Assembly: GCA_001567505.1 (NCBI GenBank)
Contig: LLEU01000040.1
Location: forward strand, 1-64,000
DNA length: 64,000 bases
Direction: 5' to 3'
From: Acidobacteria bacterium OLB17
GTDB lineage: Bacteria; Acidobacteriota; Blastocatellia; Pyrinomonadales; Pyrinomonadaceae
Shown here piece after piece: positions 1-64,000 of this stretch (the first letter of the stretch is position 1; each line of letters begins with the position of its first letter). Position numbers and translations under genes: made by a program. Below the pieces are notes generated by a model. It was given only the letters and a program-made list of their open reading frames with translations, had not been told where the DNA came from and made no database searches.

Positions 1-1223
1 CGAAGCATTCCGCCGAGATCGTCGATCTTCTTAATGTACTCGACCGCCGCTTGTTCGAGCTTTGTCGTGAGCTCTTCGAGGGCGTAGCTTCCCGCGAACG
101 GATCGACGGTGTCGGCGACGCCAGATTCGTGCGCGATCACCTGTTGGGTTCGCAGGGCGATGCGTGCGGCATTCTCGGTCGGGAGCCCGAGGGCCTCGTC
201 CATCGAATTCGTATGCAGGCTCTGCGTACCGCCGAGGACGGCCGCAAGGGCCTGGATCGTCGTACGGACGATGTTCACTTCCGGTTGCTGTGCTGTGAGT
301 GTGGAGCCGGCCGTCTGCGTGTGAAATCGAAGCATCATCGACCTTTCGTCCTTTGCCGCGAACCGCTCTTTCATAATTTTCGCCCAGAGGCGGCGGGCCG
401 CACGGAACTTCGCGATCTCTTCGATCAGATTGTTGTGCGAGTTGAAGAAGAACGAGAGGCGAGGTGCGAAACGGTCAACCTCAAGGCCTGCGGAGATCGC
501 CGCCTCGACGTAGCAGATCGCGTCGGCGAGCGTGAATGCGATCTCTTGTGCGGCGGTCGATCCAGCTTCGCGAATGTGATAGCCGGAGATCGATATCGAG
601 TTCCAATTCGGTACTTCGCGTGTACAAAAGGCGAACGTGTCAGTGATCAGGCGAAGTGAAGGCTTGGGTGGAAAGATGTAAGTTCCGCGGGCGATGTATT
701 CCTTGAGGATGTCGTTCTGGACGGTGCCGTTCACCTTGTCGAACGGGACATTCTGCTTTTTGGCGACCGCAAGATAAAGGCAAAGGAGCGTGGCGGCGGT
801 CGCGTTGATCGTCATAGAGGTCGAGACGCGGTCGAGCGGAATGCCGTCAAAGAGCGTGAGCATATCCTCGAGCGAATCGATCGCGACGCCGACCTTGCCA
901 ACCTCGCCTGCGGCAAGCGGATCGTCGGAATCGAGGCCGATCTGCGTCGGTAGGTCGAAGGCGACGCTGAGGCCCGTTGTGCCCTGTGAGAGCAGATATT
1001 TGTATCGCTCGTTCGATTCTTCGGCAGTTGCAAAGCCCGCGTATTGCCGCATCGTCCAGAACCGCCCGCGATACATCGACCGCCGAACGCCGCGCGTATA
1101 TGGAAAGCTCCCGGGTTCGTTCAGATCCGTTTCGTACGAGATCGGAGCTGTATTATCGGGGTTGAAATCGTTCGGGAGTTCGATATCCGAAGAGGTGCAA
1201 AAGCGTTCGCGTCTGGTTGCCAT
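1..1223 (-). CDS. methylmalonyl-CoA mutase, large (catalytic) subunit, partial
   Basis: Interconverts succinyl-CoA and methylmalonyl-CoA with adenosylcobalamin. The reverse strand reads as one open frame of about 407 codons that leaves the window at its left edge, so the C-terminus is missing. Family motifs are clear: an N-terminal [20 protein letters not shown] block, the TIM-barrel segment [17 protein letters not shown], and [18 protein letters not shown] followed by [16 protein letters not shown] and DPFAGSY. Whether a B12-binding domain follows cannot be seen. I chose the ATG at 1223 ([12 protein letters not shown]) because family members begin close to the RRERF..SS segment. An in-frame ATG at 1289 would add 22 residues, and neither has a strong ribosome binding site. 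The gene is divergent from the hypothetical gene at 1337. The link to the B12 uptake genes near 50-55 kb is functional inference. Confidence 0.93.
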
Positions 1224-1336
1224 TTCTTTTTGCGAATAGGTTATCACAGAGTCGCCCGCGGAGCCTTTTGAAGCGGTGAGGCAAGTCATTTAATCTATTG
1301 GAACGCTATTCGAACGAAAGGTTTGGAAGGGCCCGA

Positions 1337-2008
1337 GTGAATTATTTCAATTATTACACCGAGATCGAGGATACGTTCGTGCGGCGGCGAGGCAAGCATC
1401 TCTTCCTTTCGCCGCTTGATTGGGCGATGATCGAGGGCTGGAAGGAACGAGGCATTCCGCTGCACATCGTACTGCGTTCGATCGAATCGGTCTTTGATGT
1501 GTTCGACCGCCAGCCGCCGGGCACGCGTACGATCAAAAGCTTGTTCTACTGCCGCGAAGAGGTCGAGGTCCAGTACAAGGAATGGCTGAGTTCGCAGACG
1601 GGGAAGGGCAGCGAGGCCGAGTCAGCGAACTCCGAATTCACGATCGAGCGGATCGCACGGCACATTGACGATTGTTCCACCAAGCTTGAGGAATGCCGTA
1701 CCGAGGCCCTTTCCGAGGGCATAGGCCGAGCTTTGACGCATCTTTCCGAGATAAGAGCGAATCTAACCGATGATCTCGACATGGTCGATAAAACGCTGAA
1801 TGACGTTGAAAAGCTGCTTGACCGCACGCTGCTTGAGAATTGGGAACCGAATCATCTTGCGGGGCTTGAGGCCGACGTGAAGAGCCAGTTAAAGCCTTAT
1901 AAACGCGATATGGAACCGGACAAATACAAGTACACGTGCGAGTTGATGCTGATGAAAAGGCTTCGTGAAGAAGCGGGCGTGCCGCGCCTTGGACTTTATT
2001 TTTTATGA
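1337..2008 (+). CDS. conserved hypothetical protein, possibly DNA-replication/primosome-like
   Basis: A 223-residue soluble protein with no signal peptide or membrane segment; I do not recognise the family with certainty. The N-terminal third (VNYFNYYTEIEDTFVRRRG, then LFLSPLDWAMIEGW) is well ordered, and residues of about 100-190 look like a charged helical or coiled-coil region rich in Glu, Asp and Lys. The frame is open from a TTG at 1298, but the GTG at 1337 has a GGAAGG motif upstream and gives a more natural N-terminus, so I use it. Its stop codon overlaps the ATG of the next gene (ATGA at 2005), which points to translational coupling. The replication idea rests only on the winged-helix-like feel of the N-terminus and is weak. 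Confidence 0.72.
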   Translation: MNYFNYYTEIEDTFVRRRGKHLFLSPLDWAMIEGWKERGIPLHIVLRSIESVFDVFDRQPPGTRTIKSLFYCREEVEVQYKEWLSSQTGKGSEAESANSEFTIERIARHIDDCSTKLEECRTEALSEGIGRALTHLSEIRANLTDDLDMVDKTLNDVEKLLDRTLLENWEPNHLAGLEADVKSQLKPYKRDMEPDKYKYTCELMLMKRLREEAGVPRLGLYFL

Positions 2009-2721
2009 AAGCGATCTTCGCGATATTTATACTTTTCCTGACGATCTCACCGATCCTTGGTCAAAAGGGCGAACCTCACGGCAAGGAGCTTCCCACGTCC
2101 ATTCCCGTAAAGCCGGGCACTGAGGTGCGCGAGGCCAGGACGAAACTCGATGCGGGCTCCGTGATCGGACGAAGCTACATCAACCCCACGCTTAGTTTTC
2201 AGGTAACGTTCCCCGACAGTTGGCTCATTCCCGGGCCCGATTTTGAGGACTATATGAAGTCTGCGGGTTTTGACCTGCACACGATCAACACCGAGGCTCT
2301 CGGGCCGGTGGCGAAAGCGAGGTTCGCAAAGAACGTCACCGTTCTTTTGACGGCGTACCGCTCGATGCCGGGGACACCCGACAACACATTTTTTATTATT
2401 GCGGCCGAAGATATTTCCGCTGTGCCGGCGATCAAGGATGCGGTCGATTACATCGACGTTGTTCGTGCCGGACTCTTGAAGGCCAAGCTGCCCGCGGGCT
2501 TTAAGGTCGGCGAGACCGACGCGGAGAAACTCGGCGCGATGCAGTTCGCATTCCTCGATGCGTCCTCGGGCACGCAGAAACGGCGGCTTTACGCCACGGT
2601 GCGAAAGGGCTACGCCGTTCTGTTCACAGTCTCGTACGTAAAGGACGAGGATCTTGTCGTCGCCCGCAAAGTGCTCGAAACAGGAGACTTCTTCCTGCCG
2701 ACCGAAGCCGCCCCGCAATAG
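2005..2721 (+). CDS. secreted hypothetical protein
   Basis: Predicted exported protein of 238 residues. The first 19 residues form a signal peptide (MKAIFAIFILFLTISPILG) ending before QKGEPHG. The mature part contains YINPTLSFQVTFPDSWLIPG, which resembles the opening strands of PsbP/DUF1795-like folds found in many acidobacterial secreted proteins; that match is by eye. No catalytic motif is visible. The start overlaps the stop of the upstream gene by four bases, so the two are probably co-transcribed. Two inverted repeats directly follow its stop codon. Confidence 0.75.
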   Translation: MKAIFAIFILFLTISPILGQKGEPHGKELPTSIPVKPGTEVREARTKLDAGSVIGRSYINPTLSFQVTFPDSWLIPGPDFEDYMKSAGFDLHTINTEALGPVAKARFAKNVTVLLTAYRSMPGTPDNTFFIIAAEDISAVPAIKDAVDYIDVVRAGLLKAKLPAGFKVGETDAEKLGAMQFAFLDASSGTQKRRLYATVRKGYAVLFTVSYVKDEDLVVARKVLETGDFFLPTEAAPQ

Positions 2722-2728
2722 TCCAAAG

Positions 2729-2781
2729 TTGAAAATTATTTTCAAAAAGATGCGCGAGAACATATTTTTTTAGTTCCGCGC
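2729..2781. repeat. two adjacent inverted repeats after the secreted-protein gene
   Basis: Positions 2729-2745 form a perfect AT-rich palindrome (TTGAAAAT, one base, ATTTTCAA). Positions 2752-2761 and 2773-2781 form a second hairpin (GCGCG-A-GAAC pairing with GTTCCGCGC, with one bulged base) around an 11-base T-rich loop. Neither is followed by a clean T run, so they are not textbook terminators. They may end the upstream transcript or act as a regulatory site for the methyltransferase gene at 2866. Confidence 0.4.
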
Positions 2782-2865
2782 AAAGGAACATAGCTTTCAA
2801 AGCCGCTGAATTTTGAATGGGTTCGCATTCTGCACCCGCAAATTCCCGCGACAAGGAGAAAAGCT

Positions 2866-3642
2866 ATGCATGGTCAACATACGAACACGGAACAAGGGCA
2901 TTGGGTCTTGGCCAAAATGGGGAAACGCGTACTGCGTCCCGGAGGCCGCGAACTGACATCAAAACTCATCGACGGGCTTGATATAAAACGGTCGGACGAT
3001 GTCGTCGAATTCGCCCCCGGAATGGGTTTTACTGCCGCCTTGACCTTGAAGCGTGAGCCTAAGACATACACGGGCATCGAGCTTGATGAGACGGCGGCTG
3101 CGAACCTAAAGGGCCTCATAAACGGGGAAGGCCGCAAGATCATCAATACAAGTGCGGCCGAGACGACGCTTGCCGAGAATTCGGTTGACAAGGTCTATGG
3201 CGAGGCGATGCTGACAATGCAGGCCGATCATCGGAAATCCGAGATCATCGGCGAGGCATTTAGGATCCTGAAGAAAGGCGGCCTTTACGGCATACACGAA
3301 CTTGGGCTTGCCCCCGACAATATCCCGGACGAAACGAAAGCAGAAATTCAACGCGGACTTGCCGAGGTCATTAGGGTCAATGCAAGGCCGCTGACGGAGA
3401 AAGAATGGTCGGCACTACTCGAGAAAGAAGGGTTCAGCATCGTGAAGATCGAGAAAAATCCGATGCACCTGCTCGAGCCGGGACGCGTGGTCCGCGATGA
3501 AGGATTCCTTCGGGCACTTGGGATCGTATTCAATATCGCAACGCACCCGAAAGAGCGAAAACGGATACTCACGATGCGGCGGACGTTCCGTAAATATCGC
3601 GAGCACCTGAACGCGGTCGCGATCGTCGCGAAGAAGAACTAG
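2866..3642 (+). CDS. class I SAM-dependent methyltransferase
   Basis: A 258-residue cytoplasmic methyltransferase. Motif I is VVEFAPGMGFTAAL (residues about 45-58), followed by an acidic strand end, YTGIELDE, that would bind the ribose of S-adenosylmethionine. AFRILKKGGLYGIHE is the usual strand-4/5 region of Methyltransf_11 proteins. The substrate is unknown; the C-terminal part (residues 190-258) is basic and helical. An AAGGAG motif lies seven bases before the ATG, so the start is secure. It begins a run of small plus-strand genes, but spacing does not prove one operon. Confidence 0.85.
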   Translation: MHGQHTNTEQGHWVLAKMGKRVLRPGGRELTSKLIDGLDIKRSDDVVEFAPGMGFTAALTLKREPKTYTGIELDETAAANLKGLINGEGRKIINTSAAETTLAENSVDKVYGEAMLTMQADHRKSEIIGEAFRILKKGGLYGIHELGLAPDNIPDETKAEIQRGLAEVIRVNARPLTEKEWSALLEKEGFSIVKIEKNPMHLLEPGRVVRDEGFLRALGIVFNIATHPKERKRILTMRRTFRKYREHLNAVAIVAKKN

Positions 3643-3765
3643 GTTCGCTACCTATCCGGTGGTCCTCACGTCTTGAACGACACGCTCGGAAAATGGCATC
3701 ATTCTCCGGGCGTGGACTCGCGCCTGAAATGCGTCGTGGGAAACTTCCGCGTCGCCATTCCCGTG

Positions 3766-4158
3766 ATGAACGAAGATATCAAAGCCTACAATGATGCTCA
3801 GGTGCCGAGCGATAGTTCTATCTGCAATGAGCTTGCCCGTTTCATCGACAAGGAACTCCGCGAGGCCGAGAGTAAGATCTGGCACCGCCATCCGGTCTGG
3901 TTCCTCGAAGGGAATCCGATCGTCGGATACAGCAAACAAAAGCCCGGCATCAGGCTGATGTTCTGGAGCGGTGCGGACTTCGACGAAAGCCGCCTTAATG
4001 TCGTTGGCAAGAAGTTCAAGGATGCGTCGATCTTTTTTAATGATGTGAAAGAAATAGACGCAAAAGCGCTCCGAAGCTGGCTAAAGAAGGCCCGCGAGAT
4101 CCAATGGGACTATAAGGGCCTCATCAAACGCAAGGGAAAGCTCGAGAGGTTGAAATAA
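3766..4158 (+). CDS. DUF1801 family protein (YdhG-like)
   Basis: A 130-residue protein of the DUF1801 fold. It opens with [12 protein letters not shown] and contains the family core: [20 protein letters not shown], the strand [12 protein letters not shown], and a basic C-terminal helix. The frame is open further upstream from a TTG at 3673, but residues before the ATG at 3766 do not resemble the family, so I use 3766. The upstream extension cannot be excluded. The DUF2200 gene follows after seven bases. Function is unknown; fold relatives include iron-chaperone-like proteins. Confidence 0.8.
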
Positions 4159-4165
4159 AACGGCT

Positions 4166-4531
4166 ATGAAAAGCACAGCCCATCACGACGATAGGGTCGC
4201 GAAGATGTCGTTTGCGTCTGTCTATCCGCATTATGTCGCAAAGGTCGAGAGCAAGGGGAGGACGGTGGCCGAGCTGGAACAGGTGATCCAGTGGCTTACG
4301 GGTTTTGACAAGAAAAAGCTGAAGAAGCTCATCGAGGAGAAGGTGACGTTCGAGACATTCTTCGAACGGGCAAGCTTAAACCCGAACGCGAGCCTGATCA
4401 CCGGTACGATCTGCGGCTATCGCGTCGAAGATATCGAAAATCCGTTGACGCAAAAGGCACGATACCTCGATAAGCTGATCGATGAGCTCGCCAAAGGACG
4501 CAAGATGGAAAAGATCCTGCGGACTCCTTAA
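4166..4531 (+). CDS. DUF2200 family protein
   Basis: A 121-residue protein matching the DUF2200 pattern: [20 protein letters not shown], then VIQWLTGF, then a Lys-rich helix, then [20 protein letters not shown] and a terminal helix ending near KILRTP. Family proteins are about 115-120 residues, so this one is full length. The fold is small and helical, and no function is established. It lies seven bases after the DUF1801 gene, so the two are probably co-transcribed. Confidence 0.85.
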
Positions 4532-4583
4532 GACTCCGGTTTGTACACACAGCGACTCGAGATCGGCTAGTGAAACCAACTAA

Positions 4584-5744
4584 ATGACAGTTCAACCTTC
4601 TGTCGGCGATCGCATTGATATCACGATCGAGCGGATAGTTCCGCGCGGGCTCGGGATCGCGTTTGCCGAAGGGCTAACGATATTCGTTCCGCTCGCCGCG
4701 GCGGGTGACCGCGTCCGCGTCGAGATAACGCAACGCAAGAAGAACATCGCGTTCGCAAGGATCGCCGAGGTCCTAGAGGCGTCGGCGGACCGGATCACAC
4801 CGCCGTGCAAATATTTTGGCGGGTGTGGCGGCTGTGACCTTCAGCAGATGAATTATCCCGCGCAGCTTCGGGCGAAATCCTCGATGGTCGCGGATTCGCT
4901 CAGGCGTCTTGGGAAAATTGAGATCGCCGAGGTCGAGACCGTCGCAAGCCCACAGGAGTTCGGATATCGCGGCCGTGCTCGCTGGCAGGTTCGAGGCGGC
5001 ATTGTCGGGTATTTTCGCCGCGAGAGCCATGACGTGATCGACGTCGAGCATTGCCCGATCCTTACGCCGAAGCTGAATGAAGGCCTTGACGCTGTTCGGA
5101 AAGCGGCGGAAGGTGGCTTGGGCGTTCAGGAGGTCGAGGCGGCGGCGGATGCGGCGAAGTTCGTCGTCTCGTCGCCCGAACGAGACGAAGAGATGCTCGC
5201 CGTGCAGGCGGTGGGCTTTGAATACAGATTTCGCCCGACGAGTTTTTTCCAGGCGAACGCCGGCCTCGTCGAGCCGTTGGTGAATTTCGCAACGGAAGGT
5301 TTTCGCGGTGCAAAGGCCGCAGACCTTTACTGCGGGGTCGGGTTGTTCACGTTACCGCTCGCACGCAATTTCACAGAGGTCACGGGCGTCGAGGCCGTGG
5401 GCGATTCGATCGAACTTGCAAGGGCGAACGCCGAAACCAATGGAATTTCGAATGTGACCTTTGTGAGAGGCTCGGTGCGCGGGTTCGTAGAGACCTCAAA
5501 AGCAAAGGACGCGGACCTTTTCCTGCTCGATCCGCCTCGTTCGGGTACGGAAAAGGGCGTTATCGAGAAGATCGCGGCTCTCCGGCCGAAGGCGATCTCG
5601 TACGTTTCCTGCGACCCTGCGATCCTTGGGCGGGACCTCCGCGTTCTGATGGACGCGGGCTATCGGCTTGACGGCGTGAAGGCGTTCGACCTTTTCCCGC
5701 AGTCGCATCACGTCGAAACAGTTGCGCGTTTGTCGCGAAAGTGA
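4584..5744 (+). CDS. rlmD: 23S rRNA (uracil-5-)-methyltransferase, RlmD/RumA type
   Basis: Methylates a uridine at C5 in rRNA using S-adenosylmethionine; family members act mainly on U1939 of 23S rRNA. An N-terminal TRAM domain (residues 5-60) precedes iron-sulfur cysteines in PPCKYFGGCGGCDLQQ and a fourth at EHCPI. The catalytic part has SFFQAN, the SAM motif DLYCGVGLFTLPLA, LLDPPRSG, the nucleophilic cysteine in SYVSCDPA and the final HVETVA general-base glutamate. At 386 residues it is slightly shorter than E. coli RlmD (about 433). RlmCD- or TrmA-like specificity cannot be ruled out by sequence alone. Confidence 0.88.
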   Translation: MTVQPSVGDRIDITIERIVPRGLGIAFAEGLTIFVPLAAAGDRVRVEITQRKKNIAFARIAEVLEASADRITPPCKYFGGCGGCDLQQMNYPAQLRAKSSMVADSLRRLGKIEIAEVETVASPQEFGYRGRARWQVRGGIVGYFRRESHDVIDVEHCPILTPKLNEGLDAVRKAAEGGLGVQEVEAAADAAKFVVSSPERDEEMLAVQAVGFEYRFRPTSFFQANAGLVEPLVNFATEGFRGAKAADLYCGVGLFTLPLARNFTEVTGVEAVGDSIELARANAETNGISNVTFVRGSVRGFVETSKAKDADLFLLDPPRSGTEKGVIEKIAALRPKAISYVSCDPAILGRDLRVLMDAGYRLDGVKAFDLFPQSHHVETVARLSRK

Positions 5745-5817
5745 GCGAAACCGCTATTTCGGGCAGTTTTTGGGTTTCGGTTCGGCGGGTTTTCCCTTAG
5801 AATCGGTCAAATAGAAT

Positions 5818-6801
5818 ATGCCAAAGAAAAAGCCAGAACCGCCGGGATCCGAGCCATTAGCTACGCGGCTTTCCGTAAAATGCCGATACTGCGGCCAACG
5901 CAACGCCGTTCGTCCCGATTACAAAGCTCACGATGCCAATTGCGGCAGGTGCAAGCTGCCGCTGTCGGACGCCCCGCGAAAGACCTTCGAAAGCCTGGAT
6001 AAGAACGAGTACATCCATCCTGCGGATGCAAAGGCGATGGCTGCTCTGAAGGCCATTCCGGGCGTGGATAGCGCGCTGAAGAAACTGCTTGCATGGACAG
6101 GCGAATCTGCGATCCGTGTGATGTTCACGGCCTCGGCCGTTAAGGTGACGCCGAAACAGTGTCCCGATCTTCACGCAAAGCTCGAGGCCGTGTGTTCGTC
6201 CCTTGGTGTTGAGGTTCCGGACCTTTTCGTACAGCAGAATCCGATCGTGAACGCGTTCACGGGCGGCGTCGAAAAGCCGATGATCGTGCTGCATTCGGCA
6301 TTGATCGAGCGTCTGAACGACGAAGAGACGTTCGCTGTCATCGCGCACGAGGTCGGGCATATTCACGCCGAACACGTGCTCTACCTGACCGCGGCACGCT
6401 TGATGGAATTCCTGTTGAATCGGTCGGTCGCGGCCCTTCTGCCCGGGGCAGAGATCGTTAAATTGATAGTATCTATGGGAATTGCAAGTGCGCTGCTTGC
6501 ATGGGCGCGAAGGGCCGAGCTTTCGTGCGACCGGGCGGCATTGCTCGTAACTCAGGACGCGGATGTGATCGGGCGGACGATGATGAAGCTTGCGGGCGGG
6601 ACTTTTGCTTCAAAGATCGACTATCAGGAGTTCCTCGAACAGGGCCGCGAATTCAAGAAAAACTACGATGCGAGCTCGCTCGACCGCTTCTGGGCGGACG
6701 TGACAAATGCCGGATTGACGCACCCATTTCCGATCTGGCGCGTTGCCGAAGCTCTTGACTGGGCCGAGAGCGAGCAGTACAAGCGGTTGGTAGGTGTGTG
6801 A
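5818..6801 (+). CDS. M48 family zinc metallopeptidase with N-terminal zinc ribbon
   Basis: A 327-residue peptidase of the HtpX/Ste24 family. Zinc ligands are in VIAHEVGHIHAEH (residues about 176-188), with the third ligand probably in the downstream RRAELSCDRAALLV glutamate. Residues about 190-225 form a hydrophobic stretch (LNRSVAALLPGAEIVKLIV) that may be a membrane hairpin. The N-terminal 45 residues hold a zinc ribbon, KCRYCGQRN, and a second pair at NCGRCKLPL, an unusual addition for the family. Start at ATG 5818. It is monocistronic, followed by the long leader of the respiratory operon. Confidence 0.88.
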   Translation: MPKKKPEPPGSEPLATRLSVKCRYCGQRNAVRPDYKAHDANCGRCKLPLSDAPRKTFESLDKNEYIHPADAKAMAALKAIPGVDSALKKLLAWTGESAIRVMFTASAVKVTPKQCPDLHAKLEAVCSSLGVEVPDLFVQQNPIVNAFTGGVEKPMIVLHSALIERLNDEETFAVIAHEVGHIHAEHVLYLTAARLMEFLLNRSVAALLPGAEIVKLIVSMGIASALLAWARRAELSCDRAALLVTQDADVIGRTMMKLAGGTFASKIDYQEFLEQGREFKKNYDASSLDRFWADVTNAGLTHPFPIWRVAEALDWAESEQYKRLVGV

Positions 6802-7080
6802 TTTTTCAATAGATTCGGCGAATTGATTTGATTATCACAAAAAACTAATTTACGCTCGGATTTACACTTCTAAGACGTGTAAGGCATACTTTCAGCCGTG
6901 TGCAATTTGCGGAATCAAAGGGATTTAGTAAACTTGTCCTAGCTTTACGGCTCGCAATTTAATTTAACCTAACGCAGTAAATGTTCGAGCAGCCCACTGC
7001 TCAAATGTTTAGTTGCGAAAAAATCCACTTGACCGGGGCGATAGTTCACACCCGTCGGCCGAGGAGGAACGAGTTTTAAG
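6802..7080 (+). promoter_or_regulatory. leader and promoter region of the act-cox respiratory operon
   Basis: This 279-bp gap is the longest near the operon and should hold its promoter. It is AT-rich between 6820 and 7015. An inverted repeat, GAGCAG-CCCA-CTGCTC, lies at 6987-7002, flanked on each side by AAATGTT. A possible -35-like TTGACC is at about 7033, but I see no convincing -10 partner. GGAGGAACGAG at about 7060-7070 is a candidate ribosome binding site, somewhat far from the ATG at 7081. No ORF with coding character is present. Confidence 0.5.
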
Positions 7081-7740
7081 ATGGCACAGATCTTCAGAAA
7101 GAGCGCCAACAACATTGCAAAGATCAGCTTGATCACGGTGGTCCTGCTGGCGGGCCTTGGGTTTTACGCCTGGACCCAATTTGCGAGGTCGTCCTATTTG
7201 ACGGGGCAGTACCTAGAGATCCAACAACCGGTGCAGTTCTCTCACAAACACCACGTTGGCGACGACGGCATCGATTGCCGCTATTGCCATCAAACGGTGG
7301 AGACAACGGCGTCTGCAGGTATGCCCTCGACCCAGACCTGTATGAACTGTCACAGCCAGCTTTGGGCGGACGCGCCATATCTTGAACCGATCCGTGCAAG
7401 CTTCCGCGACAATAAGCCGATCCAATGGACCCGCGTTCACGACCTTCCTGAGTACGTCTATTTCAACCACAGCATTCACATCGCAAAGGGCGTCGGCTGC
7501 TCAACCTGTCACGGGCCGGTCGATAAGATGCCGACCGTTTACGAAGAGAATACGCTGCAGATGGAATGGTGCATTCAGTGTCACCGCGAGCCGGAGAAGT
7601 TTATCCGGCCGAAGTCCGAGGTCTTTAATATGGAGTATCGCCCGGACGACACGGATCAGGCGACCCGCGATCAGTTGAAGGTCGATTACAAGATCCGCAG
7701 CCGCGAAATGCTCACGAGCTGCTCGACGTGCCACCGATAA
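7081..7740 (+). CDS. actA: alternative complex III subunit A, pentaheme cytochrome c
   Basis: Membrane-anchored periplasmic multiheme cytochrome that passes electrons in quinol:cytochrome c oxidoreductase (ACIII). One N-terminal transmembrane helix (residues about 14-34) anchors the protein. Five CxxCH heme sites are seen: CRYCH, CMNCH, CSTCH, CIQCH and CSTCH, the number known for ActA. Family features FSHKHHVG and YVYFNHSIH supply the distal histidines. It is the first gene of a continuous plus-strand operon running to about 20.7 kb. Confidence 0.93.
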   Translation: MAQIFRKSANNIAKISLITVVLLAGLGFYAWTQFARSSYLTGQYLEIQQPVQFSHKHHVGDDGIDCRYCHQTVETTASAGMPSTQTCMNCHSQLWADAPYLEPIRASFRDNKPIQWTRVHDLPEYVYFNHSIHIAKGVGCSTCHGPVDKMPTVYEENTLQMEWCIQCHREPEKFIRPKSEVFNMEYRPDDTDQATRDQLKVDYKIRSREMLTSCSTCHR

Positions 7741-7809
7741 GGGGTTTTGGATTTTCGCCCAATTGGGATCGGCCCAAAGGGCCGCAAAAGTTTTAAGGAA
7801 TAAGCAAAA

Positions 7810-10800
7810 ATGCCCAGTCCTGACAGCAAAATAAATTTCGCCTTGCTCCGCGACCGAATCTTGTCGCAGAACGGAAAGGAATATTGGCGCAGCTCGAAGA
7901 ATACGCCGATACACCGGAATTCAAAGAATTCGTCTCGCGCGAATATCCGCACGAGATCGAAGAATGGGACAACTCGCTCAGCCGACGTAACTTCGTCAAG
8001 GTGATGGGAGCGTCCCTTGCTCTTGCCGGCCTAACGGGCTGCGTGATCCAGCCTTCGGAGAAGATCGTCCCGTATGTGAACTCTCAGATGGGCCTGCTTC
8101 CGGGCAAATCCAACTATTTTGCAACGGCGATGTCGCTCGGCGGTGTTGCTGTCGGCCTGCTTGCAAAATCCTACGACGGCGCCCGATCAAGGTTGAGGGT
8201 AATCCCGATCATCCGGGTAGCCGCGGAACGACGGATGTGCTCGCGCAGGCGTCAGTGCTTGGAATGTTCGACCCTGACCGGTCGAAAGAGGTGGTAAACC
8301 GCGGGAATCCGAAGACCTGGCAGGCTTTCTCCACCGAGCTTCGTGCAAGGATCGAGGACGACCGTGCAAGCGGCGGTGCAGGCATACGCTTTTTGACCGA
8401 AACGATAACGTCGCCGACGCTTATCGACCAATTCAACAGTCTTAAGGCGGAATTGCCGAACGCAAAACTTGTCCAGTACGAGCCGATCAACTCTGATAAC
8501 GCGATGAACGGTGCGCGTGCGGCTTTCGGTTCGGCTGCCCAGCCGATCTATAAATTCGACAAGGCCGACCGCATCCTTTCGCTTGATAACGATTTTCTTT
8601 CGGGCTTTAACGTCGCCTATACGAACGATTTCGCAAAAGGCCGGCATTTCTCCGAAGAGAAGAAGGAGATCAACCGCCTATATTGTGTCGAGACGACGAT
8701 CACGATCACGGGCGCGAAGGCCGACCACAGGCTCGCCGTTAAGCCGAGCCAGATGGCCGAGGCGGCAAAGGCGATCGCAAAAGCTGTCGGCGTCGCGGGC
8801 GTCAACTCGACCTATACGGATAACGCGGCTTGGATCGCCGCGATGGCAAAGGACCTTCAGTCGGCAAAGGGCCGCTCGCTCGTCGTTGTCGGCGACAATC
8901 AACCGCCCGTCGTTCACGCTCTCGCCCATTTGATGAATGCGGCCTTGGGCAATGTCGGGCAGACGGTCGTTTATGTCGAACCATTCGCACCGAACAGCGA
9001 GCGTTCGCAGCTTGACCAATATCGTGAACTTATTGCGGACATCGACGCCGGAAAGGTGAAGATGCTCGTCATTATCGACGGCAATCCGATGTACAACACG
9101 CCGTCCGACCTAAGGCTCGATGCTGCGAGAATGGAGAAGATACCCTTCCGCGCGCATCTCGGGCTTTATTCGGATGAGACGGCAGAATACTGCCATTGGC
9201 ACGTCCCGTCGAAGCATTTTCTCGAATCCTGGGGCGACGCGCGTGCTTACGACGGCACGGCAGGTATCGTTCAGCCGCTGATCTCGCCGATATACGACGG
9301 ACACAGCGCGTACGAACTTGTCCAGCTCTTCTTTAAGGAGAACTTTGATAAGAAGGATCTTGATATCGTCAAAGCCTACTGGCAAAAGACGGGCATCACG
9401 CCTGCTGCTGCGTCAAAAGTGGCCCCTGCAGCTGTCCCAACCGAACCGACGGTGAATGCGGGTGAGAAGACGCGGGCCACGGCAGACCCCGCCGAAAAGG
9501 CGAGTCCCGCACCGGAAGCAAAGGCTTCGCCCGCACCTGCGGCCGCCCCGACGGGCGGCACGGCCTTCGAAGACAATTGGAGAAAGGCGGTTCACGACGG
9601 ATTCATCCCGAATACGGCCGCTACCGCGAAGGCGGTTACGGCAAGTGCCGGATTTCTTTCACAGCCGACTCCGGCTCCGAACGGTTCCGGCGACCTCGAG
9701 ATCGCGATCCGTCCTGACCCGAGCATCTATGACGGCCGGTTCGCGAACAACGGCTGGCTCCAGGAGCTGCCGAATCCGCTCAACAAGGTCACATGGACGA
9801 ACGTCGGGCTGATAAGCCCGAAGACCGCCGAGAAGCTTGGCATCAACCAGACCCGCGATGTCCGCGAACAGGCCGGTGCGTCCGAAGGTACGACGTTCTT
9901 TAACACTAAGGGCGGCAACCTTTTCTCGGATCAGGTTCGCATCACATATCAGGGTGCTGAGGTCGCCGAGCCCGTTGCAATGTGGATCAGCCCCGGACAG
10001 CCTGACGACACGATCACGCTTCATATGGGCTACGGCCGCACGCGTGCTGGTAATGTCGGTTCGAACATTGGCTACAACGTGTTCAACGTCAGGCGTTCGG
10101 ACGCGCTTGATGCCGGCTTCGGGTCGCTCAAGGCTCTGGGCACGACCGAAGAGGTCTCGTCCACGCAGACGCACTTCAATATGGAAGGCCGCGACCTTCT
10201 GCGTTCGTGGGACGTGAATCATCTCGAAGAAGAGATAAAGGCCGGGCACCAGCACAACGAGATCGATAAGTCGATGTTCCCCTACGAGGAGCATCAGGCG
10301 ACATACGCGAAGAATCACAAGTGGGCGATGACGGTCGATCTCAACTCGTGCGTCGGCTGCAATGCCTGCGTGATCGCGTGCCAATCTGAGAACAACATTC
10401 CGGTCGTCGGCAAGGAACAGGTCGGCCGGCACAGAATGATGCACTGGATGAGGATCGACGCATACTACGGCGGCGAGGACCTCAATAATCCGGACGGGCC
10501 GCATTTCCAGCCTGTGCTTTGCCAGCAGTGCGAACAGGCACCTTGCGAGGTCGTTTGCCCGGTACACGCAACGGCACACAGTGCGGAAGGGTTGAACGAT
10601 ATGACGTATAACCGCTGCGTCGGAACACGTTATTGCTCGAACAACTGCCCGTACAAAGTGCGCCGCTTCAACTTTATGCTCTATCAGGATTGGGATACGC
10701 CGCAGTACAAACTGATGCGCAATCCTGAGGTCACGATCCGCAGCCGCGGTGTGATGGAAAAGTGCAACTACTGCACTCAGAGGATCGCGGCCGCACGCAT

Positions 10801-11101
10801 CGCTTCCGAGAAGGACGGCCGTGCGATACGCGACGGCGAGGTAATGACGGCCTGCCAGTCGGTCTGCCCGACGAACGCGATCACGTTCGGCGATATGCAC
10901 GATTCGAACAGCGCGGTCGCAAAGACGAAGCAGGATCACCGCAACTACAACCTCCTGAACGAGCTGAACACCCAGCCGAGGACCACATATCTTGCGGGAC
11001 TGAAGAATTTCAACACCGAAATGCCTGATTACAAGGCGCCGGCCTTCCCGGCAAAAGAGGCTTCCACGAAGGAAGAGAAAACGGGAGGCGAGGCTCACTA
11101 G
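7810..11101 (+). CDS. actB: alternative complex III subunit B, molybdopterin oxidoreductase-like iron-sulfur protein (two apparent frameshifts)
   Basis: Large peripheral subunit with an N-terminal part related to molybdopterin oxidoreductases, without cofactor in known complexes, and a C-terminal ferredoxin part. Four cysteine clusters are visible: CVGCNACVIAC, CQQCEQAPCEVVC, CVGTRYCSNNC, and CNYCTQRI with CQSVCPTNA. The N-terminal region includes SRRNFVKVMGASLALAGLTG, a Tat-like signal. The frame breaks twice: near 7893, where one C seems missing (YWRS then LEEYADTPEF), and near 8180 (KSYDG then RPIKVEGNPDHPG). Restoring one base at each gives an uninterrupted 1097-residue protein, the expected size. 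Without the correction, only 8237-11101 is long. An Ala/Pro-rich linker (about 9410-9560) joins the two halves. Confidence 0.9.
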
Positions 11102-11125
11102 GCAATTGCCAGTTGCGAGAAATCT

Positions 11126-12568
11126 ATGCAGGATGCAATAGAAGAACGAAAGCTGCACCCAGCGATGGTCGAGGGCGACCATGACTTCGGAACCGTCAGC
11201 GACCGGATCGGCGACCTTACGCTCAAGAAGCGTACGCCGTTCTTTTGGTTCGTCGGTTTCGCGATCGCCTTCCTCGTAGCGCAGCTCCTGATGGTAACGA
11301 TCCTGTACCTTGTCACAAAAGGTATCGGCATCTGGGGCACGAACCAACCCGTCGGCTGGGCATTCCCGATCATCAACTTCGTCTGGTGGATCGGTATCGG
11401 CCACGCGGGAACGCTGATCTCGGCGATCTTGCTGCTCCTGAATCAGAAGTGGCGTACGTCGATCAACCGGTTCGCCGAGGCGATGACGCTCTTTGCGGTC
11501 GCCTGCGCGGGACTTTATCCGGTTTTCCATACGGGCCGCCCGTGGCTTGCCTACTGGCTTTTCCCGTACCCGAACACGATGGGTATCTGGCCGCAGTTCC
11601 GAAGCCCGCTAATGTGGGACGTTTTCGCGGTCTCGACCTATGCGACGGTCTCGCTGTTGTTCTGGTACGTCGGCCTCATTCCTGACCTTGCAACGCTCAG
11701 GGACAGGGCAAAGAATCCGATCTTCAAGAAACTCTACGCGATCTTTTCGTGGGGTTGGAGAGGAAGCGCACGGCACTGGCACCGGTATGAGCTTGCGTAC
11801 CTGATACTTGCCGGCATCTCGACGCCGCTCGTTCTTTCCGTGCACTCGGTCGTTTCGCTCGACTTCTCGGTCTCGCAGATTCCGGGCTGGCACGCGACGT
11901 TCTTCCCGCCGTACTTCGTTGCGGGTGCGATCTACGCCGGTTTTGCGATGGTGCTACTGTTGGCGATCCCGCTTAGGCACCTCTACAACATGAAGGATTT
12001 CGTCACCAAGACCCACCTCATCCTGATGGGCAAGGTGATGCTTGCGACCGGCCTTATCGTCGGTTACTCCTACATCATGGAGGCGTTCTTCGGTTGGTAC
12101 AGCGGGTCGCAGTACGAGTGGTTCATGATCAAGAACCGCATCTGGGAAGGGCCTTATTGGGCGTTCTACTGGATGCTGATGTTCTGTAACGTGATCTCGC
12201 CGCAGTTCCTTTGGTTCAAACGCTTCCGCGAGAGTGAGTTCTGGCTCTTTATTATTTCGATCATTGTTAGCATCGGAATGTGGCTCGAACGTTTCGTGAT
12301 CATCGTTACGAGCATCCAGAGAGACTTTTTGCCGTCATCATGGGCGATGTATTCGCCGACGATCTGGGATTGGACGATGTTCATCGGAACGCTCGGATTC
12401 TTCTTCTGCTTGTTCTTCCTCTTCGTTAGATTCCTGCCGATCATCTCGATCTTCGAGGTGCGGACGCTTCTGCCGCAGGCAAACGTTCACGGACGTCCGC
12501 AGGATTTTGATGAGAATGTGCTCGAGGTCGAATACACGTACGACAGAACGGATCCGCCGAACAGTTAA
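11126..12568 (+). CDS. actC: alternative complex III subunit C, NrfD/PsrC-like quinol-binding membrane protein
   Basis: Integral membrane subunit with about ten transmembrane helices, belonging to the NrfD family, where menaquinol is oxidised in ACIII. After a short hydrophilic start (MQDAIEERK), helices begin at PFFWFVGFAIAFLVAQ; GIGHAGTLISAILLLL, PYFVAGAIYAGFAMVLLL and GFFFCLFFLFVRFLP are other examples. Length 480 residues is usual. A strictly typical ACIII order follows (actB-actC-actD), with a 24-base gap after actB. Confidence 0.92.
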   Translation: MQDAIEERKLHPAMVEGDHDFGTVSDRIGDLTLKKRTPFFWFVGFAIAFLVAQLLMVTILYLVTKGIGIWGTNQPVGWAFPIINFVWWIGIGHAGTLISAILLLLNQKWRTSINRFAEAMTLFAVACAGLYPVFHTGRPWLAYWLFPYPNTMGIWPQFRSPLMWDVFAVSTYATVSLLFWYVGLIPDLATLRDRAKNPIFKKLYAIFSWGWRGSARHWHRYELAYLILAGISTPLVLSVHSVVSLDFSVSQIPGWHATFFPPYFVAGAIYAGFAMVLLLAIPLRHLYNMKDFVTKTHLILMGKVMLATGLIVGYSYIMEAFFGWYSGSQYEWFMIKNRIWEGPYWAFYWMLMFCNVISPQFLWFKRFRESEFWLFIISIIVSIGMWLERFVIIVTSIQRDFLPSSWAMYSPTIWDWTMFIGTLGFFFCLFFLFVRFLPIISIFEVRTLLPQANVHGRPQDFDENVLEVEYTYDRTDPPNS

Positions 12569-12617
12569 AAAGGGATTCCACGAAGAGTTGGCTTAGCAAC
12601 GGTTTATATTTTTGAGT

Positions 12618-13151
12618 ATGAGCGAGAATATCTACGGAATAATGGCGGAATTTGACACGCCGACCCAATTGGTCGATGCCGCGGTCAAGGTCCGTGATGC
12701 CGGATATACGAAAACGGACGGCTTCTCGCCGTTCCCGCTGCATGACATCGACGAGGCTCTCGGCATCAAGCGGAGCGTCCTGCCGTATCTGGTCTTTACC
12801 GGCGGCATCACAGGGCTTCTTACCGCCCTCGGCCTTGTCTATTTTGTTCACGTTATCGATTATCCGATCATCATCGGCGGCCGCGGGCATTTCAGCCTCC
12901 CGGCATTCATTCCGCCGATGTTCGAGCTGACGATCCTGTTCGCGGCATTCACGGCCGTCTTCGGGATGCTCTTTTTGAACGGCCTTCCGTCGCCGTACCA
13001 CCCGGTTTTCAATATTCCGCGATTTGCCCTTGCATCGAGAGAGAAATTCTTTCTGCTGATCGAATCGCGAGACCCGCTTTATGACTACGAGAAGGTCCGA
13101 GCATTTATGGACAGTCTTTCGCCTCAGGAGGTCTTCGATGTCCCTGAATAA
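12618..13151 (+). CDS. actD: alternative complex III subunit D (DUF3341)
   Basis: A 177-residue two-helix membrane protein of the DUF3341 family. It opens MSENIYGIMAEFDTPTQLVD, a soluble part, and has two transmembrane helices (LVFTGGITGLLTALGLVYFV and FELTILFAAFTAVFGMLFL) separated by a loop rich in Gly and Pro. An upstream in-frame TTG at 12612 is possible, but the ATG at 12618 matches family N-termini. Its 3' end overlaps actE by 14 bases, and an AGGAGG for actE lies inside this gene. Confidence 0.9.
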   Translation: MSENIYGIMAEFDTPTQLVDAAVKVRDAGYTKTDGFSPFPLHDIDEALGIKRSVLPYLVFTGGITGLLTALGLVYFVHVIDYPIIIGGRGHFSLPAFIPPMFELTILFAAFTAVFGMLFLNGLPSPYHPVFNIPRFALASREKFFLLIESRDPLYDYEKVRAFMDSLSPQEVFDVPE

Positions 13152-13884
13152 ACGAAACGGAAGACAGATCAGCTTTCGGGTCGCTCTGATCATCACGGCG
13201 GCTTGCGGCCTGCTTCTTACCGAGGCATGCGGCGTCCGCTCCGATATGCAGGATCAGCCGCGATACGACGCCTACGAGAAGAGCGATTTCTTCGCCGACG
13301 GGCGTTCTTCGAGAGACTATCCGGAAGGCACGATCGCACGCGGGCACCTCGAGGAGAACAAGGCGTTCTATACGGGTAAGATCGACAATCCCGACCCGAA
13401 CGCACAGGCTGCGACCTCTACTGACGCGAACGGTAATACCGTCGTCGCAAGCTTTCCGAACGCGGTGACCGAGTTCCCGCTTCCGGTGACAAAAGAGCTT
13501 ATCGACCGCGGCGAAGAGCGCTATAAGATCTACTGCTCGGTATGCCACGGACAGTTCGGTGAGGGCGACGGTATGGTCGTCCGGCGCGGATTCCCGAAGC
13601 CGCCGACCTACCACGACGACCGCTTGAGGAATGCTCCTGTCGGACACTTCTTTGACGTGATCACGAACGGCTGGGGCAAAATGAACTCCTATGGTTATCA
13701 GGTGCAGCCGGCAGACCGCTGGGCGATCGTCGCCTACATTCGGGCACTGCAGTTGAGCCGCAATCCTGATGCGAATCTGAAAATGACTTCATCCGCAAAT
13801 TCAAATACGGCAACGCCCGTCGGTTCGGCGAAGCCTGCCGCACCGGCCGCAAATGCCGCGACCAACACGGGAGGTGCGAAATAA
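13138..13884 (+). CDS. actE: alternative complex III subunit E, monoheme cytochrome c lipoprotein
   Basis: Periplasmic cytochrome c that receives electrons from ActA. The N-terminus has a signal with lipobox (LLLTEAC), implying a lipid anchor. One heme site CSVCHGQFGEGDGMV and the axial Met in GWGKMNSYGYQV are clear. The C-terminal 40 residues are Ala/Asn/Pro-rich and probably disordered. The ATG at 13138 follows a perfect AGGAGG, so I prefer it over the longer frame starting at 13081. It overlaps the actF start by one base. Confidence 0.92.
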   Translation: MSLNKRNGRQISFRVALIITAACGLLLTEACGVRSDMQDQPRYDAYEKSDFFADGRSSRDYPEGTIARGHLEENKAFYTGKIDNPDPNAQAATSTDANGNTVVASFPNAVTEFPLPVTKELIDRGEERYKIYCSVCHGQFGEGDGMVVRRGFPKPPTYHDDRLRNAPVGHFFDVITNGWGKMNSYGYQVQPADRWAIVAYIRALQLSRNPDANLKMTSSANSNTATPVGSAKPAAPAANAATNTGGAK

Positions 13885-15104
13885 TGGCCGAAGCGCAGGA
13901 TTATCAAGCACCAAAGAGCTTGGGGCATTGGAGTGCGGTCTCACTCGGTATCGGGGCCATAGCGCTGGTCGCCTGGGTTATCGGGACGTATTTCAACGTC
14001 GAGCAGGGGCTTAGGTCGTGGATCCTCGGATTCATCTTCTGGGGCGGTATCGCGATCGGTTCGCTGGGCCTGCTGATGCTCCAGTATCTGACGGGCGGCG
14101 CTTGGGGGGTCGTGCTCCGCCGGCCGCTTGAGGCCGGGACGCGGACGCTGCCGCTTGTCATTCTTCTTTTTCTGCCGATCGCGTATGGGGTTGCGACCCA
14201 TCAGGTCTATGAGTGGACGCATTTGCCGCCGACCGATCCGGTAATGGCCCAACGCGGGATCTTTATGACGCCTGCAATGTGGATCCTGAGAGGATTCGTG
14301 TTCCTCGGGCTGTTCTGCGTGATGGCGTTCCTTTTGAACAAATGGTCAAGCAGCCAGGATTCGGCCGCATCCTTTGACGATTCGGCAAAGCTGCTCGAAA
14401 AGATGTCGAAGTTTTCGGGTCCGACGCTTGTTATCTACTGTCTTGTTGTTACTTTTGCGTCGGTCGATTGGGTGCTCTCGCTCGATCCGCACTGGTTCTC
14501 GACTATATGGGGCCTGCTTTATGTGGTAGGTTGGGGATTGAGCTGTTTGTGTTTCATGGTCGCGATCCTCGCAAGCTTGATCGATCACGAGCCGATGAAG
14601 AATGTGCTTGGCAAAAGGCATTTTCACGATCTCGGCAAGCTCATGCTGGCGTTGGTCATGGTCTGGGCATATTTCAGCTTTGCCCAATACCTTGTGATCT
14701 GGTCCGGCAATATCCCGGAAGAAACGGCATATTACATCCCGCGGATCAAAGGCGGTTGGGGCTGGATCGGAGCGTCGCTCATCTTCCTGCATTTCGCATT
14801 CCCGTTCCTTGTTTTGCTTCAACAGGATTTCAAGCGGCATGCGAAATGGCTCGCGGGCATCGCGATCTTTGTGCTCGTGATGAGGGTGTTCGATTTCTTC
14901 TGGCAGGTGGGCCCATCGGCACGTATCAATTCGCTCGGACTCGAAAGCGGAGCATTCTACGTTAGCTGGCTCGACCTTGCCGCACCGATCGCGATCGGCG
15001 GCATCTGGCTGTGGTGGTTCTTCGGACAGCTCGCCAAAAAACCGCTCGTGCCGGTCAACGACCCGTATCTTGAGGAGGCCATCGAGTTCGGCCACGGCCA
15101 TTAG
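13884..15104 (+). CDS. actF: alternative complex III subunit F, second NrfD-like membrane subunit
   Basis: A 406-residue integral membrane protein of the quinol:cytochrome c oxidoreductase subunit 2 family. About ten transmembrane helices are visible, beginning at HWSAVSLGIGAIALVAWVIG. PHWFSTIWGLLYVVGWGLS and the acidic and basic residues between helices (for example SLDPHWF) are family features. It overlaps actE by one base (ATAATGG). It completes the six-subunit ACIII set, actABCDEF. Confidence 0.92.
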   Translation: MAEAQDYQAPKSLGHWSAVSLGIGAIALVAWVIGTYFNVEQGLRSWILGFIFWGGIAIGSLGLLMLQYLTGGAWGVVLRRPLEAGTRTLPLVILLFLPIAYGVATHQVYEWTHLPPTDPVMAQRGIFMTPAMWILRGFVFLGLFCVMAFLLNKWSSSQDSAASFDDSAKLLEKMSKFSGPTLVIYCLVVTFASVDWVLSLDPHWFSTIWGLLYVVGWGLSCLCFMVAILASLIDHEPMKNVLGKRHFHDLGKLMLALVMVWAYFSFAQYLVIWSGNIPEETAYYIPRIKGGWGWIGASLIFLHFAFPFLVLLQQDFKRHAKWLAGIAIFVLVMRVFDFFWQVGPSARINSLGLESGAFYVSWLDLAAPIAIGGIWLWWFFGQLAKKPLVPVNDPYLEEAIEFGHGH

Positions 15105-15126
15105 GCGTTTAGAGGAAGAAGTTGTT

Positions 15127-15666
15127 ATGTCAAGCAAGAAGAAGGTTATGACGCCGGCGGATTTCGATAAGGCGTATGAACAGAACGACGTTCAGCTGCG
15201 CGGCGTGCTTTGGTTCGTCGGCGGCCTGTCGGTTCTGATCGTAATGGTCTCGGTGCTTATGTGGGTCTTCCTCTCGCAGTTGGAAGATTACCGCCGTGCG
15301 ACAAAGGCCCCGGCGAATCCGATGGCGCTTTCGGAGAAAGAACGCCTTCCTGACGGCCCGAGGCTGCAATCCGCACCGGGCTTTGGCGTTGAAGGGCCGA
15401 ATGGCCACGTCAATCTTGAGTTGACGCAACCCGCCGCCGAGTATTTAGAATTAAAGAAACAGTGGGACGCTCTTGAGAAGAACGGTGAAAAAGATCCTAA
15501 GACAGGTGCCGTCATCATGCTTCCCATTGAAGAAGCAAAACGCCGCCTTCTTGCCGAAGGCCTAAAGGCACGTTCGGATGATGCGGCAAAGGGACTCTAT
15601 GACGATTCGCGGCGGTTCTATTCCGAATCGGGCGCAGGCCGTATGGAGACAGAGATCCGGAGATAG
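15127..15666 (+). CDS. small single-pass membrane protein inside the act-cox operon
   Basis: A 179-residue protein of unknown function. Residues about 26-50 (VLWFVGGLSVLIVMVSVLMW) form one transmembrane helix; the following 125 residues are hydrophilic and probably periplasmic. It carries no heme, copper or iron-sulfur motif. MLPIEEAKRRLLAEGLKAR near the end resembles the final part of small proteins found beside SCO genes in acidobacterial respiratory operons, and a role in oxidase assembly or stability is likely but unproven. It sits 22 bases after actF and 26 before sco. The in-frame stretch upstream of 15127 lies inside actF and is not used. Confidence 0.8.
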   Translation: MSSKKKVMTPADFDKAYEQNDVQLRGVLWFVGGLSVLIVMVSVLMWVFLSQLEDYRRATKAPANPMALSEKERLPDGPRLQSAPGFGVEGPNGHVNLELTQPAAEYLELKKQWDALEKNGEKDPKTGAVIMLPIEEAKRRLLAEGLKARSDDAAKGLYDDSRRFYSESGAGRMETEIRR

Positions 15667-15692
15667 TTCGTCCGGAAGGTTGGTAGTTTCAA

Positions 15693-16619
15693 ATGAAGGT
15701 CAAGGACACGATATTAACGATAGTCGCTGCGGCAGTATTGGCGGCGGGAGCCGTCGTGTCTGCCAACGCTCAGAAGGTCGAGCATTATAGTTCGCCATTA
15801 TATTCACCTCGTGTTTATGATCCGGCGGCCTCGGAAGGGAACGGGATGCCCGCTCCGCTCAAAAAGGTCGGGATCGATCAAAAACTCGGGGATCAGATAC
15901 CGCTCGAAACGACGTTCAAGAACGAGGACGGGCAGGACGTCCCGCTCGGCACATATTTTCAGAAAGGAAGGCCGGTCATTCTCGCACTTGTCTATTACGA
16001 GTGCCCAATGCTCTGCAATCAGGTGCTGAATGGGTTGACGGGTTCGCTGAAAGGGATCTCGCTCGTTCCGGGCAAGGATTATGAGGTCGTCGCGATAAGC
16101 TTCGACGCACGCGAGAACGACAAGGCCGACCTTGCCAAGAATAAAAAGGCTTCCTATGTCGAACGCCTTGAGAAGCCGGAAGCGGCCGGAGGGATGCATT
16201 TCCTTACCGGCACGCAGGAGTCGATCGATAAGATCGCCGATGCCGTAGGGTTTCATTATTACTGGGACGATAGAACGCAGCAGTTCGCACACGTGGGCGG
16301 CATTATGATCGCTACGCCCGAAGGCAAGCTCTCGCGATATATGTACGGCATCGATTATGCCCCGAAAGATCTGAAATTCGGGCTGATGGATTCGTCGCAG
16401 GAGAAGATCGGCGGTGTTACCGAGCAACTGCTGCTCTATTGCTATCATTACGATCCGGCGACAGGAAAATACGGCCTCGCGATCATGCGGACGCTGCGGG
16501 TCGCGGGCGTTGTTACGCTTGCATTCTTCGGCGTGATGGCATTTGTCTTTTATAAACGCGGCAAGAAGCGAAAGGCCGACGAAGACGGGTTTGGCGGGCC
16601 CGACGAAACCGCCGCTTGA
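15693..16619 (+). CDS. SCO family copper chaperone for cytochrome c oxidase
   Basis: Probably delivers copper to the CuA site of the oxidase subunit II encoded just downstream. It has an N-terminal signal peptide (MKVKDTILTIVAAAVLAAG), a thioredoxin-like domain with the copper-binding CxxxC in YYECPMLCNQVLNGL, and the conserved histidine in QFAHVGGIMIATPEG. One C-terminal transmembrane helix (VVTLAFFGVMAFVFY) anchors it, an arrangement common in acidobacterial SCO proteins. At 308 residues it is full length. Confidence 0.9.
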   Translation: MKVKDTILTIVAAAVLAAGAVVSANAQKVEHYSSPLYSPRVYDPAASEGNGMPAPLKKVGIDQKLGDQIPLETTFKNEDGQDVPLGTYFQKGRPVILALVYYECPMLCNQVLNGLTGSLKGISLVPGKDYEVVAISFDARENDKADLAKNKKASYVERLEKPEAAGGMHFLTGTQESIDKIADAVGFHYYWDDRTQQFAHVGGIMIATPEGKLSRYMYGIDYAPKDLKFGLMDSSQEKIGGVTEQLLLYCYHYDPATGKYGLAIMRTLRVAGVVTLAFFGVMAFVFYKRGKKRKADEDGFGGPDETAA

Positions 16620-16676
16620 CGGGGCGAATGCTTCGGCGGCGTTTTTGCCGCCTGAAGAGCTCGTCCGAATGGAATT

Positions 16677-17696
16677 ATGCAGGACTCATCTTTCGTGCAG
16701 CTGTTTCCCGAGCAGGCATCGACATTTGCTTGGCAAGTCGATGCGCTCTACGGGTATCTGATCCTGGTCAGTCTCGTTTTCTCGGTGCCGATCATCTTCG
16801 CGATGTTCTACTTCTCGATCAAATATCGAGAACGCGAGAAATACGCGGTGCCGAAGGAGATCCACGGATCAATGGTCCTCGAGACGCTCTGGTCGGTGAT
16901 CCCGTTCTTCGTCTCGATGAGCGTTTTTATCACGGGGGCGATAGTGTATTTCAATCAGTACACGCCGCCTGATGACGCGATGGAGATCTATGTCGTCGGC
17001 AAACAGTGGATGTGGAAATTCCAGCATCAGACGGGCCAGCGTGAGATCAACGACCTCCACGTCCCCGTCGGCCGTAACGTGAAGCTCGTAATGACGACCG
17101 AGGACGTGATCCACAGCGTTTACATCCCGGCATTCCGCACAAAGGCGGACGCCGTTCCTGGGCGATATACATATGCGTGGTTCAACGCCACGAAGCCCGG
17201 GAAATACCATCTGTTCTGCACGGAATACTGCGGCCTGAATCACTCGGGAATGATCGGGACGGTCTATGTGATGGAACCGGGGGATTTTGACAACTGGCTA
17301 AGCGGGAACTCGGGCGGCGAAACGCCGGTCCAGGTCGGGAAAGACCTCTTCGAGAATAAACTCGGATGCGCGTCCTGCCACGCAGGCGGGCCGCAGCAAC
17401 GCGGAGCCAAGCTCGAAGGCCTCTTCAACACTGAGGTTCATCTAGTCGGCGGCGGGACCGCGATCGCCGACGAGGATTATATTCGCAATTCGATCCTGAA
17501 CCCTGCCTCGCAGGTGGTCGAAGGCTATCAGCCGATCATGCCCACCTTCAAGGGACAGGTAACGGAGGAACAGCTCAACGGCCTTGTTGCCTATATCAAG
17601 AGTTTGAGCCCGAATGCGGCCGCGGCACCGGCACCCGCACCTGCGGCCAAAAAGCCGGAGGAAAAGGCTCCGGCGGCGAACAAGGCGACAAAATAG
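16677..17696 (+). CDS. coxB: cytochrome c oxidase subunit II with fused cytochrome c (caa3 type)
   Basis: Subunit II of a caa3-type oxidase. Two N-terminal helices (residues about 22-45 and 66-92) precede the cupredoxin domain, in which the CuA ligands occur in FCTEYCGLNHSGM plus the upstream histidine in DVIHSVYIP. A cytochrome c domain is fused at the C-terminus, with CASCHAGG and a likely Met ligand in PIMPTFKG. The last 30 residues are Ala/Pro/Lys-rich. ATG 16677 is used; a different overlapping frame upstream is not coding. It is co-transcribed with coxA (23-base gap). Confidence 0.94.
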   Translation: MQDSSFVQLFPEQASTFAWQVDALYGYLILVSLVFSVPIIFAMFYFSIKYREREKYAVPKEIHGSMVLETLWSVIPFFVSMSVFITGAIVYFNQYTPPDDAMEIYVVGKQWMWKFQHQTGQREINDLHVPVGRNVKLVMTTEDVIHSVYIPAFRTKADAVPGRYTYAWFNATKPGKYHLFCTEYCGLNHSGMIGTVYVMEPGDFDNWLSGNSGGETPVQVGKDLFENKLGCASCHAGGPQQRGAKLEGLFNTEVHLVGGGTAIADEDYIRNSILNPASQVVEGYQPIMPTFKGQVTEEQLNGLVAYIKSLSPNAAAAPAPAPAAKKPEEKAPAANKATK

Positions 17697-17719
17697 GCAA
17701 GGTTAGATAGGGAAATATT

Positions 17720-19393
17720 ATGGAAACGGTAGGAGCAATCGAAGCAGGAAGCTATGGCACGGCCAAGCTGAATTACCTGAATAACGGTTCGACCCTGAGG
17801 TCGTGGCTGCTGACTAAGGATCATAAACGCATCGCGATCATGTACTTGATCTCGGTGTCAGTGTTCTTCCTTATGGGCGGGCTTTACGCCGCCACGATCA
17901 GGCTCGAGCTTCTCACACCGGCGAGCGATCTGCTTGAGACGGGGACCTATAACAAGGTCTTTACGCAGCACGGTATCCTGATGGTCTTTTTCTTCCTGAT
18001 ACCGTCCATCCCGGCGGTCCTGGGAAACTTCCTTATCCCGATCATGATCGGCGCCAAGGATCTCGCACTGCCAAGGATCAACCTGTTGAGTCTCTATATC
18101 TACTGGATCGGTGGCGCGATCACGCTATGGGCCCTGATGCAGGGCGGCGTCGATACCGGTTGGACGTTCTACACGCCGTATTCGACGACGTTCTCGAACA
18201 CTTACGTGCTTGCGGTCGGCGTCGGGATCTTCATTAACGGATTCTCCTCGATCTTGACGGGCGTCAACTTCCTAGTGACCATCCATACGATGCGTGCGCC
18301 GGGAATGACTTGGTTCCGTATGCCGCTTTTCGTCTGGGCGCACTATGCGGTCAGCCTGATCTTCGTGCTCGGAACACCGGTCGTCGCGATCACGCTTCTG
18401 CTGGTCGCGATCGAACGCGTTGCTCACGTCGGCATCTTCGACCCGGCCTTGGGCGGCGACCCGATCCTGTTCCAGCATATGTTCTGGTTCTACTCGCACC
18501 CGGCGGTTTACATTATGGTGCTCCCGGGAATGGGGATCGTTAGCGAATTGATCGCGAACTTCGCCAGAAAGAGGATCTTCGGATATGAGTTCGTTGCCTT
18601 TTCGAGCATCGGCCTTGCGGTCTTCGGGTTCCTCGTCTGGGGCCACCATATGTTCGTCAGCGGCCAATCGATGTACGCGAGCCTTGTGTTCTCGTTCTTG
18701 ACGATGGTCGTTGCGATCCCGTCGGCGATCAAGATGTTCAACTGGACGGCAACGCTCTATCAGGGAAGCATCTCATTCGACACGCCGATGCTGTACGGGC
18801 TCGCATTCATGGGCCTGTTCCTGATCGGCGGCTTCACCGGCCTCTACCTTGGAGCTCTTGGCCTCAACGTCCACCTTACCGATACATACTTCGTCATCGG
18901 CCACTTCCACTACGTAATGGTCGGCGGCCAGGTGATCGCATACCTCGGCGGGCTGCACTACTGGTGGCCGAAGATGACGGGCAAGATGTATTCGGAATTT
19001 TGGGGACGTGTCGCGGCCATGCTTATCTTCGTCGGCTTTAACCTGACGTTCTTCCCGCAGCTGATCCTGGGTTACCTCGGAATGCCTCGTCGATATGCCG
19101 CATATCCGCCGGAAATGCAGGTGCTCAATATTTTCTCGTCTGCGGGAGCTTCCGTGTTAGGCGTCGGGCTTACGATGCCCGTGTTCTATTTCATCCATTC
19201 GCTAATTAAGGGCAAGCCCGCACCTGATAATCCGTGGCTGCTTCCCGGACTTGAATGGAGAACAAGTTCGCCTCCGCCGACCGAGAACTTCGACAAACCG
19301 CCTGTCGTCACGTGGGAGATCTACGACTTCGGCGATGAGAACGGACTCGATCTCGAGGCTGCAAGGCGTGAGGCCGCAACCGTAAATGCGTGA
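17720..19393 (+). CDS. coxA: cytochrome c oxidase subunit I
   Basis: Heme-copper oxidase catalytic subunit that reduces oxygen and pumps protons. It has 557 residues and about 12 helices. CuB and heme ligands lie in [15 protein letters not shown] (with the His-Tyr cross-link pair), [11 protein letters not shown] and [34 protein letters not shown] contains a low-spin heme histidine. It is an A-type enzyme by general sequence. The neighbouring ACIII genes suggest direct electron transfer between the two complexes, as known for ACIII-caa3 assemblies. Confidence 0.95.
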
Positions 19394-19447
19394 ACCCGAA
19401 CGAAGCGGATGCGGGGAATTAGTTTAGCTGGATATTAATCGATAAAG

Positions 19448-20386
19448 ATGTCTGCACATTCACATTCGGACAAATTCGTCTATCACGAGCCTGGGCTTCA
19501 GCACCAGTTCGATGACATGGGGCAGCAAGAGGAAAGCGTTTCGTTGGGAATGTGGCTTTTCCTTGCACAGGAGATCATGTTCTTCGGCGGGCTGTTCACT
19601 GCGTACCTTGTGATGCGGTCGAAGTACCCATTGGCGTTCGCCTCGGGCAGCAACCACTTGGATGCTTTCCTCGGCGGTGCCAACACTCTTGTACTTATCG
19701 TAAGCAGCCTTACGATGGCTCTTACCGTCTATTACGCTCAGAAGGGCAACCGCAATATGCAGGTCGGGCTCATCGTCTTGACGATGCTGTTCGGTTTGGC
19801 CTTCCTGGGGATCAAGGCCTACGAGTACACGGATAAATATAATCACGGACTTGTGCCGATGGCGGGCCTGAATCGCCGCGTCAAGGCCGATTCGGCAACG
19901 ACCGAGCATGTCGGCCTCGTTCTGCCGGGCGAGACCGCTGTCTCGGCCTCCGAGGCGAAACCGGGCGCTGAACCGTATGTGAATCCCCACGGTGAGTTCC
20001 AGTGGCACGAATATGAGCTCGTCCAGCATATGATGGAGAAGCAGCGGGCCGAACCGAATGGACACTACCTAACAACGACCGAGAGGCTTGCATATTCGAC
20101 GTCACCGGGTTCGCTCGTCCTGGATCAGAACAAGTTCCGCGACAAGGTACGGATATTCTTCTATATCTATTTCGTGATGACGGGCCTGCACGCCCTGCAT
20201 ATGATCATCGGCCTCGGGATAATGACCTGGCTGCTCTGGATGGCCTACAAGAGCACATTCAACGCCGAGTATTTTAGCCCGGTCGAAATGTCCGGCTTAT
20301 ACTGGCACTTCGTCGATATCGTTTGGATCTTTCTATTCCCGCTCCTGTATCTTCTCGGGCGGCACTATGTACATTTGGGGCTCTGA
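19448..20386 (+). CDS. coxC: cytochrome c oxidase subunit III with an extended loop
   Basis: Membrane subunit III of the caa3 oxidase, which stabilises the enzyme. [21 protein letters not shown] is the typical first-helix motif, and the final helices run through [14 protein letters not shown] and [19 protein letters not shown]. It has 312 residues, against about 190-210 for usual short bacterial forms. The difference is a hydrophilic segment at residues about 128-232, between two helices, rich in Glu, Pro and Ser. Four bases separate it from subunit IV. Confidence 0.93.
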
Positions 20387-20389
20387 TAA

Positions 20390-20740
20390 ATGGCTGAATC
20401 AACTACTGAACATCACAATCCGCACGTCGAAGTTCCGAACGAGCACATCGGGATCCCCGGCTATCTTGGTGTCTTCGCATTGCTTGTCGTCGGCACGATA
20501 CTGACGTATTACGTAGCTTTGATGGACCTTGACTGGATCTTTGCCGGGGCGAATACGCTGGTTGCTTTGGGGATCGCGTTCACGAAGATGACGTTCGTTA
20601 TGCTCTTCTTTATGCATGTTCGCTGGAGCCCGAAACTCGTTTGGATGGCGGCCGTCGGAGCATTCTTCTGGCTGGCGTTAATGTTCGCCTATACAATGCA
20701 GGATTATCTTACTCGCGGAACCGGCTATTTCGGCCATTAG
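20390..20740 (+). CDS. ctaF: cytochrome c oxidase subunit IV (caa3 type, COX4_pro-2/CtaF-like)
   Basis: A 116-residue membrane protein with three helices: YLGVFALLVVGTILTYYVAL, ANTLVALGIAFTKMTFVMLF and LVWMAAVGAFFWLALMFAYT. FMHVRWSPKLVW between helices two and three is a family feature. It is the last gene of the respiratory operon, starting four bases after coxC, and a rho-independent terminator follows at 20772. Confidence 0.9.
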   Translation: MAESTTEHHNPHVEVPNEHIGIPGYLGVFALLVVGTILTYYVALMDLDWIFAGANTLVALGIAFTKMTFVMLFFMHVRWSPKLVWMAAVGAFFWLALMFAYTMQDYLTRGTGYFGH

Positions 20741-20771
20741 GCCTGTTTTCGATTCTCACATAAGAATATGG

Positions 20772-20803
20772 ACGCGTCCTCGCCAGCCGGGGACGCGTTT
20801 TTT
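20772..20803 (+). terminator. rho-independent terminator of the act-cox operon
   Basis: ACGCGTCC at 20772-20779 pairs perfectly with GGACGCGT at 20791-20798, with an 11-base loop and a run of six T ending at 20803. It lies 32 bases after the subunit IV stop codon and ends a 13.7-kb transcript. Confidence 0.85.
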
Positions 20804-21004
20804 CGTTCTATTTTGCGGTCGGCACCTATACTGTCTTGCCGACGGGAACATCGAGGCACAACGACCTTCCTCATTCCGGCGTTAAATTAGGAATCTCGGC
20901 CTCCAAAATGGTATCATTGTCGGTTTGACGGGCCGAATTTACGTGAGCCGGAGGCGTCAGTTTCTCTACGCAACCAGAACGCGAATTTCCGTCATCAGAA
21001 GGGA

Positions 21005-22096
21005 ATGATACTTTCGCGTTGGCCACTCCGGAAGAGTGCTTCATTGCTATTGCTTTCGGCATCGGTATTTTTGACCGGCTGCCTTAAGGTTCGACAGTCG
21101 AGCGACACGCCAAGACTGTTGAAGGCCGAGGATTCTTCGCGCGCCGATATGTTGAACGAGATCAACAGATTTGCACGCGTTGGTTCTCTGCGCGCGAAGA
21201 TGTATCTGAAATTCGAAGACAATAGCTTTGCTGAGTTCGGCAATAAGGAAGTATATCGTTCCGCCGACGGCGAGATCGTCGTGCAGCGTCCCGCAAAGAT
21301 CTATATGAAGGTCCAGGTGCCGGTGATCCACAGCGACGTCGCGCAGATGACCTCGGACGGGACGAGCTTCCGCGTTGCGATCCTGAAGGACGATGGTTCC
21401 GGGAAGCTCAAGAAGTTCATAAAGGGCACGAATTCGGCGGATTACTCCAGGCTCCAGAAACGCTTTGATTCATACGAGATCGAGGGCGGAAAAGATGTGA
21501 AGGCGAGCGTGAACGCGATGGCGAACCTGCGGCCGCAACATTTTACGGACGCCATGCTCGTTGCCCCGACCGACAAGAAACATTCATATATCCTAAGCAC
21601 GGTTTACCAACCGGAAGAGGATATGACGCAGCAGAAGAAGTCGCCATTGAGGAACGTTATCCGTCCTTACTATCTGCTTGACGAGATCGCGACGGGAGAG
21701 GACGGCGTCTCACATATCACACGCCGGTTCTGGTTCGATCGCGTCGGTGGAATGCGGCTCGCACGCCTGCAGATCTTCGATGCAAAGGCTGAGATCGAAA
21801 GCGACATCGTCTATGGCCTGCAGGGAAATCTGACAAGCACCGGCGAATACAACAATCTTCCGCTTGAGATCATCGTCACGCGGCCGAAAGAACACTATTC
21901 GATGCGGTTGAAATATCAATCGCCCGAGGACGTGGCAATTGGGAAGACGTATCCGGACAAAGCGTTCCTGCTCGAGAATTCGTGGGGCCTAGAGGAGCTC
22001 GACCTTGATAAGAAACTTGCGGATCTTGCCGCTCAGCAGAATTCACCGTCCCCGCGTTCGACGCCGCTGCCGAATTCAGCGGTCCGCTTAAACTAA
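21005..22096 (+). CDS. LolB/DUF4292-like outer-membrane lipoprotein
   Basis: A 363-residue predicted lipoprotein: the signal peptide ends in the lipobox VFLTGCLKV. The mature protein starts with a helical stretch, then a beta-rich body ([17 protein letters not shown], then [19 protein letters not shown]) resembling the half-barrel fold of LolA/LolB-type and DUF4292 proteins. The C-terminal 25 residues are Ser/Pro-rich. The resemblance to LolB is judged by fold pattern and neighbourhood, not by a strict motif. AGAAGGG immediately upstream of the ATG is the probable ribosome binding site. Its stop overlaps the start of the ABC ATPase (TAATG). Confidence 0.75.
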
Positions 22097-22766
22097 TGCC
22101 TCCCATCGTTTCAACAAAGGACCTTACAAAGGCTTACAACGTCGGCAAGGTGGACGTACTTGCGCTTCGCGGCGTTTCGATCGACATCGAACGTGGCGAA
22201 TTCGTCGCCATCATGGGCCCTAGCGGATGCGGGAAATCGACGCTGCTGCACCTTCTTGGAGGGCTGCTGAGCCCCTCAAGCGGCAGTATCTTGATCGACG
22301 GCGAGGACCTCTCGAAGGTGAGCGATGCTGAACGCACCGACATCAGGCGCCGAAAGATCGGCTTCGTGTTTCAGCGTTTCAATCTTTTCCCGACATTGAC
22401 CGCCGACGCAATCTGAAGCTTGCCGAAAAGATACACGCTGCGAACGGCGAGAGTGCCGAGCGACGCCGCGAGGTGCTTTCGCTCCTTAAGCTCGAACATA
22501 AGATGCACCACAAGCCGCTTGAGCTTTCAGGCGGTGAGCAGCAGCGTGTCGCGTTGGCTCGAGCGGTCGTGAATAATCCGGCGATAATTCTCGCTGATGA
22601 ACCGACCGGCAATCTCGATACGGAGAATTCCGAGGTCGTCCTCGGAATGTTTCGCGAGCTGAATCAGAAGCTCGGCCAGACGATCGTGATGATCACGCAC
22701 AATCCTGAGGCAGCGGCCGTATGCTCGCGGACGATACTTATGCGGGACGGCGTCGTGGTAGGATAA
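22096..22766 (+). CDS. LolD/MacB-like ABC transporter ATP-binding protein (one apparent frameshift)
   Basis: Nucleotide-binding subunit of the LolD/MacB/FtsE class. Walker A is [14 protein letters not shown], the Q-loop is [10 protein letters not shown], the signature [12 protein letters not shown], Walker [14 protein letters not shown] and the H-loop MITHNPEAA. The frame breaks at about 22408: TLTAD is followed by a stop, whereas the next frame gives [16 protein letters not shown]. Adding one C (GAC to GACC) restores 223 residues, full length for the family. No LolC/E-like or MacB-like permease is adjacent, so its membrane partner is unknown. Confidence 0.85.
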
Positions 22767-22774
22767 GAGGTGCG

Positions 22775-22954
22775 ATGAAAAGGTGGATACTTTGGGATTT
22801 TGAGCGAACGACGTGGCAATACGACTTGCTGTGTCTGCTGATAATTGCCTTCATCTTTTTGACGCCGCAGGAGTGGTATTCGCCAAATAAGCGTGCAACC
22901 GATCGGCCGCCTGCGGCCGTCCAAGTTCCTGATCGACTCGAGTCTCCCCGATAA
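22775..22954 (+). CDS. 59-residue single-pass membrane protein
   Basis: A very short protein between the LolD-like ATPase and lolA. ATG 22775 has AAGAGG six bases upstream. Residues about 16-34 (YDLLCLLIIAFIFLTP) form one helix, preceded by MKRWILWDFERTTWQ and followed by a hydrophilic Arg/Pro tail. I do not recognise the family. Tight spacing (eight bases after the ATPase, 11 before lolA) supports real coding and co-transcription. Confidence 0.68.
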   Translation: MKRWILWDFERTTWQYDLLCLLIIAFIFLTPQEWYSPNKRATDRPPAAVQVPDRLESPR

Positions 22955-22965
22955 CTTGATCTAAT

Positions 22966-23661
22966 ATGAAATTCTTTAGTTTACGAAAGAGCGTACTATC
23001 GTTCGCATTCGCAATTGTAACTACGGGGGTTCTTGCCAGCGTTGCGTGTGCCCAGGGCGTCAAGCAGGAGATCCTTGACCGAATGGACGGAAACTACAGA
23101 TCGTTGACCTCGCTGACAGCAAACGTCAAGTGGGACAAGACGAACGCGAATCTTGGCGATACCGACACGCGGACGGGTTCGGTAAGCTTTCTTCCGAAAT
23201 CAAAGAAGCACGGGATGTACATTCGCCTCGACTGGGACAAACCGCAGGAAAGCATGGTCGTTATCGACAAGAAGTATCAGCTTTACCGCCCGGCGCTGAA
23301 CCAGGTGATACAGGGTTCTACCGATTCAGCAGCGTCTTCGGGAAAGGCGGGGAATGCATTCGCGTTCCTGAGTATGTCGCGTCGCGAATTGATCGAGAAC
23401 TACGACATCAAGTATATGGGGCAGGAAGATATTCCGGGCGGCATCGCGACCTGGCACCTTTTTATGACGCCGAAAGCGAAGGCAAGTTACAAGTCGGCCG
23501 AACTTTGGGTCGATAAGGACGGAATGCCGCGACAGGCCCGCATCAACGAGTCGAACAACGACACGAGCGTCATCCTGCTGTCGAACATTAAGAAGAACCC
23601 GACGATCAAGGCTGACATCTTTAAGCTCGACACGAAAGGGGCTAAGGTCGTAGAAGGTTAG
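22966..23661 (+). CDS. lolA: outer-membrane lipoprotein carrier protein, LolA family
   Basis: Periplasmic lipoprotein carrier. A signal peptide of about 29 residues ends at VACAQ. The mature domain follows the LolA pattern: DRMDGNYRSLTSLTANVKWD, then strands PKSKKHGMYIRLDWDKPQES, VVIDKKYQLYRPALNQVIQG, and SAELWVDKDGMPRQARINES. A gene neighbourhood with a LolB-like lipoprotein and a LolD-like ATPase supports a role in lipoprotein sorting. A terminator follows at 23698. Confidence 0.85.
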   Translation: MKFFSLRKSVLSFAFAIVTTGVLASVACAQGVKQEILDRMDGNYRSLTSLTANVKWDKTNANLGDTDTRTGSVSFLPKSKKHGMYIRLDWDKPQESMVVIDKKYQLYRPALNQVIQGSTDSAASSGKAGNAFAFLSMSRRELIENYDIKYMGQEDIPGGIATWHLFMTPKAKASYKSAELWVDKDGMPRQARINESNNDTSVILLSNIKKNPTIKADIFKLDTKGAKVVEG

Positions 23662-23697
23662 CCGAGGACGAGCCGAGCGGGTTTTTGAGAAGAATGA

Positions 23698-23736
23698 GCC
23701 TCGCGGCCACGTAAAATAATGGCCGCGGGGCTTTTT
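23698..23736 (+). terminator. rho-independent terminator after lolA
   Basis: GCCTCGCGGCCA at 23698-23709 pairs with TGGCCGCGGGGC at 23720-23731 (one non-Watson-Crick position) and is followed by TTTTT at 23732-23736. It closes the LolB-like/LolD-like/lolA cluster. Confidence 0.85.
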
Positions 23737-23806
23737 CGCAACGATTTGAAGTCGATATAGCAAGGACATATAATTTAAGGTTCGGCCAATTGCCGTAGCT
23801 TTTTCG

Positions 23807-24832
23807 ATGCCAAAGGCGAGTTCAATGAGCAGATTCCTACGCGGTGTGAAACACACGGTGCGAGCCTTTGCGTCCACAAAGCATCCGGTTCTTGTACACA
23901 TCGTGCCGATGCGGCGTTGTAACTTGGCGTGCACCTACTGCAACGAATACGACAAGACAAGCGATCCCGTAGCTATCGACACTATGCTCGAGCGGATCGA
24001 TAAGCTCGCGGAATTCGGCACGTCGGTGATCACGATCTCTGGCGGCGAACCAATGATGCATCCTGAGATCTACGAGATCATCGCCCGCATTCGAAAGCAC
24101 GGAATGATCGCCGGCTTGATCTCGAACGGCTATTATTTCCAGCCTGAAAAGATCAAGAAGCTTAACGAGGCTGGCCTCGATTATCTGCAGATCTCGATCG
24201 ACAACGTCACACCGGACGAGGTCTCGAAAAAGAGCCTTAAGGTGCTCGATGCAAAACTCGTTAATTTGCAGAAATACGCGAAATTCAAGGTGAATATCAA
24301 CTCCGTGGTCGGCGGCGGCGTTGCGAACCCGGACGAGGCCCTCGTCATCGCGAATCGTGCGCGCGAACTCGGCTTCTCATCGACGGTCGGCGTTATCCAC
24401 GATGGCGATGGACTTCTCAAGGGCCTGACCGAGCGCGACAAACAGGTCTATCGCGAGATCAAATCGAAGGGCACGCGCTCATACGCGCGTTGGAATTGGT
24501 TCCAGGATTCGCTCGTGGACGGCGGCTCGTACGATTGGCGTTGCCGGGCCGGTGCGCGCTATCTCTACGTGGACGAGGCGGGCATTGTCAGCTATTGCTC
24601 ACAGCAGCGAGGGACGCCGGGAATCCCGCTGCTCGAATACACTCGCGAAGATATGCATCGCGAGTATCACACCGAGAAAGGCTGCGCGCCGACCTGCACG
24701 ATCCAATGCGTACATCAGGTCGGACATCTTGACGCGTGGCGCGATAAGCAGGTGTCGCCCGCCGACTACGATAGACGCTTCGGCACGGGCCTCAAAAAGG
24801 AAACCATTGATCGAGTGTTGAACGCCGAGTAG
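23807..24832 (+). CDS. radical SAM protein with SPASM-like C-terminus
   Basis: A 341-residue radical SAM enzyme. The [4Fe-4S] cysteines C38, C42 and C45 lie in [14 protein letters not shown]; the GGEP motif follows at [12 protein letters not shown]. The C-terminal third has additional cysteines ([34 protein letters not shown]) that could bind an auxiliary cluster, as in SPASM proteins. Substrate is unknown. The start may instead be the ATG at 23825 ([10 protein letters not shown]), which has a better spaced AAGGCGAG motif. It is followed 78 bases later by an HD-like gene. Confidence 0.85.
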
Positions 24833-24910
24833 AGTTCGTTCGCTTTTCTGCCTTCACCGCCTTTTTCGAGCTCGGCCTGCGTCCATGTAGTAGAATGGAA
24901 CCAGGTCGCT

Positions 24911-25543
24911 GTGATCCTCGCCTTCAGCGAAGCCCGCGATCCTCATATGAACATGATTACGAACGTCATTGCAGACCCTGTCGGAGCTCTCCGGCAGAAG
25001 GTCGGGGCATATGCTCCGGCTCATGATCTTCCTGCTATCCTCGAGAGTATTCTTGACGGATACGTCCTCTCGCTAAACGGCTATCACTCGGTCGCACATT
25101 GGGCGCGCGTGATGGAGAACGGACTGCGGATCGGCGAGGCCAACGGGGCGGACCTTGAGGTCGTCGTGCTGTTCGCATTGTTTCACGACTCGCGTCGCAT
25201 CAACGAAGGCACCGACCGGCCGCACGGTTTGCGAGGCGGCAAATTCGCAAGCTCGCTCCGTGGCGAACTCGTCCATCTTTCTGACGATCGCTTCGAGATG
25301 CTTTACGAGGCATGCCGGCTGCATTCGGAAGGACACACGACGGAAGATGCGACCTTGGGTGCGTGTTGGGATGCGGATCGCCTTGACCTCGGCCGCGTCG
25401 GGATCACGCCCGAGGCCGATCGACTTTGCACGGAACAAGGACGCCAAATGATCGAGTGGGCGCACGCCCGTGCGATCGTGAATCGCCGTGCCTACGACAT
25501 TTTTGAAGCCCTTCGCTTTACGAAGATCTGGCAGCTTTCCTGA
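24911..25543 (+). CDS. HD-like metal-dependent hydrolase domain protein
   Basis: A 210-residue protein of the HD-superfamily type. Candidate metal ligands are HSVAHWARV, LFALFHDSRR and CWDADRLDLGRVG, in the order H, HD, D expected for an HD phosphohydrolase. The specific reaction is not known. The GTG at 24911 has AGGT upstream; ATG codons at 24947 and 24953 are alternatives and would remove 12 or 14 residues. It stands tail to tail with pyruvate kinase, separated by 14 bases. Confidence 0.72.
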   Translation: MILAFSEARDPHMNMITNVIADPVGALRQKVGAYAPAHDLPAILESILDGYVLSLNGYHSVAHWARVMENGLRIGEANGADLEVVVLFALFHDSRRINEGTDRPHGLRGGKFASSLRGELVHLSDDRFEMLYEACRLHSEGHTTEDATLGACWDADRLDLGRVGITPEADRLCTEQGRQMIEWAHARAIVNRRAYDIFEALRFTKIWQLS

Positions 25544-25557
25544 GAGGGCAGGCGTCT

Positions 25558-27006
25558 TTACCGCCGTGCCATTTCCTCGCCGATCGTCCAGACTATCACG
25601 GAGCTTGAAAGTCCAAGGCCAGAGAGGCGTCCGGCCATCATTATCAGCGTTTCGCCGCTGCTTACGACCCCGGAATCGATAAGCGTCTTTTCGCCAACCT
25701 TCAGCATTTTGCCGGTCGAATCTGCGGGTTCGTGAACGAACGGCTTTACGCCCCAAACAAGTGCGAGCTGATTGTAGGCGTCGCGTGACGTCGTAAGGGC
25801 GAAGGTCTGTAAGCCCGAACGAACGGACGAGAGGCGACGCGCCATGAGGCCGCTTTCGGTGAAGACCGCGACCTTTTCCGTTTCGATCTCCTTTGCCGCA
25901 TACGCCGCAGCTTTGCAAAGTGCCTGGCTTGTTCGGCCGGTCGGCGGCTGGGAGAACTTTACGGGTTTCTTGAGCTGCTCGGGCTTGATCGTTTCAGCGG
26001 AATCGACGATCTTCGCCATCATACGCACGGATTCGACGGGATGCGCGCCCGTTGCGGTCTCGGCCGAGAGCATCACTGCGTCGGTCCCGTCCCAAACGGC
26101 ATTCGCAACGTCGGAGGCCTCCGCACGCGTCGGGAATGGATGTTCGATCATCGATTGCAGCATCTGCGTTGCGGTGATGACGAGTTTGTCGTTCTTGACG
26201 GCGAGTTCGATTATGCGTTTTTGATAGACGGGGACGAGCTCGACGCTTGTCTCAACGCCGAGGTCACCGCGTGCGACCATGACGGCATCGCTCGCCTTGA
26301 TGATATCGAGCAGATTGTCAATGGCCTCGGCCTTCTCGATCTTTGCGACAAGCAGCGGCCGCCCGATCGAGCGTTTGTTCAGAGCCTTGATCTTCTGTTT
26401 TGCCTGAATGCAGTCCTCGGCCGTGCGGACGAACGACAACGCGATGTAATCGACGTTCTGGGACATCGCCCATTCGAGATCCGCGTGGTCTTTCTCGGTC
26501 ATCGACGGGATCGGCAGCGGTGTGTTCGGCAGGTTTATGCCTTTTCGCTCACGAAGCGTTCCACCGACGACGACGGTCGTGACGATGTCTGTTTCGGTCT
26601 CGGATTCGACGACGAGTTCGATCGCGCCGTCGTCGATCAGGATACGAGCACCAGGAGCGACCGCTTTTGGAAGATCTGCGTAGTTGGTCGCGACCTCGCT
26701 TTCAGACCCTTCAATGTCGCGTGTCGTAAGCACGAATCTGCTGCCTTTGACTAGTTCGACAGGTTCGCCGCCTTTTAACGAACGCGTGCGGATCTTCGGC
26801 CCGGAAAGGTCCGCTAGGATCGAGATCGGAACGCCGAGCAAGGCGGCGGCATCACGCGCGGCCTTTATGCGGCGGGCATGCTCGTCGTAATTACCGTGCG
26901 ACATATTGATGCGGACGGCGTTCAGGCCGGCTGCGATCATCGCTTCGATCGTCTCGCGGCTTTCCGAAGCGGGCCCGAGGGTTGCAAGTATCTTGGCTTT
27001 TCTCAC
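25558..27006 (-). CDS. pyk: pyruvate kinase
   Basis: Converts phosphoenolpyruvate and ADP to pyruvate and ATP in glycolysis. The start RKAKILATLGPASESRETIE, the metal and phosphate segment VRINMSHGN, the active-site block MVARGDLGVET and TATQMLQSMIEHP are all standard. At 482 residues it includes the C-terminal allosteric domain, ending in the usual IVWTIGEEMAR-like segment. It is downstream (minus strand) of the GH15 gene by five bases, so the two are probably one transcript. Confidence 0.95.
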   Translation of the reverse strand: MRKAKILATLGPASESRETIEAMIAAGLNAVRINMSHGNYDEHARRIKAARDAAALLGVPISILADLSGPKIRTRSLKGGEPVELVKGSRFVLTTRDIEGSESEVATNYADLPKAVAPGARILIDDGAIELVVESETETDIVTTVVVGGTLRERKGINLPNTPLPIPSMTEKDHADLEWAMSQNVDYIALSFVRTAEDCIQAKQKIKALNKRSIGRPLLVAKIEKAEAIDNLLDIIKASDAVMVARGDLGVETSVELVPVYQKRIIELAVKNDKLVITATQMLQSMIEHPFPTRAEASDVANAVWDGTDAVMLSAETATGAHPVESVRMMAKIVDSAETIKPEQLKKPVKFSQPPTGRTSQALCKAAAYAAKEIETEKVAVFTESGLMARRLSSVRSGLQTFALTTSRDAYNQLALVWGVKPFVHEPADSTGKMLKVGEKTLIDSGVVSSGETLIMMAGRLSGLGLSSSVIVWTIGEEMARR

Positions 27007-27011
27007 GTAGT

Positions 27012-28997
27012 TTATTCTATCGCAGGGGCATCTTCCCTGCGTTCGCTTGATCTATTGTCCTTAAGTTCGTTGTAACGTTCCAGGTAGCTCAAAACCGTCG
27101 CGACGAACGAAGAATGCGACCATGTGAGCGGCGAGACGGAGAGCGGGTCACCGTTTCGCGGGTCGATCTGTTCGGCGAGCACGCCGGACGGAAAAGCATT
27201 CTTCGTTACCCATTCGAGCAGCGAATGAGCGGGTTCGAGCCCACTGATGTCTTTTGCGATCGCGAGGTAATACTCAGCGAGCCAAAGTGTGCATATGATC
27301 CAGGAATTTCCCGCAAATTCATCGCTTTGGCGCATATAGCCGTCATTCTGAAAGCGTGCGACGCCGCCGATCGGCCCCGGATTCGTGAGCTGGTTGCGGA
27401 CAGCTTCCATCGTTGTTGTTACGAGCGGGTCGTCCGGGGCAAAGCATCCGAAATAGAAGACGCCGTAGAGCGAAGCGTCGATCGTCGGGTCGATATAGAG
27501 GTCGTCGTCGTTGTCTCCGACCAGCCGGCCGCGAATAAAGCGTTTTAGGTCGTGGTCATACAGGTGATCGCGCATTCCGCTTACTACGTCATCGGCGGCC
27601 TTTCGATATTTTTCCGCGCGAAGCGGGTCTTCGAACATCTCGGCAAAATTTGCAGCACCGCGAAGGCCTGCTACCACGGTCGCACACGTAAATGTATGCA
27701 CGCCGCGTCTGTCTTCCCAAAGGTTCCAGCTCGGAAGCGGCAGCCCGGTCTCTTTATTTCGGAAGCTCTCGATGAAGTCTGCCGAACGAAGGATCAGGCC
27801 TTCGTAGAGGCCGGCGACAAGTTCCTTGTTGCTTGTTATCTCGAAAAACTCCCAGAGCGCCCAGAGGACGAGTGCCGTTTCGTCCTCCTGAATGGGAATG
27901 AGCGGACGATGATCCCGCGTATCCCAATATGCATGCCAGCCGGAACCGACCGTGCCGTCCGGATTGTATTTCTGGAGGAAATAGCCATCGGGATGAATGA
28001 TGCGGCCACAAAATTTGAAAAAGTTCGCCGCGATCGAATGAAATCCGGCACGTGCGAGCGTGTCGGCGACGAAGGCTCCGTCGCGCGGCCAAACGTAACT
28101 GTAATGGTCGGTCGCGCGTTCGGTGACGTCGTGGTCGTTCGCGGCGAGGATCGCGCCGTCGGCGTCGATCTGCGTGCGGATAATGTGAAGGCTGCGGTCG
28201 TATAGCGAGACGATCTCGTCCGAAACGGCCGAGAAATCCATCTTCGTCCGATGTTCGTATTGATCGGGCGGATGGGTGAACCTCGTCGCGGGACGTTCCT
28301 CGATGACGACGCCGTTCAGCTTTGCGACCTCGTTGTGCGTTGTACCGGCAGCGATCCAGTAGTAGAATTCGCAGGAACTGTTCGCTTCGATCCGGCAATG
28401 TATGCCGATCGTAGAATCGACCGAACCCTCGAAGATCGCGCTTCCGCTTAGCACGCCGTCCTCTGCGTCGCGCCAAGTGCCCTGCATATTCTGGAACGCT
28501 TTTCGGCCGGTCGCGAACTGGTCGAAATGCGGTTCGGAATTGATCAGGAAATAGCGATGCTTCTGATAGTGGATGAGGCCGCCGCTCTTCGGGTCATAGA
28601 ATGCCGTGTCGCCGACCTTGTTCTCGTAGATCCGGAAATCGTGATGAAAGAAGATGCGGGCCTCGCGTGCTCGTCCGCCGGTGTCGCGGATGAGAACATT
28701 CTTGAGATAGATGTTCCCGTCGCTGCAGACCATATCGTGGCATTCGAACTCGATACCGAGTCGCTCGTTCACGAGCTTGACATCGGTCACGGCTGATTCG
28801 GGTAGGTAGCCGATCGTGCGCGTCCAATCGTCCTCGAACACCCAGGAGAAGACGCCGTCAACCCAGATCCCGAAGCGGAACGGAAAGCCCTCGCTGTGGT
28901 TCTCTTCGCCCACGTGCGGAAAGTAAACGTCGCGCAGTTGATACTTGTCGTCAAAATTAACGAGGAATCGTCCGTTGCCGACGGGAATATCACGCAT
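27012..28997 (-). CDS. glycoside hydrolase family 15 (glucoamylase/trehalase-like)
   Basis: A 661-residue inverting glycosidase. It consists of an N-terminal beta-sandwich (residues about 1-230) and an (alpha/alpha)6 barrel with GH15 motifs: YVWPRDGAFVADTLARAGF, PIQEDETALVLWAL (catalytic acid region) and SGVLAEQIDPRNGDPLSVSP (catalytic base Glu). No signal peptide is seen, so it acts in the cytoplasm, probably on glycogen-derived oligosaccharides or trehalose. The frame stays open to 29156 but the family N-terminus is MRDIPVGNGRFL, so I chose 28997. It lies 16 bases after tlpA. Confidence 0.9.
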   Translation of the reverse strand: MRDIPVGNGRFLVNFDDKYQLRDVYFPHVGEENHSEGFPFRFGIWVDGVFSWVFEDDWTRTIGYLPESAVTDVKLVNERLGIEFECHDMVCSDGNIYLKNVLIRDTGGRAREARIFFHHDFRIYENKVGDTAFYDPKSGGLIHYQKHRYFLINSEPHFDQFATGRKAFQNMQGTWRDAEDGVLSGSAIFEGSVDSTIGIHCRIEANSSCEFYYWIAAGTTHNEVAKLNGVVIEERPATRFTHPPDQYEHRTKMDFSAVSDEIVSLYDRSLHIIRTQIDADGAILAANDHDVTERATDHYSYVWPRDGAFVADTLARAGFHSIAANFFKFCGRIIHPDGYFLQKYNPDGTVGSGWHAYWDTRDHRPLIPIQEDETALVLWALWEFFEITSNKELVAGLYEGLILRSADFIESFRNKETGLPLPSWNLWEDRRGVHTFTCATVVAGLRGAANFAEMFEDPLRAEKYRKAADDVVSGMRDHLYDHDLKRFIRGRLVGDNDDDLYIDPTIDASLYGVFYFGCFAPDDPLVTTTMEAVRNQLTNPGPIGGVARFQNDGYMRQSDEFAGNSWIICTLWLAEYYLAIAKDISGLEPAHSLLEWVTKNAFPSGVLAEQIDPRNGDPLSVSPLTWSHSSFVATVLSYLERYNELKDNRSSERREDAPAIE

Positions 28998-29013
28998 AGA
29001 AATGGAGGGCCGT

Positions 29014-29586
29014 TCAGCTTCCGTTGACAGCGGTCTCGACGGCGGCGTCAAGATCGAGTTTTGCGCGCTCGCTAAAGCCGACGACCTTTTTGACGATCTG
29101 GCCGTTGCGGTCGATGATGAGCGTTTGCGGGATCGCGTCGATGGAGGCGAAAACAAAGCTGGTCAGGGCCTTTTCGGGATAACCGATCGGGTAATCAAGC
29201 TTAGTTTGCGAAACGAAAGTCGGTATCTGGGCCTTGTCCTCGGCGTCACCGACATGAAGGCCGTAGATGGCAAGTTTGTCGCTGCCGTAACGTGCAAGGA
29301 GAGAATTCAGGTGCGGGATCTCTTCGCGGCAGGGAGGGCAGTTCGTCGCCCAAAAATCGAGGATCACGGCCTTGCCTTTGAGGTCACCAAGTTTTTGCTC
29401 GTCGCCGGCGTCGTTCTTCCAGGTCATCTCGCCGATCGGTTTTGACGGTGTTTCGACGATATTCGTGGTCGAACGATCGTTGATCGAGACCGGACGGTTC
29501 GAGATCGACACCGGAGCGGATCCCGTATGACACGCGGTGACGCCCACGAGTGCCAAAAAGAGAAATAGTGCCGCTAACCTGCTCAT
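29014..29586 (-). CDS. TlpA-like thioredoxin lipoprotein
   Basis: Periplasm-facing disulfide oxidoreductase of the TlpA/ResA class, 190 residues. The N-terminus has a lipobox (ALVGVTAC, Cys19), so it is membrane anchored. The thioredoxin motif is DFWATNCPPCREEIPHL, with redox Cys83 and Cys86, and the cis-Pro loop is IDAIPQTLIID. The open frame extends upstream to 29658, but the ATG at 29586 gives the signal peptide and is preferred. It could serve cytochrome c maturation, as there is much heme protein in this genome; that is inference. The start is divergent from the NifU-like gene. Confidence 0.88.
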   Translation of the reverse strand: MSRLAALFLFLALVGVTACHTGSAPVSISNRPVSINDRSTTNIVETPSKPIGEMTWKNDAGDEQKLGDLKGKAVILDFWATNCPPCREEIPHLNSLLARYGSDKLAIYGLHVGDAEDKAQIPTFVSQTKLDYPIGYPEKALTSFVFASIDAIPQTLIIDRNGQIVKKVVGFSERAKLDLDAAVETAVNGS

Positions 29587-29650
29587 AACTATAATGTTAG
29601 TGTTAAATGCGGCGGTTGTAAAAAGAAGACGCCGCAGGAACGCAAAGCTT

Positions 29651-30232
29651 GTGAGCATTTATCCAGAAAAGATCGCACGAAAGATATTCGACGACAGCAG
29701 GCCTGGCCCGCCCGGCGACGCCATTTGCGGGCGCTCGGCAAGCTTTTCGTGCGGTTGCTTTTCAGAGGCTGCGATCGCGGTCAACGAGGAGTGCCAAACT
29801 ATTGAAACGCTTAGATTTGCGACGAATGGCTGTGGTTTTATGGCGGCCTCCGGCCGCGTCTTGGAAGGCGAGCTTGCGGGCAAGGTTCTCGCCGAACTCT
29901 ACGGCCTTTCGGACGCGGCGCTTGCCGCAAAAATCGAGGACGAACTTGGTGAATTCCCGCCTGAACGGAAGCAGTGCGCGTCCGTCGCGATCGAGGCTTT
30001 GAAGGCGGCATTCACGAATTACAGGAATGCACGCGCTTGCGAATTCGTCGGCGATTCGCCTTTGATCTGCTCGTGTTTCGGCGTTTCTGAAGACGATCTT
30101 CTCGCCGCGATACGCGAAACAGGAGCGAGCGAGCCAAAAGGCCTCGGGCGCGTGACGCGGGCAGGAAGCGGCTGCGGCGCCTGCCGGATGCTTATCGAGG
30201 AGCTGATCGAACACGTTAAAGGTCAGGCTTGA
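29651..30232 (+). CDS. NifU-like iron-sulfur cluster scaffold with BFD-like domain
   Basis: A 193-residue protein with an IscU-type N-domain (candidate ligands in GDAICGRSASFSCGC, FATNGCGFMAASG and RKQCASVAIEALK) followed by a [2Fe-2S] BFD-like domain with LICSCFGVSEDDLLAAI and GSGCGACRMLIEELIE. Classic NifU has a third, Nfu-type C-terminal domain, which is absent here. The GTG at 29651 gives a start close to the family (VSIYPEKIARKIFDD); AGGAA is about ten bases upstream. The gene is divergent from tlpA. Confidence 0.83.
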   Translation: MSIYPEKIARKIFDDSRPGPPGDAICGRSASFSCGCFSEAAIAVNEECQTIETLRFATNGCGFMAASGRVLEGELAGKVLAELYGLSDAALAAKIEDELGEFPPERKQCASVAIEALKAAFTNYRNARACEFVGDSPLICSCFGVSEDDLLAAIRETGASEPKGLGRVTRAGSGCGACRMLIEELIEHVKGQA

Positions 30233-30361
30233 TGCGATCCGCTGTGCTATAATCTCGAAAAATGTGCATTTCGTGCGGTTTGTGCGGTTTGTGCGTGAGA
30301 TGACTGGTTGAACTTGTTAAATTCTTTTCGAGGCCGTCAAGGGCGGCGCTCGACACTTTGA

Positions 30362-33625
<3,264 letters not shown>

Positions 33626-33683
33626 TAAATTCGTTATAATCTAGTTCGAGCCTTACTTTGCGGCATTGCCCGCCCCCGACAAA

Positions 33684-35227
33684 ATGGGTCCAAAACGTTC
33701 TCCGATAAAACCGCCGATCGCGCTCATCATCCTTGATGGCTGGGGCCGTTCTGCGGACGCGAAAGGGAACGCGATCCTACAGGCGCATACGCCGTATTTT
33801 GACGCGCTGACGGCGAAATTCGCGTCGGCCGACATCATTTCGTGCGGGCGTGCGATCGGGCAGGAAAAGGGCTCGGCAGGGAATCCGGAAGCGGGCCACC
33901 TTGCCCTCGGGACAGGCCGACCGGCGCAGGCTGAGGTCTCTATTCTTGAGAAGGCCTTGCGATCGGGGAAGTTCCAGAAGAACAAGATCCTTAAGGCGGC
34001 ATTTGAAAGGGCCGCGGCGAACCGGTCGTCGGTGCATTTGATCGGTCTTTTGAGCGACGGCGGCGTTCATTCTTCGACGAACACGCTCTTCGGACTGCTT
34101 CGGATGGCAAAGGCCGCGGGGCTTTCGGACGTGAATATTCACGCGATCCTCGACGGCGTCGATGTCCCGACGCGAACGGCCGACGTCTATATCGAGGCGC
34201 TTGAGATCAAGATGGCCGAGATCGGTGCAGGCCGTGTCGCGACGCTCTGCGGGCGATATTTTGGGATGGACAGCCGCGAGAATTGGGAGCGGACAGCGCG
34301 AGTCTTTACAATGCTCGTCCACGCCGAAGGCGAACGCTCGCAGGACGCAGTAACGTCGATCAGGAACGCGTTCCTTCGCGGCATTGCGGATGAATTCATC
34401 GCTCCGGTCGTTATCGAGAATGAGGCTCACGAACCCCTCGCAACGGTAAAGGACGGCGACCTCGTCATCTATTTCAATCATCGGCCGGAGACGATCCGGC
34501 AGCTCGTACGTTCACTTTCCGTGCCGGATTCAACGGGGGCGAAAAAGCCCTTGATCGAGACGATATGCATGACGGAATACGATGCGAGTTTCGAGCTGCC
34601 GATCGCTTTCCCGACGGAAGAAAGTGCGGGCACGCTTTCGGACGCGCTGACGGCGGCGGGCGTCGTCAATTTGAAGTTGACGCAGACGGAGCGGTATCCG
34701 CACCTCTCGTATTTCTTTAATGGAGCACGCGAATCGCAGAGCGCAAGCGAACAGAATATCCTTATCCCGACGCCGAAGAATGAGACGCTCGACCTGGCGC
34801 CGGAATCGCAGAGTTTCAAGATCGCGGATCGTGCGATCGGGAATATCGGATCGCGTGGATCGGGTGTCTTTGTCGTGAACTTTCCGGCCGCGACGCTTGT
34901 CGCCGAAACGGGGAATTTTGAGCGGACGGTCGAGTCCGTGCAGTTCGTCGATACGTGTCTTGGCGGCGTTTGCGATGCGGTCATCAACGCGGGCGGTATT
35001 GCCGTCGTCACCGCCTCGCACGCAAGATGCGAGCAGATGCTTGCCGATGAGGATTCAGATATGCCGCCGCGAAATTCATCCAACCGCGTGCCGTTCATCA
35101 TCGCCGGAAAGGGAACGGAAGCCTGCGGCTGCGTATGGATGGTTCGCTTGTGGATGTCGCCCCGACTCTGCTCAGCCTGCTCTCGATCGAAAGGCCGCCC
35201 GAAATGACGGGTTCACCATTGTTCTGA
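33684..35227 (+). CDS. divergent GpmI-like (iPGM) homologue lacking catalytic residues, one apparent frameshift
   Basis: Homologue of cofactor-independent phosphoglycerate mutase along its whole length (514 residues after repair): ALIILDGWGR, LLSDGGVHSSTNTLFGLL, VATLCGRYFGMD, ICMTEYDASF, TQTERYPHLSYFFNGARE and DVAPTLLSLLSIERPPEMTG. Yet key iPGM residues differ. The nucleophile segment GNSEVGH reads GNPEAGH (Pro68); the Asp/His pair of NPDMVGH is T404 and E408; TADHGN reads TASHAR (S445); the last metal His reads Asn464. Asp18 and His446 remain. Function as a mutase is therefore doubtful. The frame shifts at codon 480 (about 35121), where one missing C makes the ORF end at 35207. ATG 33684 is preferred over TTG 33666. 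It lies downstream of eno. Confidence 0.85.
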
Positions 35228-35298
35228 ATCGATCCCATTTAGCCCGCAAAATGACAACCGCGGCCAAGGCGTGGTAAGGTCTTTTTTTTGCAAAAGTT

Positions 35299-35925
35299 AT
35301 GGTCGAAGAATTTGCGTTCGATAATTCAGAGGAACGCCGAAGAGCACGTGCGAACGGCACGGGCTGGATAGAGGTGATCGTTGGGTCGATGTTCTCGGGG
35401 AAATCCGAAGAGCTGATCCGCAGGCTGAACCGCGCTCGGATCGCACGTCAGAAAGTGGTCGTTTTCAAGCCGCAGATCGACGCGCGTTACTCGAAGAAGG
35501 AGATCGCCTCGCATTCGGGCCAAAAGCACGATTCCATTCCCGTTTCGACGACGGCCGAGATGCTATCGCACATCTCGGCGGACACGCAGGTCGTCGGGAT
35601 CGACGAAGGCCAGTTCTTCGATATGGAGATAATTGACGCGGTCAATCGGCTTGCGAGCGAGGGCAAACGCGTGATCATCGCGGGCCTCGACCAGGACTTT
35701 ATGGGCAAGCCGTTCGAGCCGATGCCGCAACTGCTCTCGATCGCCGAATTCATCACAAAGACACACGCGATCTGCGTAAAATGCGGTTCGACGGCGAATT
35801 ATTCCCAGCGGACGGTCGATTCGGAAGCACGTGTCGAGGTCGGCGCCGCCGACAAGTACGAAGCGCGCTGCCGTAAGTGCTTCATCCCGCACTCGGACGC
35901 GCCGACCCTGCACGAGGGCGAATGA
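35299..35925 (+). CDS. tdk: thymidine kinase
   Basis: Phosphorylates thymidine in the salvage pathway; type II (TK1-like) enzyme of 208 residues. P-loop is GSMFSGKSEELIRR (residues 29-42), VVGIDEGQFFDM is the Walker B-like region with catalytic Glu, and the lasso loop has FITKTHAICVKCGSTANYSQ. Zinc-binding cysteines are CVKCG and CRKCF. The first 20 residues are an unusual basic/acidic extension. Start ATG 35299. Confidence 0.93.
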   Translation: MVEEFAFDNSEERRRARANGTGWIEVIVGSMFSGKSEELIRRLNRARIARQKVVVFKPQIDARYSKKEIASHSGQKHDSIPVSTTAEMLSHISADTQVVGIDEGQFFDMEIIDAVNRLASEGKRVIIAGLDQDFMGKPFEPMPQLLSIAEFITKTHAICVKCGSTANYSQRTVDSEARVEVGAADKYEARCRKCFIPHSDAPTLHEGE

Positions 35926-35977
35926 GCGAATTGTCAGAAACGTATCAAGGAGGTTTGCTGTTCGACAGCGATGGAGG

Positions 35978-36724
35978 ATGAACAAACGAGTTAGGGTTCA
36001 GATTTTTGCGATCACAATAATGTTTCTCACGGCCGCGGCGGTTCCATCCATTGGCCAGAGTTTGACATTCAAGTGGGAGACCGAATTGTGCGAGATGACC
36101 GGTACCTACAACTCAAAGAAGGTGTCCAAGCGCCGACTAACCGACACTGTCAAATTGATGCGTCAATACTCGACTCTCGGGCTCGATACAAGGGCAACTG
36201 TCTTCAAACCTGAGGACTTGCCAAGCCTTGACCTTGCCGAATTGGACGCGGAATACAAAAGAAAGAGTTCCGAGGTCGCGTCGCTTCAGGTCATCGCGTC
36301 GCCGTATTGGCAAAGGCAGCAGCAGGCGAAACTCACCGAATTGAAGCAGTCTTACGAACTGTCTCGTGCTACGATGCGCGCCTACACCGATCCTCGGGCG
36401 CTGTTGGAATATCCCGGCGTCGATCAATGCAAGACGAAATACGCAAGGCCGCTGGTCACCGGTGGTGACGCTCTGCTTAATGCGTGGCGGATCGTTAATG
36501 AAGATTCGCGAAAGAAGAATGCAGATCCGACGCGGCTCCGAAAGGAATTTGAGTGGCAGTTGGCATCTTCGGATCGTATGAAATACGCACTCGTCGAGGT
36601 GATGGCCTTTGGCTGGTGGAACTGCGCGAACGAATCGATCGACTATGTACAGTACGACGGTTCGCAGGAACGAGAATTCGAGAAACAATTCAAGCACATT
36701 CGGCGCGATTGTGACGAGCCGTGA
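35978..36724 (+). CDS. secreted hypothetical protein
   Basis: A 248-residue exported protein of unknown function. Signal peptide (MNKRVRVQIFAITIMFLTA, cleaved near SIGQS) is clear. The mature part begins LTFKWETELCEMTGTYNSKK, is mostly helical, and contains one pair of widely spaced cysteines near GVDQCKTKYA and GWWNCANESID, and another near its end (RRDCDEP). The ATG at 35978 is chosen because it makes the signal peptide; GGAGG lies directly before it, an unusually short spacing. The frame is open upstream into tdk, but that part is a shadow. Confidence 0.72.
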   Translation: MNKRVRVQIFAITIMFLTAAAVPSIGQSLTFKWETELCEMTGTYNSKKVSKRRLTDTVKLMRQYSTLGLDTRATVFKPEDLPSLDLAELDAEYKRKSSEVASLQVIASPYWQRQQQAKLTELKQSYELSRATMRAYTDPRALLEYPGVDQCKTKYARPLVTGGDALLNAWRIVNEDSRKKNADPTRLRKEFEWQLASSDRMKYALVEVMAFGWWNCANESIDYVQYDGSQEREFEKQFKHIRRDCDEP

Positions 36725-36790
36725 TCGCGGCGGCTCACTTAGCAGCGAGGCCGCCTCTATCACGGACCGAAATGCGACGCGCACGATCGA

Positions 36791-37438
36791 TCATTTGACC
36801 GACGTCATCGAATAGAGGATCGCCGAAAAATCGTCGGTGTGTTTATCAAAATTCGAACCCTTGGTCGAGGTCATAACGTTCAGCTGCTGCTTTTGGCCAA
36901 GGTAGGTTCGGTAACCGATCCATTGATGCCGCCGCGGGCCGCTTTTGTCCTCGGGCATTGCCTCAACGAATTCGACGCCGGGAATGCCGTCGATCTCGAC
37001 CATCTTCACGGACTCGTATTTGCCGTTCTTTAGCTGATCGAGCGCCTGCGTGTGGTAGGCCTTCAGGCTTACGTCCATCGGAAAGCTGTCTGACATTTCG
37101 GAAATGTTCACAAGAAGGAATGCGTTGTCGGCCGAGCTGTAGTTGAAGGAATCTTTGCTCACATCCATCTTCTTCCAACCGGCGGGCAGCTTCCACGCGA
37201 GGCCTTGCTGCTCCCACTTTGTCTCAGTGCCGCCGTCGATGATAGCCTTCTGAGCATCGGTCGGCACTGCCTTTTCTGTCGTGACGCCGGGTTCGTCCGT
37301 TCCCGGGGCATTGCTCCGAGAGTTTGACGTAGAACTTGAATTGGCGGGTGAATCGCCGGCAACTTTCTTGAACCTCTCCTGCAGTCCGCAGAACGAGAAC
37401 GCAAAGGCCATAATGGCAAGCGTTACGACCGATCTCAT
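36791..37438 (-). CDS. putative lipoprotein
   Basis: A 215-residue secreted protein with a lipobox-like signal (IMAFAFSFCGLQ, Cys17) followed by a Ser/Asn/Thr-rich linker (residues about 30-60). The folded part (WKLPAGWKKMDVSKDSFN, then AFLLVNISEMSDS) resembles PsbP/DUF1795-like domains seen in other secreted proteins. No catalytic motif. ATG at 37438 has a GAAAGGAG sequence nine bases upstream (seen as ctcctttc on the plus strand). Function unknown. Confidence 0.75.
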   Translation of the reverse strand: MRSVVTLAIMAFAFSFCGLQERFKKVAGDSPANSSSTSNSRSNAPGTDEPGVTTEKAVPTDAQKAIIDGGTETKWEQQGLAWKLPAGWKKMDVSKDSFNYSSADNAFLLVNISEMSDSFPMDVSLKAYHTQALDQLKNGKYESVKMVEIDGIPGVEFVEAMPEDKSGPRRHQWIGYRTYLGQKQQLNVMTSTKGSNFDKHTDDFSAILYSMTSVK

Positions 37439-37523
37439 ATAGGTTTTCTCCTTTCGTGGTGTGAAGCTCTAAAGAACAGGTAAATGATGCACCGAACGTA
37501 GCTAAAAGCCAACTACCGCCCGT

Positions 37524-39366
37524 TCATTTTGTAGCGGCAAGCGAACGCTGTTTCTCGAAGTGAGCGGCGATCTCGGCGGCGGCTTTTGGCCCGACGAAGG
37601 GACGCAGTTCTTCGGCGGACGCCTTTGCGATCCGCTCGATCGACCCGAACTCGCGGAGCAACTTCATTTTCCTCTTCTCGCCGATTCCCGGGATCTCGGA
37701 GAGCTCCGAGGTGAAATCGCGTTTTTCGCGACGCTTGCGATGGAATTCGATCGCGGTCTTATGCGTCTCTTCGCGTATCTGTAGGATGAGCCGGAACGCG
37801 AGGGAATTCCGATCGAACGGGATCGGTGTTTCCTCGCGGCCGTGGATGAGAAGGTGCGAGATCTCGTTGTGGCGTTTGGGCGGTTTGACGAGGCCGACGA
37901 GCATTATCTGTTCGAGGTCGAGGGCACGCATCGCGGCCGCGGCGGCCGACAGCTGGCCTTTCCCGCCGTCGATGAAGATAAGCTGCGGCAGCGGTGTTTG
38001 TTCGTCAACCGATCGCCTATATCGACGCAGGACCGCCTCATTCATCGACGCAAAATCATTCGCTCCCTCGACCGTCTTGATGATGAAACGTCGATAGGCG
38101 GCGCGCGCAGGCTTGCCGTTCTCGAAGACGACGATGCCAGCGACGTTCTCGGAACCGGAGATGTTCGAGATATCGAAAGATTCGATGCGTTCGGGGAAGT
38201 GCGGAAGCTCGAGTATCTCCTGAAGTTCTTCGAGAACTTTTTGCAGAGTCAGGCTTGAGGACGCGGAACCGCTGCTCGAACGCGATCTTGGCGTTCGTTG
38301 CGACAAGATCGACGAGGTGCCGTTTTGTTCCGATCTTCGGGTGGAAGATACGTACGCGGCGGCCGCGGCGTTCGGTCAGCGCCTGTTCGAGAAGGGCACG
38401 ATCCTCGAAATCGACCGGCACATGTATTTCGAGCGGGACGTAATCGGTAGAGTAATACTGCGAGAGGACCTCGCCGAGGAATTCGCCGGCGTTGAAGGCC
38501 TCGTCCTCGACGAGATCTTCCCAGAAGAATTCGCGGCGGCCGACGATCTTGCCTTCACGCATAGTGAAAAGCTGGAGCGCAAGCCGCTGCTTTTCGCGAT
38601 AGAAACCGAAGATGTCAATGTCCTTTTCGGCCGTCATCGCCATCTTTTGGGTCTCGCTAAGGGCGAGGACGGTGTCGCGAAGGTCGCGATATTTTGCCGC
38701 GAGCTCATACTTTCCTTCTTCGGAGAACTGCCACATTCGCTTCTCAAGGTCTTTGGCGAGTTCCTTGTTCTTTCCTTCGAGAAGAGCCTTAACGTCGGCT
38801 GCCGCCTCGCGATATTCTTCCTGCGTGCAGAGGCCTTTGACACAAGGACCGAGGCAGCGTTTTAGGTGATATTCGAGACAAGGACGCGGCAATTTGCCGT
38901 CTATCTCGATCTCACAGGTGCGAAGCTGAAAGGCACGATTGACAAGATTCAGCGTCTTGCGGGCAAGGGCCGCGGGAAGGAACGGGCCGAAATAGAACGA
39001 GCCATCGCGGACTATCTTCCGCGTGACAACGACCTTCGGAAAAGGCTCGTTCGTGAGCTTCAGGTGCGGATAGGATTTGTCGTCCTTCAAGAGGACATTG
39101 AATCGCGGCTTGAATTTTTTTATGAGGTTCGACTCGAGGACGAGCGCCTCGACCTCGTTATCCACAACGATGAACTCAAAGTCTGAAATGAGCTTAACAA
39201 GCTGCCGTGTTTTCGGATCGTGATTGCGGCTGGATTGAAAATAAGAACGAACGCGATTGCGGAGATTCTTCGCCTTGCCGACGTAGATGATCTTTCCGGC
39301 CGCGTTCTTATGCAGGTAAATGCCGGCCGAGGTCGGAAGGGTCTTCAGCTTTTCGGACAGCGTCAT
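37524..39366 (-). CDS. uvrC: excinuclease ABC subunit C (one apparent frameshift)
   Basis: Dual-incision nuclease of nucleotide excision repair. GIY-YIG domain (residues about 10-90; SAGIYLHKNAAGKIIYVGKA), UVR/BFU-like motif (RMWQFSEEGKYELAAKYRDL), the RNase H-like endonuclease (IESFDISNISGSENVAGIVV, LIFIDGGKGQLSAA) and the C-terminal HhH region (LSEIPGIGEKRKMKLLREFG). The frame breaks at a run of five T on the plus strand (38238-38242): removing one base gives KPDSAK-VLEELQEILELP and a full 613-residue protein. The ATG at 39366 gives the family N-terminus (MTLSEKLK); the longer frame to 39414 is not used. Confidence 0.93.
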
Positions 39367-39517
39367 ACAACTAAATTCTAACGCGTAGAAAGCCGCTTGA
39401 GAAAAAGGCCGCATTATCCCCTAACGCAGGGAAAAATGCAGTTGACATTTTGCCCAACTTTCTCAAAATTGACCTTGTAGTACCACAGAACCCTTTTACC
39501 CGTGGAGGAAAACCAAA

Positions 39518-39787
39518 ATGTCAAAGTCGGTCGAACAATCGAAAGCCATCATCCAGTCAATGATCACACTCGCCTCTGCCGCTCTTGGCCTCGTTTGTGC
39601 TCTGGCTTGGAACGACGCCATCAAGTCAGCTATGAAAGCCTTGCTTGGCGAGGATGAGGGCCTCGTCGCCGTTTTCACCTATGCGATCCTTGCAACGATA
39701 ATCGCGGTCGTCGTGCTCCTGGTCCTCGCAAAAGCGTCGGCAAAGGTCGGCGGGGAGGCGGCGATCAGCCGCGAGGCCGAAGGCTGA
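39518..39787 (+). CDS. DUF5654-like small membrane protein
   Basis: An 89-residue protein with two transmembrane helices: IQSMITLASAALGLVCALAW and VFTYAILATIIAVVVLLVLA, with WNDAIKSAMKALLGEDE between. This pattern fits the DUF5654 family, whose function is unknown. A GGAGG ribosome site (at about 39503) precedes the ATG. The tsaC/sua5 gene starts eight bases later, so the two are likely co-transcribed. Confidence 0.82.
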   Translation: MSKSVEQSKAIIQSMITLASAALGLVCALAWNDAIKSAMKALLGEDEGLVAVFTYAILATIIAVVVLLVLAKASAKVGGEAAISREAEG

Positions 39788-39794
39788 GATCAAC

Positions 39795-40736
39795 GTGGAG
39801 ACATCCTTGACCACCGATCCGGAAGAAGCTGCAGCGTTCATTCGCGGCGGCGGGATCGTGGCATTCCCGACCGAGACGGTGTATGGCTTGGGCGCGAACG
39901 TGTTTGCCGAACGGGCGGTCGCGAAGATCTTTGAGGCCAAGCGAAGGCCCGCAGACAATCCTCTCATTGCGCATATCGGCGATGCGTCGCAGATCGATGA
40001 GCTCAGCAATGATGTGCCCGCATCGGCCCGCGTTCTCATCGACGAATTCTTTCCCGGGCCGTTAACGGTCGTCGTGAAAAAGGCATCGCGGGTTCCTTTG
40101 ATCGCGACCGCAGGGCTTGAGACGATCGGCATCCGTATGCCGAGACACGATCTCGCGAGAGCGTTCCTTTTCGCATGCGGGACGCCGGTCGTCGCTCCTT
40201 CGGCGAATATCTCGGGGCGTCCGAGCCCGACGACCTGGCAGGCAGTTCTCGATGACCTTGACGGCCGAATTGACTGCATCCTGCAGGGCGAGGCAACGGC
40301 GATCGGGCTTGAATCGACGGTCGTGGATTGTACGGGCGCTGTGCCATGCGTCCTGCGTCCGGGAGCGATCAGTATCGAGGACCTGAGGCGCGTAGTGCCG
40401 GAGATCGAGGCTTTTTCAGGCGATACGTCGAAGGCAGCAGCAAGCCCCGGAATGCTGCACAAGCACTATTCGCCGCGTGCGAAGGTCGTGGTCGTGAACC
40501 AAGTGAGTGAAGCCGCCGAAGGCGACGAGGCTGCATTCATCGGCATTGGAGAACCATCTGGGAGGTTCGGGAGGATGGCGGTTTGCCGTTCTGCCGAAGA
40601 ATATGCACGACGAGTTTTCGCGTTCTTTCGCGAATGTGATCAGGCCGGGATCGGTGTTATCTATTGTGAGTGCGTCGAGGAGACTGGCATCGGGCGGGCG
40701 CTGATGGACAGGCTCCGACGAGCGGCGGCGGGCTGA
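39795..40736 (+). CDS. sua5: L-threonylcarbamoyladenylate synthase, Sua5 type
   Basis: Makes threonylcarbamoyl-AMP for t6A37 modification of ANN-decoding tRNAs. The YrdC domain (residues 10-200) contains GIVAFPTETVYGLGANVFAE, KRRPADNPLIAHI, GTPVVAPSANISGRPSPT and ESTVVDCTG. The Sua5 C-terminal domain (from about 215, SPGMLHKHYSPRAKV) makes it the long form, 313 residues. GTG start at 39795. It is convergent with the glycosyltransferase gene, separated by two bases. Confidence 0.93.
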   Translation: METSLTTDPEEAAAFIRGGGIVAFPTETVYGLGANVFAERAVAKIFEAKRRPADNPLIAHIGDASQIDELSNDVPASARVLIDEFFPGPLTVVVKKASRVPLIATAGLETIGIRMPRHDLARAFLFACGTPVVAPSANISGRPSPTTWQAVLDDLDGRIDCILQGEATAIGLESTVVDCTGAVPCVLRPGAISIEDLRRVVPEIEAFSGDTSKAAASPGMLHKHYSPRAKVVVVNQVSEAAEGDEAAFIGIGEPSGRFGRMAVCRSAEEYARRVFAFFRECDQAGIGVIYCECVEETGIGRALMDRLRRAAAG

Positions 40737-40738
40737 CG

Positions 40739-42218
40739 TCAGTTTACGGATGCAGCGACCAGCACGTCTTCGGCAGTCTCGCCGATCACCTGGGTTCTAA
40801 GGCCTTCGAAGCTTTGTAGGCTCGCGAGATATTCGCGTGGAACGATGACAAGCACCGGTTTGCCCGCGTTGTGAAGCACGATGAATTCTTTCACCTCGGC
40901 GGCACCGAGGAACCTTCGTTGGCGGCCGTCCGGCAGCCTCACAAGCCTTCCCGGTGCGTAGAATTCAGCGTTGTGAGAGACAGTATGCAGCCCTAGTACG
41001 GGCGCATCACCATAGCCCGCAGCACTCGCCGCCGCGATCGCGGATCTAACCGAATCCGCGGCAGCAAATCCCGGAAGATAAAACAGAATTATAAGAACGC
41101 TCGTAAGAAGCGTCAGGACGGCGGCTGCCGGAACAAGCTTCCGCAGTCGGCCGGGAACGTCGCTTCGAACAAGGAACAGCGCCGCAAGGACGACCGCGGC
41201 CGGAACAGCCGGCAGGATGTAGCCGGGAAGCTTCGAACCCGAGAACGAGAAGAAGAAAAGCGGGACGAGCAGCCAGACTGCGGCAAAGACGGCGAGGTCG
41301 TGATCGGCGTCCTGCGTGTCCGTGTGGTGCCTCAGAAGGCCGCGAAATAGCTTCCAGAGTTCGCCTAAAGCAAGCGGAGCCCACGGCAAGGCGAGGACCG
41401 GCAGCATCCAAAAGAAAAAGATGAAAGGCTGCGGATGCTGGTATTTGTTCGACGTGAAACGCTGAAAATGGTGCTGTATGAAGAACTGGTCGATGAAGTA
41501 GTAGCCGTGCTGCAGGTACATCGGCAGATACCAAACCGCGGCGGCCGCAAGCGTGACCGCACCGCCCCAAAGCATACTCTCGAACGCGGCACGCGTCGGG
41601 CGTTTCCAACTGGCAAGGTGATAAAAAAATACGATCGCCGCCGGAAAAATCAATCCGACAAGGCCTTTTGCGAGCAGGCCGACGCCGAGGAAGAAGTACG
41701 CCGTGACGAGGAAAAGACGCGGGCTTTTTAGCGTTCTGATGCAGGTAATAGGCGACGAGCGTTGCCGTGATCGGCAGCGTGAGAATGATGTCGAAGCTTG
41801 CGCCGTGCGAAAATGCGATGAGGCCGACGGTCGATGCGGCGAGTGCGGCAAAAAGCTTTCCGCGGCCGAGGCTTCTTCCGAGCAAAAATAGGCAAAAAAT
41901 GGTGCCGATGCCAAAGAGTGCAGGCCCGATGCGCGCCGCGAGTTCATTCACGCCGAAGACGTGATAAGCGATCGTTTCGAGCCAGTAGAGCAGGGCGGGC
42001 TTTTCGAACCAAAGGCTGCCGCCCAAGGTCGGCGTGATCCAATCGCCGCGTTCGAGCATCTCGCGTGCGACCTGAGCGTAGCGAGGTTCATCCGGCCCCA
42101 TTAACGGAAGCGTCAGCCCAGAGAAATAGGCGGCCGCGGTGAGCGCGGCAAGAGCCGTTGCCGTGACATTCGTTATCATTGGCGATGGGTGCGAAACTGT
42201 TTTTGTAATTTCCGCCAT
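40739..42218 (-). CDS. glycosyltransferase family 39 / ArnT-like membrane protein (one apparent frameshift)
   Basis: Polyprenyl-phosphate-sugar-dependent membrane glycosyltransferase. The first luminal loop has the acidic motif GPDEPRYAQVAREMLERGDW, typical of ArnT and PMT family enzymes; about 11 helices follow, e.g. YFFLGVGLLAKGLVGLIFPA. The frame breaks in a run of five T (plus strand, 41725-41729): removing one base joins YYLHQNAK to SPRLFLVTAYFFLGVG and gives 492 residues. The hydrophilic C-terminal domain (after about 41000) is short. The start at 42218 lies opposite the Gfo/Idh gene; a later ATG (42179) is possible. Confidence 0.85.
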
Positions 42219-42264
42219 TAAAGAACAGAATGTTAAGTATTACTCTAAAAAGAGCTTAGAAGAA

Positions 42265-43242
42265 ATGTCGAGTGAGAGAAAATTGCGTTTTGCGGCCATT
42301 GGCGTTGGCAGCCTTGGGCGGCATCACGCAAGAAATTACGCGGAATTGGCCGAGGAAGGCCGCATCGAGCTTGCGGGGATCTGCGATCTTGACGCCGCGA
42401 CGGCAAAGCGGGTCGCGTTCGAGAACGGGACGACAGCTTTCACGGATTGGCGGGACTTGCTTGAAAGGGTTGACGCAGTTTCCATCGCGACGCCGACCGA
42501 GACGCACGCGGACATTGCCTCCACGTTCCTCGAGGCAGGCAAACATGTCCTCGTCGAAAAGCCGATCGCTTCGACGCTCGCTGATGCCGAACGGATGATC
42601 GCTGCCGCTCGCGGTTCCGGTGCAAAGCTGATGGTCGGGCACCTCGAACGATACAATCCCGCAATGGTAGCGTTGCGGCCGCGGGTCACGACGCCGCTCT
42701 ACTTTGAGATCCACCGCGTTTCGCCTTTTCCGAATCGCTCGCTCGATGTCGATGTCGTTCTCGACGTGATGATCCATGACCTTGACGCCGTTCAGTGGCT
42801 TGTCGGCGAGGACGTAGCCGTCTCGGCGATCCACGCGGTCGGGATACCCGTGATCTCGGACAAGGTCGATGCAGCGAACGCTCGGCTCGAATTTGCGAAC
42901 GGTACTGTCGCGAACATTACGGCGTCGCGCATCGGCACGGAAAAGATCAGGAAGACGCGGTTCTACCAAACGAATTCTTACGTTGTACTTGATTATGCAT
43001 CGAAATTTGCCTCCCTTACGTCACTTAAACCCGAGGCTTCGAACCTGCTGGACGGCATACAGATCGACCGCCTCGAGATCGTCGACGTGGAACCTCTCCG
43101 GGCGGAGCTCACGGCGTTCATCGACGCGATCGCGAACGACACCGAGCCGCCGATCACGGGTGCGGACGGCCTGCGGGCATTGACGCTAGCGGTCGGAGTT
43201 CTCGAAAAGATCGAGGCCCACAGGTCGCGGCTCGATCTTTAA
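42265..43242 (+). CDS. Gfo/Idh/MocA family oxidoreductase
   Basis: A 325-residue NAD(P)-dependent oxidoreductase. The Rossmann motif is FAAIGVGSLGRHHARNY (residues about 8-24), the conserved EKPIA is present in KHVLVEKPIASTLADAER, and MVGHLERYNPAM covers the next motif. The C-terminal alpha/beta domain includes VHDVMIHDLDAVQWLVGED-like sequence (DVMIHDLDAVQWL), with a His-Asp typical of this superfamily. Sugar or other substrate unknown. The ATG at 42265 has GAAGAA upstream and matches the family; the open frame to 42139 is not used. A terminator follows. Confidence 0.88.
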   Translation: MSSERKLRFAAIGVGSLGRHHARNYAELAEEGRIELAGICDLDAATAKRVAFENGTTAFTDWRDLLERVDAVSIATPTETHADIASTFLEAGKHVLVEKPIASTLADAERMIAAARGSGAKLMVGHLERYNPAMVALRPRVTTPLYFEIHRVSPFPNRSLDVDVVLDVMIHDLDAVQWLVGEDVAVSAIHAVGIPVISDKVDAANARLEFANGTVANITASRIGTEKIRKTRFYQTNSYVVLDYASKFASLTSLKPEASNLLDGIQIDRLEIVDVEPLRAELTAFIDAIANDTEPPITGADGLRALTLAVGVLEKIEAHRSRLDL

Positions 43243-43256
43243 GGCGCTGAAAAAAA

Positions 43257-43288
43257 GCCGCAAGGCCCCATTTACGGGACCTTGCGGC
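43257..43288. terminator. bidirectional rho-independent terminator
   Basis: GCCGCAAGGCCCC (43257-43269) pairs with GGGACCTTGCGGC (43276-43288), with one mismatch and a six-base loop. It is flanked by a run of six A on the left and TTTATT on the right, so it can stop both the Gfo/Idh gene and the converging hypothetical gene at 43316. Confidence 0.88.
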
Positions 43289-43315
43289 TTTATTGTTAGC
43301 GAAGCTAGGCGAACA

Positions 43316-43750
43316 CTAGCCGGCCTGCGAGGCGGCCTGCTCCTGAAGCGAATTGAGCCACTCCTGCGTTTTCCTGAGGCGTTCTGTGTTCTCAGGGGTG
43401 GACATAATTAGCTTCTCAAGATTCTTGAACGCATCCGGCGCCTGCATCTTCTCGCGAAGATCGGCCAGGAAGGGTTCGATCTTTGCAAAGACGAGGTAAT
43501 GTTCGCCGTTCGTGTCGCCGAAGAGTTCGGCGTCGATCGCTTCGTGATTCACCATGGCGGCCGCCATTTCCCAATACGACGAGACCATCCGCAGGTATGC
43601 ACCTACTTCCGGATCCATCATCGTCGTGAGAATATCGTCCGCACTCTTCGGTGCGAAGGTGAAGAACCAATCACGGCCCTTGCGCATCGTTGCCTCGCGT
43701 CGCAGGTCGTAAAGCTTGAGGATAAGGTTAGCTGATTCAGTTTTGTTCAT
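43316..43750 (-). CDS. conserved hypothetical protein
   Basis: A 144-residue cytoplasmic, mostly helical protein (MNKTESANLILKLYDLRREA start) with no signal peptide, cysteine or membrane segment. The end includes ERLRKTQEWLNSLQEQAAS. I do not recognise it by name, although similar proteins are familiar from acidobacteria. It sits between the terminator and the divergent serine hydrolase gene at 43828. Confidence 0.75.
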   Translation of the reverse strand: MNKTESANLILKLYDLRREATMRKGRDWFFTFAPKSADDILTTMMDPEVGAYLRMVSSYWEMAAAMVNHEAIDAELFGDTNGEHYLVFAKIEPFLADLREKMQAPDAFKNLEKLIMSTPENTERLRKTQEWLNSLQEQAASQAG

Positions 43751-43827
43751 TTGCCAATGGAACCTCCAAAAAAAGTATATTAGGAATCGTATTTTCTATT
43801 TGGCCCGGTGTCAAAAGAGACCCAACT

Positions 43828-44964
43828 ATGGCGTATTTTGGGGACAAAGAGATCAATGAATTGCTGCTAGGACGCATTTCGGCAGGTGACTTTCCGTCGG
43901 CGGTTTACCTCGTCGGCCGGGGCCGAGACGTGTGTTTTTCGAATTCTCTCGGGCTTGCTGTCGTAGTTCCTGAGGAGATGACCGCAGCTTCGGATACGAT
44001 CTATGACCTTGCTAGCCTTACGAAGGTTCTTGTGACCACGCTGCTTGCGGCCGTTCTCGTCGACCGCGGGCAACTGCAGTTGGACACTCCGTTGTGCGAG
44101 ATCTTGCCCGTTAACTCATCGTCCACGAACGGCCGGACAACGATCCTCGAACTTGCGACGCATACGAGCGGCCTGCCCGCGTGGAAGCCGCTATATTTGA
44201 TCGCTGACAGCCGCGAAGACGTCCTTGCGCGCATCCTCGCAATGGAGCCTGAACGAGGCCAAGGCGTTGTTTACAGCGACCTGAATTTCATTCTGCTCGC
44301 GAGTGTGATCGAGGAACTCACGGGCAACAGGATCGACGAGGCGGCAGCCGATCTGGTATTCCGTCCGCTCGGACTGAAAGACACGTGTTTTTGCCCTTCG
44401 CCGGAACTTCGCCGACGTATCGCCGCCTCTGAGGAAGGTAATCGTTTCGAACGCGAAACGTGCCATAACGAAGGTTACCTTGAGGGTGAAGCCGCATTGG
44501 AACGTGCTGATAGGTGGCTCCGGAAGGCCCTGATCTGGGGCGAGGTGCACGACGGAAACGCCTATTTTATGAGCGGCGTCGCGGGACACGCGGGCCTATT
44601 TTCAACGGCTGGTGATGTTTTTGTGCTCGCAAGGCAGTTCCTGCCCGACATCTCGAGCCTTCTTGGGCCTGAGGCCTGCAAACTTTTCTCGCACAACTTT
44701 ACGCCCCAAGGAGCCGAAGACCGCTCCTTCGGGTTTCAGCTTGCAAGCACAAAGGATTCGACAGCCGGCAGTTGCCTGTCGCCGCAAAGCTTTGGACATC
44801 TTGGGTTTACGGGTACGAGCCTTTGGATCGACCCGGCGAGGCAAGCGACGTTCATACTCTTGACGAACCGCACGCACGACCACGAACTGCCCCTTGTGAA
44901 CATCAACTCCGTTCGGCGCAAGTTCCATGACCTCGCGTGTGCGGCGATCGAGCGAAATTCTTAG
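43828..44964 (+). CDS. serine hydrolase, beta-lactamase/penicillin-binding-like family
   Basis: A 378-residue protein of the class C beta-lactamase superfamily. The catalytic SxxK is YDLASLTKVLV (Ser-Leu-Thr-Lys), a second-motif candidate is VYSDLNFIL, and the final motif candidate is FGHLGFTGTSLWIDP. GVAGHAGLFSTAGDVFVLA is another family segment. No signal peptide is seen at MAYFGDKEINELL, so it may be cytoplasmic, and the exact activity (esterase, peptidase or other) is open. Confidence 0.85.
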   Translation: MAYFGDKEINELLLGRISAGDFPSAVYLVGRGRDVCFSNSLGLAVVVPEEMTAASDTIYDLASLTKVLVTTLLAAVLVDRGQLQLDTPLCEILPVNSSSTNGRTTILELATHTSGLPAWKPLYLIADSREDVLARILAMEPERGQGVVYSDLNFILLASVIEELTGNRIDEAAADLVFRPLGLKDTCFCPSPELRRRIAASEEGNRFERETCHNEGYLEGEAALERADRWLRKALIWGEVHDGNAYFMSGVAGHAGLFSTAGDVFVLARQFLPDISSLLGPEACKLFSHNFTPQGAEDRSFGFQLASTKDSTAGSCLSPQSFGHLGFTGTSLWIDPARQATFILLTNRTHDHELPLVNINSVRRKFHDLACAAIERNS

Positions 44965-45049
44965 CAACTAACCCGAACCAAGCTTAATCAAAGAAGCACT
45001 CTCCTCTTTGCCAACGGCTATAAGTGTCGTTGTTTTTGGGGAAAGTATA

Positions 45050-46252
45050 ATGTCCATCAAAAGATCGTCTTTCTTTCGCTTGCCATGTGCCTGTTCGGGT
45101 TCGCGGCGCTTGCGCAGAACAACCGCTCCACTCGTCCCCCGCGTCGCCCCGACGCCCGTGCCGACGCCGACGCCTGTTACGCGAACCGATCGCGGTATGC
45201 CGCCCGTCCTTGGCGGTGGCCGCAATACGCCGACGCAGCCTGACACCACTCAGACGGATGATGTCGTTGGGGGCGACGACGACGTTATTCGCGTAGAGAC
45301 GAATCTCGTGACGATGCCGGTCTCGGTGCTCGATCGCGACGGGCGTTTTATTTCGGGACTCTCGCAGCAGGATTTTCAGATCTTTGAGAACGGCGTTCCG
45401 CAGAAGGTCGAGTATTTTCAGTCGGTCGAACAACCATTTACGGTCGTGCTTTTGCTCGACGTCAGCCCTTCGACGCAGTTCCGCATGGACGAGATCCAAC
45501 GGGCGGCTATGGCGTTCGTTGATAGTCTTCGGCCGGCTGACCGCGTGATGGTGATGTCGTTCGACGAATACATACACGTCCTCAGCCCGATCACGAACAA
45601 CCGATACGAGCTGAAGAACGCTATTCGCCAGGCACAGTTCGGCGACGGCACTAGCCTTTATGACGCGGTCGATGACGTTATACGCAGGCGGCTCTCCGGC
45701 ATCGAAGGGCGAAAGGCCGTTGTGCTTTTCACGGACGGCGTCGATACGACGTCCAGGCGTGCCACGATCCAGAGTACGACGGATGCGGCCGAGGAACTCG
45801 ATGCATTGATCTATCCGATACGGTTCGATACCTCGGGTGACCTTAACGGCGGTATGGGCTCGCCCGTTCCGCGTCGTCAGAATCGGCGGGTTACGATGGT
45901 CGACATTCTCGGAGCGATACTTTCGGGCGGCAACGTGAACGTCGGGTCCGGCGCTCCGGGCGGCGGAACGCGTGCGGAATATGAACGCGGGCGGCAGTAT
46001 CTTCTAGCCCTTGCGCAGAAGACGGGCGGGCGTGAATTCGAGGCGGATTCGATCTACAACCTTCAGGCCGCGTTCACGGGCATCGCCGAAGAGCTTCGGC
46101 GGCAGTACACGCTCGGCTACTATCCGGAAAAGGCCGGGACGATCGGCGAACGCAGGCAGATCAAGATCCGCGTCCATCGTCCGAATGTCGTCGTCCGTGC
46201 AAAGACGAGCTACATCGTGGGCGACAATAAACGCACACTGGCCGGCGTCTGA
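45050..46252 (+). CDS. VWA domain-containing secreted protein (two compensating frameshifts)
   Basis: Secreted protein of the acidobacterial VWFA type. The domain starts at SVLDRDGRFISGLSQQDFQI and has MIDAS motifs LLLDVSPSTQF, GDGTSLYDAVDD and FTDGVDTTSR. An uncorrected frame would begin RSSFFRLPCACS, but inserting one A in the AAAA run at 45059-45062 gives MSIKKIVFLSLAMCLFGFAA, a signal peptide; removing one C from 45136-45150 brings the frame back to VAPTPVPTPTPV. The corrected protein is 400 residues with a Pro-rich linker. ATG 45050 has GGGGAAAG upstream. The C-terminal part (TLGYYPEKAGTIGERRQI) is the family end. Confidence 0.85.
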   Translation: MSIKRSSFFRLPCACSGSRRLRRTTAPLVPRVAPTPVPTPTPVTRTDRGMPPVLGGGRNTPTQPDTTQTDDVVGGDDDVIRVETNLVTMPVSVLDRDGRFISGLSQQDFQIFENGVPQKVEYFQSVEQPFTVVLLLDVSPSTQFRMDEIQRAAMAFVDSLRPADRVMVMSFDEYIHVLSPITNNRYELKNAIRQAQFGDGTSLYDAVDDVIRRRLSGIEGRKAVVLFTDGVDTTSRRATIQSTTDAAEELDALIYPIRFDTSGDLNGGMGSPVPRRQNRRVTMVDILGAILSGGNVNVGSGAPGGGTRAEYERGRQYLLALAQKTGGREFEADSIYNLQAAFTGIAEELRRQYTLGYYPEKAGTIGERRQIKIRVHRPNVVVRAKTSYIVGDNKRTLAGV

Positions 46253-46264
46253 GCCAAGAAGAAA

Positions 46265-46292
46265 AGGCCGCTGCGGTATTCTGCAGCGGCCT
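46265..46292 (-). terminator. rho-independent terminator for the nuclease gene
   Basis: AGGCCGCTGC (46265-46274) pairs perfectly with GCAGCGGCCT (46283-46292) around an eight-base loop. On the minus strand it is followed by TTTTCTTC, so it ends the nuclease transcript. The weaker right flank makes action on the VWA transcript less sure. Confidence 0.8.
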
Positions 46293-46326
46293 CCATCGTT
46301 GTTGCCGAAAGCAAATTGCGAATGGC

Positions 46327-47748
46327 TTACTTTCTAGGCCTTTCGCCCTTCTCGCTGTAAGCTCTTTCGGCCTTTGCTTCGTCGATCGCGTACTGATCGA
46401 GAGTGACTTCCCAATCAGCAACGAAACTCGAATCGACCGTCGATTCGATCACGCTTTGGATCGATGTCGGCACGTTCGAGAGGAAGTCGTAGCCTGTGAG
46501 GCTTTCGATGTCGTCGATCGATGTGCGGAAGGTTCGCCAGTCGCTGTTGATGTCGTTCTGATTCGGCATCAGGACGGCGATCGTACGTGTCGATGTCGAA
46601 ACGCGCGAAACATCATTCGAACCGCTTGGCAGAACGATGATCACCTTCCATGTGTAGGTCGGGAGAGCGACGTTGCCTGAGCCGATGTAGCCGCTTACGC
46701 CCCAGCCGCCCGAGATGATGTAAAGCTCGTTGCCTTGCCCGGCAAGCGTTCGGCAGTAGGTCTCAAGCGAGGCCCACGTGACCTGATTGTTGTCCGGCGC
46801 CTGCGGGATCATATTCGTCATCAGGAACGTCGATGAATTGTCGGAGACCGTTTTTGTGCGGTCGCCCGACGGGCACATATGCCCGCGATCGTATCCCGAG
46901 CCGGAATAGTCGGATCCCGTAACGCGATACCATCCTGACGGAAGCGTTGTGTCGGCACGAAAATCGTCCTGTCGCGGTGTCGAACCGAGCCATGTCGAGT
47001 CCAAGTGCCACGAGACCCAATTCGGCCTGCGGTCGTCGTTGTTGTACGAAAGCGCGTAGGTCGATTTCTCCATCAAATAATTGAGCGGAGTGTTGACGTT
47101 CGTCGTGGCGTTCGACGGATTTCCCATCGTGAGATGGACGCTCGATGACGGAGGAGGTGTCGGGGTCGGCGTCGGCGTCGCTGTCGGCGTGGGCGTCGGA
47201 GTGGGAGTCGATGATGTGTAGTTGGTGATCGAGATCGAGTCGAAGTTGATCCGGTTCGAACCACCCGAGACCTTTCGCAGCTCGAATCTTACCGGCGAGC
47301 CGGAGTTCACGGTAAAGCTCGCGGTCTTTAGCGATGTCGAGCTCGTCGTTATCGTCGAGCCCACTTTCGTCCACGAAGAACCGCCGTTGGTCGATCGCCA
47401 AAGCTCCCACTTGCTCGTTCCGTCCGAGCCGAACTTGGCGTGTTTCACCGTGAATTTTGCCGCAGATGGAACATCGAAATTCATTCGAACAGTTCCGCTG
47501 TTCCGAACACGGGCCGAGTACGATCCCGATTTTCGATCGCTTAAAGAATTGCCCGTCAGGGCATCGTTCATATACCAACTGCCGGTCCCGAGCGTGACGT
47601 TTCCGGCTGCGTACGAGGTCTTTCCTCCGGCCTCAAACCCTTCGCTTAAGATCGTTGCGGCCTCGATCCCAGCGGTGATGACCGCAAGCGAGATGACCAA
47701 ACCGATAAAGACCAAGCCGCCGTACGCGAGAAAATGTTTCTTATTCAC
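46327..47748 (-). CDS. secreted DNA/RNA non-specific endonuclease with carbohydrate-binding-like N-domain
   Basis: A 473-residue exported nuclease. Signal or anchor helix (YGGLVFIGLVISLAVITAG), a beta-sandwich domain (residues about 35-175, EGFEAGGKTSYAAG to SISIT), a linker of Thr-Pro repeats (about 180-200), then the NUC1-type catalytic domain with DRGHMCPSGDR (His general base), the Asn of MIPQAPDNNQVTWASLE and the ligand Glu. It may degrade extracellular nucleic acid. GTG start at 47748 has a strong AGGAGGAG upstream. A terminator follows at 46265. Confidence 0.9.
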   Translation of the reverse strand: MNKKHFLAYGGLVFIGLVISLAVITAGIEAATILSEGFEAGGKTSYAAGNVTLGTGSWYMNDALTGNSLSDRKSGSYSARVRNSGTVRMNFDVPSAAKFTVKHAKFGSDGTSKWELWRSTNGGSSWTKVGSTITTSSTSLKTASFTVNSGSPVRFELRKVSGGSNRINFDSISITNYTSSTPTPTPTPTATPTPTPTPPPSSSVHLTMGNPSNATTNVNTPLNYLMEKSTYALSYNNDDRRPNWVSWHLDSTWLGSTPRQDDFRADTTLPSGWYRVTGSDYSGSGYDRGHMCPSGDRTKTVSDNSSTFLMTNMIPQAPDNNQVTWASLETYCRTLAGQGNELYIISGGWGVSGYIGSGNVALPTYTWKVIIVLPSGSNDVSRVSTSTRTIAVLMPNQNDINSDWRTFRTSIDDIESLTGYDFLSNVPTSIQSVIESTVDSSFVADWEVTLDQYAIDEAKAERAYSEKGERPRK

Positions 47749-47986
47749 ACGACTCCTCCTGTTTTTTTAAGTTCGAATCTTATGTAAAAACCAAATACAG
47801 CAATCGACCGTCTGCGGGCCGAAACGGGGAAGCCCGGCCCTTATAAGGGATGTCGGTCGTCAGCGGCCGCTAATGACCAGCGGCCAAAAAGTAAAGACAG
47901 TAAAACTAAAAGCTGAAAGGCAAAGAAAAAATCCGTTCGCGATGATAGCACTTTTCTGCGCGGATGCAAGCGAGCAAGCCTACGCG

Positions 47987-49282
47987 CTAGATCACCGTGC
48001 CGTTCGGGATGACCGCATTCTTTGGAATGATGATGATCCCGTCGCGGATATAGTACGACCGGTCGGGCGAATCGAAATGCTCGATGCCTTCGCGGTTTAT
48101 CAGCTGCACATCCTTTCCGATGCGGACATTCTTGTCGATTATGGCGTTGCGGATCACGGAATTCTCATCTATCCCGATGTGCGGGATCTGACGCGCGAGA
48201 TTGTCGCGAATATCCTCGATCGCTTCGAAGATGTCCGAACCCATCACGATCGAATTCTCGATGACAACACCCTTGTCGATGCGTGCCCGGAGGCCCACGA
48301 TCGAATTCCTGATCGTCACGCCGCTAAGTATGCAGCCTTCGCTGATCATTGAATTGTCCACCGAGCAATCGTGTATCTTCGACGGCGGAAGGTATCGGCT
48401 CCGCGTGTAGATCGGTGCCGCAGCGTTGAAGAAGTTGAATTTCGGCAAAGGAGATGCGAGGTCAAGGTTCGCCTGATAGAAAGCGCGTATCGTACCGATA
48501 TCTTCCCAATAGCCGTTGAACAAATGCGCCTGGACAGAGTATTTATCGATCGCCGCCGGGATTATCTGTTTGCCGAAATCGACCCAGCTTCGGTCCGTAT
48601 CGAGCAGCTCGACGAGCTTTGCATAATTGAAAACGTAAATGCCCATCGACGCAAGGAATGGGCGAGCGGCGGCCTCGGCATCCGTCAGGCCGAGCAGGCG
48701 AGTATCGACCTGCATTGCATCTAGTTCGGCGCCTTTCGGCTTTTCTTTGAACTCGATGATGCGGCCGGCATCGTCGATCTTCAACAGGCCGAATTCCTCT
48801 GCTTCTTCACGGCGTGACGGGATGACCGAAACCGTGAGGTCGGCGTTCGACGAGAAATGCCGGTCGAGGAATTTCGAATAGTCCATCCTGTAAAGATGGT
48901 CGCCCGAAAGGATCAGCAGCGTGTCAACGTGCCAATCGCGGACGTGCGGCAGCATCTGCCGTACAGCGTCGGCCGTTCCCTGGAACCATTCGGGGTTGTC
49001 GCGCGTAAGTTCTGCGGCGAGCACCTCGACAAAGCCCGTGGAGAATGACGAGAATCGATACGTCGTCGAAACGTGGCGGTTCAGGGATGCGGAATTATAC
49101 TGTGTAAGGACAAAGATCTGCGTGATGCCGGAATTGATGCAGTTCGAGACCGGAATGTCGATCAGGCGGTACTTTCCGCCAAGCGGAACCGCAGGCTTTG
49201 ACCTTTCACCGGTAAGAGGGAAAAGGCGGGAACCGGCGCCGCCGCCAAGGATCACCGCAACGACGTTGTCATACTGGCCCAT
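47987..49282 (-). CDS. glgC: glucose-1-phosphate adenylyltransferase
   Basis: Makes ADP-glucose for glycogen synthesis. It has 431 residues; [20 protein letters not shown] is the nucleotide-binding start, [20 protein letters not shown] follows, then [13 protein letters not shown] and GTADAVRQ, with FGLLKID and IIEFKEKP regions. The C-terminal half is a left-handed beta-helix ([20 protein letters not shown]). Complete. Its start is divergent from mtgA across 94 bases. With the GH15 gene it suggests glycogen or glucan turnover, an inference from two unlinked genes. Confidence 0.94.
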
Positions 49283-49311
49283 AGTAGAATAGTAAACAGT
49301 GGACGTTTCGA

Positions 49312-49335
49312 TGTAAACAATTTTTGATTTTTACA
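49312..49335. promoter_or_regulatory. inverted repeat between glgC and mtgA
   Basis: TGTAAA at 49312-49317 and TTTACA at 49330-49335 form an inverted repeat with a 12-base A/T-rich spacer, in the divergent promoter region. It may be an operator, but nothing identifies the regulator. Confidence 0.35.
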
Positions 49336-49376
49336 TTCTGCTCACTAATTATTAACATTTCGCAAGAAAGCACAAG

Positions 49377-50147
49377 ATGTGGTATTGGATCAAGCTGTTA
49401 TTTTTGGTATTTGTCGGAGCGATACTTCTCTGGCTTGCCTACGAAGTGATCACGTTCCCGTCGATCTCAAGCCTCCGTACCGAGAATCCGACAACGTCGT
49501 CCTTGATCGAGTATCGACTTTCCGAAGCACGTGCGGAAGGGCGTGAACCGAAGAAGTTTATGATCTGGACGCCGATCGAGCAGATCAGCCCGAACCTCCA
49601 GCGTGCCGTACTTGCGGGCGAAGATGCCCGTTTCTTCCAGCATAACGGATTCGATTGGGACGCGATCCAAAAGGCCTGGGACGAGGCCGTGAAAGAAGGC
49701 GAAAAGGAGGCCCGCGAAGAGGGCGATTATGACCCGAACGATTGGATCCCGCCGATGCCGAGTTTCAAACGCGGTGCCTCGACCGTTACGCAGCAGCTCG
49801 CCAAGAACCTTTTCCTGTCGGAAGACCGCAATTTCCTGCGAAAGGGTCGCGAGGCCGTTTACACATATTTTCTCGAAAGGGAGCTCACAAAGAAGCGGAT
49901 CCTGGAGATCTATCTGAACGTGATCGAATGGGGCGACGGCGTTTACGGCGCCGAGGCGGCCTCGCGCACGTACTTCAAGAAATCGGCCTCCGACCTGACC
50001 CGCGAGGAAGCAGCCTTCCTGGCCGCGATGATCCCGAGCCCGCTGAATATCTTCAACCCGGCGAAGAACCGCAAACGCGTCGTTCGCCGCCAACGCGTGA
50101 TCCTTCGCGGGATGAACTCCATCAAGCTTGCCTACACGGACAAGTGA
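49377..50147 (+). CDS. mtgA: monofunctional peptidoglycan glycosyltransferase (GT51)
   Basis: Polymerises lipid II into glycan strands. An N-terminal membrane helix (residues 3-24, IKLLFLVFVGAILLWLAYEV) anchors the enzyme. GT51 motifs are VLAGEDARFFQHNGFDW (catalytic Glu), KRGASTVTQQLAKNLFLS, KKRILEIYLNVIEWG and GAEAASRTYFKKSA. A Glu-rich insertion of about 30 residues (EAVKEGEKEAREEGDYDPND) sits between the first two motifs. No transpeptidase domain follows (256 residues), so it is the monofunctional type. Confidence 0.93.
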   Translation: MWYWIKLLFLVFVGAILLWLAYEVITFPSISSLRTENPTTSSLIEYRLSEARAEGREPKKFMIWTPIEQISPNLQRAVLAGEDARFFQHNGFDWDAIQKAWDEAVKEGEKEAREEGDYDPNDWIPPMPSFKRGASTVTQQLAKNLFLSEDRNFLRKGREAVYTYFLERELTKKRILEIYLNVIEWGDGVYGAEAASRTYFKKSASDLTREEAAFLAAMIPSPLNIFNPAKNRKRVVRRQRVILRGMNSIKLAYTDK

Positions 50148-50189
50148 CGGAACCTAGCCTCCTGCATTAGGGCAAATCGCCTTGCCTGC

Positions 50190-50340
50190 GATACACTCAA
50201 AGTTTGCGAGCCGAAAGGCAATTGAAAATTTGACATCAACTTGCAGATGAATCGGGGAAGCGGGTGAAAGTCCTGCACGATCGCGTCACCGTTAAAGTCG
50301 GGCCACCGGAACTGCAAGCTGCTGCCTATTTAGGATGTTC
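50190..50340 (+). ncRNA. cobalamin riboswitch upstream of btuF
   Basis: The core GGGGAAGCGGGTGAAAGTCC (50248-50267) matches the cobalamin-riboswitch consensus, followed by a region ending in GTCACCGTTAAAGTCGG (50284-50300), like the family GC(C)ACTGT(A)A box. Boundaries are approximate. Helical arms at the 5' end (GCCGAAAGGC at 50208-50217) support structure. It lies in the 275-bp leader ahead of btuF (start 50423) and should repress when B12 is abundant. Confidence 0.8.
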
Positions 50341-50422
50341 GCGAAAAAACATCGTAGGCCGGCACGGGTTACATCACACGACCGCCCCTGTTCACCTCGA
50401 GAGTTTTTTCGCTCCCGAAGGA

Positions 50423-51355
50423 ATGAAACAGGTGCGGCCTTTTTATTTGAATTTGTTTGCGGCGTTTGCGGTGAGTCTTTTGCTGCTTGCTGCGAACGCG
50501 TGCGCTCCACGGCCGGCCGCAGATGCGGACGCCGGTACGGACACACGGGTCATCAGAGACGCTCTCGGTCGCGATGTCGTCATCCCGCGGGATGTTCGTC
50601 GCGTGGTCAGCCTTGCTCCTAATCTTACTGAGATGATCTTTGCCGTCGGAGGCGGCTCGAAACTCGTCGGCGACACGACCTACTGCGACTTTCCCGCCGC
50701 AGCAAACGACGTGCAGAAGATCGGCGATACGATGAACCCGAATATGGAGGCGATCATCGCTCTTCATCCGGATGTCGTGCTTATCTCGACAGCATCACAG
50801 ATCGAGGCGTTCATGCGGACGCTTGCCGAACGCAACATCGCCGTTTATGTCATTGACGCTCGATCGGTCGAAGAGGTCCTGAACGGTATGCTCACCGTCG
50901 GCGAGATCGTCGGCACGAGGCCCGAGGCCGAGAAGGCCGTATCTGCCCTTCGCGAACGCCTCGCAAATGTGCGTTCCGGGGTCGATGGCGAGAAGAAGAT
51001 GCGGGTCTTCGTTCAGATCTCGAAGGAACCGCTTTTCACCGCCGGCCGCGACGCCTATCTGAACGAGGCGGTCGAGATCGCCGGCGGCCTCTCCGTTACG
51101 AGCGACGTTCCCGGAGCCTACCCGAATCTCAGCCGCGAGACGGCGTTAAAGCTCGACCCCGAAGCGATCGTCATCTCGGATAACGAAGGCAATCACGAAC
51201 CGAATTCCGCTTTCGCGAATTCCGCAGCGGTCAGGAGCGGGAAGATTTTTCGCGTGGATGCCGACCTGCTTGCGCGTCCCGGCCCGCGACTCGTTGATGC
51301 GATCGAGATACTTGCCCGCGACCTTCACCCGCAACCGCAGGTTCAAAATAGATGA
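50423..51355 (+). CDS. btuF: cobalamin ABC transporter substrate-binding lipoprotein
   Basis: Periplasmic binding protein that presents B12 to BtuCD. The signal ends in lipobox LLLLAANACAPR. The fold follows the helical-backbone metal/cobalamin receptor type: RRVVSLAPNLTEMIFAVGGG (starting near residue 60), DVVLISTASQIEAFMRTLAE, and SVEEVLNGMLTVGEIVGTRP. ATG 50423 has GAAGGAA upstream and makes the signal; the frame open from 50264 overlaps the riboswitch and is rejected. The stop overlaps the btuC start (ATGA). It could carry another metal-chelate, but the riboswitch favours B12. Confidence 0.88.
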   Translation: MKQVRPFYLNLFAAFAVSLLLLAANACAPRPAADADAGTDTRVIRDALGRDVVIPRDVRRVVSLAPNLTEMIFAVGGGSKLVGDTTYCDFPAAANDVQKIGDTMNPNMEAIIALHPDVVLISTASQIEAFMRTLAERNIAVYVIDARSVEEVLNGMLTVGEIVGTRPEAEKAVSALRERLANVRSGVDGEKKMRVFVQISKEPLFTAGRDAYLNEAVEIAGGLSVTSDVPGAYPNLSRETALKLDPEAIVISDNEGNHEPNSAFANSAAVRSGKIFRVDADLLARPGPRLVDAIEILARDLHPQPQVQNR

Positions 51356-52302
51356 AACGCGCCGCAAAGATCGCCGTGATCTTGCTTGTCGTGCTTGCGG
51401 CGGCTATCGCGGCGGCGCTTTCGTTCGGTGCGGAATGGGCTTCGCCATTTTCCGCGAACGCGGGCGAAAAGGCGATCTTTTTCGACATACGGCTGCCGAG
51501 AGTCCTGCTCGGAGCGTGCGTCGGTGCGAGTCTTGCGGTCGCGGGTGCGGCACTGCAGGCGTTGCTTCGCAATCCGCTCGCCGAGCCTTACTTACTTGGC
51601 GTCTCGAACGGAGCGGCATTGGGGACGATGCTCGCTTTCGTTGTGTTCGGCAACTACATTCTAGCGAGGCCGCTGCTCGCGTTTGCCGGTGCGGCGGCCG
51701 CATCGGTCGTTGTTTACAGCCTTGCGAGAACGCGTGCGGGGATGAACGTCGAACGGCTGGTGCTTTCGGGCGTGATCGTGACGACGTTCCTTTCGTCGGT
51801 GATCATTATGCTCACCACGCTGCTTGATGCCGCACGGCTGCGGAGCTTTACGTTCTGGCTGCTTGGAGACCTCTCGCAGGCGACCTGGAGCGGCGTCTAT
51901 TTGAGGTTTGGCGCGATGATCGCGGCGACGCTCGTCCTGGCGTCGCAGTCGCGGGCACTGAACCTGATGATGCTCGGCGAACGCGACGCGGTCGATTTCG
52001 GCGTCGAGACGGGACGCGTGCGGCTGCTGGTCTTTGGCGCATCGAGTTTGGTCGTCGGGGCGGCGGTCGCAGCGAGCGGTTCGGTCGGATATGTCGGGTT
52101 GATCGTGCCGCATCTTTTGCGGCTCGCGTTCGGGAGCGACAACCGCATTGTCGTGCCGATGTCGGCGATCGCGGGTGCGGCGTTCGTCGTGCTTGCCGAC
52201 CTTGCGGCAAGGGTCGCGATCGCACCGCGTGAACTACCCGTCGGTGCCGTCACCGCATTGCTCGGTGCGCCGCTCTTTATCTATCTGCTGAGGAAGAACT
52301 GA
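51352..52302 (+). CDS. btuC: cobalamin ABC transporter permease (FecCD family)
   Basis: Membrane permease of the BtuC/FecCD family, 316 residues and about ten helices. Signature segments are IFFDIRLPRVLLGACVGASL, GAALQALLRNPLAEPYLLGV and SGSVGYVGLIVPHLLRLAFG (the ABC-facing coupling helix). It overlaps btuF and btuD by a few bases, so the three are coupled. Confidence 0.93.
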   Translation: MKRAAKIAVILLVVLAAAIAAALSFGAEWASPFSANAGEKAIFFDIRLPRVLLGACVGASLAVAGAALQALLRNPLAEPYLLGVSNGAALGTMLAFVVFGNYILARPLLAFAGAAAASVVVYSLARTRAGMNVERLVLSGVIVTTFLSSVIIMLTTLLDAARLRSFTFWLLGDLSQATWSGVYLRFGAMIAATLVLASQSRALNLMMLGERDAVDFGVETGRVRLLVFGASSLVVGAAVAASGSVGYVGLIVPHLLRLAFGSDNRIVVPMSAIAGAAFVVLADLAARVAIAPRELPVGAVTALLGAPLFIYLLRKN

Positions 52303-53072
52303 TGCTTGAGGCCCGCAATATTTCCGTCAAATACGGCGACGCGGCCGTGCTCGCTGATGCGAGCCTGCTTCTTTCGGCGGGCAGGATAACAGCGATCGTC
52401 GGAGCGAACGGCGCCGGCAAGACCACGCTCATCAAAGCCCTGAACGGTTCCGTGCCGATCGGAGCGGGCGAGATCCTGCTCGACGGCCACTCGCTTTCGA
52501 CGCTTTCGCGGGCCGCGATCGCACGGAAGGTCGCTGTCGTCGCTCAGGAGACGGAATCGAGATTCCCCGTAACGGTGCGCGAGTTCGTCCTGACGGGAAG
52601 GTTCGCCTACGGCAGTTCTTTCGGTTGGGAATCGCCTGACGATCTGGAGGCCGCCGAACGTGCACTTGAGGATTGCCGGCTTGAGAATTTCGCCGGGCGA
52701 CTGATGAACAGTCTTTCGGGCGGCGAGCGGCAGCGTGTCGTCCTCGCACGGGCCCTCGCAGGCGAAGGCCGCGTTCTTCTTCTTGATGAACCGACCGCGA
52801 ATCTCGACCTCGCGCATCAGACACTGATGTTCCGACTCGTCCGCGAGCGGTGCGAGCAGCGAGATTATTCCGCAGCGATCATCACTCACGACCTGAATCT
52901 TGCGGCGGAGTTCGCCGATGAGGTCGTGATGCTCGCGGCGGGCAAGATCGTGTACAAAGGCACGCCGCAAGAGGTCTTAACGAGAGACAACATTCGCGAG
53001 ATCTTTAATGTCGAGGTGATGCTCGACACGAATCCGTCAAGCGGGAAGGCCCGCGTGACGCAGCTTTATTGA
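52302..53072 (+). CDS. btuD: cobalamin ABC transporter ATP-binding protein
   Basis: ATPase of the BtuCDF importer, 256 residues. Walker A is VGANGAGKTTLIKAL, the Q-loop is VVAQETESRFP, the signature NSLSGGERQRVVLA, Walker B RVLLLDEPTANLD and the H-loop AIITHDLNLAAE. It starts at the overlap TGATG with btuC. The second cobalamin riboswitch begins within ten bases after its stop. Confidence 0.93.
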   Translation: MLEARNISVKYGDAAVLADASLLLSAGRITAIVGANGAGKTTLIKALNGSVPIGAGEILLDGHSLSTLSRAAIARKVAVVAQETESRFPVTVREFVLTGRFAYGSSFGWESPDDLEAAERALEDCRLENFAGRLMNSLSGGERQRVVLARALAGEGRVLLLDEPTANLDLAHQTLMFRLVRERCEQRDYSAAIITHDLNLAAEFADEVVMLAAGKIVYKGTPQEVLTRDNIREIFNVEVMLDTNPSSGKARVTQLY

Positions 53073-53077
53073 CAACA

Positions 53078-53205
53078 ACGTTGGCTGTTCAAGGCGAAGG
53101 AAGTTCGGTGTGAATCCGACGCTGCCCACGCAACCGTGAAAGTCGGGAACTTTGCTTTGATCGGGCCTTGGCAATTTGAACGATCCCCTGCGTGGATGCA
53201 GGGTC
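53078..53205 (+). ncRNA. cobalamin riboswitch upstream of btuB
   Basis: The core GAAGGAAGTTCGGTGTGAAT and then CCGACGCTGCCCACGCAACC (53096-53135) matches the cobalamin-riboswitch consensus closely (GGAA-N4-GGTG-N-AA-TCC, then CGCAAC). AAAGTCGGGAACTTTG follows. Boundaries are approximate. A hairpin CCCTGC/GCAGGG (53186-53191 with 53198-53203) lies directly before the btuB ribosome site GGAGG (53206-53210) and is a candidate expression platform. Confidence 0.87.
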
Positions 53206-53214
53206 GGAGGAAAA

Positions 53215-55590
53215 ATGAAACTCTATTACCTTTTCTTTTTATTGTTCGCCGCGACGCTTTCGGTCTCGGCACAGCAGAGCGGCCGCATCGAAGGCACGAT
53301 CATACTGCCGGCAAACACCGCTTCAACGATCGCGGGCGAAGGCGTAACGATACGGCTTCACTCACGGAAGACGAACGCTCCCGTACGCGAGGCGACGCCG
53401 GATGCGAACGGGAAGTTCACGTTCAGCGGCGTTCTCGCAGGAGACTATACGATCTCGGTCGAATGCGGGCGTTGTGTTCGTTCGGGTTCAGGAACGAGCA
53501 TTTCCGTCGAGGCGAACGGCACGTCGGCGATCACGATCGAGCTTCCGCTTGCCCGCATCAACGAGACAGTTAACGTCGCGGCCGATACCGCACAGCCGCT
53601 TGAGAATGTGTCGAAGAGCGTTAGCGTGATCGGCGGCCAGGAAATGCGCGACCGTGCGGATTTTACGCTTGTCGAAAGCCTTCGGTCGCTGCCTGGGCTT
53701 CGCATACAGCAGCTTGGCGGCTTCGGGCGAACGGCCTCGATCAAGGCACGCGGCCTGCGAAATCAGGACACTGCCCTTCTGATCGACGGCGTCAGATTTC
53801 GTGATCCGGCCTCGATCTCCGGCGATGCAACGCCGTTCCTGAGTGACCTTACGCTTACGAGTGTCAGCCGCGTCGAAGTGCTGCGAGGTTCGGGCTCGTC
53901 GCTTTACGGGACGAACGCGATCGGCGGGGTGATAAGTTTCGAGACGCCTTCCGCACGAAGGGGAACGCACGGGCAAGTGAGCGGCAATTTCGGCGGTATG
54001 GGTTTTGGTCGATTTCGCGGGACGCTGTCGCGCGGGACCAGTGACGGCAAATACGGCTTTGGCGGCGGCTTTTCGCGAACCGCGTACACGAAGGGCATCG
54101 ACGGCGACGACAATGCCGACAACACGAACCTGCAGATGCGCACCGACCTTCGCCCGACGAAAAAGACCACGATCTCTGCGGCATTCTTTTTCTCCGATGC
54201 AAAGGCACGGCTGAATGTCGGGCCTGATGCTGCCGGGACCTTGCCCGCTACGAACGACGTTATCATCGACGCTCAGCCGTTCGTGAACTTTACGCCAGAT
54301 GTCGATGATCCGGATGCGTTTCAAAGATCACGGTTCTTTTCGGGCCACGCGAACGTCACTCAGCAGCTCGGAAAGTCAGTTGTCCTTTCGGGCTATTATC
54401 ACCTAGTTGACACGCGGAGGAGGAATGACGACGGCTTGCTCGGGCCGGGATTTCAGAGCGAATCGACGAGCATCTTTACCGGCCGCATCGACACCGTGAA
54501 TGCAAAACTGACGTGGGCGGCGAACGGTTCGAACACGATCACGGGCGGCTACGAATTCGAACGCGAACGCTTCGGCAACGAAGGCATTACGCCTTCGGGC
54601 ACGGGCGACTTCTTTACGCGTGCAGATCAGTCGAGCGACACGATCTTCGTTCAGGCGATCTCGCAGCCGCTCGGTGGAGCATTACAGTTGACGGGCGGCG
54701 TCCGCTACCAGCGATACAGGCTCGGGCAGCCGACGTTCAGCCTGAATAATTCCCCATTTCAGGGTGCAACGCTCGCTTCGCCCGCGGGAGCTTTCACGCT
54801 CGACGGAGCGATCTCGTACTACGTCGCCCGCACGAAGACAAAGCTCCGGGCACACGTCGGTAACGGCTATCGAGTGCCCTCGCTTTACGAGCGTTTCGGG
54901 ACGTTCTATTCGACGTGGCCGAGCGCTTCGTTCGTCGCATTGGGCGATCCCGAGCTGAAGCCCGAGAGGTCGATCGGTTACGACATCGGCATCGACCAGC
55001 AGGCCTTCGGTGACCGACTCAAGCTCTCTGCGTCGTACTTCTGGACGCGGTTGACCGACATCATCGGATTCGGCAGCGTTGTGCCCGACATCGGCACGAC
55101 GCCGAGGCCGTTCGGCGGTTACGAGAATCAAAAGGGCGGCCGCTCTTCGGGGTTCGAGGGCAGCCTGACGGCGAGGCCTACGCGCACGACGAGCATCTTC
55201 GCTTCCTACACGCTTACCGACAGCCGGAATCGGATCTCGCCTGTTGCGGGCAGCGGCGTACTGAGAGCCTTCGGCGTGCCGAGGCATCAATTCACGATGG
55301 TCGCGACGCAGAATTTCGGACGATTTTGGGTGAATTTCGATCTGCTGGCAACGAGCGACTATCTTGCGCCGATCTTCAGCAACTCGACATTCTCGACGTA
55401 CGTTTATCGCTTTGACGGCAATCGCAAGGGCGATCTGACGGCGGGATATACGTTCAAGCTGCACCGTGAGGACTCGATGAAACTCCGTCTTTACGGCACG
55501 ATCGAGAATGTCTTCGACAACGAATACTACGAGAACGGCTTTCGCACGGCCGCAAGGACCGGCCGGATCGGCCTGACGTTCGGCTTCTAG
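53215..55590 (+). CDS. btuB: TonB-dependent outer-membrane receptor, cobalamin (BtuB-like)
   Basis: Outer-membrane receptor of 791 residues. A signal peptide (ending near VSAQQSG) is followed by a carboxypeptidase-regulatory-like domain (about 22-115), then the plug (GGQEMRDRADFTLVESLRSL, QDTALLIDGVRFRDPAS, VEVLRGSGSSLYGTNAIGGV), then a barrel ending in the usual aromatic residue (GRIGLTFGF). ATG 53215 follows GGAGGAAAAA. Substrate assignment to B12 rests on the riboswitch and the adjacent btuFCD, not on receptor sequence. Confidence 0.93.
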   Translation: MKLYYLFFLLFAATLSVSAQQSGRIEGTIILPANTASTIAGEGVTIRLHSRKTNAPVREATPDANGKFTFSGVLAGDYTISVECGRCVRSGSGTSISVEANGTSAITIELPLARINETVNVAADTAQPLENVSKSVSVIGGQEMRDRADFTLVESLRSLPGLRIQQLGGFGRTASIKARGLRNQDTALLIDGVRFRDPASISGDATPFLSDLTLTSVSRVEVLRGSGSSLYGTNAIGGVISFETPSARRGTHGQVSGNFGGMGFGRFRGTLSRGTSDGKYGFGGGFSRTAYTKGIDGDDNADNTNLQMRTDLRPTKKTTISAAFFFSDAKARLNVGPDAAGTLPATNDVIIDAQPFVNFTPDVDDPDAFQRSRFFSGHANVTQQLGKSVVLSGYYHLVDTRRRNDDGLLGPGFQSESTSIFTGRIDTVNAKLTWAANGSNTITGGYEFERERFGNEGITPSGTGDFFTRADQSSDTIFVQAISQPLGGALQLTGGVRYQRYRLGQPTFSLNNSPFQGATLASPAGAFTLDGAISYYVARTKTKLRAHVGNGYRVPSLYERFGTFYSTWPSASFVALGDPELKPERSIGYDIGIDQQAFGDRLKLSASYFWTRLTDIIGFGSVVPDIGTTPRPFGGYENQKGGRSSGFEGSLTARPTRTTSIFASYTLTDSRNRISPVAGSGVLRAFGVPRHQFTMVATQNFGRFWVNFDLLATSDYLAPIFSNSTFSTYVYRFDGNRKGDLTAGYTFKLHREDSMKLRLYGTIENVFDNEYYENGFRTAARTGRIGLTFGF

Positions 55591-55668
55591 CCAAACTCTA
55601 CAGGATCGGGCCCAGCGAGTATGCGTCCATTTCGGCTGTGGTAAAATGACCTTACGAGGTACAGCCCT

Positions 55669-56178
55669 ATGAGATGTGCGATATTCGTTGGCCTGATCCT
55701 GACAATTTGCTCGATCTCGGCCTACGCACAGACGGCCCGCACGATCACGAACCTCGACCTTGAGAAGTACAAGGAATCGAGAGTGGCGGCGGAAAAACAG
55801 CTTCGCGAAGATTACGCAAAGCTTGGTTTTCGCTCGCCCGAAGAACGTGCAAAAAGCGATGCCGCGGATGCACAGGCCTTGACGGCGCTTTCCGAGCGCC
55901 TTCGGGCCGAGCGTGTCAGTCGTGAACAGGCGGCCGCAGCGTCCGAGGCATGGGCCGCGTATTATCGCGGAGCCGCCGCGCAGAACGGCAGCATCGTTTA
56001 TGTGCCGCAGCAAAGCGGGCTTTACTACGGTTACGTTTATTACGGCGGCCATTGGCGATTCAACAACATTCGCCGAACGTATCAGCAGCCGGGTTATTTC
56101 GCCGGCGGGAACTTTTGGGCGACGGGAAATGCAACGCGTCCGCGTCCGCTTTTTGTGACGCCAAGGCCGCGGCATTAG
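55669..56178 (+). CDS. secreted hypothetical protein, Tyr/Gly-rich C-terminus
   Basis: A 169-residue exported protein. Signal peptide MRCAIFVGLILTICSISAYA ends before QTARTIT. The middle (residues 30-100) is charged and helical (EKYKESRVAAEKQLREDYAK, AADAQALTALSERLRAERVS), and the C-terminal third is rich in Tyr, Gly and Arg (YVPQQSGLYYGYVYYGGHWR). Probably an envelope-associated protein; no family recognised. It sits 13 bases before gatB. Confidence 0.72.
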   Translation: MRCAIFVGLILTICSISAYAQTARTITNLDLEKYKESRVAAEKQLREDYAKLGFRSPEERAKSDAADAQALTALSERLRAERVSREQAAAASEAWAAYYRGAAAQNGSIVYVPQQSGLYYGYVYYGGHWRFNNIRRTYQQPGYFAGGNFWATGNATRPRPLFVTPRPRH

Positions 56179-56191
56179 AGATCGATCGATT

Positions 56192-57670
56192 ATGAAAGAT
56201 GGATGGGAAGCCGTCATCGGTATGGAAATTCACGCGCAGCTCGCGACCGAGACGAAGATCTTTTGCGGCTGCCGGATCGAGACGGGCGGTGAGCCGAATT
56301 CGAATACTTGTCCCGTGTGCCTCGGGCTGCCGGGAGCCCTGCCGGTGCTGAATGCTCGAGTCGTGGATCTCGGCGCGCGTGCCGCGATCGCACTCGGGCT
56401 CGAACTGCAGGAAACGAGCGTTTTTTCACGGAAGAACTATTTCTATCCCGACCTGCCGAAAGGCTACCAGATCTCGCAGTACGACAAACCCTTCTCGGCG
56501 AACGGCAAACTCACGATCCTTACTTCGGAGCGAGATGAGCACGGCCGTCCGGCGGATTGGCAGCCGATGACGATCCGTATCGAGCGGATGCATCTAGAGG
56601 AAGATGCGGGCAAGAACGTTCACGAGGGACTTCCCGAAACGGATAAGTACTCGTACGTGGACCTGAATCGTGCGGGTACGCCGCTTGGCGAGATCGTTAC
56701 GGCGCCGGATTTTCGGTCGTCGTGGCAGGCCTACGATTACGTGAATCACGTCCGCCGCACGCTGCAATGGGTCGAGGCAAGCGATGCCGATATGGAGAAG
56801 GGGAATCTTCGCTGCGAGGCAAATGTTTCCGTTCGACGTGTCGGCGAAACGAAGTTCAATAATAAGGTCGAGCTGAAGAATTTGAACTCCGTACGCTTTA
56901 TGCAAAAGGCGATCGAATTCGAGATCGAGCGGCAGATAAAGGCGCACGAGAACGGCGAAGAAGTGCGGCAGGAAACACGGCTTTGGGATGAGAAAGCTAA
57001 CGAGACGCGTGTTATGCGTTCGAAAGAGGACGCGCACGACTATCGTTATTTTCCGGAACCGGACCTTCAGCCGCTTAAACTCTCGGCCGCGTTCATCGAG
57101 GCGGTAAAAAAGGAAATGCCCGAGCTGCCGGACGCGATGCGCGATCGTTTTATTGACGTCTATCAACTCAGTTTCGCGGACGCCGTTCAGCTTACTAGCG
57201 AGAAGGCGTTGGCGGACTACTTTGAGACGGTCTCGCGCGTTTCGGCGAACCCGAAATTATCAGCGAACTGGATCCTCGGCGAGCTGACGCGTGAGCTGAA
57301 TGCTTCGGGAAAAGATATCGCGGACACGCTCGTGTCGCCCGAGGACCTCGCCGAGTTGATCGTCACGCTCGAGGCGGGAAAGATCAACAATAATCAGGCG
57401 AAGGAAGTGCTCGCGGAGATGTTCGCAACCGGGAAGGCTCCCGGCGAGGTGATCGCCGAACGCGGCTTCGAGCAAGTGTCCGATACCGCCGCGATCGGGG
57501 CGTTCGTCGATGCGGCGATCGCGGGCAATCCTTCTCAGGCCGAGGCATTCCGAAATGGCAAGGAAGCGTTATTCGGCTTTTTTGTCGGACAGGTGATGAA
57601 GGCTTCGGGCGGAAAGGCGAACCCGAAGATCGTGAACGATCTTCTTCGCGAGAAATTGAAGGGCAGCTAG
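56192..57670 (+). CDS. gatB: aspartyl/glutamyl-tRNA(Asn/Gln) amidotransferase subunit B
   Basis: Subunit B of GatCAB, which converts Glu-tRNA(Gln) or Asp-tRNA(Asn) to the amidated form. It has the standard EAVIGMEIHAQLATETKIFC start, CPVCLGLPGALPVLN with zinc cysteines, SVFSRKNYFYPDLPKGYQIS, HLEEDAGKNVHE and VDLNRAGTPLGEIVTAPDFR, and the C-terminal YqeY-like tail domain (GKINNNQAKEVLAEMFATGK). 492 residues, full length. It is abutted by the SDR gene (57671). Confidence 0.96.
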   Translation: MKDGWEAVIGMEIHAQLATETKIFCGCRIETGGEPNSNTCPVCLGLPGALPVLNARVVDLGARAAIALGLELQETSVFSRKNYFYPDLPKGYQISQYDKPFSANGKLTILTSERDEHGRPADWQPMTIRIERMHLEEDAGKNVHEGLPETDKYSYVDLNRAGTPLGEIVTAPDFRSSWQAYDYVNHVRRTLQWVEASDADMEKGNLRCEANVSVRRVGETKFNNKVELKNLNSVRFMQKAIEFEIERQIKAHENGEEVRQETRLWDEKANETRVMRSKEDAHDYRYFPEPDLQPLKLSAAFIEAVKKEMPELPDAMRDRFIDVYQLSFADAVQLTSEKALADYFETVSRVSANPKLSANWILGELTRELNASGKDIADTLVSPEDLAELIVTLEAGKINNNQAKEVLAEMFATGKAPGEVIAERGFEQVSDTAAIGAFVDAAIAGNPSQAEAFRNGKEALFGFFVGQVMKASGGKANPKIVNDLLREKLKGS

Positions 57671-58393
57671 ATGGGAACAGACCTTCAAGGTAAAGTTGCC
57701 GTCATCACGGGCGGTACAAAGGGCATCGGCCTCGGCATCGCGGAAGCGCTCGTGCGGGCCGGTGCGAAGGTGTTCGTCTGTGGCCGATCTAAGACGGACG
57801 TAAGAGCGGCGGTCGCAGGCCTTTCCGAGTTCGGTGACGCCGCGGGCGAGACCTGCGATGTTCGAAGCGAAGACCAGGTGCGGCAGATGCTCGAGGAGGC
57901 CGTGCGTGTCTTTGGCGGTGTCGATATTCTGGTCAATAGTGCGGGCGTTGGGTTCAACGGAACGACGGTCGAGGAAACGAGCGGCGACGTCTTTCGGCAG
58001 ACGCTTGAGACGAATCTCTTTGGGACATTCTACGCTTGCCATTACGCGATCCCGCTCCTAAAGCAACGCGGAGGCGGCTACATCATCAATATTTCCTCAC
58101 TGATGGGACAGTACGCGCATGCGAAGGCCGCGGCTTACAATGCGTCAAAATTCGGCGTCAACGGCTTTACTGAGGCGTTGATGCAGGAAGTTCGCAGCGA
58201 CAATATCAAAGTAACGGGAATTTGTCCCGGAAGCGTCAATACCTATTTCGGCGGCGACACGCCTTCGGAGGAAAAGGCTTGGCAGCTGCAGCCGGAAGAT
58301 CTCGGCGCTGTCGTACTTGATCTGTTCGCGATGGATGCGCGTGCCCTGCCGAGCAGGATCGAACTGCGTCCGAGCAAACCTCCCGCAAAATAA
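57671..58393 (+). CDS. short-chain dehydrogenase/reductase (SDR)
   Basis: A 240-residue NAD(P)-dependent oxidoreductase. It has the Rossmann glycine motif TGGTKGIGLGIAEAL (residues about 14-28), the NNAG-like DILVNSAGVGF (Ser in place of one Asn), and a catalytic Ser-Tyr-x-x-x-Lys set (INISSLMGQYAHAKAAAYNASK). Substrate is unknown; the class includes 3-oxoacyl-ACP reductases. ATG 57671 is immediately after the gatB stop, so the two are probably co-transcribed. It converges on the CheA-like gene. Confidence 0.9.
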   Translation: MGTDLQGKVAVITGGTKGIGLGIAEALVRAGAKVFVCGRSKTDVRAAVAGLSEFGDAAGETCDVRSEDQVRQMLEEAVRVFGGVDILVNSAGVGFNGTTVEETSGDVFRQTLETNLFGTFYACHYAIPLLKQRGGGYIINISSLMGQYAHAKAAAYNASKFGVNGFTEALMQEVRSDNIKVTGICPGSVNTYFGGDTPSEEKAWQLQPEDLGAVVLDLFAMDARALPSRIELRPSKPPAK

Positions 58394-58409
58394 CTTCTCC
58401 AGGCAGCTC

Positions 58410-60470
58410 CTAGTTCAACGTGACAGTAAGTTCCTTAAGATTCTCGACGTTCAAGGGCTTTACGAAATAGTAGGACGCGCCGAGTTCGGCCGCTCGCAGC
58501 CGATGGTCGTCCGTGTCGAGCGAGGTCACGAGAGCGACCGGTATCGTGGCAAGTTCCTCGGAACCGCAGATCGTTTCAAGAAGCTGCCATCCATCCATCC
58601 TCGGCATCTCGACATCCGAAAGGATCAGATCAGGCCGCCACGACCCCGAGAGCAGGACCTCTAGGGCCTCGACGCCGTCCTTTGCGGTGATCGTTCGAAA
58701 GCCGGCGTTCTCGACGAGCGTCGTATTGTGCTTTCGGATGCTGGCGCTGTCATCAACGATAAGGACGAGCGGCGCTGAACTCTTATCTTGGACAGGCTTC
58801 TCGGCCTTGTGCGGAGACGCGCCGTTGCCGATCGGAACACGCAGCACGAAGCGTGTGCCCTTCAACGGCTCTGACATCACTTCGACCGAGCCTTCAAGAT
58901 TCTCGACACTTTCTTTTACGATCGACATTCCGACACCGCGGCCCGCATTTAGGCTGACCTTTTCGGAGGTCGTAAGGCCTTGTGCAAAGATAAGCTGCTG
59001 AGCCTCCGTTTCAGAGAGTTTTGCAGCGTCCTCGTACGATAAAACACCGTTCTTCACCGCACGCTGCTTCAGCGTCTCGGCAAGAATGCCGCGTCCGTCA
59101 TCTTCGACCGAGATGAGGACAACGCCGTCCGCAGAACGCACCTTCACCGTGATGCTGCCCTTTTCTCGTTTGCCGACAAGGCGTCGCTGGTCGGGCGGTT
59201 CGATGCCGTGGACGACCGAATTTCGCAGCAGATGCAGGAGCGGCTCGACCAACGCGTCGATGAGGAGGGTGTCGATCTCGACATCGCCGTTCTCGATCGT
59301 CAAGGCGGCAAGTTTGTCTTCTTCTTCGCAGGTTACGTGAACGGCTCGGTTGAGCCGCGTCTCAAGTGTTCCGAAACGCTGCATACGCACGCGGCGAAGG
59401 TTGTCCACCAACGCGCCCGTGATCGTGTGTGCGTTAAGGATCGCCTCGGAAAGTAGGTCCGAATCGTTGGCAGAGCTGTTTGCCCGAAGGTCGGCGATCG
59501 CGGACTCTAGGATCTCATTGTTTGCGGCAAGCTTTGTGGCGAGACGGATGAGATCGTCGAGACGTTCGAGCGAAACACGAACGATAGGCGAATGGATCTT
59601 TCTGTCCGGCTTGCGGAACGGCGAGACGGTACGTGGTGCGGCCTTTTGCCTATCGGAAGTTTCGTCAAGGGCGGCTATCGCAGCCGAGAAACGCTCGCCG
59701 AGGTCTGTCATCGCGTCGCCCGTGCTGTGCGTGCCGACGACCGAACCGAGCTGATTCAAGGCGTCGTAAAGCAGGTCGATCGTTGCGGCGTCAGGCGCAC
59801 GATCCTTCTCGACGAGTTTGTCGAGCAGGTCTTCCATCTGATGCGCGAGTTTCGAAGCCTGTTTTTGCCCGACGACTCCCGCGGCTCCCTTGAAGGTGTG
59901 CGCGCTGCGGCGGATATCCCAGAGGGCCGATTGGGCTTCCGCACCGGATTGGAGGCGGGCGAGATCATTCGCGATCTGAGAAAGGAGATCGGTCGCCTCG
60001 GAGCGGAAGATGTCGAGGGTCTCTTCGTCGATCCCGAATTCTTCTTCGACCCAGGCGGACGAAAAATCGTCGTCCTCAGCTTCTTTTGGGGCCTGCGGGG
60101 CGATCTGATCGAAAGAAGCGTCGAGAAAGCCCGCGACGTCATCGACAAGCCCACCTGAGAGCAGCGGCATCTCGAGAAGCGTGGATTCGATCTTCGCGAC
60201 GAGATCGAGGATCTGATAGACGTCGTTCGTCGAAGCGGCTCCGGTCAGGAAAAGTTTATCGAGGGCTTCCTCACATTCGACGATCGCGGTGGTGACACCA
60301 TCGAAGCCGCCCTCGGCCGTTTGAGCTTTCAGTTCACGGAGCGCACGCGCGGCAACGGCCAAGTTGCTTATTTCGCCGCCCGTTTGGCCGACGACAAGCA
60401 AGCTTGACCGTGCAAGTGAGATCTGCCTTTCGGCAGTTTCGAGGAAAGTTTGTAGGTTGAAAGATTCCAT
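58410..60470 (-). CDS. CheA-like hybrid histidine kinase without CheW domain
   Basis: A 686-residue two-component kinase. Hpt domain with phospho-His in RRSAHTFKGAAGVVG (residue about 188), dimerisation helices (about 310-350), CheA-type ATPase (LLHLLRNSVVHGIEPPDQR, VSVEDDGRGI-like VLISVEDDGRGIL, NAGRGVGMSIVKESVENL), and a C-terminal receiver (LVLIVDDSASIRKHN, phospho-Asp in ILSDVEMPRMDGWQL). A CheW-like domain normally lies between ATPase and receiver but is not seen. The region after the first 100 residues has an extra helical part. It is downstream of the TPR/receiver gene by 64 bases, probably one transcript. Confidence 0.9.
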   Translation of the reverse strand: MESFNLQTFLETAERQISLARSSLLVVGQTGGEISNLAVAARALRELKAQTAEGGFDGVTTAIVECEEALDKLFLTGAASTNDVYQILDLVAKIESTLLEMPLLSGGLVDDVAGFLDASFDQIAPQAPKEAEDDDFSSAWVEEEFGIDEETLDIFRSEATDLLSQIANDLARLQSGAEAQSALWDIRRSAHTFKGAAGVVGQKQASKLAHQMEDLLDKLVEKDRAPDAATIDLLYDALNQLGSVVGTHSTGDAMTDLGERFSAAIAALDETSDRQKAAPRTVSPFRKPDRKIHSPIVRVSLERLDDLIRLATKLAANNEILESAIADLRANSSANDSDLLSEAILNAHTITGALVDNLRRVRMQRFGTLETRLNRAVHVTCEEEDKLAALTIENGDVEIDTLLIDALVEPLLHLLRNSVVHGIEPPDQRRLVGKREKGSITVKVRSADGVVLISVEDDGRGILAETLKQRAVKNGVLSYEDAAKLSETEAQQLIFAQGLTTSEKVSLNAGRGVGMSIVKESVENLEGSVEVMSEPLKGTRFVLRVPIGNGASPHKAEKPVQDKSSAPLVLIVDDSASIRKHNTTLVENAGFRTITAKDGVEALEVLLSGSWRPDLILSDVEMPRMDGWQLLETICGSEELATIPVALVTSLDTDDHRLRAAELGASYYFVKPLNVENLKELTVTLN

Positions 60471-60534
60471 CTGCGGACAACAAGCTCAACACAGCTTGCC
60501 TTTCGGGTAAGAGCGGCCTCACCCCTGCCGCAAA

Positions 60535-62781
60535 TCATTCTACAACAGGTTGCGACGGCTGCGTCAGATAAGTGTCGAGAGCCTTCATTAGCGTCTCGGG
60601 GCCGAACGGCTTGGTGATGTAGCCGGTGCATCCGGACATCTTGCCGCGAACCTTATCGAAGAAGCCGTCCTTGCCCGAGATCATCACGACCGGCACGTCT
60701 TTCGCCGTTTCATGAGCCCGGATCATCTTACAGACCTGATAGCCGTCCATCCTGGGCATCGTGATGTCGAGAAGGACGAGTTCGGGAGTGAAATTGTCTA
60801 TCGCCTCCATCGCTTCGACGCCGTCGGCCGCGCAGATCACGGTGTGGCCGTGTTTCTCAAGCTTATTCGAGATAAGCTTGCGGACGGTCGCACTGTCATC
60901 AACGACGAGGATCGAGCAGCCCTTGGACTGTGCTTCGACCGACGCTTCGCGTCGGTGTATCTCGTCGAGCCGGATCGCAAGGGAGTTTACCTGCGAAACG
61001 AGGATCACGTTGTCAGGGTCGAGCCTCGCGGCTTCCTGCAGATAGCGAAGGCCGCGATCGAAGTTCTTCAGGTTAAGGTGGCCGATACCAAGATCGGAGA
61101 GTTCGCGAGATGTGAATTCACGCGTGTTCCAGGATGCCTCCATCTCGACGACGGCATCGTGGATCCGTTCTAGATCGCCCGTGCTGCTGGCAAGGAGCGC
61201 GTCGATGTCGTCAAGCGACAGGATCGCACGGCAGTCCTTGCAGGAGAAGGCCTGCGGGGCGGCCTCTGCGGCACAATACGGACATTCGTATTCGGGCACC
61301 GATGAGATCAAAGGTGCGCTGACGGTTTCGTGAATTGCAGCCTCGGCGGCGAGTTCTTCGGCGGACCTAACCGCTTCAACCGGTTCCTCAGAGAACCTTT
61401 CGTCGTATGCCTTGAGAAAATCTTCGACGCCGGTTGCGGAACCATCCTCAGCCGGGAAATCGATCACGGTGCTTTCGAGCACCTTGTCGCTTTCCTCAAA
61501 GAGTGGGCTTTCCGGCTGTTCCACTTTTCGATCCTCGGCTAGATCATTGAATGGCGAACCGTCAGGTTCACCAGCGAGGCCAACTGCGTTCACCTTCTCA
61601 GCCTCGTCATCGGACGAGATATGGATCTCACCGTCGAAATGGGGCTCGACCTCTTCGATCGGATCGAGAACGTCGGCCTTTGCATTCGCCTCCAGCTCGG
61701 CAAGAACTGCGGCCATTATCATTGGATCGACCTCAGGCTCGCCCGCCGGTATGTATTCGGGTGCGGGCTCGACCTTCGCTTCTTCGCCGAAATACGGCGG
61801 ATCGAGACGTGTTTCAAGTCCGGTCGGCGCCGGACGCGGATCCTCAAGCGGGATGTCGGTTGGCATCGCGATCGCATCAACATCGTCGCTGGCTTCGGCT
61901 TCGATATCTTCGACGGCGCTTGGTGCATCGATCGCAACCTCCTCAACGGGAGGTTGTTCGACGATCGCGGGCTTTACGGCAGCGGCCAACGCCATAAGAA
62001 AGTCGCGGCCGGCGGACGCGAATTCGTTCGAAGGGTCGAGGCTGAGGACGCGCTCATAGCAAAGCAGTTTTTCTTCGATGCTCGAAGAGATGTGGGAACG
62101 GAGCGTCCAGGCCGAAACGCTCGTAAGATTGTCCTCAAGGAACTCGTCGAGCTGATTCAAAGCTTCGTACCAGTTGCCGTCGGCAACGGTTCTCTGCACA
62201 GCAAGATAGCGCTTCTCGATGCGGGCGTCTTCGATCGAGGCGAGGGCGGAGCGAGCATCGTCGTTGTCGGGGTTGATCTCAAGGACGCGATTCAAGGATT
62301 CGACGACGATCGATTCATCTTCCGCGATCGAGGCGCGCCAGAACCATGCCATCTCGCTGTTATTGTCGTGTTCGATGGCCTTGTCAAAACACTCCATAGC
62401 GAGTTCGTTGCTGCCTTCGTCTTTGGCGGCCACTCCGCGATGTACGAAGTTCTTGGCGATGAGCGAACACGTCGAAGCGTGCCAATCAATGGCGCGTTGG
62501 TTCGAAGGGTCACATTCGAGGACCTTGTTGAGAAACACGAGCAGTTCCTCGGGATATTCGCTGATCGAGGCGAGCCACATCCATGCGTCAGAATTTGCAG
62601 GATCTTTGTCAGTAGCCTCGGTAAGAAGAATGCGGGCGCGGGCGCGGTCGCCTGCTTGGGCGGCTGCAACGCCTTCGGCGACAAGAGAGCGAAGGTCGGC
62701 TGCGTAGGCTGCGGCTGGAGCAGATTCGCTGACAAGCGCTTCTGCCGGAGTGTGGGCGGACGGTTCTATTTTGAGTCTCAT
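60535..62781 (-). CDS. TPR-zinc ribbon-receiver response regulator
   Basis: A 748-residue protein. N-terminal TPR repeats (residues about 25-250; RARILLTEATDKDPANSDAW, ALNQLDEFLEDNLTSVSAWT), a long acidic low-complexity middle (about 255-485), a zinc ribbon (YECPYCAAEAAPQAFSCKDC near 497-515), another TPR-like pair (about 540-610) and a receiver domain with CSILVVDDSATVRKLISNKL and phospho-Asp in LVLLDITMPRMDGYQVC. No DNA-binding output domain is seen, so it probably acts by protein contacts, as PilG/PilH-type regulators do. ATG at 62781 is used; the frame is open to 62835. It lies just upstream of the CheA-like kinase. Confidence 0.88.
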   Translation of the reverse strand: MRLKIEPSAHTPAEALVSESAPAAAYAADLRSLVAEGVAAAQAGDRARARILLTEATDKDPANSDAWMWLASISEYPEELLVFLNKVLECDPSNQRAIDWHASTCSLIAKNFVHRGVAAKDEGSNELAMECFDKAIEHDNNSEMAWFWRASIAEDESIVVESLNRVLEINPDNDDARSALASIEDARIEKRYLAVQRTVADGNWYEALNQLDEFLEDNLTSVSAWTLRSHISSSIEEKLLCYERVLSLDPSNEFASAGRDFLMALAAAVKPAIVEQPPVEEVAIDAPSAVEDIEAEASDDVDAIAMPTDIPLEDPRPAPTGLETRLDPPYFGEEAKVEPAPEYIPAGEPEVDPMIMAAVLAELEANAKADVLDPIEEVEPHFDGEIHISSDDEAEKVNAVGLAGEPDGSPFNDLAEDRKVEQPESPLFEESDKVLESTVIDFPAEDGSATGVEDFLKAYDERFSEEPVEAVRSAEELAAEAAIHETVSAPLISSVPEYECPYCAAEAAPQAFSCKDCRAILSLDDIDALLASSTGDLERIHDAVVEMEASWNTREFTSRELSDLGIGHLNLKNFDRGLRYLQEAARLDPDNVILVSQVNSLAIRLDEIHRREASVEAQSKGCSILVVDDSATVRKLISNKLEKHGHTVICAADGVEAMEAIDNFTPELVLLDITMPRMDGYQVCKMIRAHETAKDVPVVMISGKDGFFDKVRGKMSGCTGYITKPFGPETLMKALDTYLTQPSQPVVE

Positions 62782-63002
62782 AGGTCGGTTCTTAAGGCTG
62801 TTTTTATGAATTCGCGAATGCAAGAGGGCCACCAAGACAGGCTGCGCCCATTAAGACACTACTGCGATAAGCAACTCTAATGCCACCAACAGCGAGAAGA
62901 AGAGAACGGAAGAAACTGTACGGTAAATCGTGTAAAATATTGGATATAGCGGACTTAAGGCGAAATGGTATTCGAGCGAGGTTTTATTACATCGAGCATT
63001 TT

Positions 63003-63019
63003 GTGACAATATTTGTTAC
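63003..63019. promoter_or_regulatory. palindrome before the flavoprotein gene
   Basis: GTGACAA (63003-63009), TAT, TTGTTAC (63013-63019) is an inverted repeat with one mismatch, 16 bases before the ATG at 63035, within the 253-bp intergenic region that separates it from the divergent TPR/receiver gene. A possible operator; the regulator is unknown. Confidence 0.35.
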
Positions 63020-63034
63020 TTTGGGTTGACAAAA

Positions 63035-63958
63035 ATGGATATCGGGACGACTCAGAAGAATGTGATCATCATCGGCGGCGGGCCTGCGGGCCTTGCGGCC
63101 TCGATCTGGTGCAGCGACCTGGGGATCTCGCATCTTCTGCTCGAACAGGAGCTGCGAACCGGCGGCCAGCTTCATAAGATATTCCAGCCGATCCCGAACT
63201 ATCCGGGGATACTAACTATAGACGGGGCGAGCTTCGCAGAAACTCTTGCCGAACAAGCAAAAAGTCTCGGCGGCACGCTCCGCACCCATGCCCCGGCCGC
63301 GACGATCGACGGGACCGCAATGGAGGTTCGTCTTGCAACCGGCGAGAAATATGCCCCAAAGGCTATTATCCTCGCGACCGGCGTTCGAAGGCGGCGGCTT
63401 GGGCTACCCGGCGAAGCGGATCTCTCGGGCGTGCTCGAATCGGGCTCGAAACAGGCCGCGGAAACGAAAGGCGCCCGCGTGGCGATCGTCGGAGGCGGCG
63501 ACGCGGCATTCGAGAACGCACTTATCCTCGCAAAGTATGCGTCGGAAGTTACTCTGATACATCACTCTTCGCGGTTCCGTTCGAGAGCGGAGTTTACGGA
63601 GCCGGTAAGCCGCGATCCGAAGATCAGAATGCTGAAAGACTCCGTTGTGAAGGAGATCGTTAGCGAGAACGGGCAGGTGCGGGGCCTCTTGCTTGAGCGA
63701 AACGGCGCCGCTGAGCGGATCGATGTTGACTTTCTGCTTGTGAGGATCGGGGTCGTGCCGAATTCAGAATTGGTAAAGGATCTTGCGGAGCTTGATGCCA
63801 AAAACTACGTCGTGATCGATGCTCACTGCGAGACGACATTGCGAAATGTCTTCGCCATCGGTGATGTCGCTACACCGATTTCGCCTACGATCTCGACCGC
63901 TGTCGGCCAAGCCGCGACCGCGGTGAAGGTCATCAAGGAACGATTTTCTCGTTCCTAA
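63035..63958 (+). CDS. thioredoxin-reductase-like FAD/NAD(P) oxidoreductase without CxxC
   Basis: A 307-residue flavoprotein of the low-molecular-weight thioredoxin reductase fold. FAD motif VIIIGGGPAGLAASIW (residues about 11-26), NAD(P) motif VAIVGGGDAAFENAL (about 150-165), and C-terminal FAD motif NVFAIGDVATP. The redox-active CxxC that thioredoxin reductase carries between these (CATC) is absent: the segment reads GEADLSGVLESGSKQAAETK. It therefore resembles TrxR-like ferredoxin-NADP reductases, and its electron acceptor is not determined. The start is ATG 63035; TTG 63026 is an alternative. Confidence 0.88.
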   Translation: MDIGTTQKNVIIIGGGPAGLAASIWCSDLGISHLLLEQELRTGGQLHKIFQPIPNYPGILTIDGASFAETLAEQAKSLGGTLRTHAPAATIDGTAMEVRLATGEKYAPKAIILATGVRRRRLGLPGEADLSGVLESGSKQAAETKGARVAIVGGGDAAFENALILAKYASEVTLIHHSSRFRSRAEFTEPVSRDPKIRMLKDSVVKEIVSENGQVRGLLLERNGAAERIDVDFLLVRIGVVPNSELVKDLAELDAKNYVVIDAHCETTLRNVFAIGDVATPISPTISTAVGQAATAVKVIKERFSRS

Positions 63959-63964
63959 TTCTGC

Positions 63965-64000
63965 TTACCTTGCGGCAAACGCATCCTCGCCCGTCGTCTG
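63965..64000 (-). CDS. partial gene, C-terminal end only
   Basis: The reverse strand reads QTTGEDAFAAR and a TAA stop (complement of 63965-63967), running in from the right edge. The fragment is too short to identify. It converges on the flavoprotein gene, seven bases away. Coding status is uncertain. Confidence 0.35.
   Translation of the reverse strand, partial: QTTGEDAFAAR

Follow-up and report, generated by a model that had tools for sequence, protein, structure and literature searches.

We report here a response regulator (RR) and an adjacent CheA-derived kinase, encoded in the window (the 64,000-nt stretch of Acidobacteria bacterium OLB17 analysed here, contig LLEU01000040.1, positions 1 to 64,000), as the two ends of a chemosensory operon whose middle has been lost. 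The RR joins TPRs, an acidic linker, a Cys motif and a receiver in one protein, and its operon descends from a complete, receptor-containing one. Neither CheW nor MCP is found in the assemblies of the reduced form, the kinase has lost P5 and most of the length of P3, and the pair is under strong constraint. On this basis, it is probable that the RR is the PilG-position output of a Tfp/Pil-Chp-like operon stripped to kinase and RR, working as a soluble, array-independent phosphorelay whose likeliest target would be the type IVa pilus machinery. The features are listed in Table 1.

Table 1 Features of the RR operon and of its borders in the window
Feature	Position	Strand	Remarks
RR gene	60535..62781	-	748 aa: TPR block, disordered acidic linker, predicted zinc ribbon, TPR, receiver
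RR N-terminal helical-repeat block, residues 21-269	61975..62721	-	pLDDT about 95-98 from residue 31 to 270
RR acidic disordered linker, residues 275-493	61303..61959	-	length and sequence vary across the genus
RR predicted zinc ribbon, Cys500/503/514/517	61222..61293	-	39/39 covering genus members; invariant in 44 aligned rows
RR second TPR block, residues 537-617	60931..61173	-	Pfam, AlphaFold
RR receiver, residues 622-740	60562..60918	-	D628, D629, phospho-acceptor D672, S702, K724
CheA-derived kinase without P5, 686 aa	58410..60470	-	N-terminal helical bundle, Hpt/P1 (His191), shortened P3, P4 ATPase, receiver (Asp619)
P5 (CheW-like) place	58767..58829	-	21-aa linker in the window kinase
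Thioredoxin-reductase-like flavoprotein (TrxR-like)	63035..63958	+	divergent; conserved left border; not counted in the pathway
Short-chain dehydrogenase (SDR)	57671..58393	+	frequent right border; name from sequence reading; not counted in the pathway

The RR reading frame opens with an ATG at 62781 and its stop codon ends at 60535. Because M1 is kept in at least 90% of 44 aligned RR relatives, this ATG is favoured over the competing upstream TTG at 62835. Pfam matches comprise several TPR models at about residues 35-190, one TPR at 560-591 and Response_reg at 624-735 (E 1.7e-27), and no DNA-binding domain was found in the RR by this search. In the predicted structure, we read residues 21-269 as a triplet of TPR-like modules, each about 79 aa long; TPR superhelices top the Foldseek list for this block, with low TM-scores (0.25-0.28 by target). 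The linker that follows (269-494, 226 aa) contains 27% Asp/Glu and 5% Lys/Arg, and its AlphaFold pLDDT is mostly below 50. Three short linker motifs are nearly restricted to the closest relatives of the window, being present in 6, 7 and 4 of 39 linkers, and linkers seem longer in full systems (mean 316 versus 246 aa, with kinship ignored and a rougher cut in which some rows include TPR sequence).

The four cysteines after the linker are scored below threshold by Zn_ribbon_3 (residues 497-517, E 0.38, 10.7 bits against a Pfam cut-off of 27). Despite this score, the conserved motif is a predicted zinc ribbon, with the two CxxC knuckles of such a fold, and the pattern CxxC-x10-CxxC recurs in all 53 ORFs of two RR clusters from outside the window. 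The receiver is intact as judged by its residues, with D628, D629 and D672 in 40/40 genus RRs, and S702 and K724 in all 39 where the region is covered. AlphaFold, given the alignment of 44 relatives, assigns pLDDT values mostly above 85 to ribbon, second TPR and receiver, while the pTM of the whole model is 0.42 and the arrangement of the blocks relative to each other is not predicted. Sequence and fold searches of the PDB with the RR return generic receivers and TPRs among the best 60 and best 50 rows. A receiver that retains its phosphorylation residues and is not joined to a DNA-binding domain gives the RR a PilG-like anatomy. An earlier note on this DNA had described the TPRs, an acidic linker of about 230 residues, the four-Cys ribbon and the C-terminal receiver, all of which are supported by Pfam, conservation and AlphaFold; its further claim that the protein lacks a DNA-binding output agrees with the Pfam result.

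The earlier note had also linked the RR to a CheA-like kinase, and this link holds: the kinase gene lies 64 nt downstream on the same strand. In 34 of 40 genus loci, the RR and the ORF called after it share a strand, and that ORF begins -44 to +67 nt from the RR stop. Judging from this gene arrangement, RR and kinase are very likely co-transcribed. Pfam identifies Hpt, P4 and receiver in the window kinase, P3 (PF02895) reaches 20.3 bits against a cut-off of 23, and no CheW/P5 match was found in the protein by Pfam. The kinase model, built from 16 sequences (mean pLDDT 77.7), has helices at 301-330 and 335-362 as a candidate P3 hairpin; dimerisation is less sure since P3 falls below its cut-off. 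Its best Foldseek match is the P3P4 fragment of Thermotoga CheA (4xiv_A, E 4e-17). The kinase carries the Hpt histidine of P1, His191, which is the predicted phosphotransfer site, and the N, G1, F and G2 boxes of P4. What it lacks is P5, the domain that couples CheA to CheW and receptors.

An alignment of 37 genus kinases, in which the short kinase of G024 ends with its contig ahead of the P5 place, separates two kinds. The P5 place spans 148-157 aa in 16 long kinases versus 16-33 aa in 20 short ones. The G012 kinase (759 aa; also L014), labelled as nearest to the long kinases, is likewise without P5. Median P3 length is 148.5 aa in long and 66 aa in short kinases (short maximum 122, in G012), and the linker ahead of Hpt shrinks from 27.5 to 17 aa and the one from Hpt to P3 from 74.5 to 52 aa, whereas P1 (98), P4 (185) and REC (118 aa) have equal medians in both kinds, with segments measured in 19 of 21 short kinases. 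The N-terminal bundle is kept in both as well (medians 126 and 125 aa). All short kinases covering the Hpt histidine have it (20/20), and the residues of the N, G1, F and G2 boxes are kept in 21/21; the F-box Phe is absent from three of the 16 long kinases. For the short kinase, we rejected a CheA damaged by frameshift or otherwise broken, given the conserved residues and the lack of internal stops in the listed matches. The short kinase descends from CheA and, from its residues, probably keeps the phosphate chemistry. Strictly defined, neither term applies: the kinase falls outside CheA, and the pair outside the chemosensory systems.

Of 41 genomes of the genus, 16 carry the full system, 21 RR and kinase, three RR without kinase, and one neither. 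The full state is RR-CheW-MCP1-MCP2-long CheA, in some genomes split over contigs. CheW (PF01584) is matched 32 times in 16 genomes, exactly twice in each, and one match per genome falls inside a frame of 885-1134 codons, as expected for CheA P5. MCPsignal (PF00015) exceeds its cut-off in the same 16, and custom CheW and MCP2 profiles made from the genus and its relatives return the same 16 again. In the other 25 genomes, that of the window among them, neither CheW nor MCP exceeds the family cut-off anywhere in the assembly; a single sub-threshold MCP match was seen in G006 (99-codon frame, E 7e-4). The four core chemosensory proteins (chemoreceptor, CheA, CheW and CheY) are all present in the 16 full relatives and not all in the window genome, where just the ends of the order RR(-CheY)-CheW-MCP-CheA, RR and kinase, are left; relatives and outgroups show the whole order.

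These absences come from profile searches of draft assemblies. Since the window's own assembly is 89.7% complete, its case, in which neither Pfam nor custom profiles found CheW or MCP, leans on the relatives and on the intact chromosomal slot. Assembly gaps were rejected as the cause because four profiles give the same 16/25 split and near-closed genomes are among the 25, including ones that are 98% complete in 2, 7 and 8 contigs. Genome reduction was likewise rejected, as genome sizes overlap by eye. The TrxR-like gene stands at the back of the RR in all 37 genus loci that reach that far, and beyond the operon lie mostly SDR/GatB, in full and reduced genomes alike. Two of the RR-only genomes, G001 and G018, have the SDR directly adjoining the RR in the place of the kinase, and in the third, G036, the right side is rearranged; G036 and G018 are 87-89% complete, which makes the absence of their kinase less sure. 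For G014, neither RR nor kinase was found at the thresholds used. The TrxR-like gene itself scores well below the TIGR01292 cut-off, and its dN/dS lies above that of the kinase in all nine pairs with both measured.

Two further observations concern the full systems. MCP1 is divergent and MCP2 matches better: MCP1 falls below the MCPsignal cut-off in L034 (9033-10658), G008, G019, G031 and G035, and above it in, for example, G023 and G005. CheR (PF01739) exceeds its cut-off in just 5/41 genus genomes, a difference from Pil-Chp, and three strong matches lie off the RR contigs (G012:C25:9164, G015:C259:1792 and G062:C354:6370). No CheR over cut-off was found in 14 of the 16 full genomes, and most full systems seem to be without a methylation-based adaptation enzyme.

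The direction of change is given by sister genera. All six sister-genus loci carry the TrxR-like gene, RR, MCP1, a second MCP and a long kinase, with the SDR beyond in four, so that the full operon is ancestral and the reduced form a loss. CheW is labelled in four of the six, the other two having an unlabelled or overlapping ORF there; P5 was checked by Pfam in one (G344), and in G352 and G251 the RR profile match stops short of the ribbon. In the RR tree, 20 short genomes form one clade (92/83), and G012 groups with full genomes (87/65). The flank-gene tree, a quick search in which seven rows are 30% filled, places G012 likewise with an SH-aLRT of 97. Because of these two groupings and the long P3 of G012, two losses in the genus are likely, though by the AU test on the RR tree a single loss shared by the 21 short genomes was not rejected (p 0.17). 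On the flank tree, G001/G018 and G036 appear to have lost the kinase separately, and one clade of the three RR-only genomes was not rejected on the RR tree (AU test, p 0.488).

We propose a mechanistic model for the pair. The ancestral RR-CheW-MCP1-MCP2-CheA operon encoded an ordinary receptor-controlled pathway. In the clade of the window, CheW and both MCPs were lost, and CheA dropped P5 together with most of its elongated P3 hairpin but retained P1, P4 and its receiver. The remaining kinase would autophosphorylate on His191 independently of an array, and the phosphate would pass to Asp672 of the RR and to the kinase's own receiver, which could serve as a sink or brake. Phosphorylation of the RR would alter the partner grip of the ribbon-TPR core and, via the acidic tether, of the N-terminal TPR block, and the RR would act by protein contacts, with the type IVa pilus machinery as its likeliest partner. 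Candidate inputs to the kinase are constitutive activity, a partner at the N-terminal bundle, or the TPRs of the RR. As the window genome holds 13 further receiver-like matches, other kinases could also act on the RR.

Where the input comes from leaves room for a related possibility, namely that a non-MCP protein, membrane or cytoplasmic, has replaced the receptors and acts, for example, through the N-terminal bundle or the RR TPRs. This reading specifies the proposed phosphorelay rather than opposing it, and it is a real possibility that still falls short of being probable. It would fit the retention of the N-terminal bundle in both kinase kinds and the RR N-terminal block, which the model shows as well ordered and which is under constraint. 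Against it, the receptor-less loci show no additional conserved gene on either side of the kinase, towards the RR or towards the SDR, save for unlabelled ORFs at these places in a few of them.

The output side of the phosphorelay can be approached through gene order. In Pseudomonas aeruginosa, the Pil-Chp genes run PilG-PilH-PilI-PilJ-ChpA. The outgroup operons resemble this order, starting with the output RR and continuing with CheY, CheW, MCP and a CheA with Hpt and C-terminal receiver. The RR differs from PilG in its added TPR, linker, ribbon and TPR, and the window genome differs from Pil-Chp in having no MCP, CheW or P5 matches. For the RR, which the earlier note proposed as a candidate signalling hub, the context supports the role of output RR at the PilG position of a chemosensory operon of Tfp type. 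The window kinase shares with the CheA family P1, P4 and a putative P3-like hairpin, has a C-terminal REC like Tfp CheAs, and differs from the family in lacking P5.

The earlier note had called the architecture unusual, and this does not hold up. The RR was found in 40/41 genomes of the genus at E<=1e-35, G014 being the missing one, which also led us to reject an architecture unique to this genome. A core form with ribbon, TPR and receiver (about 340-415 aa in most) occurs in Bryobacteraceae, Blastocatellia, other Acidobacteriota and Chloroflexota groups; in one of them, L047, two TPR matches and a receiver flank the Cys motif by Pfam. The core RR is often first in outgroup operons of RR, CheY, CheW, MCP and CheA (with C-terminal receiver), whose domains were checked on samples; further examples are G380, G038 and G049. 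Across the phylum, at least 33 of 396 genomes match the core profile at E<=1e-45, a lower bound with six candidates scored per genome; 25 of the 33 match from the ribbon onward and eight in the receiver or TPR-receiver part only. A DUF4388-type gene stands between core RR and CheY in L046, L051, L052, G380 and G038, with the domain confirmed in L051.

A pilus target for the RR is probable by analogy with PilG: according to a review (PMC12632253), PilB and FimX become delocalised when PilG is lost or is no longer phosphorylated. The window genome encodes PilB and PilT over their NCBIfam cut-offs and a PilC homologue below its cut-off, all in one cluster. At its N-terminus, the PilB (G000:C57, L192:8835-10673) has a motif for c-di-GMP binding of the MshE type (NF053729, 65.2 bits, cut-off 38). 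The pair might instead serve another function of the ACF type, such as biofilm or development, which we regard as possible but on balance unlikely. This would agree with the lack of any recognised pilus gene within or next to the operon in the genus, sister-genus and outgroup loci, and with the finding that genomes without the kinase, or without both RR and kinase, still have T2SSE ATPases. Since these ATPases occur in 41/41 genus genomes whatever the operon state, they are uninformative on the pilus link. The gene order, by contrast, fits Pil-Chp, and the Hpt and C-terminal REC of the CheA, with no P2 match, are as described for Tfp CheAs in a passage of PMC10782961. In addition, the equal-best plasmid matches of the receiver include a protein with the automatic name PilG, at 44.9% identity, or 41% in a separate alignment; this is a plasmid protein, outside a chemosensory operon by annotation, and not a chromosomal PilG.

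A rival reading takes the reduced pair as a decaying remnant. If the receptors were gone and kinase and RR were on their way out, the RR-only and empty genomes would be the end state, in line with the ladder of 16, 21, three and one genomes among the 41 and with the RR-only pair G001/G018, whose receiver dN is 0.229 versus 0.087 for GatB. Such decay is quite improbable: the two-gene form is kept in 21 of 25 receptor-less genomes with catalytic residues intact, 20 of these 21 form one clade, and the RR-only genomes sit among full ones in the trees instead of at the tip of the short clade. Five receptor-less pairs give kinase dN/dS values of 0.050-0.086 and four full-system pairs 0.096-0.105, where the P5 and longer P3 of the long kinases may raise the values. 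For the RR receiver, pairwise dN/dS is 0.007-0.029 in the receptor-less pairs versus 0.023-0.081 in three measurable full-system pairs. These values are rough because dS is high in most pairs and pairs share genomes. By this measure, receptor loss did not relax the kinase-RR pair. Relaxation of the receiver is confined to the one pair without a kinase, and kinase loss may have relaxed it there.

The preferred reading, a receptor-less phosphorelay, departs from current descriptions of chemosensory systems. Passages of PMC10782961 state that every system contains chemoreceptors, CheA, CheW and CheY, and describe CheA as having no sensor of its own and relying on chemoreceptors, with P5 as a core domain. 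The CheW domain is reported there in 100% of 13,673 surveyed CheAs and counted as core. In the same passages, archaeal sequences were gathered by their CheW domain and CheA was recognised by HATPase_c plus CheW, so that P5-less kinases could escape the survey. Surveys that recognise CheA in this way are blind to such kinases. No report of a receptor-less, P5-less CheA was present among the literature matches listed in full-text searches, which covered few subscription papers and preprints. A kinase and switch retained without receptors run counter to the rule that kinases of this kind need a receptor array to work.

Response regulators of the FrzS/RomR type in Myxococcus also join a receiver to a non-DNA-binding extension and control type IV pili or polarity. 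The RR described here is like them in joining a receiver to a non-DNA-binding extension; FrzS and RomR are not known to have a zinc ribbon or TPR.

A more far-reaching version of the model can be offered tentatively. CheA may have been freed from arrays into an ordinary soluble two-component kinase twice in the genus, via loss of receptors, CheW and P5, and the TPR/ribbon RR may itself be a sensing scaffold by which the kinase is both loaded and gated, so that input and output would reside on one protein. The genus offers a natural series of full, receptor-less, regulator-only and empty states, mostly at one chromosomal slot, for which the sister genera supply the starting state. With this series, CheA signalling without an array, the question of which CheA parts serve the array alone, and the way in which a multi-protein sensory system is dismantled in evolution all become testable. 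Elsewhere in the window, ORFs at 50264-55590 on the plus strand resemble, by their order and sequence, an ABC uptake system (binding protein, permease and ATPase) followed by a TonB-dependent receptor.
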